A stretch of 64,000 nucleotides of DNA, taken from the NCBI RefSeq assembly GCF_001748385.1, contig NZ_BCLI01000001.1, positions 124,001-188,000 on the forward strand, written 5' to 3'. Numbering within the stretch: position 1 is the first letter of the stretch; every line of letters begins with the position of its first letter. The stretch comes from Vulcanisaeta thermophila (GTDB lineage: Archaea > Thermoproteota > Thermoprotei > Thermoproteales > Thermocladiaceae). The position numbers and the translations under genes were made by a program. Below the pieces are notes generated by a model. It was not told the origin of the DNA. It saw nothing but the letters and a program-made list of their open reading frames with translations, and did no database searches. Positions 1-64,000 of the stretch are shown one piece after another.

Positions 1-70
1 CCACCGAAGCCTCATTGCAAAGGTACTCCCTAACACCATCGGTATCCCTAACCCTTAATTCACATGTCAT
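1..70 (-). CDS. 5' end of an unidentified gene leaving the window
   Basis: An ATG at 70-68 on the minus strand opens a frame that stays open to the window edge, giving 23 residues beginning MTCELRVRD. A TATA-like box (TTATAAAG on the minus strand, about 93-101) lies 26-27 bases upstream, the spacing expected for a leaderless crenarchaeal gene. The gene is divergent from the RHH regulator that starts at 160. Too little protein is visible to name a function. The reading rests on frame plus promoter spacing only. Confidence 0.5.
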   Translation of the reverse strand, partial: MTCELRVRDTDGVREYLCNEASV

Positions 71-159
71 CGCAGTAACTCGGGCATGTCCCCTTTATAA
101 TACTATTTATGCGAGAGTTAGGCTTAAATACTAGTCTTGCAGAGATTGCATTGATTAAC

Positions 160-606
160 ATGTCAAGCACAGGCAGTGAATCCAGCGAGAAGAGGACCGT
201 GACCATTAGGGGTTTAAGTAGTGACATTTACGAGAGGGTGAGTAGGCTGGCCAGGGAGACGGGGACCACGGTGGGTGAGATAGTCAATGAGGCCCTGAGG
301 AGGTACATATCAACCCTAGAGCACGTCTCAAGCTTCATAGACAACTTAATAAGGCAGGGAAACGTGGTTGTCATAAGCGGCGTTAACTCACTAACAGTGA
401 CCAAGATGGACCTGGAAACCCTGGATAAGCCCGTGATCTTCAGGGACATGGATGAGCTGGTCTTTGCGGATGACGTGACCAACGACCTAATCAAGGATAA
501 GGTGGCTAGGATAGTCAATGTGAACACAGTCTACGTACCCAAGACAGTCTCCACATTATTAATAGCCTCCAAGTCCGAGTTAGTCCGTAAGATCGTGCCT
601 AAATAA
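160..606 (+). CDS. Ribbon-helix-helix (CopG/Arc-type) transcriptional regulator
   Basis: A protein of about 148 residues. Its first 50 residues have the RHH pattern: a basic beta strand (RTVTIRGL) followed by two helices with a TTVGEIVNEALRRY segment, typical of CopG/MetJ-type DNA-binding dimers. The remaining ~95 residues form a separate alpha/beta domain that I do not recognise, possibly for ligand binding or oligomerisation. I place the start at 160 rather than 109, because the box CTTAAATAC at 123-131 sits about 32 bases before 160 and homology to RHH begins soon after. It is divergent from the partial gene at 1-70 and may control it; that is inference. Confidence 0.8.
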   Translation: MSSTGSESSEKRTVTIRGLSSDIYERVSRLARETGTTVGEIVNEALRRYISTLEHVSSFIDNLIRQGNVVVISGVNSLTVTKMDLETLDKPVIFRDMDELVFADDVTNDLIKDKVARIVNVNTVYVPKTVSTLLIASKSELVRKIVPK

Positions 607-643
607 AATAACACTAAAATAATCCCCCCTGAGTTAAAAATCG

Positions 644-1561
644 ATGAAGGTTTTGATTGTTGGCGTTGGTAGGATGGGGCAAAACCACATAAAAACCCTC
701 CTGGAACTGAAGAGGGAGAACCTGGTATCAGCAATTTACGCGCATGATGTGGACCCCGCGAAGCTTGAGCAGGCAAGGAGAATGGGCGTTGACGCGGTCT
801 TCCCAAGGCTTATTGACGCAATAAACCAAAGACCTGATCTGGGGATTGTGGCGGTCCCCACACAGTATCATTATAGGGTCTCCCTGGAATTAATAAAGTA
901 CATGGACCTACTCATTGAGAAGCCCATAACGGACAACCTAAATGATGCACTATCACTTTATAACGAGGCCAGGAGGCAGGGTAGGGTGGTGATGGTGGGG
1001 CATGTGGAGAGGTTCAACCCCACGTATGTTTCATTATCCAGTGAGTTGAGGGGTAAGGACGCCATATACCTGGAAACCATAAGGATTGGGAAACCCGCAG
1101 GTGACCTGGCGAGTTACGGCAATGTGTTGGTGGACTTGGCGATACATGACGTGGACCTGGCCCTGGACATAGTGAAGCCCGACGTGGTGAGCATAGACCA
1201 CGCGCGGCTACTTAATCAACCAGTAACAACGGCCCTCTCAATAATGAGCTTCGACGACGTGCCGGTTGTGGATTATGTATCGTGGGATTACGACAATAGG
1301 GTTAGGACACTCAAGGTGGTAACCACCAGGGACTACTACGAGGCGGACCTACTCAATAATTACATGGTGCATGGTGAGTCCAGGAGTAAGGTTCAGGGAA
1401 TGGAGCCCCTAAAGCGTGAGTTGCTGCATGCCATAAAGGTGGTAAAGGGCATTGAAAAACCCATCGTGGGTATTGAGGAGGGCATAAGGGCGCTGGCAGT
1501 CATTGATGGCATAATGAGGGGTGTGAGGAAAATAGAACTGAATGCACTATTTGGGCTATGA
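644..1561 (+). CDS. Gfo/Idh/MocA family NAD(P)-dependent oxidoreductase
   Basis: 305 residues. The N-terminal Rossmann fold shows GVGRMG at residues 7-12, and the family's EKP motif is at about 92-94 (LLIEKPITDN). The C-terminal half holds HVERFNPTY and DLAIHDVDLALD, typical of the alpha/beta dimerisation and substrate domain. Members oxidise or reduce sugars, inositols and related polyols with NAD(P). The substrate cannot be read from sequence. It could equally be a UDP-sugar 3-oxidase-type member. Its stop overlaps the convergent gene at 1556-1960 by six bases. Confidence 0.88.
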   Translation: MKVLIVGVGRMGQNHIKTLLELKRENLVSAIYAHDVDPAKLEQARRMGVDAVFPRLIDAINQRPDLGIVAVPTQYHYRVSLELIKYMDLLIEKPITDNLNDALSLYNEARRQGRVVMVGHVERFNPTYVSLSSELRGKDAIYLETIRIGKPAGDLASYGNVLVDLAIHDVDLALDIVKPDVVSIDHARLLNQPVTTALSIMSFDDVPVVDYVSWDYDNRVRTLKVVTTRDYYEADLLNNYMVHGESRSKVQGMEPLKRELLHAIKVVKGIEKPIVGIEEGIRALAVIDGIMRGVRKIELNALFGL

Positions 1562-1960
1562 AAAATCAAGGAGGGAGGGAGTCCTGACTAGGTATTTCCG
1601 CGCCAGTTCCAAAGCCCAATTGGGTAATTCATGCCTCCTAATAACCTCATCCACCAAGTCCTCAACCTCATCACAAACCTCATCAACACCCAACTGCTCA
1701 CGACAAAGCTTAACAAGGTACTTACTCCTAGCCTCAAAAAGTGCGTGATCCATGGCCACACGGTTACAATCATGGTCGTAAGTCCAACCCCTACGAAAAT
1801 CCCTCAAATGAAGAAACAAGTGAGCCGCGACTCTGCCCAGATCCATGGCGCCGGGGCTGACGTAAACACCCTCATTAACCGCATAACACGACCTACGACC
1901 CATGTAAATATTAACCATACAATCAACAACAACGTAGGGAGAGAAATAAGCATAAACCAT
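1556..1960 (-). CDS. Conserved hypothetical protein
   Basis: 134 residues, soluble, with no family I recognise. The N-terminal half is rich in aromatic residues and Cys (YFSPYVVVDC, GRRSCYAVNEG). The C-terminal half is predicted helical and acidic (GVDEVCDEVEDLVDEV). Codon use matches its neighbours and the frame is open for its full length. The other strand also carries a long open frame here, but that frame runs through the tRNA-Val gene and is not credible. Tail-to-tail with the oxidoreductase, with overlapping stops. Confidence 0.6.
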   Translation of the reverse strand: MVYAYFSPYVVVDCMVNIYMGRRSCYAVNEGVYVSPGAMDLGRVAAHLFLHLRDFRRGWTYDHDCNRVAMDHALFEARSKYLVKLCREQLGVDEVCDEVEDLVDEVIRRHELPNWALELARKYLVRTPSLLDFS

Positions 1961-2071
1961 AAAATAACAGCTAATAGGCTAAATCACCACCCCTCCAAAC
2001 CTCACAGCCCCAGAACACACCCCTCATTCTACCACACTAAGGATCAACCCTGGGGAATCCACGGAGGATTT

Positions 2072-2147
2072 TGGTGGGCCCGCCGGGATTCGAACCCGGG
2101 ATCTCCCGCGCGTGAGGCGGGCATCCTAACCGCTAGACTACGGGCCC
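2072..2147 (-). tRNA. tRNA-Val (anticodon CAC)
   Basis: A full cloverleaf is visible on the minus strand: acceptor GGGCCCG pairing with CGGGCCC, D arm, anticodon stem CCCGC/GCGGG around loop CTCACGC (anticodon CAC, reading GTG), and T arm CCGGG-TTCGAAT-CCCGG. The discriminator is A and a 3' CCA is encoded (2074-2072). No intron. An oligo-T/TTAAAAA tract near 2203-2212, about 60 bases upstream on the minus strand, is a likely promoter with a short 5' leader. Confidence 0.97.
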
Positions 2148-2232
2148 GTACTGTCCTGGGCCCTTTGAGCATGGTGTATGTGTTGGTGTTTGTCTTCGTG
2201 TTTTTAAGGTTTTCTTTTTCCTCCTTTTGTTG

Positions 2233-2832
2233 CTATAATGTTAGATATTTTATTGCCGTTATGAGTATGTAGGCTGCGAATGCCATTATACCCGCCGCTG
2301 ATAGCGCCTTGATTATCATAGCCGCCCTCCCTCCTCCGTAGGTTACGCCGGCTTTCACGGCCCTTGGGAATGTGGTTACCCACGTTATTATTGCCAGGAA
2401 TAACCCCGCTATGCTTAGGGGCCCGAATATGCTCATGAACGAGAGCCCCGCGGTGAGCCACCATATTATTTGGTATGGGTTTGTGATTCCCATGGTTAGC
2501 CCCATGAAGTAGTTAATGATTAGGTTAGTGTTTTGGGTTGATTGCCTTGGTTTGAATGTGGACCTTATTATTGTGTATGCCAGGTAGGTCATTACGGTGA
2601 AGCCCACTATGTACATTGCGTGTATTATGGCTTGGTTTAATGCGTTGTGTAGTTCGTACGTTATTATCATTAGTACGGCGTCTGCGGTCATTGCGCCGAG
2701 CCCCACGGCGGTTCCGTGCATGTGGGACTTCGTGGACTCAGCCGCTATTAATGCATTCATGGGCCCTGGGGGCACCGCCAGGAGTAGTCCGAATACGTAA
2801 CCCAGCGCTAGGTTATAGAGTGTGTCCTGCAT
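2233..2832 (-). CDS. LysE/RhtB-family amino-acid or metabolite exporter
   Basis: 199 residues, strongly hydrophobic with about six predicted membrane segments. It begins YVFGLLLAVPPGPMNALIA, the conserved N-terminal GPxN-type signature of the LysE/RhtB superfamily, followed by VGLGAMTADAVLM, and a second helix bundle with NPYQIIWWLTAG. Family members export amino acids or small solutes by proton antiport. It starts only six bases after the stop of the upstream membrane gene (2839-3324), so the two are very probably one transcript. Confidence 0.85.
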   Translation of the reverse strand: MQDTLYNLALGYVFGLLLAVPPGPMNALIAAESTKSHMHGTAVGLGAMTADAVLMIITYELHNALNQAIIHAMYIVGFTVMTYLAYTIIRSTFKPRQSTQNTNLIINYFMGLTMGITNPYQIIWWLTAGLSFMSIFGPLSIAGLFLAIITWVTTFPRAVKAGVTYGGGRAAMIIKALSAAGIMAFAAYILITAIKYLTL

Positions 2833-2838
2833 GTTGGT

Positions 2839-3324
2839 TTACCTTACTTTCTCGCTTAATGTGCTTATCGCCCCCGTTCTTTTTGCCTCTTCCCTCTTGA
2901 TCATAATTATGCTTATTACTAGTATCACGGCTGCGGGTATGTAGTAAAGCGGTAATCCACCGTGCACTGGGTATGTGGGGTATGTGTATATGTGCATGTT
3001 CCTTATGTAGCCCCAGGAGTGCGGTACCCGCCCTATGAAGATCCAGAAGGCCGCGTCCTCACTCCACACCGCCAGGTCCGCCGCGAATACCCACTGCCAG
3101 AGGTCGCCTAGTATGGCCCAGGGTATTGATAGTATTATGGCGACCCCAAGCCTGTAGAACCACATGCCTATCCATGGGTGGGCGTGTACGAGGGTTAGGT
3201 ACCAGGAGGTGTCTGGGTCGTGGGTGAAGGCGTACCACAGTGCGGGTACTATCATGGACTCTATCATCGCGTAGCCAATCCCGGTCATTATTGGTGGTAT
3301 TGATAGTTTCCACCAATTAACCAT
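2839..3324 (-). CDS. Polytopic membrane protein of unknown function
   Basis: 161 residues with about four hydrophobic stretches (near 9-32, 55-80, 85-100 and 128-147) and many Trp, His and Tyr residues (LVHAHPWIGMWFYRLG, GDLWQWVF). The C-terminal tail is basic. I do not recognise the family. Six bases separate it from the LysE-type exporter downstream, which suggests a shared role such as a two-component export or sensing unit; this is inference from spacing alone. Confidence 0.65.
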   Translation of the reverse strand: MVNWWKLSIPPIMTGIGYAMIESMIVPALWYAFTHDPDTSWYLTLVHAHPWIGMWFYRLGVAIILSIPWAILGDLWQWVFAADLAVWSEDAAFWIFIGRVPHSWGYIRNMHIYTYPTYPVHGGLPLYYIPAAVILVISIIMIKREEAKRTGAISTLSEKVR

Positions 3325-3432
3325 GGCGTTCTTAATGCCTTAAATCACCTATTAATTAGCGTTACTCAGTAATTACCCACCGCACACACGGTTTATGCAA
3401 ATAAATTAAAAGCCCAGCCCCATTAATAATCA

Positions 3433-5094
3433 ATGGTTAGGTATGATGCCGTAATCATAGGGGCGGGTCATAACGGCCTTGTGGCTGCGAATTACCTAGC
3501 CATGCATGGTTTGAGGGTTCTCGTTGTGGAGAGGAGGGGGGTCGTTGGTGGTTTGGCCGCAAGTGAGGAGGTTTGGCCAGGCTTTAGGGTGCCCACTGGC
3601 GCATACGTGATTAGTCTCTTCAAGCCCAGGTTAATCAGGGAGTTGGGGCTCGATAAGATGGGCCTTAGGATCTTCACTAAGGAGCCTGGTTTATTCGTGC
3701 CCTTCCCCAATGGTAGGAGTATCACCATATGGCCTGATGAGGGGAGGACTGTTAAGGAGATTGAGCGTTACTCAACCAATGATGCCAGGAACTACCCGAG
3801 GTGGAACTCCTTCTGGGATGCATTCTCAACACTAATCGATCAAGTACTATTCTCACCACCGCCTAATCTCCTGGACTTAATCGAGGAGGCCAGGAGATTG
3901 GCGCCATTGATTGGGGTGATGAGGGGTAGGCTTGAGGCGTTCCTGGAGGAGTTGGCCTATGCCATGACCACCAGTGCCGGTAGGATGCTAAGTGATTACT
4001 TCGAGTCCGAGGAGCTTAAGGCTGCCCTGGTGGAGGATGGTGTGGTGGGTTCCTTCGCGGGCCCCTATACGCCGGGTACCGCCTACGTCCTGGCACACCA
4101 CGTGATGGGTGAGGTTAATGGTGTGAAGGGTGCCTGGGGCTACGTTGAGGGTGGTATTGGTAGGCTTAGTGAGTTGTTGATGGAGAGGGCTAGGAGACTC
4201 GGTGTTGATTTCATCCTGGGCATAGGCGTTAGGAGGATCCTCGTTAAGGATGGCGCGGTAGTTGGTGTTGAGCTTGGGGATGGCAGGATAATAGAGAGTG
4301 GGGTTGTTTTGTCAAACGCGGACATAAAGACCACGTTCCTGAGGCTCCTGGACCCTGATGCTGTGGATAAGTGGCTTAGGAGGAGGATTGAGAATCTGAA
4401 GTCCGTGGGTGTCTCCGCGAAGATTGTGGGTATCCTCAATGGGTTGCCTAAGTATAACGTTAATGATGCCGACCCAATGATTGGGCACAGGGCCTCGGCA
4501 TTAATAATGCCCAGTGTGGATTATGTGGAGAGGGCCTATAGGGATGCCCTTAATGGCTCCTTTAGTAGGGAGCCCTGGGTATCCATAAACATACCCACCG
4601 TTTATGATAAAACCATAACCACCAGTGACAAGCATGTGTTCTCAATGTTTATTCAGTACGCCCCGAGGTTTTTGAATTGGGATGAGGAGTTGAAGGCTAG
4701 ATTCAGGGATACCGTTTATGAGGTAGTGGAGCAGTACATTCCTGGGTTTAGGAGGTTTGTGGAGAAGGACTTGGTGCTAACGCCCCTTGATTACGAGGTT
4801 GAGTATGGGACCATGGGTGGTAACATATTCCACATAGATATATCCCTGGATCAATTATTCATGAATAGACCACTACCTGAAATGCACGATTACACAACAC
4901 CCATAAGGGGGCTCTACCTATGTGGGTCCGATGCACACCCAGGTGGTGGTGTAATGGGCGCGCCTGGTTATAATGCTGCCCATAGGGTTCTTCAGGACCT
5001 CGGCATGATTAAGGAGAGGCCCAGGTTGAACCTTGTGGAGCTATTAAACATGGTGGTTAAGGTCCTTAGATGGAGCCCAGCGCCTCCTAAATAA
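3433..5094 (+). CDS. FAD-dependent NAD(P)-binding oxidoreductase, phytoene desaturase/PYROXD2-like
   Basis: 553 residues. The N-terminal dinucleotide-binding motif is at about 7-35 (VIIGAGHNGLVAANYLA ... VVERR), followed by GGLAASEEVWPGFR, as in the CrtI/PYROXD2 group. The C-terminal end carries the second FAD signature LYLCGSDAHPGGGVMGAPGYNAA. Members dehydrogenate or isomerise isoprenoid or other hydrophobic substrates with FAD. PYROXD2-like proteins are common in archaea without carotenoid genes, and no phytoene synthase is nearby, so carotenoid synthesis is not shown. Box AATTAAAAG near 3407 is 26 bases before the ATG. Confidence 0.85.
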   Translation: MVRYDAVIIGAGHNGLVAANYLAMHGLRVLVVERRGVVGGLAASEEVWPGFRVPTGAYVISLFKPRLIRELGLDKMGLRIFTKEPGLFVPFPNGRSITIWPDEGRTVKEIERYSTNDARNYPRWNSFWDAFSTLIDQVLFSPPPNLLDLIEEARRLAPLIGVMRGRLEAFLEELAYAMTTSAGRMLSDYFESEELKAALVEDGVVGSFAGPYTPGTAYVLAHHVMGEVNGVKGAWGYVEGGIGRLSELLMERARRLGVDFILGIGVRRILVKDGAVVGVELGDGRIIESGVVLSNADIKTTFLRLLDPDAVDKWLRRRIENLKSVGVSAKIVGILNGLPKYNVNDADPMIGHRASALIMPSVDYVERAYRDALNGSFSREPWVSINIPTVYDKTITTSDKHVFSMFIQYAPRFLNWDEELKARFRDTVYEVVEQYIPGFRRFVEKDLVLTPLDYEVEYGTMGGNIFHIDISLDQLFMNRPLPEMHDYTTPIRGLYLCGSDAHPGGGVMGAPGYNAAHRVLQDLGMIKERPRLNLVELLNMVVKVLRWSPAPPK

Positions 5095-5119
5095 CCTATA
5101 TCTTAATATTTCTTAAAAA

Positions 5120-6952
5120 TCACTCATTCTTCTCTCCCTCCTCAGTGGGTAGGAAGTAATAGTACTCGCCTAATTCACGTTGTATCCTGTCTAGGTAGGA
5201 ACCCCTCTTATTAATCCTCGGCCTCCCTACGTCGGGCTCCCTCCTGAAAGTTACGTCCTGGGCCTTGAGGAACTCATTCATTCCATCCCTAAGCCCAGTG
5301 GGTTGGTAACCAATCCCATGCCTCCCGGGTTCGCCTAGGAATGTCATTATTGTGGTGCTCATGTAATCGAGCATTGTTATGTCGTGTTCTACCACGAGGG
5401 CTACCACATCCCTCTCCTCAACAATCCTCCTAACCAGCGTGGCCACCCTAACCCTCTGCTCAATGTCCAGGTAGGCCATGGGCTCATCAAGCAGGTAGAG
5501 CTCCGCATCCCTGAGGAGTGCCGATGCCACAACAACCCTTTGCAGCTCACCGCCGCTTAGTGAGTTCAATTCCCTGTCTAGGATGGGCGTTAGCAGGAGT
5601 CCATTGGCGATGTCCGGCCATATCACCTTGCTCATGAAGTCATCGCCCACGTTCAGGGCCAGGAACTCCCTCACAGTCTTATCACCAAACTTGACCGCCA
5701 AGTCCCTAACGTACTGTGGCTTGTAACTAATCCTGACATTGCCATGGGGAACCACAACACCACTATCGGGCTCTAGCTCACCCACTAGCATCTTAACGAA
5801 TGTGGTCTTCCCAATCCCATTGGGCCCCAGCACACCCACAACCTCACCCCTACTTAGGCTGCCCGCCTTGACCTCGAGCTTGAAATCGCCAAGGTTTTTC
5901 TCCAGGTCCGTCCACTCAACGAGTATTGCCTCCTTCCTAAGTGGTCTCGGTGCCGGTTTCACCCTGAACTTAATGGGCTCCCTCCTAATGAGCATGTTCT
6001 CACTGGTTAGGTAACCCCTCAGGTACTCATTAATTCCCTCCCTAGCGCCCCTGATGTTGGAGACTATGCCGTAGGCCCCGGGCTTCCCGTAGAGTATCAC
6101 CACGTGGTCCGCCAGGTAATCGAGAACCGCGAGGTCGTGGTCTATGACTATCACGTACCTATCCCCAGTGGCCACCTCCCTAATGGCGTCCGCAACCCTG
6201 AGCCTCTCCACAATGTCTAGGTGCGTGGTGGGTTCGTCGAATATGTAAACGCTAGAGTTCCTCAGTAGGGCGACGGCTATGGCAAGCCTCTGCAACTCAC
6301 CACCGCTTAGCTTGCTCACCTCCCTATTCATTAGGTGTGTTAGGTTTAATTTCTCAGCCATGCTGAGGGCCTTACCCTCGTCACCAGCCACCTTGGTTAG
6401 TACCTCCTTCACGGTGCCCTTGACGTACATGGGTATTAACTCTATGTACTGTATCTTGTGGGTAACCCTCAACTCATTATTGTACAGCTTGGTTAAGTAG
6501 GGCTGGAGTTCCGTACCCCTGAAGTATCTGATGATATCGCTAACATTAACATTGGACTCACTGCACAGGTTTGGTTTTAATTCACCTGCCAGTATCCTCG
6601 CTATTGTGGTCTTGCCCATGGCATTCTGCCCAATTATGCCCAGCACCCTGCCCTGCTTGGGCATGGGTAGTCTAAAGAGCTTGAAGCCGCTGGGCCCGTA
6701 CTGGTGAACGCACTCCTCACCCAACTCCGCGGGTAGGTTGACAATGGTTATGGCCTCGAAGGGGCACTTTCTAACGCATATCCCGCATGCGGTGCATAGG
6801 TCCGTTATGACTGGGTGTCCCAGCTGCTCATCTATGTAAATGGCCCTCTTACCAGCCCTAACCACTGGGCAGAACCTAATGCACTCCTGGCTACACTTAT
6901 TGGGTTGGCATAGGTCCTTATCCACCACGGCAACCCTTGACTTGGAGGGCAT
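5120..6952 (-). CDS. ABCE1/Rli1 ribosome-recycling ATPase with Fe-S domain
   Basis: 610 residues, the usual length. The N-terminal ferredoxin-like region holds two Cys clusters (CQPNKCSQECIRFC at 15-28 and CTACGICVRKC near 53-63) for two [4Fe-4S] centres. Two ABC cassettes follow: Walker A GQNAMGKTT and signature LSGGELQRL, then GPNGIGKTT and LSGGELQRV, each with a Walker B plus DEP. In archaea ABCE1 splits terminated ribosomes together with aRF1/Pelota and acts in initiation. It is monocistronic, with box CTTTATTTAG near 6981, 27-29 bases before the ATG. Confidence 0.97.
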   Translation of the reverse strand: MPSKSRVAVVDKDLCQPNKCSQECIRFCPVVRAGKRAIYIDEQLGHPVITDLCTACGICVRKCPFEAITIVNLPAELGEECVHQYGPSGFKLFRLPMPKQGRVLGIIGQNAMGKTTIARILAGELKPNLCSESNVNVSDIIRYFRGTELQPYLTKLYNNELRVTHKIQYIELIPMYVKGTVKEVLTKVAGDEGKALSMAEKLNLTHLMNREVSKLSGGELQRLAIAVALLRNSSVYIFDEPTTHLDIVERLRVADAIREVATGDRYVIVIDHDLAVLDYLADHVVILYGKPGAYGIVSNIRGAREGINEYLRGYLTSENMLIRREPIKFRVKPAPRPLRKEAILVEWTDLEKNLGDFKLEVKAGSLSRGEVVGVLGPNGIGKTTFVKMLVGELEPDSGVVVPHGNVRISYKPQYVRDLAVKFGDKTVREFLALNVGDDFMSKVIWPDIANGLLLTPILDRELNSLSGGELQRVVVASALLRDAELYLLDEPMAYLDIEQRVRVATLVRRIVEERDVVALVVEHDITMLDYMSTTIMTFLGEPGRHGIGYQPTGLRDGMNEFLKAQDVTFRREPDVGRPRINKRGSYLDRIQRELGEYYYFLPTEEGEKNE

Positions 6953-7035
6953 TTTGCGTGAAGCGTGGGTGGCACTAAATAAAGCCTTTCCATATGTGAG
7001 AAATGCTTTAATTGCCCCGTGCTAGGCGTGGCTGG

Positions 7036-7704
7036 ATGGAGGTACGTAGGAACCACCTAATCACAGCAATTATACTCTACGTGGTATACGCTGCCTTGAC
7101 CATGTATGTACTGGCCCATGGGGAGGCATCCCCATTCAATGTCTACATATTCAACCTCATATTCAACCACGAAAACCCAGCAATAACACCCATACTGGTG
7201 GTGCTGAGTACTGACGACTACGGGAGGGCCCTTGTCTGGATACCAGTGGCGCTGGTGCTTTGGTTCGTGGGCAGTAGGTACGAGAGGTATAGGAGGGCCA
7301 GCGTGGTCATGGTGGCCTCATTCGCACTGAGCCTTGTGGTTGGTGAGTTAATGAAGCATGTTATGTACGAGCCCAGGCCCTTCATGCTCATGAACATAAA
7401 GCCCCTGATCCACGAATCCACGGACTCCTCATACCCATCGGGGCACGCATTAATAGTGGGTACCGGGGCATACTCAGCATTACTCACGACACCCTGGTAC
7501 GTGGCAATACCACTACTAATAGAGGCGCTCCTGGTAACCTACGGGAGAGTCTACGTGGGGGTTCACTGGCCCATAGACATAATAGCGGGTTGGGTACTGG
7601 GCATTGCAAATGTGGAACTAACAATGGCAATACCCAAGTACCAAGACCTAATCCACTGGATAATGAAGAAACTACTCTCATGGCTCTCCCTACCCCCTAA
7701 ATAA
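7036..7704 (+). CDS. PAP2-family membrane phosphatase
   Basis: About 222 residues with five or six membrane segments and the three phosphatase motifs: KHVMYEPRP (KX6RP), YPSGH (PSGH), and GRVYVGVHWPIDIIAG (SRX5HX3D-like, with Gly-Arg at its start). Such enzymes remove phosphate from lipid phosphates such as polyprenyl diphosphate or phosphatidate-type substrates. The ATG at 7036 is preferred over 7012 because box GCTTTAATT (about 7005-7013) is 26 bases upstream. It is divergent from ABCE1, but here the two genes have separate boxes. Confidence 0.88.
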   Translation: MEVRRNHLITAIILYVVYAALTMYVLAHGEASPFNVYIFNLIFNHENPAITPILVVLSTDDYGRALVWIPVALVLWFVGSRYERYRRASVVMVASFALSLVVGELMKHVMYEPRPFMLMNIKPLIHESTDSSYPSGHALIVGTGAYSALLTTPWYVAIPLLIEALLVTYGRVYVGVHWPIDIIAGWVLGIANVELTMAIPKYQDLIHWIMKKLLSWLSLPPK

Positions 7705-7789
7705 GATTCAATGTGTTTTCCCTATCTCGATCCATGGCAAAATTTTGCCACGGAATGGTATGTAGTAATTTATTCATTATTCGTGGACA

Positions 7790-8566
7790 TCACCTTATTG
7801 TTTTTCGTCCAATTATTACGTAGCCCGTGTGTGCGTTGATCCAGGTGTTGGGTCTCACTTCGTTGGTTTTTGTTTTCCATTCCCTGACCGTGACGTCCAT
7901 CATTTTTATGTCTGCGTATTTTAATTCACGCATTTTGTCGAGGACCTTTAGTACCTGGTTTATTGTGGGTACGTAGACCACCAGGTACCCGCTGGGTTTT
8001 AGGGCCTGTGTGGCGTTGGGTATTGCGTTCCATGGGTCTCCCAGGTCCAGGAGTACCACGTCTGTGTTGTTTATGTTGAAGCCCTCTGTTATTACGTCCC
8101 TTAGCTCGAGCTCCACGTAGTCCAGGAGCCCCAGCATTGATAGGTTCCTCCTGGCCACCTCTAGGTTTTCCCTCCTCTTATCGAAGCCGTAAACCTTACC
8201 GTTGGGCCTCACGTAGTATGCCAGAAATGCCGTCATGAATCCACTACCCACGCCTGCCTCGGCAACTATGGTTCCTGGGCCTATCCCCGTGCTCATTATT
8301 ATCTGGGCCGCGTCCTTTGGGTATATAACCTGTGTAACCCTCTCGCCGCGCTCCATGAGTATGTCCACTGGGGATGGCCTTAGGATGGCCACCTCGTGGC
8401 CTAGGGACGTCCTAACTATGGAGCCGTACCCCACACCTATTAATTCATCGGCATTTATGAAGCCCCTTATGGTGCTTATCCTGGCGCCCCTCGTGACCCT
8501 GGCAACTAACCTAACACCATCATCCAGGCTAACCAGTAGTACTAGGTCATTCTCCCTAACAGCCAT
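7790..8566 (-). CDS. trmI: tRNA (adenine-N1)-methyltransferase TrmI-type
   Basis: 258 residues. An N-terminal beta-rich domain precedes the class I methyltransferase core, whose SAM motif is VAEAGVGSGFMTAFLA near residues 103-118, followed by VYGFDKRRENLEVARRN. YPKDAAQIIMSTGIGPG just before motif I is highly characteristic of the TrmI/Gcd14 group, which makes m1A at positions 57/58 of archaeal tRNAs. NTDVVLLDLGDPW (motif IV region) is also present. Box CTTAAAGG near 8593 supports a leaderless ATG at 8566. Confidence 0.93.
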   Translation of the reverse strand: MAVRENDLVLLVSLDDGVRLVARVTRGARISTIRGFINADELIGVGYGSIVRTSLGHEVAILRPSPVDILMERGERVTQVIYPKDAAQIIMSTGIGPGTIVAEAGVGSGFMTAFLAYYVRPNGKVYGFDKRRENLEVARRNLSMLGLLDYVELELRDVITEGFNINNTDVVLLDLGDPWNAIPNATQALKPSGYLVVYVPTINQVLKVLDKMRELKYADIKMMDVTVREWKTKTNEVRPNTWINAHTGYVIIGRKTIR

Positions 8567-8599
8567 TCACCAATGACTTGCATCACCAAGCCTTTAAGT

Positions 8600-9205
8600 T
8601 TATTGACCCAATTGTAACTGGCTCACCGTCTCCTCTAGGTAATTTAGGAATTCCTCCAGGGTGCCTCTCACGGCTCCCGACCTCACCATGTTGTTCCACC
8701 TCTCAACAAATTCCTTGAACTCCCTCTTGGCCTTTACGACTTCAGGCATGGACTTAACCTCTACCTTGAAGGTTGCGTAGGACCCCCTGTTGAGTCCTGG
8801 GCAGTAGTTGAGGGCTTTGTCGTAGACCTCGAACTTGATTACCCCACCCTCTAGCCAGTATATGAATGGGTAGTACCTGCATACGTAGGGCTTAACCTCA
8901 TGGACACTACATATTAGTTTTCCGTCGACCCACTTATTGAATATGCAGGTTCCATCAAGCCTCTTCTTAAGGATTAGGTAGTACTCACCATTACTTAATT
9001 TAATCAGCGGTTCATCCCACTGAGCCGCCATGTCCTTGGGGAATAACGCAACGAATTCCCTGGGCCTGAGCCCCGTGTACCGCGCTATCCTGGCCACGTC
9101 GATGTGGGTCACTGGTATCCAGTACCTACGGCAACACTCACCGCAGAGTGTGCATTGGAACCTGACCCTGGGGAATTCTGCGGTGAAGGATAACTTAATG
9201 GTAAT
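8600..9205 (-). CDS. YkgJ-family cysteine-cluster protein, probably starting at ATT
   Basis: The first ATG/GTG codon in the frame is the GTG at 9112, but using it would cut off the family's first Cys cluster. The same frame continues upstream without a stop and encodes FQCTLCGECCRRYW, the YkgJ CxxCGxCC motif, just before the GTG. No ATG, GTG or TTG precedes this motif in frame. ATT codons at 9205 and 9199 are the only near-start codons, and box A TTAAAATAT (9235-9227 on the minus strand) lies about 25 bases before 9205. Further Cys residues (GTCIF, LICSVHEVKPYVC, NYC) fit a metal or Fe-S binding role. Function of the family is poorly defined. Confidence 0.75.
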   Translation of the reverse strand: MTIKLSFTAEFPRVRFQCTLCGECCRRYWIPVTHIDVARIARYTGLRPREFVALFPKDMAAQWDEPLIKLSNGEYYLILKKRLDGTCIFNKWVDGKLICSVHEVKPYVCRYYPFIYWLEGGVIKFEVYDKALNYCPGLNRGSYATFKVEVKSMPEVVKAKREFKEFVERWNNMVRSGAVRGTLEEFLNYLEETVSQLQLGQ

Positions 9206-9224
9206 GATTACCCACCCTGGTGGG

Positions 9225-9235
9225 TTATATTTTAA
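9225..9235 (-). promoter_or_regulatory. Box A (TATA) for the YkgJ-family gene
   Basis: TTAAAATATAA on the minus strand overlaps the last codon and stop of the proteasome alpha gene. Its centre is about 25 bases before the ATT codon at 9205, which fits leaderless transcription as seen for most genes in this window. Confidence 0.5.
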
Positions 9236-9972
9236 CCCTGCCCCTTAGTGGCCTCCCCCTTTACGGCCTCTAGGTACTTCCTAACCTCATCCTGGGTCAA
9301 CTTCCTAAACTGCCTGGTCTTCACATCCACAACGCCTATCTCCAGCCTATCCGGCTCCTGGGCCTCCAGCACTAGGCTTAGTGCCCTTATGGATAGTTTT
9401 ATACAGTCGTCAAGGGACATGTTGTATTTATACTCCTTCTCCAGGAACTCCGTAATCCTACCCGACTCGGCGCCCATGGCCACGGCGTAGAACCCAAAGT
9501 AGATGCCCCCTGGGTCCGTTTGGAAGAGCCTGGGCCCATGCCTATCCACACCACCGATTATTAAGGCTGCGCCAAAGGGCCTAACCCCACCATGCTGCGT
9601 GTAGATCTGCTTAAGGTCGCTGATCCTCTTGGTTAGTAACTCCACGTCTATGGGCTCATCATACAAAAGCCTGTGCGTCTGTGCCTCCTGACGGGCATAC
9701 TCTATTAAGACCCTGGCGTCTGAGAGGAGTCCCGAGGCTGCGATGCCCACGTGCTCATCAACCACGTAGACCTTCTCAATACTGTCAAGGTCGATTAGCG
9801 AGCTAACCTTCCTCTTCTCAGCCGCTAGAACCACACCATCAACGCACTTAATACCCAGGGTAGCCCAACCACGTTTAACGGCCTCGCCCGCATACCTAAC
9901 CTGGTAAAGTTCCCCCTCTGGCGAGAATATGGTTATGGCCCTATCATAACCGTATACCTGTGGTGCGAACAT
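9232..9972 (-). CDS. psmA: 20S proteasome alpha subunit
   Basis: 246 residues from the ATG at 9972, which gives the canonical N-terminus MFAPQVYGYDRAITIFSPEG of archaeal alpha subunits. The longer frame up to 10113 has no family similarity. RYAGEAVKRG and GVVLAAEKR follow as in other alpha subunits, and there is no catalytic N-terminal Thr. Alpha rings gate the 20S core and bind PAN/Cdc48-type ATPases. The C-terminus ends in a basic KGEATKGQG tail. Box TTTAAAAG near 10000 gives a leaderless start. In many archaea psmA heads an operon with SBDS and exosome genes; here these are 28-38 kb away. Confidence 0.95.
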   Translation of the reverse strand: MFAPQVYGYDRAITIFSPEGELYQVRYAGEAVKRGWATLGIKCVDGVVLAAEKRKVSSLIDLDSIEKVYVVDEHVGIAASGLLSDARVLIEYARQEAQTHRLLYDEPIDVELLTKRISDLKQIYTQHGGVRPFGAALIIGGVDRHGPRLFQTDPGGIYFGFYAVAMGAESGRITEFLEKEYKYNMSLDDCIKLSIRALSLVLEAQEPDRLEIGVVDVKTRQFRKLTQDEVRKYLEAVKGEATKGQG

Positions 9973-10111
9973 ATCGCACTGCTTTACCGCCTGGGCTTTT
10001 AAATCAAACCCCCCTGTGCTCCATAGTTGGGCTGTACCGTGCCCCTCGGCCCCCATAGGTGGGATTGCGGGTAAGTTTTTAAGGGTGTTTTCTAATTCGA
10101 TATCGGTAAAC

Positions 10112-10981
10112 ATGAAAATCGCAATATCCGTGAGTAATGGCTATGTGGCGGGGCCAGGCGAGGGTGATGAGGTTTGGATTGTGGAGGTTAATAATGACGG
10201 TACGTACAGGATCGTGGAGAGGTACGAAAACCCCGCACTCTACGCCGAGAGGCTCAGGGGTATTCACATGCTTAGGAGTGCCCTGGAGCGTGGCGTAAAT
10301 GCCGTAATCCTCAGCGAGGTGGGGCCACCTGGTTTTAGGTGGGCCGTAAGTAATGGATTGAGCATCTACATATTCGAGGGTAGGGTTGAGGATGCTATCA
10401 ACGCGTTCATAAAGGGTGAGCTTAGGAGGGCCGAGGCACCCACACACGGCGGTCATCACCACCACGGTGGTCACCACCACGCTGTGATGGTTGGTGAGGG
10501 TGAGTACGACTTCCTAAAGCCCTTTGTTGCCCAGGGCATAGTCATTGCGGACCTGGGATGCGGCCCTGGCTATTACTGCCGCTTCTTTAGGGACTACGCA
10601 TCGAGGCTCTACTGCGTTGATATTGATGAGGGGGCTTTGGAGGAGGCCAGTAGGGTTGTTGGGGGTTATGATAATGTGGTATTGTTGAATGAGGATATTA
10701 CGCATACCTCAATACCCACGGGCTCCGTTGACCTGGCATTCATGTCCAATGTGTTCCATGACATTGAGGATAAGGAGGGGGTTGTTAGGGAGGTTCGTAG
10801 GATACTAAAGGGCGGTGGTAGGTTAATAATCGTTGAGTTTAAGCCTAGCGTGCTCTTTGGGCCACCCTTTAAATTGAGCCCTGATGAGGTTAGGGCTTAC
10901 TTCAGGGATGGTTTTGTGGAGGAGCAGTACCTTGAGGTTTCACAGTATCACTATGCGCTTGTATTTAAGAGGGTTGGTTGA
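10112..10981 (+). CDS. NifX-like domain / His-rich linker / SAM methyltransferase fusion
   Basis: 289 residues from the ATG at 10112 (box TTTTTAAG near 10078). Residues 1-105 resemble the dinitrogenase iron-molybdenum cofactor/NifX-type small domain (KIAISVSNGYVAGPGEGDE, then a C-terminal YIFEGRVEDAINAF). Residues 110-124 are a linker with eight His residues (THGGHHHHGGHHH). From about 130 there is a class I methyltransferase: motif I IADLGCGPGYYC, then VDIDEGALEEA, and a motif IV region DLAFMSNVFHDIED. This looks like a metal- or metalloid-linked methyltransferase; the substrate is unknown. Stand-alone archaeal versions of the first and third domains are common, the combination less so. Confidence 0.8.
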   Translation: MKIAISVSNGYVAGPGEGDEVWIVEVNNDGTYRIVERYENPALYAERLRGIHMLRSALERGVNAVILSEVGPPGFRWAVSNGLSIYIFEGRVEDAINAFIKGELRRAEAPTHGGHHHHGGHHHAVMVGEGEYDFLKPFVAQGIVIADLGCGPGYYCRFFRDYASRLYCVDIDEGALEEASRVVGGYDNVVLLNEDITHTSIPTGSVDLAFMSNVFHDIEDKEGVVREVRRILKGGGRLIIVEFKPSVLFGPPFKLSPDEVRAYFRDGFVEEQYLEVSQYHYALVFKRVG

Positions 10982-11046
10982 TGCATTGTTTGCTTTAGTG
11001 CAAGGGTTTAAATAGGACTATTTAGTTTACTAATTCGTGAGGGGTC

Positions 11047-11706
11047 ATGAGGCCCCCTCCCTGGCTCCCCAGGTACATGGACCTATTAATCAGGTTGAGG
11101 ATTGCATTGTATAAGTTTGAATTTATGAATGGAGACATCAACTCACTCATAAATGATATAAACACGGCGTTGAGGTCCACGGGCTTCACACCAATAACCT
11201 TGGAAATATCCAACACACTCGCTGGGCTCTTCGGTGCCTACGCATTCTACTCACCCTCTAGTAATCCCAGGATATTCGTATCTGATGAATTACTGAATAT
11301 GCCCAGGGTATTCGTGGGTAGGGTGTTGATGCACGAGGTCTTCCACCACGTACTTTATGAAAGGCCTCCCTCGTTAATTTTCAAAATGGCCCCTAAGAAG
11401 ACTATGCCCTTAATCCTAGTCCTTATACCAATAATCTCACTGGTGGTCCTGGCCCCCTTATTAACTAACCTTGGATTATTACCCCACCTCATAGTCATTA
11501 ATTGTGTGTTACTAGCCCTACTAATGTTGTTGATAATACACGCCACCGATAAACATGAGCTTTATGCCACAGCGTTAGTGCTCTATTTAATCACCAATGA
11601 TTGGATTGTGGATTGGAGGTACTATAGGGATGATGAGGCATTGATGAGTGTTAGGTGGAATAGTAATGTGCTGCCCATGGAGAGGCCTCCGGTAATTGGT
11701 AAGTAG
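11047..11706 (+). CDS. Putative membrane-bound zinc metalloprotease (HExxH)
   Basis: 219 residues. HEVFHH at 96-101 is a zinc-protease HExxH motif at the end of a helix (VLMHEVFHHVLYE), preceded by an AFYSPSSNPRIFVSDELL segment like that of M48/HtpX-type gluzincins before their active site. Two membrane helices follow (about 119-140 and 146-165), then DKHELYATAL at 168-177, whose Glu could be the third zinc ligand. The arrangement suggests an M48-like membrane protein-quality protease, but overall similarity is weak. The start at 11047 is an ATG with box GTTTAAATA near 11008. Confidence 0.6.
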   Translation: MRPPPWLPRYMDLLIRLRIALYKFEFMNGDINSLINDINTALRSTGFTPITLEISNTLAGLFGAYAFYSPSSNPRIFVSDELLNMPRVFVGRVLMHEVFHHVLYERPPSLIFKMAPKKTMPLILVLIPIISLVVLAPLLTNLGLLPHLIVINCVLLALLMLLIIHATDKHELYATALVLYLITNDWIVDWRYYRDDEALMSVRWNSNVLPMERPPVIGK

Positions 11707-11739
11707 GATTTTAAAGGAGGGTTTGCCTGATGATGTCTC

Positions 11740-12450
11740 GTGAGGATAAGGCCCTCGTTAATCCTCCTTGATGTTGATGGGACCCTAACCAGGGATAGGA
11801 GTACGGAGGCGCTGGACCCCGAAGCCCTGGAGGCGGTGCAGGAGGCAGCGGTTAAGTACAAGATGGGTATTGTTACGGGTAATGCCCTCATAGTGGCCCA
11901 GGCACTTAGGAGGTATATTGGGCTTCCCCGCGGCTCCCCAGTGATTGCCGAGAATGGGTGCTTAATTGATTATGAGGGTAATGTTGAGGAGTTATGTGAG
12001 GACCTGGGTCTCAAGGGTGTGGCTTATGAGTTGATGAAGTACATACCGGGCCTAAGGCCCACTTATCAATTTAATTATAGGAAGTTCGACATAACACTAT
12101 GGTACCCTGGGGATGCCAATGAGTTGATTAGTAAGGTTGTTAGTAAGTTGAGTGAGATGGGACTTAAAGATAAGGTGAGGGTGTCCCACAGCGGCTACGC
12201 GCTACACTTACAGCCAATGGGCTCCAGTAAGGCCATTGCCATTAAGCACCTCTGCTCATTAATGGGCATTAACTGTGGGGATGTGGTCTACATTGGTGAT
12301 AGTGATACGGATCTCGAGGTCATGGACGTGGTGGGTTGGGGGGTTGCTGTGGGTAATGCGGTTGAGGAGCTTAGGAGGAGGGCTAGGATAGTGCTCAGAA
12401 ACCCCAGTGGTAAGGGTGTGGCTGAGTTCGTTAGGGAATACCTCGAGTGA
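11740..12450 (+). CDS. HAD-superfamily phosphatase, archaeal phosphoglycolate phosphatase type
   Basis: 236 residues from a GTG start. Motif I is LILLDVDGTLTRDR at the N-terminus; motif IV is VVYIGDSDTDLEVM near the C-terminus, followed by GWGVAVGNAVEELRRRA. A C2-type cap between the motifs (EKSxGAL-like segment replaced by HSGYALHLQPMGSSKAIAI) matches the archaeal phosphoglycolate phosphatase/TA0175 group and the related sucrose-phosphatase-like HADs. Likely a small-molecule phosphatase in the cytoplasm. It follows the metalloprotease by 33 bases and may be cotranscribed. Confidence 0.85.
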   Translation: MRIRPSLILLDVDGTLTRDRSTEALDPEALEAVQEAAVKYKMGIVTGNALIVAQALRRYIGLPRGSPVIAENGCLIDYEGNVEELCEDLGLKGVAYELMKYIPGLRPTYQFNYRKFDITLWYPGDANELISKVVSKLSEMGLKDKVRVSHSGYALHLQPMGSSKAIAIKHLCSLMGINCGDVVYIGDSDTDLEVMDVVGWGVAVGNAVEELRRRARIVLRNPSGKGVAEFVREYLE

Positions 12451-12451
12451 C

Positions 12452-13168
12452 CTATTCCCTGAAGAGCATGGTTAGGTAATTGTACGTACTCTCCACATTG
12501 AAGTTATTCCTAACAAAGTCCCTGAAGTCATCATACCTCCTAACGAAGTCGCTGACCAAGTTCTTAGTTACGCCGCCCCACAGGGCCTTGCCCAGCCCCG
12601 CATTACCACCCAACTCGATGCTTAATGGTGAGTCCAGGGCTAGGGCCGCCACTGCGCAGTCCCGTGTGGGTTTGCAAGTGCTCAGGGTGTTTCTTAATTC
12701 CTCCCTTTCAAACCCCCTGGCCACGTACTCGTGAAGCCCAGCCTTCACAATTATCAACTCAACAGCCCTCCTTAGTAGTGCCAGGGAGACCCTGTGGATT
12801 AGTGGGTCATTATAGCGCTCCTCCTCGTATGACCAGTAACTTAGGTAAACCGGGTCATTTAGTGCGATTATCACGGCGAGTTCCCTCATAATCAGTAGCC
12901 TACGCCTATAGTAATCAAGCCTCATTAACTCACTGGGTATTACAGAAACCACGTAACCACCCTCCTCACCAAGGTACTTAATGGGCCACTCCTCCAGCCC
13001 CAGGGTCTCCATGCCCAGCACCTCCCTGACCTTGTCATGGCTATCAGCCACGTAGATTACCAAGTCACTGGTTGGTATCCCCAGGGCGTTGGCGCTTTCC
13101 AGGATTTCATTAATTACAGTCCTAGTGGCTTCCTCATCAGCATTGGCTATCCTCACCGTGAGTACCAC
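12452..13168 (-). CDS. Conserved hypothetical protein
   Basis: 238 residues, soluble, alpha/beta, not recognised. The middle region reads RRLLIMRELAVIIALNDPVYLSYW, which has the shape of a zincin active-site helix but lacks the HExxH histidines, so any proteolytic ancestry would be an inactive one. A CKPTRDCAVAAL segment places two Cys seven residues apart. Tail-to-tail with the HAD phosphatase, with a single base between stops. Box elements near 13195 are weak. Confidence 0.6.
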   Translation of the reverse strand: MVLTVRIANADEEATRTVINEILESANALGIPTSDLVIYVADSHDKVREVLGMETLGLEEWPIKYLGEEGGYVVSVIPSELMRLDYYRRRLLIMRELAVIIALNDPVYLSYWSYEEERYNDPLIHRVSLALLRRAVELIIVKAGLHEYVARGFEREELRNTLSTCKPTRDCAVAALALDSPLSIELGGNAGLGKALWGGVTKNLVSDFVRRYDDFRDFVRNNFNVESTYNYLTMLFRE

Positions 13169-13274
13169 GGCATTATTAACACTGGGTTAGTAATTTTCCT
13201 TTTTATTACCAATACAAATGAGACTCTCACTAGTGGGTAAAAGCTTTAAAATAATACCCAGTCCCTCGTATACA

Positions 13275-14900
13275 ATGGTATTGCCAAAGTACGACGTGGT
13301 ATTAACCACAGATCGTTCAATGATGAGTAATTACCATGGTAAGGAGTTCCTGGGCTTCGTAACCACAGGCCCAGTTTTCGTGAGCTTTGGCCCCTTTGCA
13401 AAACTTAGTGAGTGGTTTCACGAGTTCATAGCTGCGCCGAAAATGAAGACTGACAGGTACGGTAGACCGTACCAGGCGCCCTATGGTATGAGGAAGATAG
13501 AGGCCGCATTACTTGATGCTGGTATTAACGCCGCAATCATAGACCCAGACCACGTGCATAAGTACATACCCACCGCTAAGGTGCTAATGCTCAGTCACCA
13601 TGATTACTTCGGGCTTAACCCACCATCATCCACGTGGTCCGCCATCGTGGGTAGGGAGCCGCTGAATGCCTACTTATTCAGGAAGTTCATGATGAGGATA
13701 AGGCCCTACGTGATGGAGGCCAAGGAGAGGAACGGCCTCAAGGTGGTGGTTGGTGGGCCCTCAGCGTGGCAGTGGCTTTACCTACCCGAGCTCATGTCCT
13801 TCTTCGGAGTTGACGTGGTCTTTGATGGCGAGGGTGAGAAACTGGTTGTGGATTTGGTAAAGAGGATTTTGAATAATGAGCCCGTGCCCAGGTACGTGTA
13901 CGTGGGTGTTAATGACGTGCCCAGCATTGATGAGATACCCACGATAAAGTACCCCGCGGTTAATGGTTTTGTGGAGATTGGTAGGGGATGCCCAAGGGGC
14001 TGCGCCTTCTGCTCAGTAACCCTTAGGCCCCTTAGGTGGTACCCACTGGATAAGATTGAGGAGGAGTTGAAGCTACACGTGAGGCATGGGGTAGTCCACG
14101 GCCTGATACACTCAGACGATGTGCCACTCTACGGCTCGGTTGGTGTTGAGTTAAACCCTGACAAGTTGATAAAGCTTCACCAACTGGTTAAGCGTTACTA
14201 CCTAACCATGGCGTGGAGCCACACAACCCTGGGCTCCGTATTAAATGCTGAGAAGAGGTATAATAAACTGGCCAGTAAGATTGCCGAGATAATAGAGGAT
14301 GAGCACCAGGAATGGTGGGGTGCGCAAGTGGGCTTGGAAACGGGGTCCAGGAGGCTCGCTAGATCCATAATGCCTGGTAAGGCGGCGCCATTTAAGATTG
14401 AGGATTGGTGGGACGTGGTTGAGGAGAGCCTGGCGATTATGCATGAGATAAAGTTAATACCCGCGTTAACAGTTATAGTGGGCTTACCAGGGGAGACGGC
14501 TGATGATGTGATGGAGACAATAGAGCTCCTCGACAGGATAAAGCCCTACAGGAGCCTGGTGGTTCCCATGTTCTACGTGCCCATGAACCACATTAGGGCT
14601 GAGAAGGATGGGTGGATAGTCAAGTATAACCTAATACCGGAGCATATTGAGTTGCTTAAGAAGATGTTCGAGCACAGTGTTTACTGGGCCAAGGATATTG
14701 TTAATCACTTCTACCTAAAGGGCCCGCAGTACTGGCCCGTGAGGGCTGCGGTCAATTACTTCATAAGCTATGTGGAGAAGAGAGTTAGGAAGCTTTATGA
14801 TAGGCTTGATGAGATAGCTGCCGAGATTAAGGTCAGGAGGTTGGAGAGTAAGGTGGAGGCGCCCAAGTTGATGGAATTAATAACATCTAAAAACCTATAG
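13275..14900 (+). CDS. Radical SAM protein (B12-binding-like N-terminal domain)
   Basis: About 541 residues. The [4Fe-4S] radical SAM motif GRGCPRGCAFC (CxxxCxxC) is near residues 236-246. The preceding 230 residues contain an alpha/beta domain with LLDAGINAAIIDPD and VVGGPSAWQWL, like the cobalamin-binding-type domains of the YgiQ/B12-radical SAM group, followed by DGEGEKLVVDLV. The C-terminal half has GLETGSRRLARSIMP and LPGETADDVMETI, typical of Elp3/MiaB-like superfamily members. The reaction is unknown. The ATG at 13275 has box CTTTAAAAT 25-30 bases upstream, so the longer frame from 13218 is not used. Confidence 0.85.
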   Translation: MVLPKYDVVLTTDRSMMSNYHGKEFLGFVTTGPVFVSFGPFAKLSEWFHEFIAAPKMKTDRYGRPYQAPYGMRKIEAALLDAGINAAIIDPDHVHKYIPTAKVLMLSHHDYFGLNPPSSTWSAIVGREPLNAYLFRKFMMRIRPYVMEAKERNGLKVVVGGPSAWQWLYLPELMSFFGVDVVFDGEGEKLVVDLVKRILNNEPVPRYVYVGVNDVPSIDEIPTIKYPAVNGFVEIGRGCPRGCAFCSVTLRPLRWYPLDKIEEELKLHVRHGVVHGLIHSDDVPLYGSVGVELNPDKLIKLHQLVKRYYLTMAWSHTTLGSVLNAEKRYNKLASKIAEIIEDEHQEWWGAQVGLETGSRRLARSIMPGKAAPFKIEDWWDVVEESLAIMHEIKLIPALTVIVGLPGETADDVMETIELLDRIKPYRSLVVPMFYVPMNHIRAEKDGWIVKYNLIPEHIELLKKMFEHSVYWAKDIVNHFYLKGPQYWPVRAAVNYFISYVEKRVRKLYDRLDEIAAEIKVRRLESKVEAPKLMELITSKNL

Positions 14901-14983
14901 TTAATGATTATTGATTATTGAGTAGAAATTAACCCAGGGCGTTAAGGCAAGGGTTTATTAATACGCCCAAGTATTGTAATTGT

Positions 14984-15805
14984 ATGTATTCATTAGTACT
15001 GCAGGTGGGGACTTTAATTGCTATGTTGGTGCTTGCCATATTCCTACTGATAATAATCATAGCCCTCCTCGCCTACTCCATAAGGATAGTGCCTGAGTAC
15101 CAAAGAATAGTTAGGCTGAGGCTTGGTAAATTCAATGGGGTCTTAGGGCCGGGTATTGTGTTCATAATACCCATAATCGATAGGCCCATAGTGATAGACC
15201 TAAGGGTCCTGTCCATAGACCTATCGAGTCAAAGGGCCTTAACTAAGGATAATGTTGAGGTCACGATAGACGCCGCAGTGTACATGAGGGTTTTAGACGC
15301 GGCTAAGGCCGTACTGTCAGTGGCGGATTACAAGGCAGCTACTGCTACCCTGGGCGCCGCTGTGCTTAGGGATGTCATTGGCATGGTAGACCTGGACACA
15401 TTACTCACGCAGAGGGAGGAGGTGGCTAGGAAAATTGCGTCAATAATTGATGAGCATGTTAGCCCATGGGGTGTTAAGGTGACGGCGGTTGCCATAAAGG
15501 ACATTAAGCTCCCGGATACCCTGGTGAGGGCCATGGCTGCCCAGGCAGAGGCTGAGAGGATGAGGAGGGCTAAGGTCATACTGGCACAGGCGGATTTTGA
15601 AGCGTCCCAAATGTACCTTAAGGCTGCCGAGACGTATGCTAAGAACTCCATATCATTAACCCTTAGGCAGTTGGATACCTTATTGGAGGTTGCTAAGGAG
15701 CACAACCTAATACTCGTGGTTCCAAGTTCGCTCGAGGTCACGGCTCTATCGTCAATAGCAGCAGCGGCACTTAAGCGTTCGCAGGAGGGTTCGGGATCGT
15801 CATGA
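14984..15805 (+). CDS. Stomatin/prohibitin-like SPFH (band 7) membrane protein
   Basis: 273 residues. A single N-terminal membrane segment (about 8-34) precedes the SPFH domain, with IVPEYQRIVRLRLGKFNGVLGPGIVFIIPIID, VDLRVLSIDL and the coiled-coil-rich AAQAEAERMRRAKVILAQAD region typical of slipins. It oligomerises on the inner membrane face. The stop overlaps the ATG of the following NfeD-type protease gene by four bases (ATGA), the classic stomatin-STOPP operon. The partner protease cleaves the C-terminal region of stomatin in Pyrococcus. Confidence 0.94.
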   Translation: MYSLVLQVGTLIAMLVLAIFLLIIIIALLAYSIRIVPEYQRIVRLRLGKFNGVLGPGIVFIIPIIDRPIVIDLRVLSIDLSSQRALTKDNVEVTIDAAVYMRVLDAAKAVLSVADYKAATATLGAAVLRDVIGMVDLDTLLTQREEVARKIASIIDEHVSPWGVKVTAVAIKDIKLPDTLVRAMAAQAEAERMRRAKVILAQADFEASQMYLKAAETYAKNSISLTLRQLDTLLEVAKEHNLILVVPSSLEVTALSSIAAAALKRSQEGSGSS

Positions 15806-17160
15806 CACGTACGGTAATTAAATTAGTTACGCAATTGGCGACGCTCGTATTCATGGTAACTGTACTGGGGTTCTCCATACCACTACACGCATCATTAAGT
15901 GTAAGCGTGAATAGTACCTATATTATTCATGAAGTGTATATCTTTAAGTTAAATGGCGAGATCACAGGTATTACATATAATGAACTTCAGGACGCACTCA
16001 CACTTGCTGAGTCAACGCCGAACTCGGCATTATTAATAATTCTACAGACGCCAGGTGGTGAGTTAGATGCTACACTTAATATAGTCTCCGCGATAGAGGG
16101 TGCTGACATACTGGTCATTGGTTACGTATACCCAGAGGGGTCCTACGCGTGGTCAGCGGGCACGTTGGTGCTCCTCTCGACTACCATAGCAGCCATGGCG
16201 CCGAGCACGGTTATTGGTTCCTGCCAGCCTGTGGAGATAAACCCAATAACTGGCCAGGAGGTATTTGTTAATGAAAGCAAGATATTAAATGCAGTGAGTG
16301 AGTACTTCGTGGAGGTGGCTAAATTCAGGGGTAGAAATGCCACGTTTGCTCATGACTGTGTATTTTACAATATAAACCTCGGTCCTGCCGAGGCCCTTAA
16401 ATACGGTGTTATAAACTTCGTAGCCACTGATATAACGGAGTTACTCAACAAGATAAATGGCACGGACATAAATGGGGTTAAATACTATGTCGTTAATCCT
16501 GTGATTACGTACTACCAACCAGGGCTTGGTTATCAAGTATACGAACTTCTAAGTAGTTCCATAATACAGGGTATACTAGAGGGTTTAGGCCTGTTACTCT
16601 TTATTGTGGGGCTTTCCACGGCTCATTACTACCTGGCCGGTATTGGCGTGTTGTTACTAATCATTCCATTATTGAGTGGGTTGCCCATTAATTGGCTTGG
16701 TTTAGCATTATTAATAATAGGTCTAGCGGCTATAGCAATTGATGTGCACATAGGCTTCTCAACGCATGCAATTCTGTTTATCCTAGGGGTTATACTAGCA
16801 GTTATAGGTATAATATTACTACAGCCAGCATATACACCAGAGGGTTGGTTAATCTCGGCAAATCAGATTACGGCTAGGGCTGTACTTTATGTCATTCTAT
16901 CGTTCTCAGTAGCCCTTGGCTTATTCATTCTATCCAGGGTTATATCCACAATAAGGACAAGACCCATTTCAGAAAGGCTTTACTGGCCCATTAATGAGGT
17001 GGGCATTGCTATTGATGATATTAAAAAGGGCGGGGTTGGTTATGTTAGGGTTAGGGGTGAGTATTGGAGGGCTAAGGCCCTTGATGATGTGGCCAGGGGA
17101 TCCAGCGTGGTTGTTGTTGGTATTGAGGGTGATTTACTAATCATTAAACCAGTGGGTTAA
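15802..17160 (+). CDS. NfeD-family membrane serine protease (stomatin-specific, STOPP type)
   Basis: 452 residues: signal/membrane segment 8-30, ClpP-like protease domain about 45-215 with QTPGGELDATL, a candidate catalytic Ser118 in YAWSAGT and Lys160 (spacing 42, close to the Ser97-Lys138 pair of Pyrococcus PH1510), MAPSTVIGSCQPV, then about five membrane helices (about 245-385) and a C-terminal NfeD OB-fold (GGVGYVRVRGEYWRAKA). Fully consistent with a long-type NfeD protease acting on the adjacent stomatin. Two Asn-rich glycosylation-type sites (NxS/T) lie in the external part. Confidence 0.92.
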   Translation: MTRTVIKLVTQLATLVFMVTVLGFSIPLHASLSVSVNSTYIIHEVYIFKLNGEITGITYNELQDALTLAESTPNSALLIILQTPGGELDATLNIVSAIEGADILVIGYVYPEGSYAWSAGTLVLLSTTIAAMAPSTVIGSCQPVEINPITGQEVFVNESKILNAVSEYFVEVAKFRGRNATFAHDCVFYNINLGPAEALKYGVINFVATDITELLNKINGTDINGVKYYVVNPVITYYQPGLGYQVYELLSSSIIQGILEGLGLLLFIVGLSTAHYYLAGIGVLLLIIPLLSGLPINWLGLALLIIGLAAIAIDVHIGFSTHAILFILGVILAVIGIILLQPAYTPEGWLISANQITARAVLYVILSFSVALGLFILSRVISTIRTRPISERLYWPINEVGIAIDDIKKGGVGYVRVRGEYWRAKALDDVARGSSVVVVGIEGDLLIIKPVG

Positions 17161-17217
17161 TCCTGCACGGACATGTGTGTAAATATCTATTTAAACCTGG
17201 CATATGGGGGCTTGTGG

Positions 17218-17952
17218 ATGTCGGTTAATTATAGAATAAGGCCCAGTATTGGGCTTAGATTCTCAATACCACTGAGTACCTTCCTATTCATAGCCCTTCT
17301 CCTAATGGCACCCTTCATACTCTTCATACTCATGGTCTTAATAAACATTGGATTGAACCCCATAATCGCCTTTACAATCACGGTCATATCCATAATAACC
17401 AGCCCACTCAATATAGTGATTGCCGAGGTCACCTATTACCCATTATTCACAGGGCCCTTTAAACTACCCCTTTTACCATTTTACCGAATTCTATTTGGCG
17501 ATGATAGGTTATTCATTGAGTTGAACGTGGGTGGTGGATTAATACCAATTATCATCTCAATATACCTAATAATTAATTACTTAATTCAAAACTACCAAGT
17601 GCTAACGGTGTTCCTAATCTCCCTGGCCCTGGCCTCCATCATAATAAATAGTCGCTCGAGAATTGTGCAGGGAGTTGGTGTGGGAGTCCCCAGTGCCTTA
17701 CCCATTTTAATAACCCTGGTATTCACGTTAATAGCCACGGTAATCCTCAGGGCGAATCCACTGGCATTTTCGTACAGTTTAGGTGCCCTGTCCACATTAA
17801 TAGGGGCGGATTTAATGAACCTTAGAAAGGTTATCCACCTAATGAGGGGGCACGTAAGTATTGGGGGCGCCGGTGTGTTTGATGGTATATACTTAACAAG
17901 CCTTCTATCTCTAATACTAGCATCCATATACAAGGTACTACTCCTACCCTAG
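17218..17952 (+). CDS. DUF1614-like polytopic membrane protein
   Basis: About 244 residues from the ATG at 17218, chosen because box ATTTAAAC (about 17189-17196) is 25-28 bases upstream. Seven or so hydrophobic segments are visible. The N-terminal part with FTITVISIITSPLNIVIAEV and the central GGGLIPIIISIYLI match the DUF1614 pattern, and the C-terminus reads LGALSTLIGADLMNL and GGAGVFDGIYLTSLLSLI. Function unknown. It lies 57 bases downstream of the NfeD gene but appears to have its own promoter. Confidence 0.7.
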   Translation: MSVNYRIRPSIGLRFSIPLSTFLFIALLLMAPFILFILMVLINIGLNPIIAFTITVISIITSPLNIVIAEVTYYPLFTGPFKLPLLPFYRILFGDDRLFIELNVGGGLIPIIISIYLIINYLIQNYQVLTVFLISLALASIIINSRSRIVQGVGVGVPSALPILITLVFTLIATVILRANPLAFSYSLGALSTLIGADLMNLRKVIHLMRGHVSIGGAGVFDGIYLTSLLSLILASIYKVLLLP

Positions 17953-17983
17953 TCATGCTTTTAAGGCGTGCATGAACCCAGTG

Positions 17984-18673
17984 ATGATGGGTCATAAACC
18001 AGTTGAGGTTTATGATAGTGGCGTGCGATTGAACCGTGGAATAAAGGCCATGATCTTTGACTTGGATGGAACGTTAGTAGACACTGTGGATTTGCACATT
18101 AATTCCTGGATTAGGACATGCGAAATTATGGGTATGGAAGTACCCAGTGTGGATTACGTGCGTTCTCTCATGGGTATGAGGGCCCTAGACATAGCAGCAA
18201 GACTCTGTGGGCAGGAGAGGGCTAGGGAGGCACTGGCCATTAAGAATAGGGTTTATGAGTCATTAATAACCAATGTTAGACCAGTAAGTGGTGCTGCGGA
18301 GGTTCTAAGTTCATTAAAGAGACGTGGTTACCTAGTGGGTGTTGTGACATCGAGCGTTAGATCCATAGCACGTAAATCCTTAGAGGCAGCTGGGTTACTA
18401 CAGTATGTGGATGCGCTGGTGGCTGGTGATGAGGTAAGCAGAGGTAAACCTGACCCGGAGCCTCTTTTAAAATTACTCAGTAATCTTAAACTGAATGTTG
18501 ATGATGTCGTGGTAGTGGGCGATACGCTGTACGACATCATGATGGGGATAAACGCTGGGGTTAAGTTGGTAATCTTATTAAAGACTCGTGATCTCAAGTC
18601 GGTGGATAATGTGCCCGTGAATGTGGTGATAATTAATTCATTGACTGAATTACTTGAGCTAATTAAGCAATAA
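17984..18673 (+). CDS. HAD-superfamily hydrolase, phosphoglycolate phosphatase/beta-phosphoglucomutase-like
   Basis: About 230 residues. Motif I MIFDLDGTLVDT is followed by a helical cap (residues ~35-100), motif II VVTSSVRSIARKSLEAAG, and motif III/IV GKPDPEPLLKLL and VVVVGDTLYDIMMGINAG. This is the classic C1-cap Gph/PGMB arrangement; the substrate is a small phosphate ester. Two adjacent ATG codons at 17984 and 17987 are placed correctly for leaderless initiation from box CTTTTAAGG near 17961; an ATG at 17972 is also possible. Confidence 0.88.
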   Translation: MMGHKPVEVYDSGVRLNRGIKAMIFDLDGTLVDTVDLHINSWIRTCEIMGMEVPSVDYVRSLMGMRALDIAARLCGQERAREALAIKNRVYESLITNVRPVSGAAEVLSSLKRRGYLVGVVTSSVRSIARKSLEAAGLLQYVDALVAGDEVSRGKPDPEPLLKLLSNLKLNVDDVVVVGDTLYDIMMGINAGVKLVILLKTRDLKSVDNVPVNVVIINSLTELLELIKQ

Positions 18674-18697
18674 CTTTTAAATTCTCTAATTAACTCT

Positions 18698-19492
18698 ATG
18701 TTCGTGTCACTGAGCACTCAATTCTCAATTGGAAGTATCAACTTAGTTATTATAATTATCATAGCCGTGGTCGCATTGGTATTGGCGTTAATTTACAGAT
18801 TGGGTTATTTCGGGGGCAAACGGAGTAATAAGGGTGGTAGGTCAGGTAGGGGTTCAACCGAGGTTTACATACCCCAGTCCCAACCTATTAATAAGCCCCC
18901 AGCCCCATTGGTACCACGTGATGTGCCACAGCCAGGTGGTAGGTCGTTGTTAATTGAGAGTAAGCCCATGGAGGTCCGCCCACTTCAGGCGCAGCAGGGT
19001 GGTGTTGATATAGAGCGTATTGAGAAGTTGATTAAGGGTCTAGAGAGCACTTTGATCCAGGTGCTTAAGCAGTCATCCTCGGACACGGCTGACCTGATAT
19101 TGTCTAAGATTAGCGAGTTAAGGAGGCTTATTGAGGACATGGCATCCCAATGCCTCTCACAAGCATCACCATTTACGTTGTACGGTTACACACCCGGTAA
19201 TTTGGCTGACTTTAAGGATTTATTCAGGGCTAAGTATGTGGGTTTGGTTAGGAATAATGTGGTTATTGAGTACGTGGGTGAGCCGCCGGGTGCTGATGTG
19301 TTTAATACCATAGTAGGTACATCAGGTGATTTGGTAATGTACACAGTCAACAGTGAGTACATATACATGGTTAAGTACAATGATTTAAGGTTGATTATGA
19401 GGCTTGATAATTACCTGGACCCACTTAGTGTTGAATTACTTAGGTTGCTTTATAGGCGTTATGTGGATGAGGTGGTTAAGCTTTCACAATAA
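18698..19492 (+). CDS. Membrane-anchored protein with disordered linker and unknown C-terminal domain
   Basis: 264 residues. One membrane segment at 16-36 (LVIIIIIAVVALVLALIY), then a basic, Gly/Pro/Gln-rich linker (about 38-100), a helical stretch with a coiled-coil character (IERIEKLIKGLESTLIQVLK, DLILSKISELRRLIEDM), and a compact C-terminal alpha/beta region of about 110 residues resembling a roadblock/profilin-like fold only by pattern (VGTSGDLVMYTVNSEYIYMVKY). The family is not recognised. The stop region overlaps the convergent PHP gene by nine bases. Box CTTTTAAATT near 18675 supports the ATG. Confidence 0.65.
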   Translation: MFVSLSTQFSIGSINLVIIIIIAVVALVLALIYRLGYFGGKRSNKGGRSGRGSTEVYIPQSQPINKPPAPLVPRDVPQPGGRSLLIESKPMEVRPLQAQQGGVDIERIEKLIKGLESTLIQVLKQSSSDTADLILSKISELRRLIEDMASQCLSQASPFTLYGYTPGNLADFKDLFRAKYVGLVRNNVVIEYVGEPPGADVFNTIVGTSGDLVMYTVNSEYIYMVKYNDLRLIMRLDNYLDPLSVELLRLLYRRYVDEVVKLSQ

Positions 19493-20164
19493 AAGCCTCA
19501 ACCTGCGCCTAAGGGACCAGGAAAGCCTCTTGAGAATTAAACTAGGCCCCGGATACCCAGTGCTTATGGATACATTTCCATTGATTATTGCCTTGAATAA
19601 GCCCTCCGGGCTTGGGTCGTCCACGTATACCCTCGTATAGGCCACACCCACAAGCTCAGGTATGTGCGCATCACTATTTGCAATCCCTGGTATCCCCATT
19701 TTACGGCTTATGTTAAGTGCCCGTTTATTCGCCATTGGGGAGGCACCTGCATTAAATACTTCAATGGCATCCCATTTATACCTCGAAATATCCATGCCAA
19801 TCCCATGCCTTAATGCGTCGAAGGGGTGTGCGGGTATTACTATGCAGTTGTTTGAGTGGGCCCAGTCTATTAGTAATTGAACGTTAGTGGGCACCTGATC
19901 GGTACCTGGATAATCAATACAGAGGAGTAGGACGTCACCCTTATCAGTCCTCACCTCATTACCGATTATGAGCATTATCTCATCCACGGCGTTGCCCCTA
20001 ATGTACTCCCTAGCCGCCAACGCGCCCCTGAAGGTATTGTGGTCTGTTATTGCCACCGCGTTTAATCCCCTTGCCAATGCGTACTTGATATTATCCCTTG
20101 GTTCACCCTCACCGTCACTATACTGAGTATGTGTATGTAAATCAGCTCTTATTTCCATGGGCAT
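19484..20164 (-). CDS. PHP-domain metal-dependent phosphoesterase
   Basis: 226 residues. DLHTHTQYSDGEG at the N-terminus and ITDHNTFRGA give the PHP metal ligands; VIPAHPFD and ANSDAHIPELVG supply the later His/Asp ligands. Members hydrolyse phosphoester bonds (for example 3',5'-bisnucleotides or histidinol phosphate). The first ATG at 20164 overlaps the upstream AMMECR1 gene by 23 bases; an ATG two codons further in (20158) is an alternative. The pair is transcribed together. Confidence 0.88.
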   Translation of the reverse strand: MPMEIRADLHTHTQYSDGEGEPRDNIKYALARGLNAVAITDHNTFRGALAAREYIRGNAVDEIMLIIGNEVRTDKGDVLLLCIDYPGTDQVPTNVQLLIDWAHSNNCIVIPAHPFDALRHGIGMDISRYKWDAIEVFNAGASPMANKRALNISRKMGIPGIANSDAHIPELVGVAYTRVYVDDPSPEGLFKAIINGNVSISTGYPGPSLILKRLSWSLRRRLRLLL

Positions 20165-20813
20165 TTTGGCACACCTTCAACTCCTCCATTAAGTCCCTCT
20201 CCACAACATCACCATTGGGCTCCACCTCCCTGAATATTTGGGCCTCGTAAATGAGCACCGAGGTATCCTCATCCAACCAGCAATCAGGGGGTAGGAATGC
20301 CTTCACACAACCCTCGTTTAGGAACTCCATGGCATCCCAGCAATACTCCACTGGGACCTGGGGCAGAAGCAAACCTGAGTAATAACCCCTCTGTATCACT
20401 ATGCCATGCCTACCAATAACTATCTTATTAAGGTAATCCCTTGGATTACCTGGCTCAAGGAGCTCCAGGGGACTTAGTATGGATACCTCAAAGGTAACCT
20501 TATCCAACTCCTCGGGGCTCATGGGCTCGAACCTAGGGTCCTCCACAGCCGCCGCTATGGCACTCCTTATAACGCCCATGGCCACGTTATAAACCGCCTG
20601 CGGAAACCCAATGCAACCCCTCAACTCGCCCCTCTTATTCCTACCCATGAATACTTCTATCGTTGTGAATACTCCATACTTATCCTTAAGGAGTTTCTCG
20701 GGCAGTTCCTTGGGCGGCTCCATTATTCTCCTAGTCCTCAGGTACTGGCTCACGGCATCTCTGGCTAACTTAACGAGTAATTTACCCTCATCCAGCGTGT
20801 ACGGCTTAAACAT
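20142..20813 (-). CDS. AMMECR1-domain protein
   Basis: 223 residues, the usual archaeal length. The hallmark LRGCIGFP motif is present near residues 63-70 (RGELRGCIGFPQ), followed by DPRFEPMSPEEL and the C-terminal PQVPVEYCWDAMEFL and KAFLPPDCW blocks. The family is conserved from archaea to humans; its biochemical role is uncertain, and in archaea it is often linked to MEMO1-type and radical SAM genes. Here it overlaps the PHP phosphoesterase gene by 23 bases, a tight coupling that suggests a shared pathway. Confidence 0.92.
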   Translation of the reverse strand: MFKPYTLDEGKLLVKLARDAVSQYLRTRRIMEPPKELPEKLLKDKYGVFTTIEVFMGRNKRGELRGCIGFPQAVYNVAMGVIRSAIAAAVEDPRFEPMSPEELDKVTFEVSILSPLELLEPGNPRDYLNKIVIGRHGIVIQRGYYSGLLLPQVPVEYCWDAMEFLNEGCVKAFLPPDCWLDEDTSVLIYEAQIFREVEPNGDVVERDLMEELKVCQNAHGNKS

Positions 20814-20852
20814 CTAAATTCCATCTCAAGCCTAGTTAAAAAGCTATGCTTC

Positions 20853-21080
20853 TCAAGACGCTTGCTGATTTACGGCTGTTTGGCGTGACGCCCCTCTTCC
20901 AAATATGAATGTTATCACCATTAGTATGGCCGCTATCACCACTAGGGCTAGCATAATCATCGTGAGGTTTGTGTTCCCACCGATTATGCTGCCATTGTTC
21001 ATATAAACCACGTAGTACGCGAATATAATCACAACTATTATGAAGAGGGCCAATGCCGCTATCACGGTGTACCTCATCAA
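20853..21080 (-). CDS. Small two-helix membrane protein
   Basis: 75 residues. Two hydrophobic helices (about 5-26 and 40-61) are separated by a short NNGSIIGGNTN loop and followed by a polar tail (GRGASRQTAVNQQAS). No recognised family. It lies between the AMMECR1 gene (39 bases downstream) and the PduO-like gene (30 bases upstream), all on the minus strand. A second minus-strand frame in the same place is a shadow with no membrane pattern. Confidence 0.55.
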   Translation of the reverse strand: MMRYTVIAALALFIIVVIIFAYYVVYMNNGSIIGGNTNLTMIMLALVVIAAILMVITFIFGRGASRQTAVNQQAS

Positions 21081-21110
21081 TCACGTTAGTGCTTGATCCA
21101 TTTATAAAAG

Positions 21111-21695
21111 TTATGTCTTACGCGAGTGGGCGTCATTAATGAGGAGGTTTATCTTATCTCTAACGCTCCTCAGCACCTTGACTTCATCGCTTAGGTATAT
21201 CATGTGGGCTATGTACTTATTTAGTTGGTTAAGCACCGTTATTAAGTTGGTAACCTTATCCCTAGGCAGGGATTCATCGCTCAGGAGCCTCACGGCAACC
21301 CTCTCAGCCTCCCTAGCCTTAACTCTCAATATATTGAGTAATGCTGTCCTCTCATCCCTGGGTATGAACCACCCAAGCTCCTTGGCATCCAGGTTGCAGG
21401 ATCTAAGCACAACCCTCCTGACGTTGTTTAGCCATGCTTCATCGCCCGTGGCTAGGTATGTATTGACTGCGGTTGTTAATGCAGCTATGACCCCGAATAT
21501 CCTATCGTTGAGCCTAATCAGGGCCCACTCGGACCAAGCCTCGAGTTCGTCTAGGCTCCCCATTAGTTCAATGACTGGGTGGTCCTTCCTAATCCTCACA
21601 TGCTTACCAAATACTATTACTTCACTAAATCCACCATCGCCTGGGCATTTGATTAATCCATCAGTCTTAATGCAGTCGGCAAATACATTGGTCAT
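21111..21695 (-). CDS. Divergent PduO-type ATP:cob(I)alamin adenosyltransferase-like protein
   Basis: 194 residues. The N-terminal part reads PGDGGFSEVIVFGKHVRIRK and PVIELMGSLDELEAW, matching the PduO/MMAB pattern (TGDxGxT...KDDPRIEAxGxVDELNS). The C-terminal half keeps RDERTALLNILRVKAREAERVAVRL and VLNQLNKYIAHM, corresponding to the PxG..LH.ARTVCRRAER and YLNRLSD blocks. Several canonical substrate residues (the Arg and Cys of CRRAER, the D of YLNRLSD) are changed, so it may be an adenosyltransferase with altered specificity or a non-catalytic relative. No other cobalamin gene is nearby. Confidence 0.65.
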   Translation of the reverse strand: MTNVFADCIKTDGLIKCPGDGGFSEVIVFGKHVRIRKDHPVIELMGSLDELEAWSEWALIRLNDRIFGVIAALTTAVNTYLATGDEAWLNNVRRVVLRSCNLDAKELGWFIPRDERTALLNILRVKAREAERVAVRLLSDESLPRDKVTNLITVLNQLNKYIAHMIYLSDEVKVLRSVRDKINLLINDAHSRKT

Positions 21696-21768
21696 GGGTT
21701 ACAACCACGTTTATTGCCATGGAAGTATTTAATATAGTTAGTACTTAATTTAAGCACAGTAGAGGTGG

Positions 21769-22008
21769 GTGAAAGTGTCTGCCTTCACGTGTAGCATATG
21801 TGGTAGGCAGGTTCAATTTTGGGAGGTGGCCTACATAGGGAATTCCCTGGTTATCTGCAAGAATTGCTACCCCGATTACTACGTGAGGCATTGCCCATTA
21901 ACCAAGCGCAGGGTTCTGGGTGAATTACCACCGTCGTGTAATTACTGCCTATATAGGAGGAGGTGTGATGAGTACATTAAGCAGTTGGGTTCGAGTAGAA
22001 ACAAGTGA
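21769..22008 (+). CDS. Small cysteine-rich zinc-ribbon protein
   Basis: 79 residues from a GTG start with an AGAGGTG ribosome-binding-like stretch directly upstream. Cys pairs CSIC (8-11), CKNC (about 31-34), a Cys in RHCPLT, and CNYC with a later RRRC give at least six potential zinc ligands arranged as two metal sites. The family is not recognised. It is divergent from the PduO-like gene and 53 bases upstream of the dehydrogenase pair. Confidence 0.6.
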   Translation: MKVSAFTCSICGRQVQFWEVAYIGNSLVICKNCYPDYYVRHCPLTKRRVLGELPPSCNYCLYRRRCDEYIKQLGSSRNK

Positions 22009-22061
22009 TACTATGATTTGTTGATAAAGTTTAAATAGTAATGGATGGACGTGTATTTAAA

Positions 22062-23873
22062 ATGAACGAGAGGCCATGGGTGGTTAGGGAGATTGAACGT
22101 GATAACTACGCCGTAATGCGCAGTTCACGTTATGGGGAACCCAGGGGCTTCCTCTGCTGTGAGTGGTGGTGCGAGGGCCTCTGGGCCAGCGCTGGCTATT
22201 ACAACCTGTGCAGCCCAAGACCCGTGATACCAAGCCATAAAAGCACCATTGGAGGTTTATTCAGGGGGTTGGCAAGCCCCTCGGCATTCCCAAGGAGCAA
22301 GCTATTAATCCACTTCTGGGGTTTGATTAGGGAAAGGATTAGGAATTCCCTGAACAGGGCATCCATTAATGAACTACCCAGCGCGCCTAGTAAGGTGTCC
22401 CATGTTAAGGTTAGCACCAAGGTTTTAATAATTGGTGGGGGTATTGCGGGGCTTTCATTGGCTAGGGAATTGAGCCGGTTAGGCATTGACTCCGTGATTG
22501 TGGAGGGTGAGGACTACCTCGGTGGCCACTTGACATTTGATGAGAGCGAGGTAAAGAACCTGGGCCAGGCATCATCATTCATGGCGAACCTGGTTAAGGA
22601 TGTGGAGGGGGATCCAAGGGTTAAGGTGTATAGGGGCGTCATTTTCGATGGGTTCCTGGAGGATGCGGTGATTGGGCATTCTAGGTCGGGTGATTTATTG
22701 TTCTCGTTTGATTATAAGTACGTGGTATTTGCCACGGGAGCCAGGGAGGTACCCCTGGTCTTCCCGGGTAATAATACGGCGAGGATGATCACCGGGCTCA
22801 CGGCACTCAAACTAACCAGGTCCTGGGGGTTAAGGCTCGGGAGCGTCCTTGTTTGGGGTAGTGATGATTGGGGCGTTAGGGTCGCCATTAACCTGAAGAG
22901 GGCCGGGGCCAGGGTTTACCTGGGTGATCACTCGGCAATAGTGAGGAGTGACCTGTACAGGGGTGATGTGGAGAAGCAGGGTATAGAGTCCTTCATTGGC
23001 TACAACATAGTTTCGGCTAAGGATGAGGGTGACGGTATTAGGATAACCCTGGAGAGCCTCAGGGGTAGGAAGGCCAAGAGGATGTACTCAAGACAGGAGG
23101 TTAAGGTTGACGTGGTGGTGAGCACAATAAGGGTCCCAGCACTGGAACTACCCACCCAATTGGGGGCTCAGGTGGTTTACGTGCCGGAACTGGGCGGGTT
23201 AGTGCCGAGGCATGGGTTCACGGGCAGCCTCGGAATCAACAATGCATACGTGCTGGGTGACGCTGGGGGCTTGATGCCTGAGCACCTGGTACTGAGGCAG
23301 GCCAGGGTTGTGGCTCTGTCAATAGGTGCCAATGAGGGTTTAGTGGGTAAGGATGTCCTGGACAGGGAAGTCACGGAGTTTAAGACCGAGTTAATAAACA
23401 CAAACCCTGGTTATTACAATGCGCTTCTACGAATGGAGCAGGGATTACACGGCACGGGTTATTATGCCGAGCCCAACGTGGTCTACGCACCCATGTGGGC
23501 CGCCGCGGGCACCACGGAGGATGTGGAGAACGCGCTCAGGACTGCCAATAGGCAGTACCTATGCCTTTGCGAGGATGTTACCCTCAATGATGTATTAAAT
23601 GCGGTTAAGGTGTTGATGCACACCAGGGAGTTGAGGGTTAAGGTTCTCCATGGTGAGGAGGAGGAGTATAGGTCCATGAGGCTACCCAGTATGGAGAGGA
23701 TAAAGAGGGTGGTGGGTCTGGGCACGGGTCCCTGCCAGGGTAAGTTCTGCGTAGTAAGCACCAACTTAATACTTAGCTTCATATTCCAAAAGAAGCCTGG
23801 GGAAATGGGGCTCATTAAGTTTAGATTCCCAGAGCACCCAATACCCATGGCCACATTAACAGGTGGTGAGTGA
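22062..23873 (+). CDS. Alpha subunit of a sarcosine-oxidase/amino-acid-dehydrogenase-type FAD enzyme
   Basis: About 603 residues. Start at 22062 is supported by box GTTTAAATA near 22034. Residues 24-54 look like a worn Fer2_4 [2Fe-2S] segment (GEPRGFLCC ... C ... C), in which C32, C37 and C50 remain but the Cys expected at 40 is Leu. FAD motif IIGGGIAGLSLAREL is at 123-137; a second nucleotide-binding segment VLVWGSDDWGVRVA follows. A BFD-like C-terminal site has CLCEDV and GPCQGKFC, four Cys that can bind [2Fe-2S]. The architecture matches SoxA/HcnB-type subunits. It pairs with the gene that follows with overlapping stop and start. Confidence 0.82.
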   Translation: MNERPWVVREIERDNYAVMRSSRYGEPRGFLCCEWWCEGLWASAGYYNLCSPRPVIPSHKSTIGGLFRGLASPSAFPRSKLLIHFWGLIRERIRNSLNRASINELPSAPSKVSHVKVSTKVLIIGGGIAGLSLARELSRLGIDSVIVEGEDYLGGHLTFDESEVKNLGQASSFMANLVKDVEGDPRVKVYRGVIFDGFLEDAVIGHSRSGDLLFSFDYKYVVFATGAREVPLVFPGNNTARMITGLTALKLTRSWGLRLGSVLVWGSDDWGVRVAINLKRAGARVYLGDHSAIVRSDLYRGDVEKQGIESFIGYNIVSAKDEGDGIRITLESLRGRKAKRMYSRQEVKVDVVVSTIRVPALELPTQLGAQVVYVPELGGLVPRHGFTGSLGINNAYVLGDAGGLMPEHLVLRQARVVALSIGANEGLVGKDVLDREVTEFKTELINTNPGYYNALLRMEQGLHGTGYYAEPNVVYAPMWAAAGTTEDVENALRTANRQYLCLCEDVTLNDVLNAVKVLMHTRELRVKVLHGEEEEYRSMRLPSMERIKRVVGLGTGPCQGKFCVVSTNLILSFIFQKKPGEMGLIKFRFPEHPIPMATLTGGE

Positions 23874-25045
23874 TGGCCGAGGGTCATGGATTAATAACAA
23901 CACAGGCAGACGTGGTTGTAATAGGCGCCGGCATCGTGGGTTTGGCCACGGCCTACTACCTCTCACGTAGGGGATTTAACGTGGCGGTTCTTGAGAAGGG
24001 CTACGTGGGCAGTGGTAGCTCCACCAGGAATGCGGGCAGGTATAGGGTGCACTTCGGCAATAGGGAGAATACAGAATTCGCGATAAGGGCCATTAAGAAG
24101 CTTGAATCCCTGAGCAGTGAGTTGGGTTGGAATGGTGTTTTCGAGAGGTCAGGTTACCTATGGTTAATTAGAAGTGAGAGGGTGCTTAAGTTATATGAGG
24201 AGTTGAATAATGAAATATGGAAACCGCTGGGGGTGCCCGTGGAGATACTAAGTACTGATGAAATTAGGGAGAGGTTCCCATACATAAATACCCAGGGAAT
24301 AATAGGCGCAGCCTTCGGCCCACAAGACGGCGCATTCCACCATGACTACATAGTGATGGGTTACTACGAAAGAGCCCTGGACCTTGGAGTTCATATTTAT
24401 GAATACTCAGAGGCCAAGAGCATTGGTATTGAGTCGAACCGTGTCGTTAACGTGTCCTCTAACAACGTCTTCATAAGGACCAAGGCCGTGGTATTTGCAG
24501 CGGGTGCGTGGACGGGGGAGTTAATGAAGTCCATGCTTAATATAGAGGTGCCCATAAAGCCCCTGAGGAGGGAGATTGGCATAACAGAGCCCGTTAGGCC
24601 CATAATCAATACGTACGTAATAGACACCGAGAGGAGCTTCCTCTACGTGGGCCAGACCATGAGGGGTGAGATACTAGGTAGTATCGAGCTTGAGGGTGTG
24701 GAGGGCTTCCTACCCTATGGAAACACCCTCAATTGGTTAAGTACCTGGGCCAGGGAGGTCATTAAGTTAATACCTGCACTACGCAACATAAGGGTCATGA
24801 GGGTCTGGTCAGGTTATTACGAAATGACACCTGACAATAGCCACATAATGGGGAGGTCCGAGGACTGGCCCGAGGGTATTTACGTGGTGTCTGGCTTCAG
24901 TGGACATGGCTTTATGTTCGGACCCCTAGCCGCGGAGTTACTGGCCAAATACATAGCCACCGGCGAGGTGGACCCATTAATGAAGCCATTCTTACCCACC
25001 AGGTTTAAGACGGGCAATTTAATTAGGGAGAGGCTGATTATTTAG
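23873..25045 (+). CDS. Beta subunit: DAO-fold FAD-dependent amino/imino-acid dehydrogenase
   Basis: 390 residues from the ATG that overlaps the previous stop (TGATG). GAGIVGLATAYYLSRRG and VLEKGYVGSGSSTRNAGRYR at the N-terminus and YVVSGFSGHGFMFGPLAAELLA at the C-terminus are those of the D-amino-acid-oxidase/sarcosine-oxidase-beta group. With the alpha subunit upstream this forms a two-subunit dehydrogenase resembling sarcosine oxidase, D-hydroxyproline dehydrogenase or archaeal dye-linked proline dehydrogenases. The substrate is probably a secondary amine such as proline, hydroxyproline or sarcosine (inference). No gamma/delta subunit or tetrahydrofolate enzyme lies next to it. Confidence 0.87.
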   Translation: MAEGHGLITTQADVVVIGAGIVGLATAYYLSRRGFNVAVLEKGYVGSGSSTRNAGRYRVHFGNRENTEFAIRAIKKLESLSSELGWNGVFERSGYLWLIRSERVLKLYEELNNEIWKPLGVPVEILSTDEIRERFPYINTQGIIGAAFGPQDGAFHHDYIVMGYYERALDLGVHIYEYSEAKSIGIESNRVVNVSSNNVFIRTKAVVFAAGAWTGELMKSMLNIEVPIKPLRREIGITEPVRPIINTYVIDTERSFLYVGQTMRGEILGSIELEGVEGFLPYGNTLNWLSTWAREVIKLIPALRNIRVMRVWSGYYEMTPDNSHIMGRSEDWPEGIYVVSGFSGHGFMFGPLAAELLAKYIATGEVDPLMKPFLPTRFKTGNLIRERLII

Positions 25046-25141
25046 TGTTCATTAATATTGCGGGAATATCCATGTGTAACACAGGGGTTATCACTTAATT
25101 AATGCGTTATCATGATTAAATAGGCAAAGCCCTTGATTACC

Positions 25142-25570
25142 GTGAATGCGGAAGGAATAATGGATGTTACGGCAAGCATGGGCAAGGTGGAGTCAGGACT
25201 TAATGAGTTAGTGAGTAAGTTAGCATCCATGGTGGATCCAAGGTTAATAACCAGGGAGCCTCCGGTGGATATTTTCGATAATGGGGATACGGTGGCCATA
25301 CTCGTGGATTTACCAGGGGTTAAGAAGGAGAGTATCAGGGTTAGGGTTGGTAGTAACTACGTCGAGGTTTTTGCGGAGCCCCAACAACCCCAGGTAATTG
25401 GTAAGGCAGCTAGGCTTGAGCGTTTAAGTAACTTTAAGCTTTATAGGAGGGTTGAGCTTGGTGTGAGGCTTAAGGTTGATGGTGCCAAGGCCATGTATAG
25501 GGATGGGGTATTGCAAATAATTATTCCTAAATTAGGCAGTATAGCTGAGACGGAGATTTCAATAGAGTAG
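25142..25570 (+). CDS. Hsp20/alpha-crystallin family small heat-shock protein
   Basis: About 142 residues. The alpha-crystallin domain is clear: VDIFDNGDTVAILVDLPGVKKESIRVRVG, then YRRVELGVRLKVDGAKAMYRDGVLQIIIPK with the conserved strand pattern (the family's GVL motif is present). The N-terminal arm is short and helical. It is an ATP-independent holdase forming large oligomers. The GTG at 25142 is preferred: box GATTAAATA centred at 25118 is about 24-25 bases upstream. TTG 25133 and ATG 25160 are alternatives. Confidence 0.88.
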   Translation: MNAEGIMDVTASMGKVESGLNELVSKLASMVDPRLITREPPVDIFDNGDTVAILVDLPGVKKESIRVRVGSNYVEVFAEPQQPQVIGKAARLERLSNFKLYRRVELGVRLKVDGAKAMYRDGVLQIIIPKLGSIAETEISIE

Positions 25571-25683
25571 TGATTATGGTGATTAAATATAGTGCCTCCT
25601 CTTAAAATCCCGGAGTTCTCGTGATAAGTAATTATGGATTTATTAGGATAAGGTATTTATAGGGGTCTAATTATTAGTCCCTA

Positions 25684-26739
25684 ATGTCTATAGTGAAGTT
25701 TGAGCCAGAGACCAGGAGGGTTCAGTTAACGGGCGGAGCTACTTTAATAGTTTCACTGCCCAAGGAGTGGACTAGGCAGGTGGATCTCAAACCTGGTGAT
25801 GAGGTTTTAGTGATACCGCAAACGGACCTATCCCTATTGATAGTGCCTAAGAAGATGGTTAAGGCGCCGATGCTCGAGGCCTCAATAGACATACTCCAGG
25901 ACCTATCCAACATAGACCACCTGGAACGGGTACTGCTCTCGTACTACCTGGCTGGTTATGATGTGTTTAAATTGAACTTTGACATAACAACCCTTGGGCT
26001 TAAGAAACAGGTTAAGGACATTGTCCGGAGGAAGCTCACTGGGGTTGAGATTATAGAGGAGGGTAGGAACACATTAGTAATCCAGAACCTAATCAACGTG
26101 CCAGACATAAACATAAAGGACGTAATGATAAAACTCGTGAGGACCGTGGTGGGCATGATTGAGGACCTAAGAACACCCATAGAGAATGGTGATAAGTCAG
26201 TGGCCATGGACATAATAGAGAGGGATAATGAGGTCGATAAGTTCTACTGGCTCCTCGATAGGCAGTTAAAGAGGGTCCTCGTGAGCAAGCATGCCCTAAG
26301 CCTCTCTGGGCTTCAGGACCCGAGGAATATAATTGAGTACGCAATAATCAATAAATCACTCGAGAGAGCCGCGGATCACGCCGTCAAGATAGCCCGTGAG
26401 ATAGTGAACCTCGGTGATAAGTACTTACTGGTTATACCGCAGGAACTACGTCAAAGGTTCAGTGAGCTGCTGGTTAAGGATGCGGAGATTATGAATGATG
26501 TTGGTAAGGCCATGCTGGGTAAGATAGACATTAAGGAGGTTAATTCCATAATTGACCTGGTAAAGTATGAGGTGAGGTCGGCAATAGAGTCCACGGAGTC
26601 CCAATTACCAGGTTATAACCTAACGTCGCAAGCAGCGGCCTCGGCGAGGCTTATACTCGATAGTATATACAGAATTGCTGAGTACGCATCCGACGTTGGT
26701 GAGGCCCTGATTAACCTAGCCATTGAGCAAATGAGCTAA
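25684..26739 (+). CDS. AbrB-PhoU phosphate uptake regulator
   Basis: 351 residues. Residues ~8-58 form a SpoVT/AbrB-type swapped-hairpin DNA-binding domain (RRVQLTGGATLIVSLPKEW, LKPGDEVLVIPQ), and the remainder is two helical PhoU repeats (for example VAMDIIERDNEVDKFYW and ERAADHAVKIAREIVNLGD, with the E/DxxxD metal-binding pattern). In archaea this fusion regulates phosphate transport, but no pst genes are next to it. Box GTATTTATAG is about 25 bases before the ATG. It overlaps the convergent methyltransferase gene by four bases. Confidence 0.9.
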   Translation: MSIVKFEPETRRVQLTGGATLIVSLPKEWTRQVDLKPGDEVLVIPQTDLSLLIVPKKMVKAPMLEASIDILQDLSNIDHLERVLLSYYLAGYDVFKLNFDITTLGLKKQVKDIVRRKLTGVEIIEEGRNTLVIQNLINVPDINIKDVMIKLVRTVVGMIEDLRTPIENGDKSVAMDIIERDNEVDKFYWLLDRQLKRVLVSKHALSLSGLQDPRNIIEYAIINKSLERAADHAVKIAREIVNLGDKYLLVIPQELRQRFSELLVKDAEIMNDVGKAMLGKIDIKEVNSIIDLVKYEVRSAIESTESQLPGYNLTSQAAASARLILDSIYRIAEYASDVGEALINLAIEQMS

Positions 26740-27320
26740 TGCGCTGTAAAAATCATCGTGACTATATCCTCAAAGAAGTAGTGGCTTCTCATTAAAACTA
26801 TCAACTTATAACCGCACTTACCAAGCCCTTCTACGGTGGCTTCCCAATTCGAGAGTGAGGATTGGGTGAGGATTATGTACCTAGCCTTATCCGTACATGC
26901 ACGGCTTATTAACTTGTCAATGACCAACCTACCGGTGGTTCCTCCGTATATCCTCCAATCCTCATGCCAATCACCAGGCAGGTAGGGTGGGTTACTGATT
27001 ATAATGCCGCCAATGCCTGATTTTAAGCAGTTAAGTGTGTCGCAGTTTATGAGGTCCACGTAGCCGTAAAGCCCCTCGCTTATTAAACTAGCCCTGGTAC
27101 TACGTAGTGCGTTAAGGTCCACATCCACCGCTATCCCATGGGGCTTATAACCCATCCCCAGTGCCCTAGTTATTCCCCTAATTATTAATATGCCCGTCCC
27201 AGTGCCCACGTCGATTATTGGGAAATCCCCCTCATTAATGAGCCCTGACCCCATGAGCCAATCAATTGCGTCGGCTGTTTGCCAAGTGTCCTCGGCGGGT
27301 GGGTATGGCTCATTAACCAT
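26736..27320 (-). CDS. PrmC/HemK-like protein methyltransferase (Mtq2 type)
   Basis: 194 residues. PPAEDTWQTADAIDWL at the N-terminus, motif I IIDVGTGTGILIIRGI, and catalytic NPPYLPG near residue 107 identify a HemK/Mtq2-type N5-glutamine methyltransferase. In archaea Mtq2-Trm112 methylates the GGQ glutamine of aRF1; the catalytic NPPY is present, but no Trm112 gene is in the window. IYGGTTGRLVIDKLI, usual for this group, follows NPPY. Confidence 0.88.
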   Translation of the reverse strand: MVNEPYPPAEDTWQTADAIDWLMGSGLINEGDFPIIDVGTGTGILIIRGITRALGMGYKPHGIAVDVDLNALRSTRASLISEGLYGYVDLINCDTLNCLKSGIGGIIISNPPYLPGDWHEDWRIYGGTTGRLVIDKLISRACTDKARYIILTQSSLSNWEATVEGLGKCGYKLIVLMRSHYFFEDIVTMIFTAH

Positions 27321-27365
27321 TTACCTGCGCATCCATAACCCGCTAATTAAGTTGTTGGGGTTGGG

Positions 27366-28181
27366 TTAGAAGAGTAGGAGGTATATTATGAGGGTTGGTA
27401 TTAGCAGTAGTAGTGTTTCGTAGAGTAATGGGTACTCAACAGGTTTACCCGTGAGTACGGATAGCACCGTGGCCAGTATGAATAGGCTGGATAGCATTAG
27501 TAGTACTCTTAGCACGGGGTCTATTATGGAGAGGGGCAGTGGGGGTAGTACTGGGCTTATTATCGCCATTATTGATGGGTAGAGCATCAATGGTATTAAC
27601 GACGCCAACACACCACTCACCAGCCTGAGGTCCACTATTATTCCGCCCAGCGCGTACCTATAAATGAGCAGGGCCACCCCAATATACGTGAGTAGGGATA
27701 TGGCACTAATTCCCTGGGTTAACGCTGGCTCGCCCTGTACGTAGAGGAGTAGGATTAATTTATAACCAGTGATTAACGAGACGGCGAGGCCGAAGGTTAT
27801 TAGTAGGATTGAGTAAATAAGCAACGTGCCTGGACCCAGCCTCAGCAGGTTCATGACCAATGGCCTTAGAAGCACTATGTTGGCCACCCTCTCAATACGG
27901 GTTTCCCCTAACTCCTCATTTGTTGATGCTGTGGATTTCAACTTCTCCATTATCGACCTGCCCTTATTTGTTATCCTCACGTACGGCCCATCCCTAACAA
28001 CCATCCCATTAACCCTGAGGATCTCGATATCGTAATAAAGGGATGATGTGGGTATGTTTAATAATTTCCTCAGGTCTGATATTTTCAGGGTGCCCATTTC
28101 CATGAGAACCTGGAGTATCTTAAGCCTTCTAGGTCTTAGCAATGATTCGTCAATGTCGTCACGCCCTATATCGCGGTTCAT
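27366..28181 (-). CDS. Winged-helix regulator fused to a membrane domain
   Basis: About 271 residues from the ATG at 28181, which has GGAGGT five bases upstream. Residues ~12-80 form an ArsR/PadR-like winged helix (RRLKILQVLMEMGTLKISDLRKLLNIPTSSLYYDIEIL, then VRITNKGRSIMEKL). After an acidic linker the C-terminal 160 residues have five or six hydrophobic segments (for example LGPGTLLIYSILLITFGLAVSL). This is a one-component membrane-bound transcription regulator. It is divergent from the gene at 28238 and shares its TATA box. Confidence 0.78.
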   Translation of the reverse strand: MNRDIGRDDIDESLLRPRRLKILQVLMEMGTLKISDLRKLLNIPTSSLYYDIEILRVNGMVVRDGPYVRITNKGRSIMEKLKSTASTNEELGETRIERVANIVLLRPLVMNLLRLGPGTLLIYSILLITFGLAVSLITGYKLILLLYVQGEPALTQGISAISLLTYIGVALLIYRYALGGIIVDLRLVSGVLASLIPLMLYPSIMAIISPVLPPLPLSIIDPVLRVLLMLSSLFILATVLSVLTGKPVEYPLLYETLLLLIPTLIIYLLLF

Positions 28182-28207
28182 TTTACCTCCACTTATTATG
28201 GAGTAAG

Positions 28208-28217
28208 TATTTAAAGG
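28208..28217. promoter_or_regulatory. Shared symmetric TATA box for two divergent genes
   Basis: TATTTAAAGG, whose TTTAAA core (28210-28215) reads the same on both strands. Its centre is 25-26 bases before the GTG at 28238 (plus) and 31-32 bases before the ATG at 28181 (minus, which also has a GGAGGT site). No other box of comparable quality lies in the 56-base gap. TBP itself binds such cores with little orientation preference; direction would depend on flanking BRE sequences. Confidence 0.55.
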
Positions 28218-28237
28218 TTCCTTGAGGATCATACTGT

Positions 28238-29089
28238 GTGGATGAGCTTGATAAGCTGAGGTCCTCATTGGTTGCGTACATTGTTAAGCAGGGTAGGGTC
28301 ACGCATCAGGATCTGCTTAAATGGGCGTCATCCAACAGGATTGGGTACCTAACGCTCTACCTGGTGCTCAATGACATTATCAAGGATAGGCGGTGGAGGG
28401 CTGGTGGTGAGTATGTAATAGCTTCATTTAAGGTTAATGGTGAGGAGCTGAAGTTGGTAATACCCACGAGCATAGAGGCATCATCTAAGCCCGTAAAATC
28501 AACGAGGGTCGAGAGGGAAAGGAAGCAGAGGCGTTCTAGAAGTGCCAATATACTTGAGATTGTGAGGAGTGATGAGCAGGAAACCACGAAGGCGACCCAG
28601 GAAAGCGAGGCCACGGGCCCGGCGGTTCAGGAGGTGCCCAGGGAGGGTGGTGTTGAGGAGGCTGGGAAGCCAAGCCTCGGGGCTGAGGGTGTTGGTGCGC
28701 AGTACGTGGTTAGTGCTGAGGATGTGGCTAAGGTTGATGTGACTAATATGGAGGTTAACACGTTCATGGAGGTGTTAAGGAGTGCTATTAACCAGGAGTT
28801 TATAGGTAACACGGACCTCGCGTACAAGGTTGCCATTGCGATGCTTAATTACCTGGGTAAGTACTGGAGCGTGGGTGAGCTTAGGCTTAAGATTGATGTT
28901 GCGAAGCAAGTGGTGGGGCGAGTGGATGAGGGGATTGTTAGGATTGAGGATGGGGTTTTGAGGATTTTGAGGAGGATGGGTATTATTGAGGTTGTGGAGC
29001 CGGGCGTGGTTAATAGGGTTAAGGAGCTGCCCAGGGACTTTGTTAAGGTTAGGCTTGACTTCATCCTGGATAGTAATAAGCAATCATGA
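28238..29089 (+). CDS. Protein with two winged-helix-like domains joined by an acidic linker
   Basis: 283 residues from a GTG start. Residues 1-70 look like a winged helix (LVAYIVKQGRVTHQDLLKWASS ... LYLVLNDIIKDRRW). About 85-165 is charged and low-complexity (ERERKQRRSR; then TTKATQESEAT, GGVEEAGK). Residues 170-283 form a second helical/winged domain (MLNYLGKYWSVGELRLKIDVAKQVVG ... ILRRMGIIEVVEPGVVNRVKEL). I do not recognise the family; a role in DNA binding or chromatin is plausible. It overlaps the convergent S25e gene by six bases. Confidence 0.65.
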   Translation: MDELDKLRSSLVAYIVKQGRVTHQDLLKWASSNRIGYLTLYLVLNDIIKDRRWRAGGEYVIASFKVNGEELKLVIPTSIEASSKPVKSTRVERERKQRRSRSANILEIVRSDEQETTKATQESEATGPAVQEVPREGGVEEAGKPSLGAEGVGAQYVVSAEDVAKVDVTNMEVNTFMEVLRSAINQEFIGNTDLAYKVAIAMLNYLGKYWSVGELRLKIDVAKQVVGRVDEGIVRIEDGVLRILRRMGIIEVVEPGVVNRVKELPRDFVKVRLDFILDSNKQS

Positions 29090-29428
29090 GGCGCCCTTAA
29101 GGTTGCTAGGTGCCGTGTAAATCTCGGTCCTATGACCCTTAGACACTAACACAAGGGATCCCTTACTCGCAAGGGCCCTTAGTACCTGGAATGCGGTGCT
29201 CATCTTTATGTTATACTTAGAGGCCACCAGGTACGGCGTAACGTAATCCCACTTAACCACGTCCTTCTCAATATCGCTCAACAACTTGGGATCCACAAGT
29301 GAGGACTTAACCACCTGCCTCTCCTCCACAACCTTCTTACCCTTACCCGCAGGTTTGGCCTGCGCCGCCTGCTGCTTCTCCTGCTTTTTAGCTAATTGTG
29401 ACAGGGTTGGTTTCTTTTTTCCACCCAT
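29084..29428 (-). CDS. rps25e: 30S ribosomal protein S25e
   Basis: 114 residues from the ATG at 29428 (MGGKKKPTLSQLAKKQ), the canonical archaeal N-terminus; box TTTATAAAG near 29455 is 26 bases upstream. The Lys/Gln/Ala-rich extension (about 1-45) is followed by the S25e winged-helix: VDPKLLSDIEKDV, YVTPYLVASKYNIKMSTAFQVLRALASKGSL, VSKGHRTEIY. S25e is an archaeal-eukaryotic small-subunit protein near the mRNA exit side. Confidence 0.95.
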   Translation of the reverse strand: MGGKKKPTLSQLAKKQEKQQAAQAKPAGKGKKVVEERQVVKSSLVDPKLLSDIEKDVVKWDYVTPYLVASKYNIKMSTAFQVLRALASKGSLVLVSKGHRTEIYTAPSNLKGAS

Positions 29429-29551
29429 CGACACATAGGCTGCGGGGCCCTTTATAAACATTTTACCACCCTGTGACCATTGGGTAACCACTGCGTATTA
29501 TGTCTATGGCTATTGGAAAGGTTTTTTAAGTGGTTTTAAAAATCATAAGCA

Positions 29552-30151
29552 ATGGCAAACCCTACTTATCGTATTGAGAACATAGTGGCTACGGTAAACC
29601 TGGGGGTTGATTTAGACCTAGACAAACTTGCCGAAAGACTACCCGCCGCTGAGTACAACCCTGAGCAATTCCCAGGGCTTATCCTGAGGCTTCAGAAACC
29701 CAAGATATCTGCATTGATATTCAGGACTGGGAAGATGGTGTGCACGGGGGCTAAGAGTGAGAATGAGCTTAAGAAGGCTGTTAAGGAGTTGGTTAGGTTG
29801 TTGAATGAGCATGGTGCTGACATACCAATATCGCCCGAGATTCAGGTACAGAATATAGTGGCGTCTGGAAACCTACACGCTGAGGTTGACATAGAAAAGG
29901 CCGCGTTAATGCTTGAGAATTCCATGTACGAGCCCGAGCAATTCCCGGGGCTCATCTACAGGATGGACGATCCCAAGGTGGTCCTCCTGATCTTCAGTTC
30001 CGGAAAGATAGTGTGCACGGGAGCCAAGAAGGAGGTTCAGGTAAAGGATGCCGTGACCAAGATACACAGCACCCTAAAGGAGATAGGGGCACTATATGAG
30101 GAGGTTGTAACAGGGGCCGAGGTTGGTGGTGAGGAAGAGGAGGAAGTATGA
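29552..30151 (+). CDS. tbp: TATA-box-binding protein (TBP)
   Basis: 199 residues. Two direct repeats of about 90 residues are obvious: IENIVATVNLGVDLDLDKLA ... YNPEQFPGLILRLQKPKISALIFRTGKMVCTGAK and its second copy VQNIVASGNLHAEVDIEKAA ... YEPEQFPGLIYRMDDP ... IFSSGKIVCTGAK. These form the saddle that binds and bends box A. The C-terminus is a strongly acidic tail (EEVVTGAEVGGEEEEEV), as in some other archaeal TBPs. It heads a tight cluster: the next gene starts seven bases after its stop. Box TTTTTAAG near 29524 is its own TATA. Confidence 0.98.
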   Translation: MANPTYRIENIVATVNLGVDLDLDKLAERLPAAEYNPEQFPGLILRLQKPKISALIFRTGKMVCTGAKSENELKKAVKELVRLLNEHGADIPISPEIQVQNIVASGNLHAEVDIEKAALMLENSMYEPEQFPGLIYRMDDPKVVLLIFSSGKIVCTGAKKEVQVKDAVTKIHSTLKEIGALYEEVVTGAEVGGEEEEEV

Positions 30152-30157
30152 TTGACT

Positions 30158-30841
30158 ATGCAGCCCGAGGCAGTACCAATAATTAAAAGCCCCGAGGACG
30201 CCTCCAACCTGTTATTCACGGGTAAGGTTGCGATTGAGGTTGGGGAACCTGCTGACGTGGAGTTGATCAGTGCCAGGGCTAGGTACCTGGGTAAGGAGGT
30301 AATGGCCATAGGCCAGGTTGGGATTGCGAGGTTTCTTCACGAAGTCCCCGGCGTTAGGTGGGTCATCATTGTTAATTCAATGGATGGCAGTACATGGCTT
30401 AGGTACCTAACAAACCTGGTCAATGTGATACCCGGCATCACACTGGACCTCCTAATGAGGTACATAGACCTAAAACCACAGCTCCTCAACATACCCAGTG
30501 AGTTATTCCTTGACCCTGTGATCGCAATGGGTGGTGCGCACATGGTGCCCCTGGAGGTTCCCGATAGGGTGGTTAGGTGGATTAGTGAGTTTATAGACTC
30601 GGGTGGTGATTTATACCTGAGACTTAGGGGTAATATTAAGGATTTGAATTTAATCTCAAGATCGCGTCTCCTAATAGTGGATAATAAGGACTTGGCGGAG
30701 TTGTACAATAGGATGATTAAGGTAAGGCCCCCTGAGTTAATTATAAGGTCAGGGTGTGATTTTTGCGGTGCTAATGATGCACTATGCATTTTAACATGCC
30801 CTGAGGTGGAATTAATTAGGGAATTATCAATAACCCACTAG
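30158..30841 (+). CDS. Hypothetical protein with C-terminal four-Cys site, TBP operon
   Basis: About 227 residues; ATG at 30158 (a TTG at 30152 directly abuts the TBP stop). The N-terminal 190 residues are alpha/beta without a family I recognise. The C-terminus carries SGCDFCGANDALCILTC, a C-x2-C-x7-C-x3-C arrangement able to bind zinc or an Fe-S cluster. It sits between tbp and hjc, and its stop overlaps the hjc start by one base, so the three are surely cotranscribed. A link to transcription or DNA repair is inference from position. Confidence 0.7.
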   Translation: MQPEAVPIIKSPEDASNLLFTGKVAIEVGEPADVELISARARYLGKEVMAIGQVGIARFLHEVPGVRWVIIVNSMDGSTWLRYLTNLVNVIPGITLDLLMRYIDLKPQLLNIPSELFLDPVIAMGGAHMVPLEVPDRVVRWISEFIDSGGDLYLRLRGNIKDLNLISRSRLLIVDNKDLAELYNRMIKVRPPELIIRSGCDFCGANDALCILTCPEVELIRELSITH

Positions 30842-31302
30842 TGATATTTTGGGATAAAGCCCATAAACTTCCCAGTGCTGATCAACGCGTGAACCCCAAG
30901 AGTAAGGGTTCGGCGCATGAGAGGGCGCTAGCCAATAGGCTTTGGGAGGCTGGGCTTGCGGTGCTTAGGGGCTGTTCCTCAGGCGGTGGTGTTAGGAGGA
31001 GGTTCGTCCCGGACATAGTGGCCATGGGCAGGGGCTTCATTTTAATAATCGAGGCTAAGTACAGGGCTGAACCCACCCCAGTGAGGATCGAGGGTGAGAA
31101 GGTGAGGAAGCTCCTGGAGTTTGCCAGGAGGTCCGGCGGTGATGCGTACGTAGCCGTTAAGTACGGGCGCGATGACTGGCGCTTCATACCAGTGAGCGCC
31201 GAGGACGATATGGTGATAAGGCCCGAGGACCTTGTCAACGCGCCAACCCTTGAGCAGTTAATTAGTAAGTACGTTAGTAAGTCCATAATGGATTTCCTCT
31301 AA
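30841..31302 (+). CDS. hjc: Holliday junction resolvase Hjc
   Basis: 153 residues from a GTG sharing its first base with the previous stop. SKGSAHERALANRLWEAGLAVLRG contains the first catalytic Glu; FVPDIVAMGRGFILIIEAKYR provides the PD...ExK nuclease core (PDIV and EAK). SGGG(V)RRRF is a conserved flexible loop. The N-terminal 20 residues (IFWDKAHKLPSADQ) extend beyond the usual archaeal Hjc start. Hjc dimers cut four-way junctions symmetrically during recombination, working after RadA, which is at 51972 in this window. Confidence 0.94.
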   Translation: MIFWDKAHKLPSADQRVNPKSKGSAHERALANRLWEAGLAVLRGCSSGGGVRRRFVPDIVAMGRGFILIIEAKYRAEPTPVRIEGEKVRKLLEFARRSGGDAYVAVKYGRDDWRFIPVSAEDDMVIRPEDLVNAPTLEQLISKYVSKSIMDFL

Positions 31303-31341
31303 TGAGTAATAATTAATAACCTCCCAGGGGTAGTATATATA

Positions 31342-31623
31342 ATGAGTCATGAGTTGCAACGTGAGATTAAGGCCATGGTTGATGAATTCCTCAAGAGGGC
31401 GGAGCCCAAGTCCCTGAGGTACACCAGGATTAGTGTTAAGGAGGTGGGTGGGTCCACTAACGTGTACATTAAGATTTACCTGGAATCACCCATCAGGCTC
31501 AACACGCTCAATGAGTTGGTGAGGAATTTATCGGTTAAGTACGGTGTGTCCATGGAGTCCTTCGCAATATACCCACCCCATGCCAGGGCCATTAGGGTAT
31601 CATTTAGTATGGCTAAGAAGTAA
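31342..31623 (+). CDS. Small conserved hypothetical protein
   Basis: 93 residues, alpha/beta with a beta-rich middle (RISVKEVGGSTNVYIKIYLESP) and a helix (TLNELVRNLSVKYGVSMESF). It has no membrane segment and no metal motif. A C-terminal RAIRVSFSMAKK tail is basic. It follows hjc by 39 bases and precedes the metallo-beta-lactamase fold hydrolase by 35. Unknown family. Confidence 0.6.
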   Translation: MSHELQREIKAMVDEFLKRAEPKSLRYTRISVKEVGGSTNVYIKIYLESPIRLNTLNELVRNLSVKYGVSMESFAIYPPHARAIRVSFSMAKK

Positions 31624-31658
31624 AACTTAATTACCAAAGGTAATTAATACGCGGTGAT

Positions 31659-32348
31659 ATGGCGTCCCAATCATACATTAGGTGGTTGGGTCATGCAGCA
31701 TTTGAGGTGTCTGTTGGTGGTAAGAAAATACTGATTGACCCGTGGATTTCAAACCCACTATCACCGGTAACCCTCAGCGAAATAACCCACGTGGATTACA
31801 TACTAATCACGCACGACCACTTCGACCACCTTGGCGAGGCCGTGGATATTGCCAAGAAGACCAACGCAACGGTTGTTGGGGTCTTCGAGTTGGTTAATTA
31901 CCTTGGTGAGCAGGGTGTTAAGAATACCATTGGCATGAATGTGGGTGGGTCTGTGAAGTTGACCAGTGAGATCGAGGTATACGTAACGCCCGCGCTCCAT
32001 AGCTCCTCCAGGGGAGTCCCCGTGGGCTTTATAATAAGAGCGCCCGAGGGCACCCTATACCATGCCGGCGATACTGGCTTGTTCAGTGAGATGGAGTTGT
32101 TGGGTAAGTTGTTCAGGATTGACGTAGCCATGCTACCCATAGGCAGCCTCTTCACCATGGACCCAAGGCAGGCCGCGTACGCATTAACGTTGTTGAGGCC
32201 TAGGGCTGCCATACCCATGCACTACAACACGTTCCCAGACATAAAGCAGGACCCAAATCAGTTTAAGGAGTTGGCCGAATCCTTACTACCTGATATTAAG
32301 GTTTTCATACTCAAGCCAGGGGATTCTGTGCAACTACCCATTAAGTAA
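31659..32348 (+). CDS. UPF0173-type metal-dependent hydrolase (metallo-beta-lactamase fold)
   Basis: 229 residues, the family's usual length. WLGHAAFEV and KILIDPWISNPLSP at the N-terminus, THDHFDHLG (HxHxDH metal motif), YHAGDTGLFSEME and PMHYNTFPDI at the C-terminus match the UlaG/YtkL-like UPF0173 group. The substrate is unknown; relatives act on lactones or phosphodiester-type compounds. Confidence 0.92.
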   Translation: MASQSYIRWLGHAAFEVSVGGKKILIDPWISNPLSPVTLSEITHVDYILITHDHFDHLGEAVDIAKKTNATVVGVFELVNYLGEQGVKNTIGMNVGGSVKLTSEIEVYVTPALHSSSRGVPVGFIIRAPEGTLYHAGDTGLFSEMELLGKLFRIDVAMLPIGSLFTMDPRQAAYALTLLRPRAAIPMHYNTFPDIKQDPNQFKELAESLLPDIKVFILKPGDSVQLPIK

Positions 32349-32415
32349 TCGACTTAAAGGTTTCGGTGATGGGGTTAATATTTAAATTAATCTCGAAGCT
32401 TGATACGTGATTGCC

Positions 32416-33795
32416 ATGGAGAGTTATGACGTGGTGGTGGTTGGTGCTGGGTCCGCAGGGTCCTACGCGGCGTACCTACTTGCCAAGGCTGGGTTGAGCG
32501 TGGCTTTAGTTGAGATGAAGAGTAGGGACAGGGTTTTCAAGGTCACTGGGGATGCGATTGGTGAGCATCATATCAATAGGATGGCCATAAAGCCCCCCAG
32601 TAACGTGTTTATGATAAAGTACGAGGGGGCTGAGCTCTATAGCCCTGATATGTCGGTTAAGTACGTAGTGCTGGGTAAGGGCTATGGTCTTGATATGGGG
32701 AAGTGGGCACGTTGGTTAATAGGGGAGGCTGAGAGGGCTGGTGTCACTGTTCTAGATAACCATAAGGTTCAGGGCCCCATTATTGAGAATGGTAAAGTGG
32801 TGGGTGTTAGGGTCCTTAAACCTGACGGTAGTATTGAGGATTTAATGTCAAAGGTGGTCCTTGACGCCAGCGGTGTTGGTGCGGTGGTTAGGAGTAGGTT
32901 GCCCCGTGAGTGGTGGATTTCAGAACCACTCCTACCCGAGGACGCATCGCACGCCTTTAGGGAGATTATAGAGGTTGACTACGACATCGAGAGGCCAGAG
33001 TACATAAAGATTTACCTAGACGCTAACGTGGCACCTGGGGGTTACTGGTGGTTATTCCCAAAGAGTAGGAATACCATGAATATTGGGCTGGGGCTTTGGG
33101 GGAAGCTCAGTGAGGAGCTTGGGCTAAACCCAAGGCATAACTACGAGAAGTACCTCATGAATAGTAACTACACCAGGGGTAGGCGTGTAATACACGTGGG
33201 TGGAGGCATAGTACCCACTAGGCGCCCATTACCATCACTGGTGGGTAATGGCGTGCTTGCGGCTGGCGATGCCGCGGTAACCGTGAACCCAGTCCACGGT
33301 GGTGGCATCGGCCCCGCATTACTATCCGCGGAGCTTGCGTCAAAGGCCATAATCGAGGCCTTTGAGAAGGGTGATTACTCAGAGTCAGGTCTTTGGAGGT
33401 ATAACCTGGAGTACCTCAGGGCTTACGGGATAAAGCAGGCAATGCTTGATGTATTTAGGCTCATGCTCCAAACACTGACCAATGATCAATTAAACAGGGG
33501 CTTAAGGGCTAGGTTACTCACGGAGGACGAGGTCCTCGAGATATCCGAGAAGGGCACCCTGGAACTCTCACTGTTCCAAAAAATAAAGGTTGGTCTTAGG
33601 TTGATGAGAGTGCCTGATGTGGCTTCGAAGCTCAGGTTGGCGCTTAGGTATATGGGTGAGGTTAAGGCATTATATAGTGAGTACCCCAGCGAGCCCCGTG
33701 GTTTACCACAATGGTATAGTAGGTTAGTGGATCTTTACAGAAGGTACGCAGGTGATCTTGGGATAACCCTAAAGTGGGTTTCCCAGAGGTTTTAA
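32416..33795 (+). CDS. Geranylgeranyl reductase family FAD-dependent enzyme
   Basis: About 459 residues from the ATG at 32416 (box ATATTTAAATT near 32385). [22 protein letters not shown] and a typical [11 protein letters not shown] come early; [22 protein letters not shown] is the second FAD block. Archaeal members hydrogenate the isoprenoid chains of membrane lipids (digeranylgeranylglycerophospholipid reductase) or menaquinone tails. Its stop overlaps the convergent MtnA-like gene by four bases. Confidence 0.87.
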
Positions 33796-34901
33796 ATATC
33801 CCCACCAATTATCCTCGGCACATTCTTCTCGAAGGGAGGGTAGATTATTCCCTTCTCAGTTATGAGGGCTGTCACGTACTTAGGCGGCGTTACGTCAAAG
33901 ACTGGGTTGAAGACCCTAACGTTATCAAGGGTTATGGGGACGCCCCTTATCTTCCTAACCTCATCCGGATCCCTCTCCTCAATCTTAACATCATCAACAC
34001 TACTCCTCAGGTCGAAGGTTGATGATGGAGCCACTGCGTAGAATGGTATACCCAGTTCATGGGCTATCACGGCCTCCTTAAACGTACCAATCTTATTAAA
34101 CACATGACCATCCCTCAGTATCCTGTCTGCACCAACCATCACGCTACTGACCATGCCCTTGTACATGACGTAGCCGACCGCCGTGTCCGTGATCAGGGTA
34201 ACGGGTATACCATCAGCCATTAATTCATAGACCGTTAGCCTGGCTCCCTGAAGCCATGGCCTAGTCTCGGGCGCTATTACGGATACCCTAATGCCCAGTG
34301 CGTGGGCAACCCTCACGGGCGCGGTTGCTGTGCCTATACCAGTCCCAGTGGCCAGTCCACCTGCGTTGCACTGGGTTAGTATTGTATCGCCGTCGTTGAT
34401 CTTCTCCAGCCCGTAAAGCCCCATCTTAAGCTCGGCCTCGAACTCCTCATCAAATATCCTATTAGCCTCAACCTTAAGCACCTCAACCAACTCCTTAACG
34501 CTCCTCACCTCACCATCATGCACCGCCTTCTCGGCCCTCAGGAGCATCCTGTTAGTGGCCCAGAAGAGGTTTTGGGCCGTGGGCCTTGCCCTGTTAAGTA
34601 CATCCCTAGCCCTGCCCAGCTCCTTAATCGCCTCATCAAGCGTTGATGCCCTTCCGTGAGCCACGGCAAGCACCATGCCGTAAGCCGCGGTAATCCCTAT
34701 TGCAGGGGCACCCCTGACTATCATTTCCCTAATGGCGTTTGCAGTGGAGTCCGGGTCCCTAATCTCAACATAGACTTCCTCAAAGGGTAGCTTCCTCTGG
34801 TCAAGCAGTAATAATGTATTGTCCTCGTCCCTCCATATTATTGGTTTCATTTTTAACTTTGGTCGTATTATTTGCTTTAACTCTTCAATACTAATCTTCA
34901 T
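33792..34901 (-). CDS. mtnA: S-methyl-5-thioribose-1-phosphate isomerase-like (MtnA family)
   Basis: About 369 residues from the ATG at 34901; box CTTTAAATT near 34926 is 25 bases upstream. [38 protein letters not shown] and [17 protein letters not shown] (with the catalytic Cys), and later MVGADRI (catalytic Asp) are the MtnA blocks. The enzyme isomerises methylthioribose-1-phosphate in methionine salvage; archaeal homologues can also be ribose-1,5-bisphosphate isomerases, but the length and N-terminal domain favour MtnA. Confidence 0.9.
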
Positions 34902-34945
34902 AATGAAGGGAGGGACCACCACTGAATTTAAAGGTTTCCCCTAAC

Positions 34946-36418
34946 TCACCATTTATGCTCAAGGTACTTCTCCCTAAGGTACTGAAGCAAGTAGCTGGGG
35001 TTGTACGTGTCGTTAAACGACCTCATTAGCAACTCCTTAGGTGGGTATATGGCACCATACTTATGAATCCTCTCCCTAAGGATCTCCTTAATTTCCCCGA
35101 ACCTTCTCCCACGTATCATGTCCCTGAGCCCAGGTAATTTCACGTATATCATGCCAGCCACGACATTGCCCAGCGTGTACGTGGGGAAGTAGCCAAAGGA
35201 TCCCTGGCTCCAGTGAATATCCTGAAGCACACCCTCAGAGTCGCTCCTGGGCCTAACCCCTAGGTACTTATCCATGTAGTCATCCCAGAGGGCTGGTAGG
35301 TCATCAACACCAAGCTTACCAGCTATAACACCCTTCTCAATTTCATACCTAAGCGCAATATGGAAGTTGTAAGTAACCTCGTCGGCATCAACCCTAATGA
35401 GGCTTGGCCTCACAATATTAAAGTACCTGTAAATATCATCCTCGCTATAGCCCGTTAGGAAGGGTAGCTCACTCCTGAGTATTGGGTACACTATCCTTAC
35501 GAACTCCCTAGACCTACCAATAATATTCTCCCAAAACCTAGATTGGCTCTCGTGAATACCCATGGAGACCCCACGACCCACTGGCGTCCCCTCAAGGGCT
35601 GGGTCCAGATTCAACTCATAGATTGCATGCCCACTTTCGTGTATTACTGAGAACATGGTGGATCTAAAGTCCCTCCCCTCGTACCTCGTGGTTATCCTTA
35701 CGTCATTGATGGACATTCCTATGGTAAATGGGTGGGCCGAGACGTCCATCCTAAACCGCGTACCCACGGGCATTTCAAGTATTTTGAGCAACTCCTCATT
35801 AACCCTCCTCATGCTATTCACATCGTACTCCACATCCTCGAGCGCGTGCTTGCTTGGGAAGTAACCCTCACTCATTACCTTGTCCAATATGGACTTCAGG
35901 TTCGGTATTAACTCGTTAAATACTGCGTCAGCGTCGTTAACCGTGAACCCCTCCTCGTAGAGATCCAGGAGTGCATTGTATGGGTGCCCCTCATAACCAA
36001 GCTTTTCCGCAATTACCCTCTCCAGCTCGATAATCTTTGCTAGGTATGGTTTGAACTTGCTATAATTACTCTCACGCCTCGCCTCCCTCCAGACCACGGC
36101 TGCCTTCGTGGTGGTTTTGTTCAATTCCTCAATAACCTCAGGGGGCACGGCGGTGTAGTACTTAAGCTCCCTCCTCAGCACCCTAACAACGCCTTTCCCA
36201 AAATCATCAAGGCTGCCGGACTCGGCAACCCTATCCACAAGGTCCTTAAGCCTCAATAGTCTCTCCCTACGGATCAACGCCAACTGAGCCAATGCCTCAC
36301 CCCTGGCCGAGGAGCCCTCCGTGGGCATGTTAACCTCGAGATCCCACTCAAGGAGTGATGTGGCGTGGTCCAAGGCCCATATTGACCTGTACTCCCTGAG
36401 TAATTCATTCAGCGACAC
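34946..36418 (-). CDS. M32-family (Taq) metallocarboxypeptidase
   Basis: 490 residues, the family length. The zinc motif HESGHAIYE (HExxH) is near residue 264, with SQSRFWEN about 30 residues later and IRVDADEVTYNFHIALRYEIE downstream, the conserved DXRXT/IRXXAD blocks of the Taq group. YLGVRPRSDSEGVLQDIHWSQGSFGYFPTYTLGN is another family hallmark. It removes C-terminal amino acids from peptides in the cytoplasm. It sits upstream of the MtnA-like gene, which has its own promoter. Confidence 0.94.
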   Translation of the reverse strand: MSLNELLREYRSIWALDHATSLLEWDLEVNMPTEGSSARGEALAQLALIRRERLLRLKDLVDRVAESGSLDDFGKGVVRVLRRELKYYTAVPPEVIEELNKTTTKAAVVWREARRESNYSKFKPYLAKIIELERVIAEKLGYEGHPYNALLDLYEEGFTVNDADAVFNELIPNLKSILDKVMSEGYFPSKHALEDVEYDVNSMRRVNEELLKILEMPVGTRFRMDVSAHPFTIGMSINDVRITTRYEGRDFRSTMFSVIHESGHAIYELNLDPALEGTPVGRGVSMGIHESQSRFWENIIGRSREFVRIVYPILRSELPFLTGYSEDDIYRYFNIVRPSLIRVDADEVTYNFHIALRYEIEKGVIAGKLGVDDLPALWDDYMDKYLGVRPRSDSEGVLQDIHWSQGSFGYFPTYTLGNVVAGMIYVKLPGLRDMIRGRRFGEIKEILRERIHKYGAIYPPKELLMRSFNDTYNPSYLLQYLREKYLEHKW

Positions 36419-36432
36419 ACAGCAGTGAGTAA

Positions 36433-37098
36433 TTAACCCTTAAGTGTTTTATCGCCACGAAGTATACTTATCAAGAGGTAGTAAAGCCTAGTGATGGTCT
36501 TCAGCTTACTGAGGGATGTGCTCCCAATACCCAGCTCCCTCCTGACCATGCTTATGAAGGATCCACAATCAGCCTCGCCAATGTTTAGTGATGCACAGAC
36601 ACAGGACCAATTATCGCACTTAAGCACAGCGCTCAACACCCTACTCATAACCTCATCATTCGCCTTACTCATTAGGGCCATTAATGAGTTTATTAATTCG
36701 TCAAGGGCCCCGTAAATGGCCCCCTCAATCACAGTCCTCAACTCCTCCGTGGTTAGCACAACCGCATCCTCCAGGTTTATTACCGAAACGCCCAATTCCT
36801 CGGCGAGTGCCCTGCTCGAGTCATTGCTGAACCCCCTGGCTATGACCATGGGCTTAGCATTAAGGACCCTCGCATTAATGTATGCCTGCCTTACACCACT
36901 GACATCCACCTTGCCCGACTTCACCTCAACCGCGTACTTATTACCTGCGGAGTCCTCGGCTATCAAGTCCACCTCCCCCACCTCCACACCATTAACCATC
37001 ACCTTGGCCCTCCTGTTAAGGATCCTAAACCCCAACTTACTAAGTAGCTCTGCCACGTAGTCCTCAAACCTCATACCCACATTACCCACATTAATCAC
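36433..37098 (-). CDS. PD-(D/E)XK nuclease-fold protein
   Basis: About 221 residues. FEDYVAELLSKLGFRI and then GEVDLIAEDSAGNKYAVEVKSGKV give the E...EVD...EVK pattern of a RecB/Hjc-like nuclease core (residues ~10-60). The C-terminal 110 residues are helical with several Cys (KCDNWSCVCASLNIGEADC) and are not recognised. GTG 37098 has a TTAATTAA box about 24 bases upstream; ATG at 37074 is the other possible start. The function could be nucleic-acid repair, defence or mere binding. Confidence 0.72.
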   Translation of the reverse strand: MINVGNVGMRFEDYVAELLSKLGFRILNRRAKVMVNGVEVGEVDLIAEDSAGNKYAVEVKSGKVDVSGVRQAYINARVLNAKPMVIARGFSNDSSRALAEELGVSVINLEDAVVLTTEELRTVIEGAIYGALDELINSLMALMSKANDEVMSRVLSAVLKCDNWSCVCASLNIGEADCGSFISMVRRELGIGSTSLSKLKTITRLYYLLISILRGDKTLKG

Positions 37099-37157
37099 TA
37101 AATCACGGGTGCGCGGGTTAATTAACTTTTTATTATATTTAGGGGGATTATCCCTGG

Positions 37158-37207
37158 TTGATGAGGGTTTGCAGCACTGACTGGGTGAGGAGACCGCTGA
37201 AGACTGA
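37158..37207 (+). ncRNA. C/D box guide sRNA
   Basis: Intergenic, plus strand, with all four boxes in canonical order: box C TTGATGA (37158-37164), 12-base guide GGGTTTGCAGCA, D' CTGA (37177-37180), spacer, C' GTGAGGA (37185-37191), 12-base guide GACCGCTGAAGA, and box D CTGA (37204-37207). Such RNAs direct fibrillarin to 2'-O-methylate rRNA or tRNA at the base paired to the fifth guide nucleotide before D or D'. An AT-rich box TTTATTATA near 37132 lies 26 bases before box C. It ends one base before the stop of the opposite-strand rrp42 gene. Confidence 0.85.
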
Positions 37208-38059
37208 TTACAGTTTTAACTCGGAAACTGGGTTTTGAAGGGCCGCCATCACGGCCTCCCTAAGCCTCTGGTACTGATTAAGGGAGTTGCTAATCATGCT
37301 GTTTATCTCATCGGTTGTGAAGGCCCCCGTGACCTTCTGAATGGCCACTATGTTACTACCCGAGATCCCAATAACGTAGATTCCATCCGATAATTCCTCC
37401 TCCTCCCTCGTGGGATCCACTATGAGCATGTTCTCCATCTTGGCATGGGTTATTGTTAGGGGCATCCTATCCATGTTCACCTTCAATGGTGACCTGGAGG
37501 TCCTATCTATCCTTAATATGTTCCCAGAGGGATCCAACTCCACCTTGGGTAATGACGTACTTGCCAGGGCGGTCACCGCGGCTATTGTGGAGGCATCGAT
37601 GATGTTACCATCGTGATTAAGCACGTATAGATCAACCCAGAGGAACCAGGCGTGCTTACCCGTAACTATTGATAGGGATTTAAAGTCTATGAAGCCGCTG
37701 TGCCTAATGGCCCTATCCACAACCCTCGCCATCTCCACCGCATTCTCATCAGGCGGGCCTGGCTCAACATCCGGTGATGCGGTGGGTGAGATCTCCAGGT
37801 TAACAATCAATGCGCCCTCATCTGGGGTGTCCTCAAAGGGCTTCCCCACATCAACCTTAACGCCGGCCATGACCTTAGTGTCCCCGAGGGATACCAGGGA
37901 GCTCCCATCAGCGGTTCTTAGGACACCCACCCTAATGCTTAAGTTCCTGTAGGCATTCAGTGGCCTATTGTCAATCCTAACGCCCTGGGTTGCCATCTTC
38001 CTCAGAGCCTCCTGCTTAAGCTTTGGTATTACCTCCCTACCCTGCGTAACACTGAGCAT
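37208..38059 (-). CDS. rrp42: Exosome complex subunit Rrp42
   Basis: 283 residues. An RNase PH fold with the N-terminal RIDNRPLNAYRNLSIRVGVLRTADGSSLVSLGDTKVMAGVK and the DEGALIVNLEISPTASPDVEPGPPDENAVEMARVVDRAIR block typical of Rrp42 rather than Rrp41 (catalytic residues of the active subunit are missing). Rrp42 forms the hexameric ring with Rrp41. The stop is adjacent to the plus-strand C/D sRNA. It lies 53 bases downstream of rrp41, so rrp41-rrp42 is an operon. Confidence 0.95.
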   Translation of the reverse strand: MLSVTQGREVIPKLKQEALRKMATQGVRIDNRPLNAYRNLSIRVGVLRTADGSSLVSLGDTKVMAGVKVDVGKPFEDTPDEGALIVNLEISPTASPDVEPGPPDENAVEMARVVDRAIRHSGFIDFKSLSIVTGKHAWFLWVDLYVLNHDGNIIDASTIAAVTALASTSLPKVELDPSGNILRIDRTSRSPLKVNMDRMPLTITHAKMENMLIVDPTREEEELSDGIYVIGISGSNIVAIQKVTGAFTTDEINSMISNSLNQYQRLREAVMAALQNPVSELKL

Positions 38060-38112
38060 TGCCCAGTCATTAACATTCCTGTTTTAAAATAATTACTGAG
38101 GTTGGGGTGGTT

Positions 38113-38850
38113 TTAGATAAACGTCACCGTGGACTCCACATACTTACTCTTCAGGGTCTCCTTCTGAAGCCTGTATATCTCCCCAGCGGCTTTGAAGGCC
38201 ATATCCAATGCCTGGCTCACCTCGCTGGGCGTCCACTCACCATCGGCCTGCATTAGGGTTATTAATTTCCTGCCGTAAACAATGGCAAGGGGCATATCAC
38301 CCTCTCCGTAATTATCCTCCAGTTGGTTTAGGTCAACGACTATGGTGCCCATGACCTTACCCACGGAGACCCCAGTCACCAGGTCCCTCATGGGTATCCC
38401 AGCATCCGCCAACGCCAGCGATGCGGCCGTTATCCCAGTGACCCTGGTGCTACCATCGGCCTGGAGAACCTCTATGTAGACATCAATGGCTGTCCTTGGG
38501 AACCTCTCGAGGAGGACCACGGGCTCCAGGGCTGTCCTTATCACCTTGGAGATCTCAATCTCACGCCTTGTAGGTGTGGGGCTCTTCCTACCCTCTGAGG
38601 TGCTGAATGGGGCCATGTGATACCTAACCCTCAGTATGGCCCTATCAGGCAGTTCCAGGTGTTTCTGGGTTACCTCCCTAGGGCCATAAACAGCCGCCAG
38701 TATGACCGTGTTTCCGTAAGCCACCAGGGCGCTGCCCGTGGCATTACTGAGCACGCCAACCTCCATCCTCACGGGCCTATGCTCATTGGGTAACCTACCA
38801 TCACTCCTCCTGCCATTGACCAGCAACGGCACTGGGGGTTGCTTACCCAT
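38113..38850 (-). CDS. rrp41: Exosome complex exonuclease Rrp41
   Basis: 245 residues from the ATG at 38850 ([27 protein letters not shown]), the family N-terminus; a longer in-frame extension to 39057 lies within the divergent gene and is rejected. [31 protein letters not shown] (phosphate/RNA binding Arg) and [25 protein letters not shown] are Rrp41 signatures, and [11 protein letters not shown] carries the catalytic Asp. This is the phosphorolytic subunit that degrades or tails RNA. Confidence 0.96.
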
Positions 38851-38873
38851 TAATGACTGGGTGTTAGGAAGTA

Positions 38874-38886
38874 TTTTTAAATAATT
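38874..38886. promoter_or_regulatory. Shared symmetric TATA box between rrp41 and an acetyltransferase gene
   Basis: TTTTTAAATAATT with the self-complementary core TTTAAA at 38876-38881. Its centre (38878.5) is 28 bases from the ATG of rrp41 (38850, minus) and 27-28 bases from the ATG of the acetyltransferase (38906, plus). The entire intergenic gap is 55 bases and contains no other box, so one element appears to serve both genes leaderlessly. Confidence 0.65.
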
Positions 38887-38905
38887 CATACTCTGTACTA
38901 ATTGT

Positions 38906-39373
38906 ATGGTCGTGATTAGGGAGGCCAGGGAATCCGATGTTGAGAAGCTCGTGGATCTGGTGGTTAGGTTAAAGAGATTGAATGGGGAGTTCGACCCATT
39001 ATTCGGGGCCAGGAATGACTGCGCAGAGAGGGCCAGGGAGTACCTAAGCGAGGCCATTCATAATGCAGATAAGCACCTGGTACTGGTGGCTGAGGATAAC
39101 GGCAAGATAGTGGGTGTTTTAAAGGCCGACATAAGGGAGAGGCTCTTCTATGAGCCATCTAGGGAGGGCGCCATTGTTGAGTTCTACGTAATGCCTGAGT
39201 ACAGGCGTAAGGGCCTTGGCCGCTCCCTACTCCTAAGGGCCATTGAACTACTGCATGAGAGGGGTGCTCAGTTGATAACCGCGGAGTTCCCGAGCCTAAA
39301 CCAAATAGCAATTAATTTCTACAACAAAATGGGCTTTAGACCGTTGTTGAGCGTGTATGCTAAGGAGATGTGA
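38906..39373 (+). CDS. GNAT-family N-acetyltransferase
   Basis: 155 residues. The acetyl-CoA site is [30 protein letters not shown] (Q/RxxGxG/A type, RRKGLG), preceded by [15 protein letters not shown] and followed by a C-terminal [20 protein letters not shown] typical of GNAT fold. The substrate (protein N-terminus, amine or small molecule) is open. Divergent from rrp41 with a common TATA box; the stop is immediately followed by the convergent gene at 39374. Confidence 0.9.
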
Positions 39374-40456
39374 TCATGGCGCATCAAAAACCCTGGCTAT
39401 CCAATCACCAAGCTTTGTACCCACCATAACGTAAACCTTCAACCTGGGGCACACACCCTGTATCACAATGGGCATTATTATTAATGCAAAACCCAGGTTA
39501 TTACCCCTCATAATCCTGACCGCGGCCTCCTCAAGCCTATCCACGGCCTCCCTAGCCTTAGGGGCATAGTTACTGTCCGCCACCAACACATCACCCAGCA
39601 CGGCACCCACAACCTTACCGCCAAACAGTAATAATGAGTGGTCACCCACCACCTGCGTGGATAGTGAGTTTAGGCTTATGTTTATGTCCACATCGCTCAT
39701 GAGCTCTGCCATGTAGAATCCCTTACCATTAATGAGGTAGCTGTACGTGTTCATTATGACCGTGGGCACACAATCAGGGGGTGGTTTAATACCCGGTGCG
39801 CAGTTGGCCTTGCCGCTTAGGTAATTGTCCAAGCCCCTCAGGAAGGATAAGCATTGGAATTCCTTGGTCGTCATGAGGGTCTCCAGGAAGTTAACCGTGT
39901 ACTTAATCTCATCATGTCTTTTCAACCCCATGTCCTTAATCACATCATCCATGGAGTACCCACTGGCCAGTTTCTCAATGGCTTCCTTAATCATGCAATT
40001 CCTCATTGAGGCCCTGTAGAGTAATTCCAGGGCATCGGCCCCCTCCAGTATTGCCCTGCCCAGTTCCTCAGCGTCCCTAGTGAGCCTACCATCCTTCCAC
40101 AGGCCCAGTGCGGTTAGTGTGGGTATTATCACCCTGTAATTGGATCTACTCAACCCATTATCATCTAAGTACTTCAGTAACCCACCCGTGGATTTATCCC
40201 CAGTCTTCACCATGTACGCTATGACACTCATTAGCTTGCCAATGGGTAACCTAATGTACCAGCCCCTGAGGGTGCAGTCGCTGGGTTTAAGCTCAATCCT
40301 TCTATTCTTGTCCCTGAGAATCTCGGTTAATTCACTGGACAATGCATTAACCAACTCCCCCACGCTGGATGCCCTACTCACCCTCGTGAATCCATCCCCC
40401 TCAATAATCACCTGGTACTCATCATCCCACTCTATAATCCTTATGTTAAGATCCAC
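39374..40456 (-). CDS. Conserved hypothetical protein, possible helix-turn-helix
   Basis: 360 residues from a GTG start; box CTTAAATAC near 40482 gives leaderless spacing. Not recognised. The N-terminal 50 residues look like a small alpha/beta module (IIEWDDEYQVIIEGDGFTRV); 75-135 could contain a helix-turn-helix (LPIGKLMSVIAYMVKTGDKSTGGLLKYL ... LTALGLWKDGRLTRDAEELG). The C-terminal half is alpha/beta with a GDHSLLLFGGKVVGAVLGDVLVAD segment and scattered Cys (NCAPGIKPPPDC). It abuts the convergent GNAT gene. Confidence 0.62.
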   Translation of the reverse strand: MDLNIRIIEWDDEYQVIIEGDGFTRVSRASSVGELVNALSSELTEILRDKNRRIELKPSDCTLRGWYIRLPIGKLMSVIAYMVKTGDKSTGGLLKYLDDNGLSRSNYRVIIPTLTALGLWKDGRLTRDAEELGRAILEGADALELLYRASMRNCMIKEAIEKLASGYSMDDVIKDMGLKRHDEIKYTVNFLETLMTTKEFQCLSFLRGLDNYLSGKANCAPGIKPPPDCVPTVIMNTYSYLINGKGFYMAELMSDVDINISLNSLSTQVVGDHSLLLFGGKVVGAVLGDVLVADSNYAPKAREAVDRLEEAAVRIMRGNNLGFALIIMPIVIQGVCPRLKVYVMVGTKLGDWIARVFDAP

Positions 40457-40571
40457 GGAAACCCCACCTAGCCTCAGTATTTAAGTTAATGGATTAATTA
40501 ATGAGGTGTATTACTAATGTATTAAGGCCAGGACTGAAAAGACTTTAAAATGGTGATGCTTACTCCGTGAT

Positions 40572-41756
40572 GTGCCCAGCGGTGAATTAACGTTAATGGA
40601 GCTCCTAATAATAATAAGTTTATTGCTATGGTTATCGCAGTACTTCGTTTCGAGGAGGGTTAAAATTTATGAGAGGCCCGCATTGACTAATGAGGGTGGC
40701 ATTTCCCTACCAAGGGTCTCCATAGTGATACCCGTACGTAAGGAGAAGGCCAGTGGTATAGAGAAAACCCTTGAGAGTATCCTACTTCAAAAATATCCCA
40801 GGAACCTCCTTGACGTTTTAATAATAGTTGATGAGGATGATAAGGAAACCCTAAGAAACGCCCAGGGTGTCATCTCCCGCTTCACGGGCCTCCTTAATAT
40901 CAGGCTCGTTGTAAACCATGATCTCAGGGTGAGATTGAAATCCTCCGCAATGAACACGGCGCTAAGGCACGTGACTAGCAACATAGTGGGCTTCTACGAT
41001 GCTGATGATGTGTTCCCAAGCGATCAGGTACTCAATGCGGTGTTGTTGATGATGGAGAGGGGTTACGTGGCCGTGGGCACCAGGGTGTATAGGTTTAGGA
41101 GTAACGTCCTTGGTAGGCTTATGTACCTAGAGACCATGATTTGGTACAACGCAGTGATACCCTTCCTAAAAGTTACAACGGGCTTAATACCCCTCTCCGG
41201 TGAGGGTCTCTTCATTAGGAAGGATGTTGTTGGTTCGATACCCCACAGCATGGCTGAGGACTCACTACTGTCCATGAAGCTCATAAGGCAGGGGTTTAAG
41301 GTTGGTCTGCTGGATTCCTACGTTTATGAACTGGCACCCTCGGGATTGCTGAGTTTTATGAAGCAGAGGATTAGGTGGAACAAGGGCTACGCCCAGAACC
41401 TAGTACTAATGATGAGGCAGGGTATCAACCCAAGCTACCTAGTTAGGTTATTATCGTTCTACCTCATAATGATCATACCCTCAGCATTAATAGTGGTCTC
41501 ATCCCTAGGCGCCATGGTGATTACGTACATGGCCTTAATCAACGGTGGTGGTCCTTGGACCCCAATACTCCAGCTGGTGATTATTATGGTTGCCTCGGAG
41601 TTCATAGCGCTCTACGTAATAAGGGACTTCATTAGGGAGAGCATGTACATGCTAGAGTCCTCAATACTACTCCCAATATACTGGTTACTAGTGGGCGCAC
41701 TGGCTGTGGCGTCCCCATTGGTGCCCATTGGGCATTGGTTAAAGACCGAGCGTTAA
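40572..41756 (+). CDS. Membrane-bound processive family 2 glycosyltransferase
   Basis: 394 residues from a GTG start with box CTTTAAAATG 26 bases upstream. An N-terminal membrane helix precedes the GT-A domain: VSIVIPVRKEKASGIEKTLESIL, GFYDADDVFPSD (D,D motif), MAEDSLLSMKLIRQG (ED), KQRIRWNKGYAQN (QxxRW). Three or four C-terminal membrane helices follow. The D,D,D,QxxRW arrangement is that of processive enzymes such as cellulose/hyaluronan synthases and glucomannan synthases. The product is unknown. Confidence 0.9.
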   Translation: MPSGELTLMELLIIISLLLWLSQYFVSRRVKIYERPALTNEGGISLPRVSIVIPVRKEKASGIEKTLESILLQKYPRNLLDVLIIVDEDDKETLRNAQGVISRFTGLLNIRLVVNHDLRVRLKSSAMNTALRHVTSNIVGFYDADDVFPSDQVLNAVLLMMERGYVAVGTRVYRFRSNVLGRLMYLETMIWYNAVIPFLKVTTGLIPLSGEGLFIRKDVVGSIPHSMAEDSLLSMKLIRQGFKVGLLDSYVYELAPSGLLSFMKQRIRWNKGYAQNLVLMMRQGINPSYLVRLLSFYLIMIIPSALIVVSSLGAMVITYMALINGGGPWTPILQLVIIMVASEFIALYVIRDFIRESMYMLESSILLPIYWLLVGALAVASPLVPIGHWLKTER

Positions 41757-41772
41757 CCAACTCGGTCAGGAC

Positions 41773-42855
41773 TTAACTGCTTAATTGCACAGTGTTTATA
41801 CCAGGCACCTTAACCATCCTCTTACTGGTCATTATTACCTGAAAACCCACCTCACTGGAGACCCTACTTATTATTTTAAGAAGAACCTCCAACTCATCCT
41901 CAGTCAGCCCAAGATCCGCACTGTCTATTACGAGTATTGAGTCCCGTGGCGTCAAGACCAGTTGCGTGAGAATGGGCAGTAATGCCCGGTATTTAAGCCC
42001 TGCATGGTACATAGGAAGCCAGTGGCCCCTGATCTTTATGTAGCCCGAAACCCTCTTGGGCGATGTGAACCCTGCCTTAACATCCTCAATACCCAACTCC
42101 CTGGCCAGCTCCATAACCTTATTATAAATCCCCTCATACTCAGGCCTTGTTTGTATTATCGAGAGCTGATGTACCGTGTATTGGCCATCGGTCCCCACGG
42201 AGTTTCTGGGCAGGTCCACGGTAACCTCGTAATCCCTCTTCCATAGGCATGTCCTACCCTCGGTTAGGTAGTAGAACTTGTCCTTAACCATGTTCCTGAG
42301 CACGAAAACCAATGCCCTAGCCCCAGGCACATCCTGCCCCTCACACACTAGGTAGGCGTCCTCATGCATAACGTGGGTGGGTGATAGGCATAACTTCGCC
42401 CTGACAGGGCTTACCAGGTAACCCTCACTACCCACCTTCTCGGCCACGGCAATCACATTACCATTGAGGCTGACCCACTGCCTAACCCAGTAATCACTGA
42501 ATCTAAAGCTGTATGTATAACCAACCCTGGAGCCCATCATTAACTTAGTACCCACACTCTCGCCGAGTCTCACGCCGTCATCATCAACTTCGAACTCCAC
42601 GCCAATGGTTACGGTGGCGTCCTGCCTAAGCCCTGTGAGTATGTCCTGGGGTTCATGGATTATTAGGTAATTGCCCTCGAGAACAAGCCACTCCTCACCG
42701 CGGCTTTGCATGAGTAGTGCCAGGGCCTCGGTTAGGCTGGTCTTGCCGGAGCCGCTGGGCCCCGTTATTAATGTATTGCCAGGTATTGAAATGCTCACGT
42801 TGCTTAACCCCTTAAATCCACTCACGGTTAACCCCACCAACTTAACCATCGCCAT
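41773..42855 (-). CDS. P-loop ATPase of the ABC/SMC-like (RecF/OLD-type) class, unknown role
   Basis: About 360 residues; ATGs at 42855 and 42849 are both usable. VKLVGLTVSGFKGLSNVSISIPGNTLITGPSGSGKTSLTEALALLM is an ABC/AAA-type N-terminus with Walker A GPSGSGKTS; the C-terminus has SILVIDSADLGLTEDELEVLLKII (Walker B plus D-loop-like) and VIMTSKR (switch region). No ABC LSGGQ and no coiled coil are clear. The upstream 83-residue gene overlaps its start by 8-14 bases. A DNA-repair or defence role is possible but unproven. Confidence 0.7.
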   Translation of the reverse strand: MAMVKLVGLTVSGFKGLSNVSISIPGNTLITGPSGSGKTSLTEALALLMQSRGEEWLVLEGNYLIIHEPQDILTGLRQDATVTIGVEFEVDDDGVRLGESVGTKLMMGSRVGYTYSFRFSDYWVRQWVSLNGNVIAVAEKVGSEGYLVSPVRAKLCLSPTHVMHEDAYLVCEGQDVPGARALVFVLRNMVKDKFYYLTEGRTCLWKRDYEVTVDLPRNSVGTDGQYTVHQLSIIQTRPEYEGIYNKVMELARELGIEDVKAGFTSPKRVSGYIKIRGHWLPMYHAGLKYRALLPILTQLVLTPRDSILVIDSADLGLTEDELEVLLKIISRVSSEVGFQVIMTSKRMVKVPGINTVQLSS

Positions 42856-43093
42856 CAATGAGCGCGTAGGCAATTATTAATATGCCGCTCACGTTACCCA
42901 GGGTGACATTACTAATGCTCAAGCCCACCTGCTTAACGGATACACCACCCACCAACTTACTTAACTCATCAAATACCTTATTTAGGGCATCATCAAGCCT
43001 ATTAAGCGCTGCCTCGAACTCTATGGTCCTCGTGAGCTGCCCCACGGTTATATTAAATGGTAGGAACCTCCTCACATAGACAACCCTACCCAT
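42842..43093 (-). CDS. Small protein translationally coupled to the P-loop ATPase
   Basis: 83 residues from the ATG at 43093; box CTTATAAGG near 43117 is 24-25 bases upstream. A helical middle (RTIEFEAALNRLDDALNKVFDELSKLVG) suggests a coiled coil or helical hairpin, and the C-terminus is beta-rich and hydrophobic (GNVSGILIIAYALIDGDG). No family recognised. The overlap with the ATPase implies stoichiometric production of the pair. Confidence 0.6.
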   Translation of the reverse strand: MGRVVYVRRFLPFNITVGQLTRTIEFEAALNRLDDALNKVFDELSKLVGGVSVKQVGLSISNVTLGNVSGILIIAYALIDGDG

Positions 43094-43176
43094 TGACCAG
43101 TACTAACCCTGGGCCTTATAAGGCAATCCCGGCTTCAGTGGGTAATCTTATTAATTCATAGTACGGGTTAGTATTG

Positions 43177-43677
43177 ATGTTTAGGACTGTATTCACCCCC
43201 TGGAGGTGGACGTACATAAAGTCTACGGAGAGGAAGAGCAGCTGCGTTCTCTGTGCTTACCTGGATGGTTATGACCCGGACCTGCTGGTTTATGTGGGTG
43301 ATTACTGCTTCATAGTGATGAATAAGTACCCATACAGCCTAGGTCACATTATGATAGTGCCCAGGAGGCACGTGCCATCAATCACGGACTTAACAACGGA
43401 GGAGCTTCACGAATGTGCCAAGTTGCTTAAGGCTGTGGTTAATGTCCTGCCTGGGGTGATTAATAACGACAAGCTATACATAGGGATAAATATTGGTAGG
43501 GTGGCTGGCGCGGGTATTGAGGAGCACATGCACATACACGTGGTTCCAGAGCCCCAGGGGGACAACTCAAACCTGGACGTTGAGTTTGTGAGTAGGGAGA
43601 CTGTTAGGATAGCCAGTGAGTTGAGGAGGAGGTTGCAAGCGGTCTTACTTAAAAACCCAGGAGGACGTTCCCTATAG
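43177..43677 (+). CDS. HIT-family nucleotide hydrolase/transferase
   Basis: About 166 residues from the ATG at 43177 (box near 43151). The CVLC motif near the N-terminus is a zinc-binding pair typical of this branch; HIMIVPRRHVPSITDLT and the HIT triad EEHMHIHVVP (HxHxH) are intact. Members hydrolyse or phosphorolyse dinucleoside polyphosphates or nucleoside phosphoramidates. Its TAG shares a base with the GTG start of the downstream hypothetical gene. Confidence 0.93.
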   Translation: MFRTVFTPWRWTYIKSTERKSSCVLCAYLDGYDPDLLVYVGDYCFIVMNKYPYSLGHIMIVPRRHVPSITDLTTEELHECAKLLKAVVNVLPGVINNDKLYIGINIGRVAGAGIEEHMHIHVVPEPQGDNSNLDVEFVSRETVRIASELRRRLQAVLLKNPGGRSL

Positions 43678-44579
43678 TGGCGTTCTTCAGTAACCCCATT
43701 AAGGCGTTGTTGACGGATGTGGTGCCCACGAAGTACGTAAGCTCCTTATTCCAATCGCTCAACTGCGGCTCTGTCAATGAGGATTACCCAGTAATAACCC
43801 TGGGCAGTGGGGGCAGGAAGGCCCTGGTGGTTACGGGATTTAACGTGCTTGATTTCAAAATAACCAATACCCTGATACACATGGCAATGACCAAGTGCAT
43901 GGGCACCACGTACTCAATACCCACATTCAGCAACTCGCAATTGAGCAAGTGGGTTGTGAAGATTGTACCCATGGCGAACCCCTGGCCCTACAACTCCTGG
44001 GACGTCATAAAGGGTGTTAGGGAGCTCTACGGCGTTGACGAGAATGGCATAGAGGTTATGCATGACGCACTGACATTGATTAGTAAGTACTCGGTTAAAT
44101 TACATGAATTAGTTAATAACTTAAGACCAAACTTAATAATAACGCTCTGGCTGGGTGATAAACTCAGCATAACAACACCGGGCATCGCAAGGGTGGGTAA
44201 TTACCCACAAGTGCCGCCGGACCCCACGGACTTTAGGCAGCACTTCATGCTCGAGGGGTACCTGGAACTTTCCGTATCCATACCCCATGACTGGGGGCCA
44301 AGGGACATTGCCAAATTAGTAATAGACCTAATCCGTGAGTACACGGTGAATTGGGCCGAGGCCAAGGCCCTTGAGGCAGTGGTTAGGATAGGTGGTGATG
44401 TGGATTCCGTACTAAGTACCCTGAGGATACATGGGATAGAGGCTAGGCCCGAGGGTGATTACTTCGTACTATCGGTCAAACACAGCCCACACCACCTACT
44501 TAACCTCCTAATTGATAATAACCTCCTTGAGCACTACTTCAATGTTGATATATTTGAAATTAGATTACCAACTCCCTGA
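43677..44579 (+). CDS. Conserved hypothetical protein cotranscribed with HIT protein
   Basis: 300 residues from a GTG overlapping the HIT stop. Alpha/beta throughout: VITLGSGGRKALVVTGFNVLDF, MAMTKCMGTTYSIPTF, NLIITLWLGDKL and ARVGNYPQVPPDPTDF. Several lines look like a substrate-binding or peptidase-like Rossmann core (for instance a zinc carboxypeptidase-type frame), but I see no intact HxxE or catalytic dyad, so no function is assigned. The last codons overlap the decayed minus-strand remnant at 44560-44815. Confidence 0.6.
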   Translation: MAFFSNPIKALLTDVVPTKYVSSLFQSLNCGSVNEDYPVITLGSGGRKALVVTGFNVLDFKITNTLIHMAMTKCMGTTYSIPTFSNSQLSKWVVKIVPMANPWPYNSWDVIKGVRELYGVDENGIEVMHDALTLISKYSVKLHELVNNLRPNLIITLWLGDKLSITTPGIARVGNYPQVPPDPTDFRQHFMLEGYLELSVSIPHDWGPRDIAKLVIDLIREYTVNWAEAKALEAVVRIGGDVDSVLSTLRIHGIEARPEGDYFVLSVKHSPHHLLNLLIDNNLLEHYFNVDIFEIRLPTP

Positions 44580-44815
44580 CCTCCTCCCTGTCCTGGGAGG
44601 TGGGTTGCCCTTTGGGTGGTTCATTGGTTTGTGGCTATATCCCTGTTCGGGGTTTAATCACGGGCTGGGTTTTCAATTCATTATCCCTATCCCTCCACGG
44701 GAGTAATCCCTAACCCCGCTTCCTTGGGCTCGAAGATATGATTAACTGGGTATTCACACCTAGTACTCTTCTTATCATCCCGCCCTAAAAGGCGAGGCTT
44801 TCAATTGTAAGGTGT
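44560..44815 (-). pseudogene. Decayed transposon remnant, resembling the TnpB 3' end of an IS200/IS605-type element
   Basis: The ~275-base gap before the HDAC-type gene is unusually long here. On the minus strand it contains a GC-rich hairpin (CTCGCC-TTTTA-GGGCGG, about 44780-44797) where one frame reads KASPFRAG then stop, like the common C-terminal tail of TnpB proteins. A second frame continues to a TAA at 44560 with three internal stops. A short AAACCAATGA block recurs in the remnant near 60.5 kb. Attribution rests on remembered family patterns and is uncertain; it could also be a non-coding structured RNA. Confidence 0.4.
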
Positions 44816-44855
44816 ATCAGTCATCTTTTTATAACTAGATACTATATTGTTCTTG

Positions 44856-45914
44856 ATGGAGAAAATAGTAATTACATACTCGGATAAGTACCTTAATTAT
44901 AACTTTGGCCCTAACCACCCATTTAAGCCCTATAGGGAGGCCAAGCTCATGGAACTCCTTAGGCAGCATGGTTTAGTGGGCACGTACGTGGATGTGCAGG
45001 AACCAGCCCCAGCCACTGATGAGGAGTTACTCCTGGTTCATACCAAGGAGTACGTGGATTACGTAAAGAGGGCCAGCATTGATGGCTTTGGTTACCTGGA
45101 CTACGGGGATACACCAGCATTCAAGGATGCACATGAGGCGGCAGCGGTCAGGGTTGGGGGTACGTTGTTGGCGGCCAGGCTGGTTTATGAGGGCAGGTAC
45201 CTGCATGGTTTCAACCCAGGGGGTGGTTTCCACCATGCAAGGCCCAGCGAAGCCGCGGGCTTCTGCATATACAATGACATAGCCATAGCCGTTAGGTGGC
45301 TTAGGAATAGGGGTGTGAGGCGTGTGGCCATTGTGGATGTGGATGTGCACCACGCCGACGGCACCCAGGAGGTCTTTAATAGTGAGGATGTGCTTTTGAT
45401 ATCCACGCACGGTTATGATGGTAGGTTTTACCCAGGCACTGGCTGGATTGATGAGGACGGTGTGGGGGCTGGTAAGGGGCTTAAGGTTAACATACCATTG
45501 CCCCCGGGCACGGGTGATGACGTGTACTTCATGGTTATTGATGAGGTAATAAAACCAGTTCTCGAGAGGTACAGGCCCGAGTTCCTGGTTCTTCAATTTG
45601 GGGTTGACGCCCACGCCGGTGATGAGCTTGGTGTGTTAAACCTAACCACGCACTCCTACATGAAGGTTCTGGACCTAGTTCATAAGGTGGCTCATGAATA
45701 CGCAAGCGGTAGGCTTGTGATGACTGGGGGTGGTGGTTACGATGTATGGAATACGGTAAAGACCTGGTTCCTAGCCGTGATTCAGCTGGTGAACCCAGGG
45801 GACTTAAGTAGGTACTCCTTCCTCATGGACCCAGAACCCACACAAACCCCGCTTAGGCATTATGAGGAGGCCCTTTACGTGATTGATGCGTTGAAGGGAC
45901 GCCTCGGGCTTTGA
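44856..45914 (+). CDS. Histone-deacetylase/acetoin-utilisation (AcuC) family zinc hydrolase
   Basis: About 352 residues from the ATG at 44856, 26 bases after box CTTTTTATAA. YNFGPNHPFKPYR at the start, FNPGGGFHHARP, VDVDVHHADGTQEVF (zinc Asp and His), LISTHGYDGRFYPGTG, FGVDAHAGDELG (zinc Asp) and TGGGGYDVWNT with the catalytic-site Tyr region are all intact, so it should be active. In archaea without eukaryotic histones the substrate may be an acetylated protein (for example Alba) or a polyamine. Confidence 0.94.
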   Translation: MEKIVITYSDKYLNYNFGPNHPFKPYREAKLMELLRQHGLVGTYVDVQEPAPATDEELLLVHTKEYVDYVKRASIDGFGYLDYGDTPAFKDAHEAAAVRVGGTLLAARLVYEGRYLHGFNPGGGFHHARPSEAAGFCIYNDIAIAVRWLRNRGVRRVAIVDVDVHHADGTQEVFNSEDVLLISTHGYDGRFYPGTGWIDEDGVGAGKGLKVNIPLPPGTGDDVYFMVIDEVIKPVLERYRPEFLVLQFGVDAHAGDELGVLNLTTHSYMKVLDLVHKVAHEYASGRLVMTGGGGYDVWNTVKTWFLAVIQLVNPGDLSRYSFLMDPEPTQTPLRHYEEALYVIDALKGRLGL

Positions 45915-46148
45915 TTACTCAACATGGGCAATCCTCTTTGTTTGGAACGACCTAACCTTAACCAGTATTCTATAGCCGCAGTATGGGCAGTGGACGCCCG
46001 GTGTTATCATGTCCTCGGGTGAGAATACCCTGCCACACCTTAGGCACATGTATATCTTCCTGGCACTAACCTCACTACCCTCCCCACCAACCTCCCCACC
46101 AGCCTCGATTGCCTCACCCTCATTACCCTCAAAATCCTCCTCACTCAC
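45915..46148 (-). CDS. rpoP: DNA-directed RNA polymerase subunit P (Rpo12) with acidic N-terminal extension
   Basis: 77 residues from a GTG start; box TATTAAAAA near 46174, inside the end of nadM, is 26 bases upstream. The core (about residues 33-77) is IYMCLRCGRVFSPEDM, CPYCGYRILVKVR, and the C-terminal KRIAHVE, the archaeal/eukaryal Rpb12 zinc ribbon. Archaeal RpoP is usually near 45-50 residues; here 30 extra residues rich in Glu and Gly (MSEEDFEGNEGEAIEAGG) precede it. The subunit is needed for assembly and open-complex formation. Confidence 0.92.
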   Translation of the reverse strand: MSEEDFEGNEGEAIEAGGEVGGEGSEVSARKIYMCLRCGRVFSPEDMITPGVHCPYCGYRILVKVRSFQTKRIAHVE

Positions 46149-46173
46149 GTTGGGTCATTACCAGCGCGGCTTT

Positions 46174-46695
46174 TTAATACTTCTGCTTCATTAACCTGGC
46201 CACCCTGTCCTCGGCGTTAATCCTATCAAGAACCTCAAGAACGCTTGGAGATACCAGCTCCCTCCATCTCCCATCCCTATTGGCCATCAGCTCCCTAATT
46301 CTGGTACCGCTGTAGAGATCTCTATTAAAAAGGGGTGTGTTGAACACCTTAACGCCACCGAATTCCAAACAAAGTCTTGTGAATTCATCATTCGTGTAGG
46401 CAACGTCAAAGCTGGGGCACTGCTCACGTACGTAACTATACCAAAGCGCGGATTCACCCTTGGTATCGGGTACCGAGCAGTAGAGAACCCTGTGCGTGGC
46501 GTTTAGGGCCCTCAGTGTGGATACCAGCATTTCAATCCTCTCACCAACAGTAAAGGGATTCCTAATGGTGAGGGATTCATTGGCACTGCCTATGGCCACC
46601 ACAACCTCCTCATACTGATTAAGCAACCACTTAATAACCTCCTCATGCCCCCTATGTAGGGGTTGGAACCGCCCCACAAACAACGCCCTAACCAT
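46174..46695 (-). CDS. nadM: Nicotinamide-nucleotide adenylyltransferase (archaeal NadM)
   Basis: 173 residues, the family length. ALFVGRFQPLHRGHEEVIKWLL contains the nucleotidyltransferase HxGH-type motif (HRGH); IGSANESLTIRNPFTVGERIEML and the ISGTxIR-like SGTRIRELM close to the C-terminus complete the signature. It makes NAD from NMN and ATP. It is 25 bases upstream of rpoP on the same strand. Confidence 0.95.
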   Translation of the reverse strand: MVRALFVGRFQPLHRGHEEVIKWLLNQYEEVVVAIGSANESLTIRNPFTVGERIEMLVSTLRALNATHRVLYCSVPDTKGESALWYSYVREQCPSFDVAYTNDEFTRLCLEFGGVKVFNTPLFNRDLYSGTRIRELMANRDGRWRELVSPSVLEVLDRINAEDRVARLMKQKY

Positions 46696-46776
46696 TGGTT
46701 AGGCCTAGCATTTTTGGGATTAATTCATTATCCCCTGAATTAGTAATGAATTTAAACGCATGCCCGTGTTAATCCC

Positions 46777-47739
46777 GTGGTCACGATAAAGGAGACCGAG
46801 GTAACCATGGTAGAGGCCGTGGAGCCCTTCGACATAAACGCCCTAGGAAACCTATTCGGGGGTAGGATCCTAGAGTGGATAGCAAATGTGGGCACGGTGA
46901 CAGCTACAAGGTTTTCAAAGGGACCTGCCGTGCTGGCGTACTTGGACAGGCACTTCTTTATAAGGCCCGTGAGGCTTGGCGAGTTCGTAATCCTAAAGGC
47001 CAGGGTGGAGTACACGGGCTCCTCATCAATGGAGGTTAGGATAGAGGCTTGGAAGGAGGGTCCAGGGACTAGGCAGGAGTTGGTTACGATAACGACGGCG
47101 TCCTTCGTTGCTGTTGATGAGTACGGGGTCCCAAGACCACTACCAAGGCGTGTGGAGCCCTCTAGTGATGAGGTTGGTATTTACGAGGAGGCCAGGGCTA
47201 GGTATGAGACGAGGAAGAGGAAGATAGGGGATAGGAAGTCCAGGAGGTTCGACCTCACTGACCCCACGGCAAACCTGAGGTGGAGGGTTGAGTCCTCAAG
47301 GTGGGCAACACCCCAGGATGCATTTGTGGGTAACCTGGTGTCTGGGGGTAGGTTGTTGGCCTGGCTTGATGAGGTAGCGGGGTTGTTGGCGGCCAGGTAC
47401 TCAGGGGGTGCGGCGGTTACCGGCTCCGTTGATGAGACAGCATTCTACGCACCCATTAGGGTTGGGGATATAGTGACCATTAGGGCTGGTATTACCTACG
47501 TGGGCAGGTCATCAATGGAGATAATGCTTGACGTAATCGCGGAGGGGCCCTATGGGCAGGGTAGGCACGTGTGCACTGCCTATTACACGTACATCCACGT
47601 TGACAGTAACGGTAGGCCAGCGCCTGTGCCTCCTTACGAGCCCAGTAATGACTATGAAAGGAGGCTGTTCCAGGAGGGTGAGGTTAGGAGGAGGATTAGG
47701 GATGAGGAGTTGGCTAGGATAAAGGCAATGTATAGGTGA
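46777..47739 (+). CDS. Double-hotdog acyl-CoA thioesterase
   Basis: 320 residues from a GTG with box GAATTTAAACG 24 bases upstream. Two hotdog domains in tandem: EPFDINALGNLFGGRILEWIANV (1) and TPQDAFVGNLVSGGRLLAWLDEV (2), each with the GGxLLxWID pattern of the ACOT/YciA-type thioesterases, and each followed by VRLGEFVILKARVEYTGSSSMEV-like strands. A charged connector (YETRKRKIGDRKSRRFDL) links them. It hydrolyses acyl-CoAs; fatty-acyl chain role in an archaeon is unclear (possibly beta-oxidation products). Confidence 0.88.
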   Translation: MVTIKETEVTMVEAVEPFDINALGNLFGGRILEWIANVGTVTATRFSKGPAVLAYLDRHFFIRPVRLGEFVILKARVEYTGSSSMEVRIEAWKEGPGTRQELVTITTASFVAVDEYGVPRPLPRRVEPSSDEVGIYEEARARYETRKRKIGDRKSRRFDLTDPTANLRWRVESSRWATPQDAFVGNLVSGGRLLAWLDEVAGLLAARYSGGAAVTGSVDETAFYAPIRVGDIVTIRAGITYVGRSSMEIMLDVIAEGPYGQGRHVCTAYYTYIHVDSNGRPAPVPPYEPSNDYERRLFQEGEVRRRIRDEELARIKAMYR

Positions 47740-47740
47740 A

Positions 47741-48454
47741 TTACTTACTAGCCCTTGACGTGCTCTTATACTGAGCAACCAGGGACCTAACCCTATCAGT
47801 TAAACCACTCGTGTGACTCTCAGCCTCTATGAACTTAATCATGCGCGCTACGAATGCCTCATCAGCCGGGTCCCTACACTTAATCCAGACCCTGCCGTTC
47901 TGGCCCACGGTGACGCTGCAATTAAGTTCCTCAACGAAGATACCGACCATGGAGCCCCTCTTACCGATTACCCTGGGCACCTTGGTTGGGTTTATCTCAA
48001 CCAGCGTTCCATTCTCAATACGACCAAGCCTCGCCTCCTTAAGCGTTAAAGTCACTGGATAATCCCTGGTTAGGTTATAATCAAGTATTTTAGCGAGCAC
48101 TATATCGCCAATGCCAAGTAGTGACTTTAGGTCCACGTTTGTTAAATCAATGGGTTTTAAGGTGGCCTCTTGCACAGGTAAGTACGCCTTGTAGGGTGAC
48201 TTGATATCAACCTCCCAACCAGTGAGTCCAATGTCTGATACGTAACCAATCACCAAGTCCCCAACCCTCGGTATGTAGGCCCCGGTTAGCGGTATAACCT
48301 CCACATCACGCTCGCCCTTAATATCCACCAGCCCAACCACGTAGGAGTAGGCATAGTTACCCTCCCAGTAAATGCCCCCGGATACGTTGTAGTCCCTGGT
48401 GGCTATTAGGTCCCCCGGCAGTACAATCTGCTTGTTACTAACATACAATGGCAT
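47741..48454 (-). CDS. rrp4: Exosome RNA-binding subunit Rrp4
   Basis: About 237 residues from the ATG at 48454, chosen because box AGTTATAAAA near 48481 is 26-27 bases upstream. The N-terminal domain (IVLPGDLIATRDYNVSGGIYWEGNYAYS), S1 domain (VGDLVIGYVSDIGLTGWEVDIKSPYKAYLP) and KH domain (VPRVIGKRGSMVGIFVEELNCSVTVGQNGRVWIKCRDP) are in the Rrp4 order. It caps the Rrp41-Rrp42 ring. It follows SBDS, as in many archaea, but rrp41-rrp42 are about 9 kb away instead of downstream. Confidence 0.95.
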   Translation of the reverse strand: MPLYVSNKQIVLPGDLIATRDYNVSGGIYWEGNYAYSYVVGLVDIKGERDVEVIPLTGAYIPRVGDLVIGYVSDIGLTGWEVDIKSPYKAYLPVQEATLKPIDLTNVDLKSLLGIGDIVLAKILDYNLTRDYPVTLTLKEARLGRIENGTLVEINPTKVPRVIGKRGSMVGIFVEELNCSVTVGQNGRVWIKCRDPADEAFVARMIKFIEAESHTSGLTDRVRSLVAQYKSTSRASK

Positions 48455-48490
48455 ACCAGCGTTTATCACCGGGCGATTTTATAACTTTCA

Positions 48491-49195
48491 CTATGTTGTT
48501 GATGATAAGATGATCCTAACATCCCCGGAACCGTGGGTTAACTCATTAACCTTGGAAATGAGCATGTCCTGAACGCCAGCGGGTATTTCCAATTGCATTA
48601 CCAGGGACCCATCACCCTCAAACCTCTCCTTAAGCACCTTGCCCATTTTAGAAATGGCGCTCCTAACCTTATGTGCATGCTCAGGGGGCGCCCTCACCTC
48701 AACCACGGACACAGCAACCTTTAGGGGCAGAACCCTCTGGAGGGCCTTTATGACATTATTTACCTGCTCCTCCACTGGCTTAAAGGGGTCTATGGCCACA
48801 TCCACCTGCTGAAGCGCCGCCTCCACCCTCTGTGGGGGCACTGGGGTCTTGGTCCTCGTATCAATGCAATTCCTACTAATCCACTCAATGATCTGCCTCC
48901 TCTTCTGCTCAATCAACCTCCTCCTCTGCTCCGTGGTCAGCGGTAACTCGCCATTCTTTACTATGAATTCCGCGATTTTCCTGGGGTCCGTGGTCTTGAA
49001 AACCTTTATCAGGGACTCCTCACTGGCCCTTAGTCCCTTCCTCGCGTCCTTGTATATGGTGTCGGTTATCAAAACCTTATCAATACTAACGGGCTTGCCA
49101 AGCCTCATATCCAGGGCTGCGTCGGGGTCCACGAGGATCTCAAACACATAACCCTCCTTCTCATACCTAGCAATGACGAAGTTTCGCTTACTCAT
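48491..49195 (-). CDS. Ribosome maturation protein SBDS (Sdo1)
   Basis: About 234 residues from the ATG at 49195 (MSKRNFVIARYEKEGYVFEILVDPD), the family start; box GATTAAAAAT near 49222 is 26 bases upstream. The FYSH domain (VLITDTIYKDARKGLRAS), TTEQRRRLIEQKRRQIIEWISRNCIDTRTKTPVPPQRVEAAL helical domain, and ferredoxin-like C-terminal domain (PLKVAVSVVEVRAPPEHAHKV) are all present. It releases aIF6 with EF-2-type GTPase from 50S subunits. Confidence 0.96.
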   Translation of the reverse strand: MSKRNFVIARYEKEGYVFEILVDPDAALDMRLGKPVSIDKVLITDTIYKDARKGLRASEESLIKVFKTTDPRKIAEFIVKNGELPLTTEQRRRLIEQKRRQIIEWISRNCIDTRTKTPVPPQRVEAALQQVDVAIDPFKPVEEQVNNVIKALQRVLPLKVAVSVVEVRAPPEHAHKVRSAISKMGKVLKERFEGDGSLVMQLEIPAGVQDMLISKVNELTHGSGDVRIILSSTT

Positions 49196-49282
49196 AACAA
49201 TAACAACACAAATCCTGGGATTTTTAATCCTTCCGTCATGAAATAACAAATTAAATACCAAAATTCCATTATAAACCCAGGT

Positions 49283-49756
49283 ATGCTTCCCGAGGTGCTG
49301 GTTAAGGAGTTGGAGAGTAGGGGCTTTGACGTGGTGGAGTTACTAACCAGGGAATTATCCCTAGACCCGGAGATAGAGTATAGGGCCCACTTGGAATTAT
49401 CCCAAAAAATGCTAATGGAGGGCGAGGCGCTGATCGAAAAGGACCCTGTTCAGGCCAGTGAGAAGCTTTACAAGGCTGCTGTGGAGGCTGTGAAGGCGAT
49501 GGCCGTGAAGCTCGGCACTAATGAGGCTAGGGAGGCCCTTAGGCAGGGTAGGTGGACAGCAACACTGCTGTTCACGGCAGTCACCTCAATAAGCGATAAA
49601 CTAAGCAAGCCAGAGCTTAGGCTCTGGTGGAGGGTTGCCTGGTTCCTCCACGTGGAGGGTTTTCACGAGGCTAGGCTGCCCATTGATGAGGTTAGGAGGG
49701 ATTCACAGTACGTAAGGGCTATTGTTGACCTGGCATTATCCGTAACCAATCCCTAG
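49283..49756 (+). CDS. PaREP1-family protein
   Basis: 157 residues. LSQKMLMEGEALIEKDPVQASEKLYKAAVEAVKAMA and WTATLLFTAVTSISDK are the family pattern, and LRLWWRVAWFLHVEGFHEARL its C-terminal half. PaREP1 is a multicopy family of Thermoproteales with HEPN-like helical character; function unknown. The start is an ATG and the gene stands alone, divergent from SBDS. Confidence 0.85.
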   Translation: MLPEVLVKELESRGFDVVELLTRELSLDPEIEYRAHLELSQKMLMEGEALIEKDPVQASEKLYKAAVEAVKAMAVKLGTNEAREALRQGRWTATLLFTAVTSISDKLSKPELRLWWRVAWFLHVEGFHEARLPIDEVRRDSQYVRAIVDLALSVTNP

Positions 49757-49761
49757 GCGTA

Positions 49762-50514
49762 TTAGGGGCTTCTCCACCTGGCAACCCTGAGGGTTAGTAC
49801 CGTGCCTATGAGGCACCATAAAAGCCCCGAGGTGTAGCTTATGAGTAATTGAATGCTAGCATAGTGCACAAGCCCCACGGAGTATTGAAGCACCATGGCG
49901 GAGTCGGATGTCGGCACTAAATAGGCCAGCCAGTAAAACCTGCCTAGGTACGTGGCTGGGTAGTAAATGGGTGGTAGGACCCCAAGGACCAGGTTTAGTA
50001 TTCCAGTGACGGCCCATGTGTACCTGACGTGCTTGAATATTGTTGAGAAATAGAATGCAACCCCTGACATGGAGTACCAAAGCATGAATAGCGAGAGAAC
50101 CACGGCCGGTATGTAGAAGGGACGTGGGTGACCCACCTGAATAAGCAATACGGAGAATATCACAAGCCCAGGCAGTGAGAATACCAACTCACTGAGGGCT
50201 AGGCCAAGGGCGTAGGCCAGGGGGCTTGTGGGTGTGGCCACAATCATGTGCTGGAACCTCAACTGAAGCCTATAATAAGCGGCGTCCCCTATTATCATAA
50301 TGGAGCTTGAGAGCACGGTCCAAACGAGGCCGCCAACAACACCCAGTAACATACCAACGCTCCTGAATAGTATTGTTAGTAGTACGAAGAGTGACAGGGG
50401 TGTTGTGAGCATGGATATTGACCAAAGCGGTGACCTTAGTATTGGTAGTAATCCATTTAGCCACGCAATCACCATTATAGCCCTAACCTGGTGCTTAAGG
50501 CTCACCCTCACCAC
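49762..50514 (-). CDS. ABC-2-type exporter permease
   Basis: 250 residues with six membrane helices (for example VLLTILFRSVGMLLGVVGGLVW, ELVFSLPGLVIFSVLLI and TGILNLVLGVLPPIYYPATYLGR). The LPPIYYP segment before the fifth helix is typical of ABC-2 permeases (ABC-2 signature region). The GTG start overlaps the ATP-binding gene by 20 bases, so the two form one exporter. The substrate (drug, lipid or polysaccharide) is unknown. Confidence 0.88.
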   Translation of the reverse strand: MVRVSLKHQVRAIMVIAWLNGLLPILRSPLWSISMLTTPLSLFVLLTILFRSVGMLLGVVGGLVWTVLSSSIMIIGDAAYYRLQLRFQHMIVATPTSPLAYALGLALSELVFSLPGLVIFSVLLIQVGHPRPFYIPAVVLSLFMLWYSMSGVAFYFSTIFKHVRYTWAVTGILNLVLGVLPPIYYPATYLGRFYWLAYLVPTSDSAMVLQYSVGLVHYASIQLLISYTSGLLWCLIGTVLTLRVARWRSP

Positions 50515-51364
50515 CCCCTGACCAGGATTTTATGGTGATTAACACATAATGCTCCAGGGACTTGGGCATAACCCTAATGGCACCCTCGGGAACCTCATCC
50601 AGCGAGTTAACAAAGGATAGGCACAGTTCACCAACCCTGAGGCAGTCCCTACCATCCTTACCAGGGTACTCAATAACGTACTTACCAGGCAACTTCTCAA
50701 CAAGCTCCCTGGGATTTCCACTATCCACTATTAGTCCACGGTCTATTAGGTAAACCACGTCTGATATTGTGTCGGCCTCATCGATATAGTGCGTTGTTAG
50801 GAATATGGTGGCCCCAGACCTGGCGTAGGCCCTCAATGCATCCCAAACAACCCTCCTACTCATGGCATCAAGCCCTATGGTTGGTTCATCCAGGAATATG
50901 ACATCAGCGTTGGAGGCCAGTGCCGTGGCCACGAGGACCCTCCTAGCCATACCACCGGACAATTCATAAATGGGCGTGCCCCTTAGGTCCCAGAGCCCGA
51001 GTTCCTCAAGGTACCTCCTAGCCTCCCTCCTGGCATCACCCATGGATAACCCCCTTAGTAGCAGGTACGCGAGTACGTATTCGTAAGGCGTCATGTAGGT
51101 TATGGGGCTTGAATCCTGTGGTATAACCGCAATCCTCCTCCTAACCTCACGGGCCTCCCTAACCACGTCGAAGCCCAGGACCCACGCCCCACCACCGCTG
51201 GGCATGAGTTCCGTGGTTAATATCCTAATCAAGGTGGTCTTACCGGCACCATTAGGCCCAAGTAGTGATGCTATTACACCGCTCCTGACCTTCATGTTTA
51301 TTCCCCTGAGGACCTCCTTATCGCCAAATCTTCGCCGCAGGTCCTGGGTCTCAATTGCGTTCAC
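50495..51364 (-). CDS. ABC exporter ATP-binding protein
   Basis: 289 residues. Walker A GPNGAGKTTLI, Q-loop VIPQDSSP, signature LSGGMARR, Walker B VIFLDEPTIGLDAMSRR and switch His in FLTTHYIDEAD are all intact. It belongs to the DrrA/CcmA-type daunorubicin-resistance-like group that pairs with ABC-2 permeases, here encoded immediately downstream. The N-terminus starts at the ATG (MNAIETQDLRRRFGDKEV). Confidence 0.94.
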   Translation of the reverse strand: MNAIETQDLRRRFGDKEVLRGINMKVRSGVIASLLGPNGAGKTTLIRILTTELMPSGGGAWVLGFDVVREAREVRRRIAVIPQDSSPITYMTPYEYVLAYLLLRGLSMGDARREARRYLEELGLWDLRGTPIYELSGGMARRVLVATALASNADVIFLDEPTIGLDAMSRRVVWDALRAYARSGATIFLTTHYIDEADTISDVVYLIDRGLIVDSGNPRELVEKLPGKYVIEYPGKDGRDCLRVGELCLSFVNSLDEVPEGAIRVMPKSLEHYVLITIKSWSGGGEGEP

Positions 51365-51421
51365 ATGCTTAATGGAGGGTATAAATTTATAAAACTGCCC
51401 ATATAGGCGTAGGCGAAGGGC

Positions 51422-51949
51422 ATGGGCGATCCAAGGAAGCCCAGGAAGAAGTACCTGGATGGTAAGCCCAGGAAGCTGTGGAATAGGGAGTTACTGGAGA
51501 CTGAGTTGAGGTTGCTGGGTGAGTATGGGTTGAGGAATAAGAGGGAGTTATGGTCCGCAAGGGCTTTGTTAAGGGCCATTAAGCATAGGGCGAGGTCCCT
51601 ACTTTCAATGCCAGCTGAACAAAGGGCTAAGTTAGAGGCTGAGTTTAAGGAGAGGCTGCTGAGGATGGGCTTAATAACGGACCCCACCATGCCTCTGGAC
51701 GCCGTATTATCACTGGACGTCTCCGCCGTGCTTGATAGGAGGCTCCAAACGCTGGTTTATAGGAAGGGGCTTGCAAAGACCATTTACGAGGCAAGGCAGT
51801 TGGTGACCCATGGGCATATTGCGGTGAATGGGAGGGTAATAAGGTCACCGGGTTACTTAGTGCCCAGGGATTTAGAGGATAAAATAACCTACGCAATAAA
51901 TAGCCCAATCCTAAAGAGGTTGCTGCAACAACCGCAAACGCAGGGATGA
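51422..51949 (+). CDS. rps4: 30S ribosomal protein S4
   Basis: 175 residues, archaeal length. GDPRKPRKKYLDGKPRKLWNRELLETE at the N-terminus, and the S4 RNA-binding domain VLDRRLQTLVYRKGLAKTIYEARQLVTHGHIAVNGRVIRSPGYLVPRD. S4 nucleates 30S body assembly. In many archaea it sits in an S13-S4-S11-RpoD operon; here S4 stands alone on the plus strand, and S11 is 1.9 kb away on the other strand with radA between. Confidence 0.97.
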   Translation: MGDPRKPRKKYLDGKPRKLWNRELLETELRLLGEYGLRNKRELWSARALLRAIKHRARSLLSMPAEQRAKLEAEFKERLLRMGLITDPTMPLDAVLSLDVSAVLDRRLQTLVYRKGLAKTIYEARQLVTHGHIAVNGRVIRSPGYLVPRDLEDKITYAINSPILKRLLQQPQTQG

Positions 51950-51971
51950 GGCTATTGGGTACTACGTGATT

Positions 51972-53039
51972 TTAATCAACAACGCCCTCCTCGGTTATTC
52001 TAAAGGTTACCTCACGCTCTGGGTGGTATGGTGAGTCGAAGATCTTGGCTATCCTCACGTTCTCCTTACCCTTCCTTAGCCATACCCTGTACGTGGCCCC
52101 GTGAGCTATCACATTACCCCCCGCAGGTTTCAATGGATTCCCAAAGAATACATCTGGCTGTGCAATTACCTGGTTCGTAACCACCACAGCCACATTGTAA
52201 ATATCGGCAATCCTGAGGAGCTGCGCTATGTGGTGGTTAAGCTTTTGCTGTCTCTCGGCTAGGTTCTCCCTGCCGGGGTACTCACTCCTGAAGTGGGCCA
52301 CTAGGGAGTCTATGATTATTAGGCCTATGTTCTCCTTCTCAATCATCTTCTTACTCTCGTCAATTATCATTATTTGATGGTCACTATTATAAGCCCTGGC
52401 GTACAGTATGTTCTTAAGCGCCTCCTGCGGGTCCAAGCCTCTGTACTTGGCTATCTGCATTATCCTCTCGGGTCTAAAGGTGTTCTCGGTATCCACATAG
52501 AGCGCCTTGGCCTTTAACCCACCCTTATCCTCCGGTAGTTGAACCATGACGCTAAGTTGATGGCATATTTGGGTCTTCCCGCTCCCGAATTCACCCACGA
52601 ACTCCGTTATTGCCTTAGTCTCAATACCACCACCCAGTAATTCGTCCAGGGACTTGACACCGGTGCTTATCCTCTTAATGCCCCTCCTTTTCTCGTAAAG
52701 TTCGTAGGCCGTTATGAAGGGTGTCAGTCCAATGAGCTTTTGGGCAGCCGCTATTATCTGCTTAGCCCTATCCTCACTACCCAGTATCTCAGCCAACTCC
52801 TTAACGCTTGCGAAGGCCACGTCCCTAGCCGTGTTGTAACCAGCCTCCCTAAGCTTCTGCGCAGTAACCCTACCCACACCCTCAATCTCCTCCACATCAA
52901 TTACTGGGTAACCACTTGACACTGTTGCGGTAACCACGGTCTCACCAGAGGACTCCTCGGTCTCCTCTTCACTGGCCCTGGTCTCCTCAACCTCCACCTC
53001 CTCCTCGCTCTCCTGCACCTTCCTCCTCCCCTTAGGCAT
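51972..53039 (-). CDS. radA: DNA repair and recombination protein RadA
   Basis: 355 residues. An acidic N-terminal tail ([23 protein letters not shown]) precedes the helix-hairpin-helix domain ([24 protein letters not shown]) and the RecA core: Walker [14 protein letters not shown], Walker [30 protein letters not shown] and NQVIAQPD loop 2 region. No intein interrupts it. Box TTTTTAAATAA near 53070. RadA assembles filaments for strand exchange; Hjc (30841) acts downstream in the same pathway. Confidence 0.97.
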
Positions 53040-53136
53040 ACCTCAGCTCTAAATAAAGGGTTATTATTTAAAAATCCTTTGCATGCATAATTCACCCACT
53101 AACGCACTTAATACGTGCTGGTGCGGACCACAGACC

Positions 53137-53742
53137 TCACGCCCTACCCCTAATCCTAAGCCATGTATAGAGACAGGTCTCCCTCCAAAGCCTACTAACC
53201 TCCTCCTCATCACCATAACCCACAAGCCTCAATAGCTCCAAGGGGTCATCACCACGGTTGGGCTTTACGTAGGCTACGTCATCATCATAACCACAGGTGG
53301 CCTTTAGCAACCTATCCACAACCCTCCTACCCAGTAACCTCCTTAACTCATCCCATGAGTACGCGGTGTACCCCAGGGACCTGTAGAGGGCATCTGCCGC
53401 ATCATTCCCATACCAGGTGGTGGCTATGTATAGATCAGTGTCGGCGCAGACCTCCTCGGCGGTACTCATCAACACGCTACCAAGCCCCATCCCCCTAAAG
53501 CCCTCGAGGACCGCTATGTAGTATATGACACAGAGCCTAACCCTGGGGAATGAGGCTCTGTAAAACACCACGGCACCCACAACCTCCCCACCTAACTTGG
53601 CCACGGCCACGGAAGCCACCCCATAATCCACAACGGCCCTTGCGTACCTAAAGGAGGAGCCAAAGGCCTCCCTAAGCACCTCCTCAGCCTCGCTAAACAA
53701 TTCCCTGGAACCCACCTCCACAACCAATGAGTAACGCCCCAT
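53137..53742 (-). CDS. GNAT-family acetyltransferase
   Basis: 201 residues. Acetyl-CoA site VLEGFRGMGLGSVLMSTAEEV (RGMGLG) with VVGAVVFYRASFPRVRLCVIYYIAV before it and YRSLGYTAYSWDELRRLL after, a full GNAT fold. The last ~50 residues (RVVDRLLKATCGYDDDVAYVKPNRGDDPLELL) are an extra tail. Substrate unknown. Encoded 59 bases downstream of S11 on the same strand. Confidence 0.85.
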   Translation of the reverse strand: MGRYSLVVEVGSRELFSEAEEVLREAFGSSFRYARAVVDYGVASVAVAKLGGEVVGAVVFYRASFPRVRLCVIYYIAVLEGFRGMGLGSVLMSTAEEVCADTDLYIATTWYGNDAADALYRSLGYTAYSWDELRRLLGRRVVDRLLKATCGYDDDVAYVKPNRGDDPLELLRLVGYGDEEEVSRLWRETCLYTWLRIRGRA

Positions 53743-53800
53743 CTAAACCACGGCGTGTAGGCACTGGTTGATGAGTGTGAATGGCCAATCCCAGGGCGGC

Positions 53801-54283
53801 TCAAACCCTCCTACCCCTCCTACCTCCAGGTGGCCTAATGGTGTCCGTGGGTATTGGGGTAACATCCTCAATACGCCCAATGATCAAACCAGCCCTTGCA
53901 AGCGCCCTTATGGCCGCGGCTGCGCCTGGGCCTGGGGTCTTGGGTCCATAACCCCCTGGCGCCTTAACCTTTATGTGCACAGCATTTATACCCCTACTCA
54001 TGGCTACCTCCGCGGCCTTGTACGCGGCCATCATGGCAGCGTAGGGGCTTGGTTTATCCCTATCAGCCTTAACCACCTGCCCACCACTGACCCTAGCCAC
54101 GGTCTCCGCGCCCGTTAGGTCCGTTATTATGATGATTGTGTTATTATAACTTGAGTAAATATGGGCCACACCCCACCTAAGCTTCCTGGCGGCACTAACC
54201 TGGGCCGGCTTTACCTCAGGCAGTTGCGTTGCCTGCGGTTGTGGCTGTTGGGTCTCCTCCTTAGTCTCGCTCTCCTCTGACAT
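53801..54283 (-). CDS. rps11: 30S ribosomal protein S11
   Basis: 160 residues from the ATG at 54283 (a TTG at 54286 precedes it; box ATTTATAAG near 54310 fits). A Glu/Gln/Pro-rich N-terminal extension precedes [51 protein letters not shown] and the C-terminal [24 protein letters not shown], the universally conserved S11 tail. It binds 16S rRNA at the platform. Confidence 0.97.
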
Positions 54284-54364
54284 CAACCACCGAGGTGATT
54301 ACCGGCTTATAAATTTTCCCCATGGACGGAAAACACTTAATAATGAGGTAATTGGTGAAACCCC

Positions 54365-55552
54365 GTGAGCGAGCCGGTGATAAAGTCCGTAAGAGTGTTG
54401 ACGGTCATGGGGAACTTTGAATGGCCCATTGTGAAGGTTGAGTTGAGCAATGGGTTGGTGGGTTATGGGGAGTGCCACAGGGGGCCTGGGATTAGGGAGG
54501 TTTTGAGGAGGGCTGAGGAGTTGGTAAGGGGTGGTGAGGTTAATGTGGAGTACATACTAAGGCTCATTAGGAAGCACATACCCAACTCGGAATGGGGTGT
54601 GGTTAATAACGCCATAAGCGGTTTAGAAACGGCCCTGTGGGACCTAAAGGGTAAACTCACTGGGTTGCCAATTTACGAGTTACTGGGTGGTAAGGTCAGG
54701 GATAGGGTTCCCGTTTACGCGGACCTACACGCCGGCGCGGGCATTGCGGAGGCTGGGGGTAAGAGGTGGGTGGAGCTTGGAAGCACCGAGGTGGCTTACA
54801 ATGTGGAGAACTACGTAAAGAGGGCTAGGGAGGCCATGAACATGGGTTTCAGGTACATAAAATTCGATGTTGACGTGCCCGAGGGCATGATGGAGACGGA
54901 GTTCGACAGAACCTTTGGAATGGGCATTGTTAAGTTCATAACATCATTCATAGGCGGTGTCAGGGATGCCGTTAAGTACAACGTGGACATAATGGTCGAT
55001 GGCCACTGGGCCTTTAGCGTACCCACGGCACTCGCCATAGCTAGGGAGTTGGCCAAGTACGATGTGTTCTGGTTCGAGGACCCAGTACCCCCTGAGAATG
55101 TGGATGCCATGCGCGAGGTTAGGCTTAAGTCCCCAGTACCCATCGCCACTGGCGAGAAGCTTTATAGGCTTTCCCAGTTCAGGGAGTTGATTGAGAAGGG
55201 GGCCACGGACATAATACACCCAGACGTTCAAAGGCTCGGTGGACTACTGGAGATGAAGAAAATAGCCTACCTAGCCGAGGAGTACTACGTGCCAGTGGCA
55301 ATACACAACATATCAAGCCCCATAGGGACCATGGCCAACGCCCACGTGGCCGCCACAATAGGGGACTTCATAGCCGTTGAGTGGCACGCCATAGATCTAC
55401 CCTGGTGGCCCGACATGGTTAAGGAGGGCATGATAATAAAGAACGGCTATATAGAACTCCCCAGGAAACCGGGGCTTGGGGTTGAGCTTAATGAGAGGGT
55501 TGCCCTCGAGCATGCCAAGGACCCCGTGGAGGCCAGGGAGTTTCAATCCTAG
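54365..55552 (+). CDS. Enolase-superfamily sugar-acid dehydratase (mandelate racemase/muconate type)
   Basis: 395 residues from a GTG, box ACTTAATAAT 26 bases upstream. YIKFDVDVP (catalytic Lys region), IMVDGHWAFSVPTALA (first metal Asp in DGH), VFWFEDPVPPENVD (metal Glu), PIATGEKLYR (third ligand Glu), DIIHPDVQRLGG and AIHNISSPIGTMANAHVAA (catalytic His-Asp pair) are all in place. Substrate is probably a C5-C6 aldonate such as gluconate or galactonate, feeding a branched Entner-Doudoroff route; exact specificity is inference. Confidence 0.85.
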   Translation: MSEPVIKSVRVLTVMGNFEWPIVKVELSNGLVGYGECHRGPGIREVLRRAEELVRGGEVNVEYILRLIRKHIPNSEWGVVNNAISGLETALWDLKGKLTGLPIYELLGGKVRDRVPVYADLHAGAGIAEAGGKRWVELGSTEVAYNVENYVKRAREAMNMGFRYIKFDVDVPEGMMETEFDRTFGMGIVKFITSFIGGVRDAVKYNVDIMVDGHWAFSVPTALAIARELAKYDVFWFEDPVPPENVDAMREVRLKSPVPIATGEKLYRLSQFRELIEKGATDIIHPDVQRLGGLLEMKKIAYLAEEYYVPVAIHNISSPIGTMANAHVAATIGDFIAVEWHAIDLPWWPDMVKEGMIIKNGYIELPRKPGLGVELNERVALEHAKDPVEAREFQS

Positions 55553-55563
55553 GTTCCCAGGGT

Positions 55564-55616
55564 TAATGATGAGAAAGCCCCGATTTGACCGGTGATAAGT
55601 AAGAACCGGGCTGATA
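55564..55616 (+). ncRNA. C/D box guide sRNA
   Basis: In the 79-base gap between the dehydratase and deoC. Boxes are canonical: C ATGATGA (55566-55572), 12-base guide GAAAGCCCCGAT, D' TTGA (55585-55588), three-base spacer, C' GTGATAA (55592-55598), 12-base guide GTAAGAACCGGG, D CTGA (55611-55614). Predicted targets are the complements ATCGGGGCTTTC and CCCGGTTCTTAC, methylated at the fifth paired base. It lies 11 bases after the dehydratase stop, so it may be processed from that transcript. Confidence 0.85.
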
Positions 55617-55631
55617 CCAAGGACCCGCGCT

Positions 55632-56363
55632 TCATGATTTGGGCATGGTCCTTATGATATCCAGCATGTGGCTCGTCCCAACCCTAAACTCCGTAGGGTC
55701 AGGCCTCCTCTCGGACGCGTTCAGTAATTCAAGGACCTGCTGGTAGGTCCTTATCCCACCAGCCACCTTAATACCTATCCTCGGGTTATACCTCCTTGAT
55801 AACTCGGCCATTAACCTAACATTCTCCACCTGGGCACCGACCCTATTACCCAGCCTCTCCGCATACTCCCTCTCCTCAAAACCTGTACTCGTCTTTATGA
55901 AGTCCGCCCCAGACTGCATAACTATCCTATACAACTCAAGCTTCTCCTCCCTGGTGGTGTACGCATCCTCAACGATCACCTTAACCACCTTACCAAGCCT
56001 GTGCGCCTCCTCAACCACGGTCTTTATGTCATCCTCAACATCACGCCAAAGGCCGGACTTAACGAGGCCCATGGGGACGACCACGTCGTACTCATCAACA
56101 AGGCCCGAGTACCTCCTGATCAACTCAACCCTGGCATCCGTGGTTAATGCACCAAAGGGGAAGTCAATGACCACCGAAATCCTCAGCTTATAACCCCTAC
56201 GACTCATGTAATCCCTGGCGTACCTCACAAACACGGGGTTTATGGTTATTGAGTACGCACCATACCTCGCGGTGTCCTCGACCAGTCTCTCAATATCCTC
56301 GGTGGTCCCGTAAGGCTTGAGGTATGTGTTATCAATTAAACCCACGATGTTTGTCACGACCAC
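55632..56363 (-). CDS. deoC: Deoxyribose-phosphate aldolase
   Basis: 243 residues from a GTG, box CTTATAATAA 26-28 bases upstream. GLIDNTYLKPYGTTEDI (DeoC N-terminal motif), VSVVIDFPFG-like RISVVIDFPFGALTTDARV, VIVEDAYTTREEKLEL and ADFIKTSTGFEEREYA (Schiff-base Lys in IKTSTGF), then IGIKVAGGIRTYQQVLEL are all intact. It cleaves deoxyribose 5-phosphate to glyceraldehyde 3-phosphate and acetaldehyde. Confidence 0.96.
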   Translation of the reverse strand: MVVTNIVGLIDNTYLKPYGTTEDIERLVEDTARYGAYSITINPVFVRYARDYMSRRGYKLRISVVIDFPFGALTTDARVELIRRYSGLVDEYDVVVPMGLVKSGLWRDVEDDIKTVVEEAHRLGKVVKVIVEDAYTTREEKLELYRIVMQSGADFIKTSTGFEEREYAERLGNRVGAQVENVRLMAELSRRYNPRIGIKVAGGIRTYQQVLELLNASERRPDPTEFRVGTSHMLDIIRTMPKS

Positions 56364-56409
56364 ATTAATAATTTACTAACGGGATTATTATAAGCATTAG
56401 GGTTGGGGG

Positions 56410-56715
56410 TCATTGCTTGGTTATGACCTCCGAGAGCCTGGGCTTAACGGGCTGCCTCATATAATCCAGTAGGTTTGCCTCCTCAAGTGCCTTCATAACC
56501 TCCTCATCACTGGCACCCTTCCTTATGTTTATTCTGTACTCCGTGGGCTCCAAGTGCTTCACATTGGCAACCCTCCTCTTAACCCCAGTGAGCCCCCTGG
56601 GCCCCGTTACTATTACGAAGTTCTCATCCTTAATATCCACAATGACGCACTTACGCCCAGCCTCCCTACCAGCCACCTTAACGCATACCCTGCCTATATC
56701 GAACACCCTGGGCAT
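56410..56715 (-). CDS. rpl14e: 50S ribosomal protein L14e
   Basis: 101 residues. [60 protein letters not shown] is the archaeal L14e KOW-type fold, and the C-terminal acidic helix [18 protein letters not shown] follows. Box CTTATAAATCC near 56740 is 25 bases upstream of the ATG. In many archaea it pairs with Cbf5 or cytidylate kinase; none is adjacent here. Confidence 0.95.
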
Positions 56716-56748
56716 CGTTAGACCATGAACCCTGGATTTATAAGTATT

Positions 56749-57372
56749 TCACACCGTGAAACCCCTAACCCTAACATGAACCTTAAAGCCCCCATTAACC
56801 CTCTCAAACCTCATCTCGTACTTACCATCAAGCAGGGCATCAAAGACCCCCTTTATGATGCCCCTAGTTATTGGTGAGCCAATGTACTCATCAAAGGACC
56901 CCCTGAACCTAAGTACTATGTCGTAACCCCTAACCTCAGCCCCCATGAATGTTAGGATCCCCATTGCCGTGAGTATGTGGAAGATAACGGGGATCCTACC
57001 CTCACCCCCAGCCCTGAGCATCCTAGTGAGCTCCCTACCATACTCATAACCAAGCCTCTCAAGGAGCTCCGGCTTAATGTTGAGGGAGTAAAGGGCCAAG
57101 GCCCCCGTGAGAGCACTTTGTGCAAAGCCGATAATGCCGAAGGGAGCATCAACCCTAAAGACGCCGCCAACCCCGTCTACCCTGGATATTCCCTTAATCA
57201 GCGAATCCCTAAATCCCTCAAGACTTATTAGAATATCATTGGGGTTCCCCAGAATCGCATTTATGTTAATGCCCTCCCCACGAATAACATTAATTATGTC
57301 ACCCAACAACCCAGGCCTATCCCTGGTTATGGTGATTAAAAGCCAAACCACAGGCTTAACCCAACCACCCAT
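56749..57372 (-). CDS. ACT-domain protein with a second ligand-binding-like domain
   Basis: 207 residues. An N-terminal ACT domain (residues ~8-75: VVWLLITITRDRPGLLGDIINVIRGEGININAI) is followed by an alpha/beta region, YGRELTRMLRAGG and an ending FERVNGGFKVHVRVRGF, which resembles a V4R/heme-NO-binding-like module by pattern only. No catalytic domain, so a regulatory or sensory role by amino-acid or other ligand binding is likely. The family is archaeal and poorly studied. Confidence 0.68.
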   Translation of the reverse strand: MGGWVKPVVWLLITITRDRPGLLGDIINVIRGEGININAILGNPNDILISLEGFRDSLIKGISRVDGVGGVFRVDAPFGIIGFAQSALTGALALYSLNIKPELLERLGYEYGRELTRMLRAGGEGRIPVIFHILTAMGILTFMGAEVRGYDIVLRFRGSFDEYIGSPITRGIIKGVFDALLDGKYEMRFERVNGGFKVHVRVRGFTV

Positions 57373-57460
57373 TTAATATAAATTATACTTAACGCACGAA
57401 CCAACACCACTAGGCGGGCCTAGTAAAGGATTTTTAGACATCCCAGTCCAGGTCAGTGCA

Positions 57461-57529
57461 ATGGGTACTGAGTGGAACGAGGTCTGGAAAATATCCCTCT
57501 CAGCATTCTTCGCTGGTTTGGGCTACTAA
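57461..57529 (+). pseudogene. 5' stub of an MFS transporter gene (broken)
   Basis: ATG at 57461, 26-27 bases after box TTTTTAGA (about 57431-57438), encodes 22 residues (MGTEWNEVWKISLSAFFAGLGY) then TAA. This looks like the N-terminal and first membrane helix of a major facilitator protein (pattern ISLSAFFAxLGYQ). The rest is absent; a matching C-terminal part on the same strand starts near 59020. The piece between is occupied by an opposite-strand ORF, so the gene was interrupted or replaced. Confidence 0.5.
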
Positions 57530-57542
57530 GGATGGCGAGTTG

Positions 57543-57554
57543 CCCCACGTGGGG
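57543..57554. repeat. Perfect 12-base palindrome CCCCACGTGGGG
   Basis: CCCCACGTGGGG lies between the MFS stub stop and the stop of the minus-strand LAGLIDADG-like gene (57556). It could be a hairpin terminator or a recombination-end sequence; no copy exists at the other end of the inserted block. Confidence 0.4.
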
Positions 57555-57555
57555 T

Positions 57556-58767
57556 TTATGGGCCTGGGTTGCTTAGCAGGTGTAAAGCCATCTCAAGGTA
57601 TTGATTGTCTTTTGTTTTTCGCCACTTAAGTAGCAATCCATATAACTGTTTAATTGTCACGTAGTCACCTGGCCTTTTCTCCTTCAGCTTTGTTATACCC
57701 CTTACTATCTTCTTTAGATTTATCTTGTCACCCTTGTCCTCTGCCTCGCCCAACAATAGCAATACAAATGCCTTCGCAGTCTTACTATGAAACGGAAGTA
57801 CCCTGAACATCACTGGCCACGCCAATCTAACAAACTTCAAAACATCTTTTCTGCCAAGCCAGACGTGATAATAAACATTTCCATGAACATATACTCCGGA
57901 TGTTTCTGCAGTAAATCCGTAACTCCTCAGTATCTCAGCAATTTGCTCCATGCATCGCCCATCCTTACCTACAATCTGTATCGCTGGACGTAGTTCTGCA
58001 TTGCGGATCCTTGTTACTGCAATTGTCCCATCAGCAAACAACACCCCTATTATTTCATGGATATCCCCTGGGCATTCTTTAACAAATGCTGAGGCACCAT
58101 CAAGCAATGCTACTCTGGGGTTCTTGTGGACATTAAATGACGGCCGGATTGACAAGAACGGCCTCATTAGGCTGGGCTTCTTAAGTTCAGGGTCAGAAAT
58201 CACCAAACTAGTTATTGCCATTGCCTTAGTTTTAATTATACTTGTTAATATTGAACCATCCCCATAAATATAGCCTTTTATCACCCTCTTAAACTGTTCA
58301 TTCACTAATTCCCACGGTAATCTCTTGTACTTTGACATCTTTATCATGCTCAAAGCCTCCACCACGTCAAGGCTTGCCATAAAGGTTTCATTATTGAGGA
58401 TTAATTCATCCAGCAACTTCATCATCACATTCACAACGTTAATTATGAAACTCGCTATCTCCATGCCATACACTGTAATACGTCTCATCGTATAGTCTTC
58501 GGAATATTTAATTTGCATTTCATCGAGTAGTGACTTGGCGTGATCAACATCGTAGAAATGAATCCTTTTTCTTATTCCGTCACTATATGTCCACCTTGTT
58601 TTAACAAGCAGTTCGTGAATTTTCCAAAACTCCTCAAGCGCTTCGGTTGGGGCTCGGCGGGCTGGGTTTCTTTCTGTGTTGTTGGTGTTTTGGTGTTGAG
58701 TATCATGTCCTGTGCCCCTTCTCTCTTCCTGATTGGTCATGGCCTCGCTTTCTGAGCCCAGGCACAC
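57556..58767 (-). CDS. LAGLIDADG-like protein, free-standing homing-endonuclease candidate
   Basis: 403 residues. IIGVLFADGTI (about 239-249) fits the LAGLIDADG consensus, followed by a strand-helix run ending VYYHVWLGRKDVLKFVRLAWPVM, as in homing endonucleases. A weaker second copy, IKGYIYGDGSI (about 163-173), lies 75 residues earlier. The N-terminal 160 residues are helical and charged and not recognised. It is on the strand opposite the broken MFS gene that it lies in, and it is not inside an intron. The first ATG is 58767; ATG at 58740 is also possible. Base composition looks more AT-rich than neighbours. Confidence 0.55.
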   Translation of the reverse strand: MCLGSESEAMTNQEERRGTGHDTQHQNTNNTERNPARRAPTEALEEFWKIHELLVKTRWTYSDGIRKRIHFYDVDHAKSLLDEMQIKYSEDYTMRRITVYGMEIASFIINVVNVMMKLLDELILNNETFMASLDVVEALSMIKMSKYKRLPWELVNEQFKRVIKGYIYGDGSILTSIIKTKAMAITSLVISDPELKKPSLMRPFLSIRPSFNVHKNPRVALLDGASAFVKECPGDIHEIIGVLFADGTIAVTRIRNAELRPAIQIVGKDGRCMEQIAEILRSYGFTAETSGVYVHGNVYYHVWLGRKDVLKFVRLAWPVMFRVLPFHSKTAKAFVLLLLGEAEDKGDKINLKKIVRGITKLKEKRPGDYVTIKQLYGLLLKWRKTKDNQYLEMALHLLSNPGP

Positions 58768-58926
58768 ATTACACAGAAGCAGGTAGGTTTAAGAGGCACT
58801 CACCATCAAGCCCCCAGCCAGCCCGGCAAGTCCCCCGCAAACGTCCCCAGCAACCCTGACACTCCTACACCCCACACAAACCACCACCTTACCAGGGAGT
58901 TGCATTAAAAGGCCCACTCCACATCA

Positions 58927-59409
58927 ATGCAGAACGAAGACTCACGAAAAACCGAGAACACCATCCCACCAAGAAAACCACAAAAAGACCACCCCACATT
59001 GAGAAACAGAAAGAAGAACCTAATCGGAATCGGCTACCTATTCGGAAAACTAAGGCTAAGCGAGTACAGGGGGTTGGCCTTCCTGGGCTACCTAATGGGC
59101 TCAGTGGCATCCCTGGGCATGTACCCAATGGCATTCCTACTGGGTGTTGCTGTGGCGGGTACCGAGGTCTTCGAACCCACGATAGTCTCTAAGCTCGTGC
59201 CCAAGAAGTCCCTGGGCTCGGGCATGGGCATGCTAACCCTGGGCAGGAGTATCGGCTTACTCCTTGGGAATTCAGTAATGGGGCTATTATACCAAATACA
59301 CTACACATACTCATACTACTTCGCATCAGCAACATCCCTCGCAGCTTTCATAATAATCATACTAATACAAAGACCTATGAGAATGAGCAAATCAAGGGCT
59401 CATCCATGA
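58927..59409 (+). pseudogene. C-terminal remnant of an MFS transporter
   Basis: An open frame of 160 residues. From about residue 33 it is the end of an MFS protein: GYLFGKLRLSEYRGLAFLGYLMG, GMYPMAFLLGVAVAGTEVFEPTIVSKLVPKKSLGSG and GRSIGLLLGNSVMGLLYQ with a last helix FIIIILI. The first 30 residues (MQNEDSRKTENTIPPRKPQK) are unlike MFS sequence and look newly created. A box GCATTAAAAG near 58906 might still drive it. With the 5' stub at 57461 it represents the two ends of one gene missing about 250 internal residues. Confidence 0.6.
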
Positions 59410-59668
59410 TGATCAACTCATTCTAAATAAAACCATAAACCACGTGGTACTCATGAACCGAGATTCCTAAACCCAGTAAGTCTCGATCTCAGTAATGGAA
59501 CCTAAGTTGAGAATAGTACAGTGAGACCCTGAGTATAAGATTGATTATTTAATAAACAGCACAGTGAGCATAGTCAACTCACCCAAGAATCTAACGAACC
59601 TACGGCTAAATAATACCTAATTATTTTAAGCATAAAATATTAAAAATACGTATTAGGACGGTTTAATA
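59410..59668. other. AT-rich non-coding stretch, no gene seen
   Basis: About 260 bases between the MFS remnant and the MscS gene. I see no open frame longer than 30 codons, no C/D boxes and no tRNA-like fold. The last 50 bases contain candidate box A elements (ATTAAAAATAC near 59640) for the MscS gene. Confidence 0.5.
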
Positions 59669-60301
59669 ATGTCGTCCAGTGGTGGAGGAACTGAAAATAT
59701 CGCCAGAAATATATCTACTAGCCTAGCGTGGTTAATAGTATGGATTGCAGTGTATATGATAGTTGCGGCCATTGTAAACAGTGTACTACCCCAAGTCCTA
59801 AGCCCTATATTTAACTACAGGGAATTAGTTCTTAAACCATATGGCGTCTACATAAACATCGTGCTAGCATTAATTTTTGGTTATATGATTGTCAAGAGTT
59901 TTGCCAACTTCATGTACTGGTCCATGAGGGTTAGATATCCCCACCAGACCGCCGCGGCCATTAGGAGTATCGTAACTATACTAGGGATTGGTGCATTACT
60001 GGCCTCAATAGCTGGAGGAGTTGCAGGGGGTGCAGCTGGGGTAGCCTTAGGTGGCTTCCTGGCACTCGTAATTGGTTTCGCCTCCCAGCAAGTCTTGGGT
60101 CAGGCCGTTGCCGGGATGTTCATATTATTAACAAGACCATTTAAGATAGGTGACTACGTGAATATCGTAGGCGAACAAGGCACTGTAGAGGATATAACAG
60201 CGCTCTTCACCTACGTTAGGAAAGACGACAACACCCTAGTCCTAATACCAAGTGCCTCAATAATAGGTAATAAGATATATCATCTTAAAAAGGCTCAATA
60301 A
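59669..60301 (+). CDS. Short mechanosensitive channel (MscS family)
   Basis: 210 residues. Three membrane segments (about 16-38, 62-82, 96-150), the pore helix rich in Gly/Ala (GIGALLASIAGGVAGGAAGVALGGFLALVIGFASQQVLGQAVAGM) and the MscS beta domain (RPFKIGDYVNIVGEQGTVEDITALFTYVRKDDNTLVLIPSASIIG) are clear. It ends about 15 residues after the beta domain, so the C-terminal alpha/beta vestibule of E. coli MscS is absent. The channel releases solutes on osmotic downshift. Confidence 0.88.
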   Translation: MSSSGGGTENIARNISTSLAWLIVWIAVYMIVAAIVNSVLPQVLSPIFNYRELVLKPYGVYINIVLALIFGYMIVKSFANFMYWSMRVRYPHQTAAAIRSIVTILGIGALLASIAGGVAGGAAGVALGGFLALVIGFASQQVLGQAVAGMFILLTRPFKIGDYVNIVGEQGTVEDITALFTYVRKDDNTLVLIPSASIIGNKIYHLKKAQ

Positions 60302-60422
60302 TTTAACTTAATCAAACCATAAATCATAAAATCATAAGTACCATTATTCCTCGCCCAATACTAAGTCTTTATGAAATAGTCAATGACACAACTGTACCTT
60401 AACGGTGCTTCCCACGACCATG

Positions 60423-60716
60423 ATGGTAGTTATATTAACTATAGCTTACAGGGTTAAGGAGCGTTAGCCTGAAGCAACGTGACACACGGGTGAGATAGCC
60501 CTCGAAGAAACATCAATCCTGCCCCAAGCTGTATAAACCAATGACTGTTGCCGTTTCTACCTGGGTGTTTCCAGGGAGTTCCGCCTCGCCCACAGTCCCT
60601 TTGGTAGGACTATGGGGTCATGGGTGGCTGTCGAGCCCAACGGCACAGGGCTCCCATCTAGGTGGGGAAGCCCACCAGGGCTCAGAGCACCGCTCCCATC
60701 GCCCCGGCAGGCATGA
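60423..60716 (+). pseudogene. Decayed reading frame, possibly the C-terminal tail of a TnpB-type transposase
   Basis: One plus-strand frame from an ATG at 60423 to TGA at 60714-60716 is broken only by TAG (after AYRVKER), TGA (after PEAT) and TAA (after ILPQAV); the rest reads smoothly, including FYLGVSREFRLAHSP, GSWVAVEPNGTGLPSRWGSPP and APLPSPRQA. The Pro/Gly/Ser-rich tail is like those of archaeal IS200/IS605-family TnpB proteins, but I cannot verify this. The same DNA forms strong hairpins (9 bp around 60580-60615, 6 bp GAGCCC/GGGCTC near 60633-60653), which also suits a guide-RNA scaffold or a separate structured RNA. It lies within a 543-base gap without an intact gene. Confidence 0.4.
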
Positions 60717-60739
60717 AACGTTTTATATTTAAACGTTTC
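60715..60739. repeat. Perfect inverted repeat enclosing a TATA-like core
   Basis: GAAACGTTT and AAACGTTTC form perfect 9-base arms around the 7-base AT core TATATTT. Embedded TTTAAATA or TATATTTAAA could be box A in either direction; on the minus strand it would start a transcript near 60705 through the hairpin-rich remnant. It may be an operator, a terminator-like hairpin or a transposon-end palindrome. Confidence 0.5.
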
Positions 60740-60844
60740 TGCCCCAATGCATTACCCAGGTTCAGTACATCAACAGGAGCTTTTCCTACGCCGGAAATCC
60801 CAAACCCGCATGGAGCGGTCTTAATGAAAACAAATGGAAGATTT

Positions 60845-60933
60845 TGGTGCCGGGGCCGGGATTTGAACCCGGGCCCCCTTGCGGGGACGGACTTAGCAGG
60901 CCCGCGCCTTGGACCTGGCTCGGCCACCCCGGC
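60845..60933 (-). tRNA. tRNA-Ser (anticodon GCT)
   Basis: A class II cloverleaf on the minus strand: acceptor GCCGGGG/CCCCGGC, D arm GCC...GGC, anticodon stem CGGGC/GTCCG around CTGCTAA (anticodon GCT, reading AGC/AGT), long variable arm CCCC-GCAA-GGGG, T arm CCGGG-TTCAAAT-CCCGG, and encoded CCA. The discriminator is A73, whereas G is usual for archaeal tRNA-Ser. No intron. Confidence 0.95.
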
Positions 60934-61030
60934 TCCTGAGTGAGCGTGGTGCGTATGGTTTTCGTTATTTTTGTAGTTTTTAAGTTCTTTGTTGGGTAAT
61001 GCCTTTATTTCTGGTTGTTACTACCCTGTT

Positions 61031-62143
61031 ATGCCTGTCCCTGAGTTTGTGGAGTTACTTAGGAGGTTATCAGAGGCGTTTGGCCCGTCCGGTTTTGAGG
61101 ATGAGGTTAGGGAATTGGTTATTAAGGAGTTGGAGCCTTTGGTTGATGAGTTGTTTGTGGATAAGTGGGGCAATGTTATTGGTGTTCGTTATGGTGCGCG
61201 TAGGGATTTGAGAGCTATGGTTGCTGCTCACATGGATGAGATAGGCCTCTTGATAGATAGCATTGAGAAGAATGGTTTCCTACGCTTTAGGGGTGTTGGT
61301 GGTTGGAATGAGGTTACCCTCGTGGGTCAGCGGGTCATTATTAGGACTAGGGATGGTAGGAAGATCAGGGGTGTCATTGGTAGTAGACCACCTCACGTAA
61401 CACCCCCTGGTAAGGAGCGTGAGGCCCCTGAGCTTAAGGACCTATTCATAGACATTGGTGCCTCGAGCTCTGAGGATGTTGAGAGGATGGGCGTGACTGT
61501 GGGCTCCGTGGCTGTTCTGGATAGGGATTTTGTTCAGTTGAATGGGGATGTGGTCACGGGCAAGGCCTTTGATGATAGGGTTGGGCTTGCGGTGATGATA
61601 TGGGCACTCAGGCAGTTGAGGGATCACCAGGTCACGATCTATGCGGTGGCCACGGTTCAGGAGGAGGTGGGTCTGCGTGGGGCCCAGGTGGCTGCTGATA
61701 GGATTTACCCAGACTTCGCCATTGCCCTGGACACGACAATAGCCGCCGATGTACCGGGTGTTAATGAGCGTGAGTACGTTACCAGGGTTGGTAAGGGACC
61801 CGCCATAAAGGTTATGGATGGTGGCAGGGGCAACCTATTCATTGCACATCCCAAGTTAACCAATTTCCTAATATCCGTGGCTAATGAATTCAAGATACCC
61901 TATCAATTGGAGGTTTTGATTGGTGGTACCACGGATGCCCTGGGCATAGCCTTTAGGAGGGATGGTATACCGGCGACTACGATCTCCATACCCACCAGGT
62001 ATGTTCATTCCCCCGTGGAGTTACTAAATGTTAATGATGCCGTGAATGCGGCTTTACTCCTGGCCAGGGCCCTTGAGAGGGCTGATGATAAGTTGATTAG
62101 CGAGTTGAGGGAGAAGAGTATTAAGGTTAAGGTCCCCTCATGA
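61031..62143 (+). CDS. M42-family (TET) aminopeptidase
   Basis: About 370 residues from the ATG at 61031, 25 bases after box CCTTTATTTC. Metal ligands and catalytic residues are in place: AHMDEIGLLI, GKAFDDRVGL (bridging Asp), VQEEVGLRGAQ (catalytic Glu pair), ALDTTIAADVPG, and the final PTRYVHSPVELLN His. TET aminopeptidases form dodecamers that digest proteasome-derived peptides. Its end overlaps the convergent mutase gene by 17 bases. Confidence 0.95.
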   Translation: MPVPEFVELLRRLSEAFGPSGFEDEVRELVIKELEPLVDELFVDKWGNVIGVRYGARRDLRAMVAAHMDEIGLLIDSIEKNGFLRFRGVGGWNEVTLVGQRVIIRTRDGRKIRGVIGSRPPHVTPPGKEREAPELKDLFIDIGASSSEDVERMGVTVGSVAVLDRDFVQLNGDVVTGKAFDDRVGLAVMIWALRQLRDHQVTIYAVATVQEEVGLRGAQVAADRIYPDFAIALDTTIAADVPGVNEREYVTRVGKGPAIKVMDGGRGNLFIAHPKLTNFLISVANEFKIPYQLEVLIGGTTDALGIAFRRDGIPATTISIPTRYVHSPVELLNVNDAVNAALLLARALERADDKLISELREKSIKVKVPS

Positions 62144-63548
62144 GGCCCCTTACTATGCTCACCGCACTATCTATTAAATAATTAACCCTGTCTTTACTTA
62201 AGGCTTCACTGTATATCCTCAACTTGGGCTCTGTTCCGCTACCCCTCATGAGTATCCAGGAGTTGTCGTTAAACACCACCTTCACGCCGTCTATGGTTAT
62301 CACCCTAGGCGAGGGTCCTAACCTGCTCAATTCCTTAATGAGTATTTCCCTGTTATTGTTCACGAATGCCTTGGAGTTCTTCATGTCCAGGTCCACCCTG
62401 CGGAAGTAGGCATACCCGTAGTTCTCCCTGGTCTCCCTTATCAATTGCGTTAGGTCTCCATTTTCCGATGCCATGGCAATTATTAGTGATGCCGTGTATA
62501 TGCCGTCCTTATCGGGTATGTGCCATGAGTAGACAAGCCCACCGCTCTCCTCACCGCCCATGTCCGCGCTCCCGCTCAATATTTCCCTGGCCACGTACTT
62601 AACACCCACGGGCACCTCTATTATCTTAAAGCCGTACCTGGATGCTATGACGTCCAGTATGTGTGTTGTGGATACCGTCCTAACAACACCCCTCTTAATA
62701 ATGCCTATCCCTGCCAGTTTACTCACCACAATGGGTAGTATGTCATTGGCACTTAGGTAGCCGTACTTTGTATCAACAAGGGCTATCCTATCTGAGTCGC
62801 CGTCGTGTGATATGCCCACCTCGTATTTACCACTCACAACCTCATTTATTAATTCGGGTATGTTCTGCGGCTCTGGGTTTGGGTCTCTACCTCCGAAGCT
62901 TGGGTCGTAGTTGTTGTGGATTTCCGTGACCTCCATCCCCATTTTACTAAGTATTTGGCTTGTGTACCCAATGGAGGTTGCGTGTATTGGGTCTATCAGT
63001 ACCTTGAACCTCCTCCTGGGCTTGAACATGCCCGTTACGTTACTGAGCACGTAGTCTATGTACTCAGGCGCTGGGTCTATGGTAATGCTACGCCCAGCCT
63101 TTACGTTAGAGACCGCCCTGAGTATGTCGCTCATTTCCTGAGAGTACAACCTCTCTATCTCGTTTGTGTCCTCCTCCTGGGCTGGCGCACCCACTGAGCT
63201 TATCACCTTAAAGCCATTGAATATGGGTGGGTTATGGCTTGCGGTTATTTGGATCATTAGGTCAAAGCCGTGGCTTCTACCGTACCAGGCAACCACGGGT
63301 GTTGGTGTGGGTTTGTTCACCATGACCACGTCAAGGCCGTGGTTCAGGGCCACACTCACAACCACCTCCGCGAACTCCCTGGACTTCCTCCTCGCGTCAA
63401 AGCCCACTAGCAATTTCCTAAGTCCATACCTCCTGGACCAGTACCTAATGGTGGACTCGGCAACCACGGCAACGAGGAATTCCGTGAAGTCCTCATCAAT
63501 GACCCCCCTGACACCGTCCGTTCCAAAGTGGAAGTGAATTTCCTGCAT
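62127..63548 (-). CDS. Phosphoglucomutase/phosphomannomutase family enzyme
   Basis: 473 residues. The phosphoserine loop ITASHNPPIFNGFK, metal-binding GISHDGDSDRIALVD, sugar-binding GGEESGGL and phosphate-binding RGSGTEPKLRIY are all intact, giving the four domains of the alpha-D-phosphohexomutase family. Archaeal members interconvert hexose 1- and 6-phosphates for glycosylation or glycogen and may act on glucosamine. It is directly upstream (38 bases) of a glycosyltransferase on the same strand. Confidence 0.94.
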   Translation of the reverse strand: MQEIHFHFGTDGVRGVIDEDFTEFLVAVVAESTIRYWSRRYGLRKLLVGFDARRKSREFAEVVVSVALNHGLDVVMVNKPTPTPVVAWYGRSHGFDLMIQITASHNPPIFNGFKVISSVGAPAQEEDTNEIERLYSQEMSDILRAVSNVKAGRSITIDPAPEYIDYVLSNVTGMFKPRRRFKVLIDPIHATSIGYTSQILSKMGMEVTEIHNNYDPSFGGRDPNPEPQNIPELINEVVSGKYEVGISHDGDSDRIALVDTKYGYLSANDILPIVVSKLAGIGIIKRGVVRTVSTTHILDVIASRYGFKIIEVPVGVKYVAREILSGSADMGGEESGGLVYSWHIPDKDGIYTASLIIAMASENGDLTQLIRETRENYGYAYFRRVDLDMKNSKAFVNNNREILIKELSRLGPSPRVITIDGVKVVFNDNSWILMRGSGTEPKLRIYSEALSKDRVNYLIDSAVSIVRGLMRGP

Positions 63549-63586
63549 TATCCATTATCACTCAATGGTGCCTTATTACTTTTACC

Positions 63587-64000
63587 TCATTGCTGAACCT
63601 CATTTACTACGGAGAGCCACTCCTCCATTACCCTTTTAGTATCGTACTCCATGGCTCTATCCCTGGCATTCCTCCTCATGACCTCTGGGTATCCCTCCTC
63701 CCATAACTTAATGGCTAACCTCACGAACTCATGGTCATCATTAACCAACCACCCAGATTCCCCGTTGACCACGGTCTCGCTGGGTCCCTGCTTGTTATAA
63801 GTGAGCACTGGGGTTCCGCATGCCATGGATTCCACGGGTATGTAGCCAAAGGGTTCGTGGGTGAAGGGGAAGGCTGTGAATTTGGCATTTGCGTAGAGAC
63901 TTATTAATTCATCATCAGTTACCCTGCCCAGGTACTCAATATTACCATGCCTCAGGAACCACCTTGGCATCCACGGTGTTTTTGAGCCGAAGGCCTTGAT
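63587..64000 (-). CDS. GT4-type glycosyltransferase, 5' end outside window
   Basis: The frame is open from the window edge (64000) to 63587, so only the C-terminal 137 residues are seen. NIEYLGRVTDDELISLYANAKFTAFPFTHEPFGYIPVESMACGTPVL is the GT-B C-terminal domain with the E-x7-E-type nucleotide-sugar site (EPFGYIPVESMA), followed by GPSETVVNGESGWLV. An internal ATG at 63970 is not the true start. Probably a sugar transferase for glycoprotein or glycolipid synthesis. It lies 38 bases upstream of the mutase gene on the same strand. Confidence 0.85.
   Translation of the reverse strand: MKAFGSKTPWMPRWFLRHGNIEYLGRVTDDELISLYANAKFTAFPFTHEPFGYIPVESMACGTPVLTYNKQGPSETVVNGESGWLVNDDHEFVRLAIKLWEEGYPEVMRRNARDRAMEYDTKRVMEEWLSVVNEVQQ

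Follow-up and report, generated by a model that had tools for sequence, protein, structure and literature searches.

The window considered here is the whole stretch of 64,000 nucleotides that was analysed (G000:C1:124001-188000), and it belongs to the assembly of a heat-loving archaeon, 2.02 Mb in ten contigs. The genomes compared with it include relatives of the same genus (G001-G011, genus g1) and G012, a member of another genus of the same family that is available as one contig of 2,077,567 bp. Within the window, two ends of a gene of the major facilitator family (MFS) lie on the forward strand and enclose an open reading frame (ORF) of 403 amino acids on the reverse strand, together with short segments that recur elsewhere in the same genome. 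The features are listed in window coordinates.

57458..57526, forward strand: 5' part of the MFS gene, corresponding to codons 1-24 in G012, 87% nucleotide identity to L038:6409-6477
57521..57526, forward strand: GGCTAC, the last MFS codons before the insert; the hexamer occurs again at 59032-59037 on the other side
57527..57542, no strand assigned: 16 bp between the MFS head and the right end; a search for their origin found no match
57543..57570, reverse strand: predicted right end of TnpB-type elements, AACCCAGGCCCATAAACCCCACGTGGGG, 28 bp, palindromic
57556..58767, reverse strand: 403-aa ORF with a TnpB-like N-terminal leader and a LAGLIDADG-like body; probable start ATG at 58740
57820..58053, reverse strand: second LAGLIDADG-like domain (IIGVLFADGTI...), residues 239-316, matched by Pfam and by the order-specific profile
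58201..58335, reverse strand: first LAGLIDADG-like motif region, FKRVIKGYIYGDGSI, within residues 145-189 (IKGYIYGDGSI), matched by PHROG 4645
58393..58650, reverse strand: N-terminal domain, residues 40-125, with a 40% identical relative in G012
58648..58740, reverse strand: N-terminal leader MTNQEERRGTG...NTERNPARRAP, homologous to the leaders of TnpB genes
58768..58804, reverse strand: promoter and left junction segment, TGAGTGCCTCTTAAACC..., the same before the TnpB gene on contig C5
58805..59019, reverse strand: start of a truncated ribbon-helix-helix (RHH, CopG/VapB-like) gene with its upstream region, common to C5, C3, C9, C4 and G012 L039
59030..59409, forward strand: 3' end of the MFS gene, codons ~257-395 of the G012 gene, with 11 codons missing at ~59117

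A DNA search of the relatives recovered an intact MFS gene in G012 (L038:6406-7593, 395 aa), and both forward-strand segments align with it, the 5' end as listed above and window positions 59030-59480 with the end and some 3' flank of the gene at 80% nucleotide identity with a 33-nt gap. The original prediction that these are two ends of one MFS gene is thus borne out, as is its reading of the event as an insertion combined with a deletion: codons 25-256 of the G012 gene are absent, and the gap between the ends holds about 1.5 kb. The loss had been put at about 250 codons; it is real, and its size is about 232 codons, with a further 11 lost at ~59117 that are kept in five of five MFS orthologues. 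Likewise, the last third of the gene had been placed at 58927-59409. The ORF called there does match Pfam MFS_1 (E=6e-10), but its first ~30 codons are derived from the insert and the MFS sequence begins only at ~59030. An MFS promoter had also been claimed; similarity to G012 starts 3 bp before the ATG, and conservation does not support that part. Full-length or almost full-length orthologues are present in G011, G018, G021 and G044. The rest of the window does not contain the missing middle, and a DNA-level search of the genome gave no second MFS copy. Judged by its sequence, the MFS gene of the window is a pseudogene. The GGCTAC hexamer at the two junctions codes for Gly-Tyr in each copy, corresponding to residues 23-24 and 257-258 of the G012 protein, and the pair may have arisen by target duplication, through microhomology or by chance.

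The left flank of the locus (rpsK, an enolase-like gene, deoC, a small ribosomal-type ORF and an ACT gene) is largely syntenic within the genus, and in the same-genus relatives it is not followed by the MFS gene or by the right flank. The MFS segment is therefore itself variable, and no clean empty site was found among the genomes of the genus that were compared, nor target-site evidence for a precise insertion. On the right, a gene for an MscS-type channel (59669-60301) shares 88% DNA identity with G012, where it has another location (L042), and the MFS ends are likewise about 87-88% identical to G012 (59030-59480 at 80% with gaps included). This suggests gene exchange with a G012-like lineage. 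In both genomes a tRNA-Ser gene lies near the MFS gene, at 60845-60933 in the window (GCT anticodon) and at L038 7935-8024 in G012 (CGA).

The reverse-strand ORF had been described as a LAGLIDADG-like gene, and the ORF is real. The ORF is open across 394-403 codons and both of its GDG/ADG motifs are retained. The match to Pfam LAGLIDADG_3 is below the cut-off (E=0.042); however, the ORF scores 25.9 bits with a profile made from LAGLIDADG_3 proteins of its order, where the highest of 200 shuffles reached 5.5, and an endonuclease family, PHROG 4645, recognises residues 145-189 (E=4.6e-5). On these profile scores, which are weak, the protein is probably a LAGLIDADG protein. A single-sequence AlphaFold2 model gives an alpha-beta-beta-alpha-beta-beta-alpha order at residues 40-125, a hint only at its low confidence (pLDDT 39). 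The sole clear relative of this N-terminal domain is encoded in G012 (L039:4229-4573), directly 3' of an RHH gene; searches of 61, 81 and 398 genomes returned G012 only, apart from a marginal match in G010 (E=0.004, 40 residues). No full-length relative of the ORF body is present among 398 genomes of the phylum, and no homologue of the 403-aa protein was recovered from wider genome contigs, viral contigs, phages or plasmids, nor any solved structure resembling it. The same genus has a family of LAGLIDADG-like proteins of about 505-595 aa that Pfam scarcely covers (L098:1018-2532, L101:622-2145, L105:637-1944 and L100:289-2073). By eye, members of 505-519 aa had looked like possible relatives of the ORF, which a comparison of profiles did not bear out.

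The right end of the insert, AACCCAGGCCCATAAACCCCACGTGGGG, overlaps the 3' end of the 403-aa ORF and provides its final residues and stop codon. It occurs at 10 sites in the genome at up to three mismatches, with a reversed control pattern giving none, and its 20-bp core occurs at 13 sites at up to one mismatch (12 besides the window) and at none in 40 relatives. Most of the other sites mark the ends of TnpB genes. At five of the 10, the same strand carries a PF07282 TnpB domain some 320-500 bp further upstream (C5:69870, C1:314664, C7:79444, C1:645052 and C6:95351), and C-terminal remnants of TnpB are present at C1:592398, C7:301 and C4:634420. Because three sites have no TnpB gene just upstream (C5:19106, C4:282424 and C5:224498), the sequence might instead be a target or a repeat of another kind. 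In one unit of contig C4 (L149), TnpB stands behind an intact RHH gene and CCCCACGTGGGG is found at both ends with the adjoining sequence inverted, the left palindrome lying at position 1253 of that locus. We accordingly take AACCCAGGCCCATAAACCCCACGTGGGG, from these copies, to be the right end that the TnpB elements of this genome share. Only its final 28 bp are kept in the window, the longer 3' region of the other copies being gone, and the palindrome occurs there once only, at the right end. Since the left palindrome is missing, the window copy is probably immobile now.

The opposing view of these repeats would be that the ends of the insert are host sequences, namely terminator or small-RNA sequences and RHH promoters, that by chance surround both TnpB genes and the ORF. 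The sites that lack TnpB, and the position of several sites near tRNA genes, would agree with it, but at least five of the 10 sites mark the end of a TnpB gene, at comparable distances, while others end TnpB remnants, the C4 unit has palindromes at both ends, and the homology runs on into a coding leader. We regard such a coincidence as very improbable.

Several further regularities of these repeats were seen. At L045, L046, L047 and L050, only some 15-25 bp separate the CCCCACGTGGGG right end from the 3' terminus of a tRNA gene on the opposite strand, as if the TnpB elements favoured sites beside tRNA 3' ends. At four sites (L048, L051, L052 and L164) the right end is followed by a second repeat, which reads atCCATGGTTCACAGG... 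or much the same. TnpB units also have a conserved and probably structured block, AATGAG-CCCCGAG...CTCGGGG-TTGATTAA, that separates their promoter from the left palindrome; it is found in L149 (~1180-1260, reverse strand), L152 and L153.

The left part of the insert resembles TnpB units as well. The TGAGTGCCTCTTAAACC segment aligns with the promoter of the TnpB gene on C5 (L010:2415-3818) with a score of 24, where 500 shuffles reached at most 13. A TTTAAG-type promoter at ~58790 would, by archaeal promoter spacing, place the transcription start about 25 nt before the ATG at 58740. The leader that begins at this ATG has its counterpart in the C5 TnpB, MAKQTKNEGTPG...NNAGRNPARQA, and in the TnpB proteins of C1 and C4 (...NGGNPARRAP); the local alignment with the start of the C5 gene scores 23 against at most 17 in 500 shuffles. 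A DNA alignment of the leader with the C4 TnpB gene does not rise above shuffles, though the NPARRAP motif is shared. The same leader starts a different TnpB body on C1 (L144), and the TnpB genes of L144, L149 and L150 likewise join one N-terminal leader (KNEGTPG...NPARRA/NPARQA) to differing bodies. The leader thus looks like a module of the element and not of one protein. Just past it, 127 bp of the ORF body give no alignment with the C5 TnpB gene, and the GC content is 0.55 in the leader against 0.41 in the body, from which the coding region of the ORF is shown to be a chimaera with its joint near 58640. Further left, the RHH block is common by alignment to six loci in two genera, and none of 500 shuffles reached its score against C5 or against G012. 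The window and C5 have the truncated RHH start joined to the promoter in the same way, so this joint probably predates the insertion into the MFS gene.

Homing endonucleases are selfish DNA-cutting enzymes, and an insertion by homing is precise and costs the target gene none of its sequence. The original prediction had considered homing or end-joining repair; in a homing account, a free-standing LAGLIDADG gene homed into the MFS gene, which then decayed. The prediction had rightly observed that the antisense gene lies outside any intron or intein: 232 codons are missing and a stop directly follows the MFS head. A LAGLIDADG-like ORF within a protein gene, with neither intron nor intein, agrees with such homing, and a free-standing homing endonuclease is known from cyanophages, at least as the work of Zeng et al. 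(2009) is cited in PMC4227781. The loss of 232 MFS codons, however, is at odds with a precise insertion; the full ORF is present in no other genome searched; and sequence derived from a transposon bounds the ORF, with a TnpB-type right end, promoter and first codons and the RHH start on its flanks. Stand-alone homing is therefore not upheld, and we give it little credence. Because the right end, promoter and first codons are of TnpB type and the RHH start is shared, the ORF most probably came in as a derivative of such an element or as part of one.

The reading that we favour, and hold to be reasonably probable, is that the MFS pseudogene was broken by a derivative of the TnpB-type transposons that this genome itself carries, a derivative whose TnpB body and 3' guide-RNA region were swapped for the gene of a LAGLIDADG-like predicted endonuclease. 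In this scheme one or more units of RHH gene and nuclease would have entered the MFS gene, and its middle would have been lost by the insertion or by later recombination between element ends. Recombination of an RHH-TnpB unit like that on C5 with an RHH-LAGLIDADG unit like that in G012 would have placed the LAGLIDADG body behind the TnpB leader, and the left block common to both units offers an obvious route for it; the product would have kept the left block, promoter, leader and right end and carried the LAGLIDADG body. The protein, if active, would cut the uninterrupted site and in this way preserve or spread the element, the role that TnpB plays with an RNA guide. The order of events, the mobility and the nuclease activity in this scheme are what we infer.

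A more accidental history would have two elements inserted near codons 24 and 257 which recombined or were end-joined, so that the MFS middle was deleted and a chance hybrid left the LAGLIDADG ORF stranded without a role. It would account for the deletion and the mosaic ends together, and the GGCTAC at both junctions and the many element copies in the genome fit it. Against this, the ORF is still open over 394-403 codons with both GDG/ADG motifs intact, and the RHH-promoter joint, being the same on C5, is older than the insertion. We think this history unlikely, if less so than stand-alone homing.

Compared with it, the derivative of a TnpB-type transposon remains our preferred account, and a wider interpretation may be built on it. 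A LAGLIDADG homing-type endonuclease may have replaced the RNA-guided TnpB inside a TnpB-type element and taken over its retention and spread, while promoter, leader and right end were kept, which would imply a family of mobile RHH-plus-nuclease units with exchangeable nuclease bodies. We offer this tentatively, as possible and less than probable. The full chimaera is known from a single example, and with no full-length relative of its body in 398 genomes the replacement of TnpB is read from a single locus. What is new is the combination of the right end and leader of a TnpB element with a LAGLIDADG-like ORF. In the part of the literature covered we found no published combination of TnpB/IS605 with LAGLIDADG, which is weak evidence, and in similarly partial coverage nothing on LAGLIDADG with ribbon-helix-helix genes in archaeal mobile elements. 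If true, a LAGLIDADG-like nuclease between the ends of a TnpB element would show directly that these two kinds of selfish nuclease can stand in for one another, and it would become testable whether such elements need a retention function rather than RNA guidance.

TnpB is an ancestor of CRISPR nucleases. By analogy with homing, a LAGLIDADG nuclease in its position could retain the element without a guide RNA. The TnpB nuclease is described as keeping its transposon in the genome in a manner akin to homing endonucleases (PMC11870625); published TnpB elements have palindromic left and right ends and may hold a lone tnpB, and in the case studied the guide RNA derives from the right end of the element (PMC8612924). 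With the TnpB insertion sequences, whether of IS200/IS605 or IS607 type or with TnpB only, the insert shares through the units of its own genome the right-end palindrome, the promoter, the leader codons and the RHH-start block. It differs from them in having no TnpB body, no long 3' guide-RNA region and no left palindrome, with the LAGLIDADG-like ORF instead; PF07282 has no match in the insert, where the TnpB gene is reduced to its N-terminal leader, and no tnpA was seen inside it. The free-standing LAGLIDADG homing endonucleases (PF14528-like) share with the ORF two LAGLIDADG-like motifs whose terminal acid is kept (YGDG, FADG), whereas the ORF has in addition an N-terminal domain, a leader derived from TnpB and transposon ends on its flanks. 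IStrons, which consist of a group I intron and an IS605-type element (PMC4227781), are a precedent for the chimaera of such an element with another mobile element, there a self-splicing intron; but in IStrons a ribozyme is joined to the element, while in the insert it is the nuclease that has been exchanged, and there is no sign of an intron. Finally, the RHH-LAGLIDADG unit of G012 (L039:4229-4941) has the same RHH upstream block, with the 40% identical N-terminal domain directly downstream; unlike the window, it has an intact RHH gene and no TnpB leader, and its nuclease gene ends after the first domain (114 aa).
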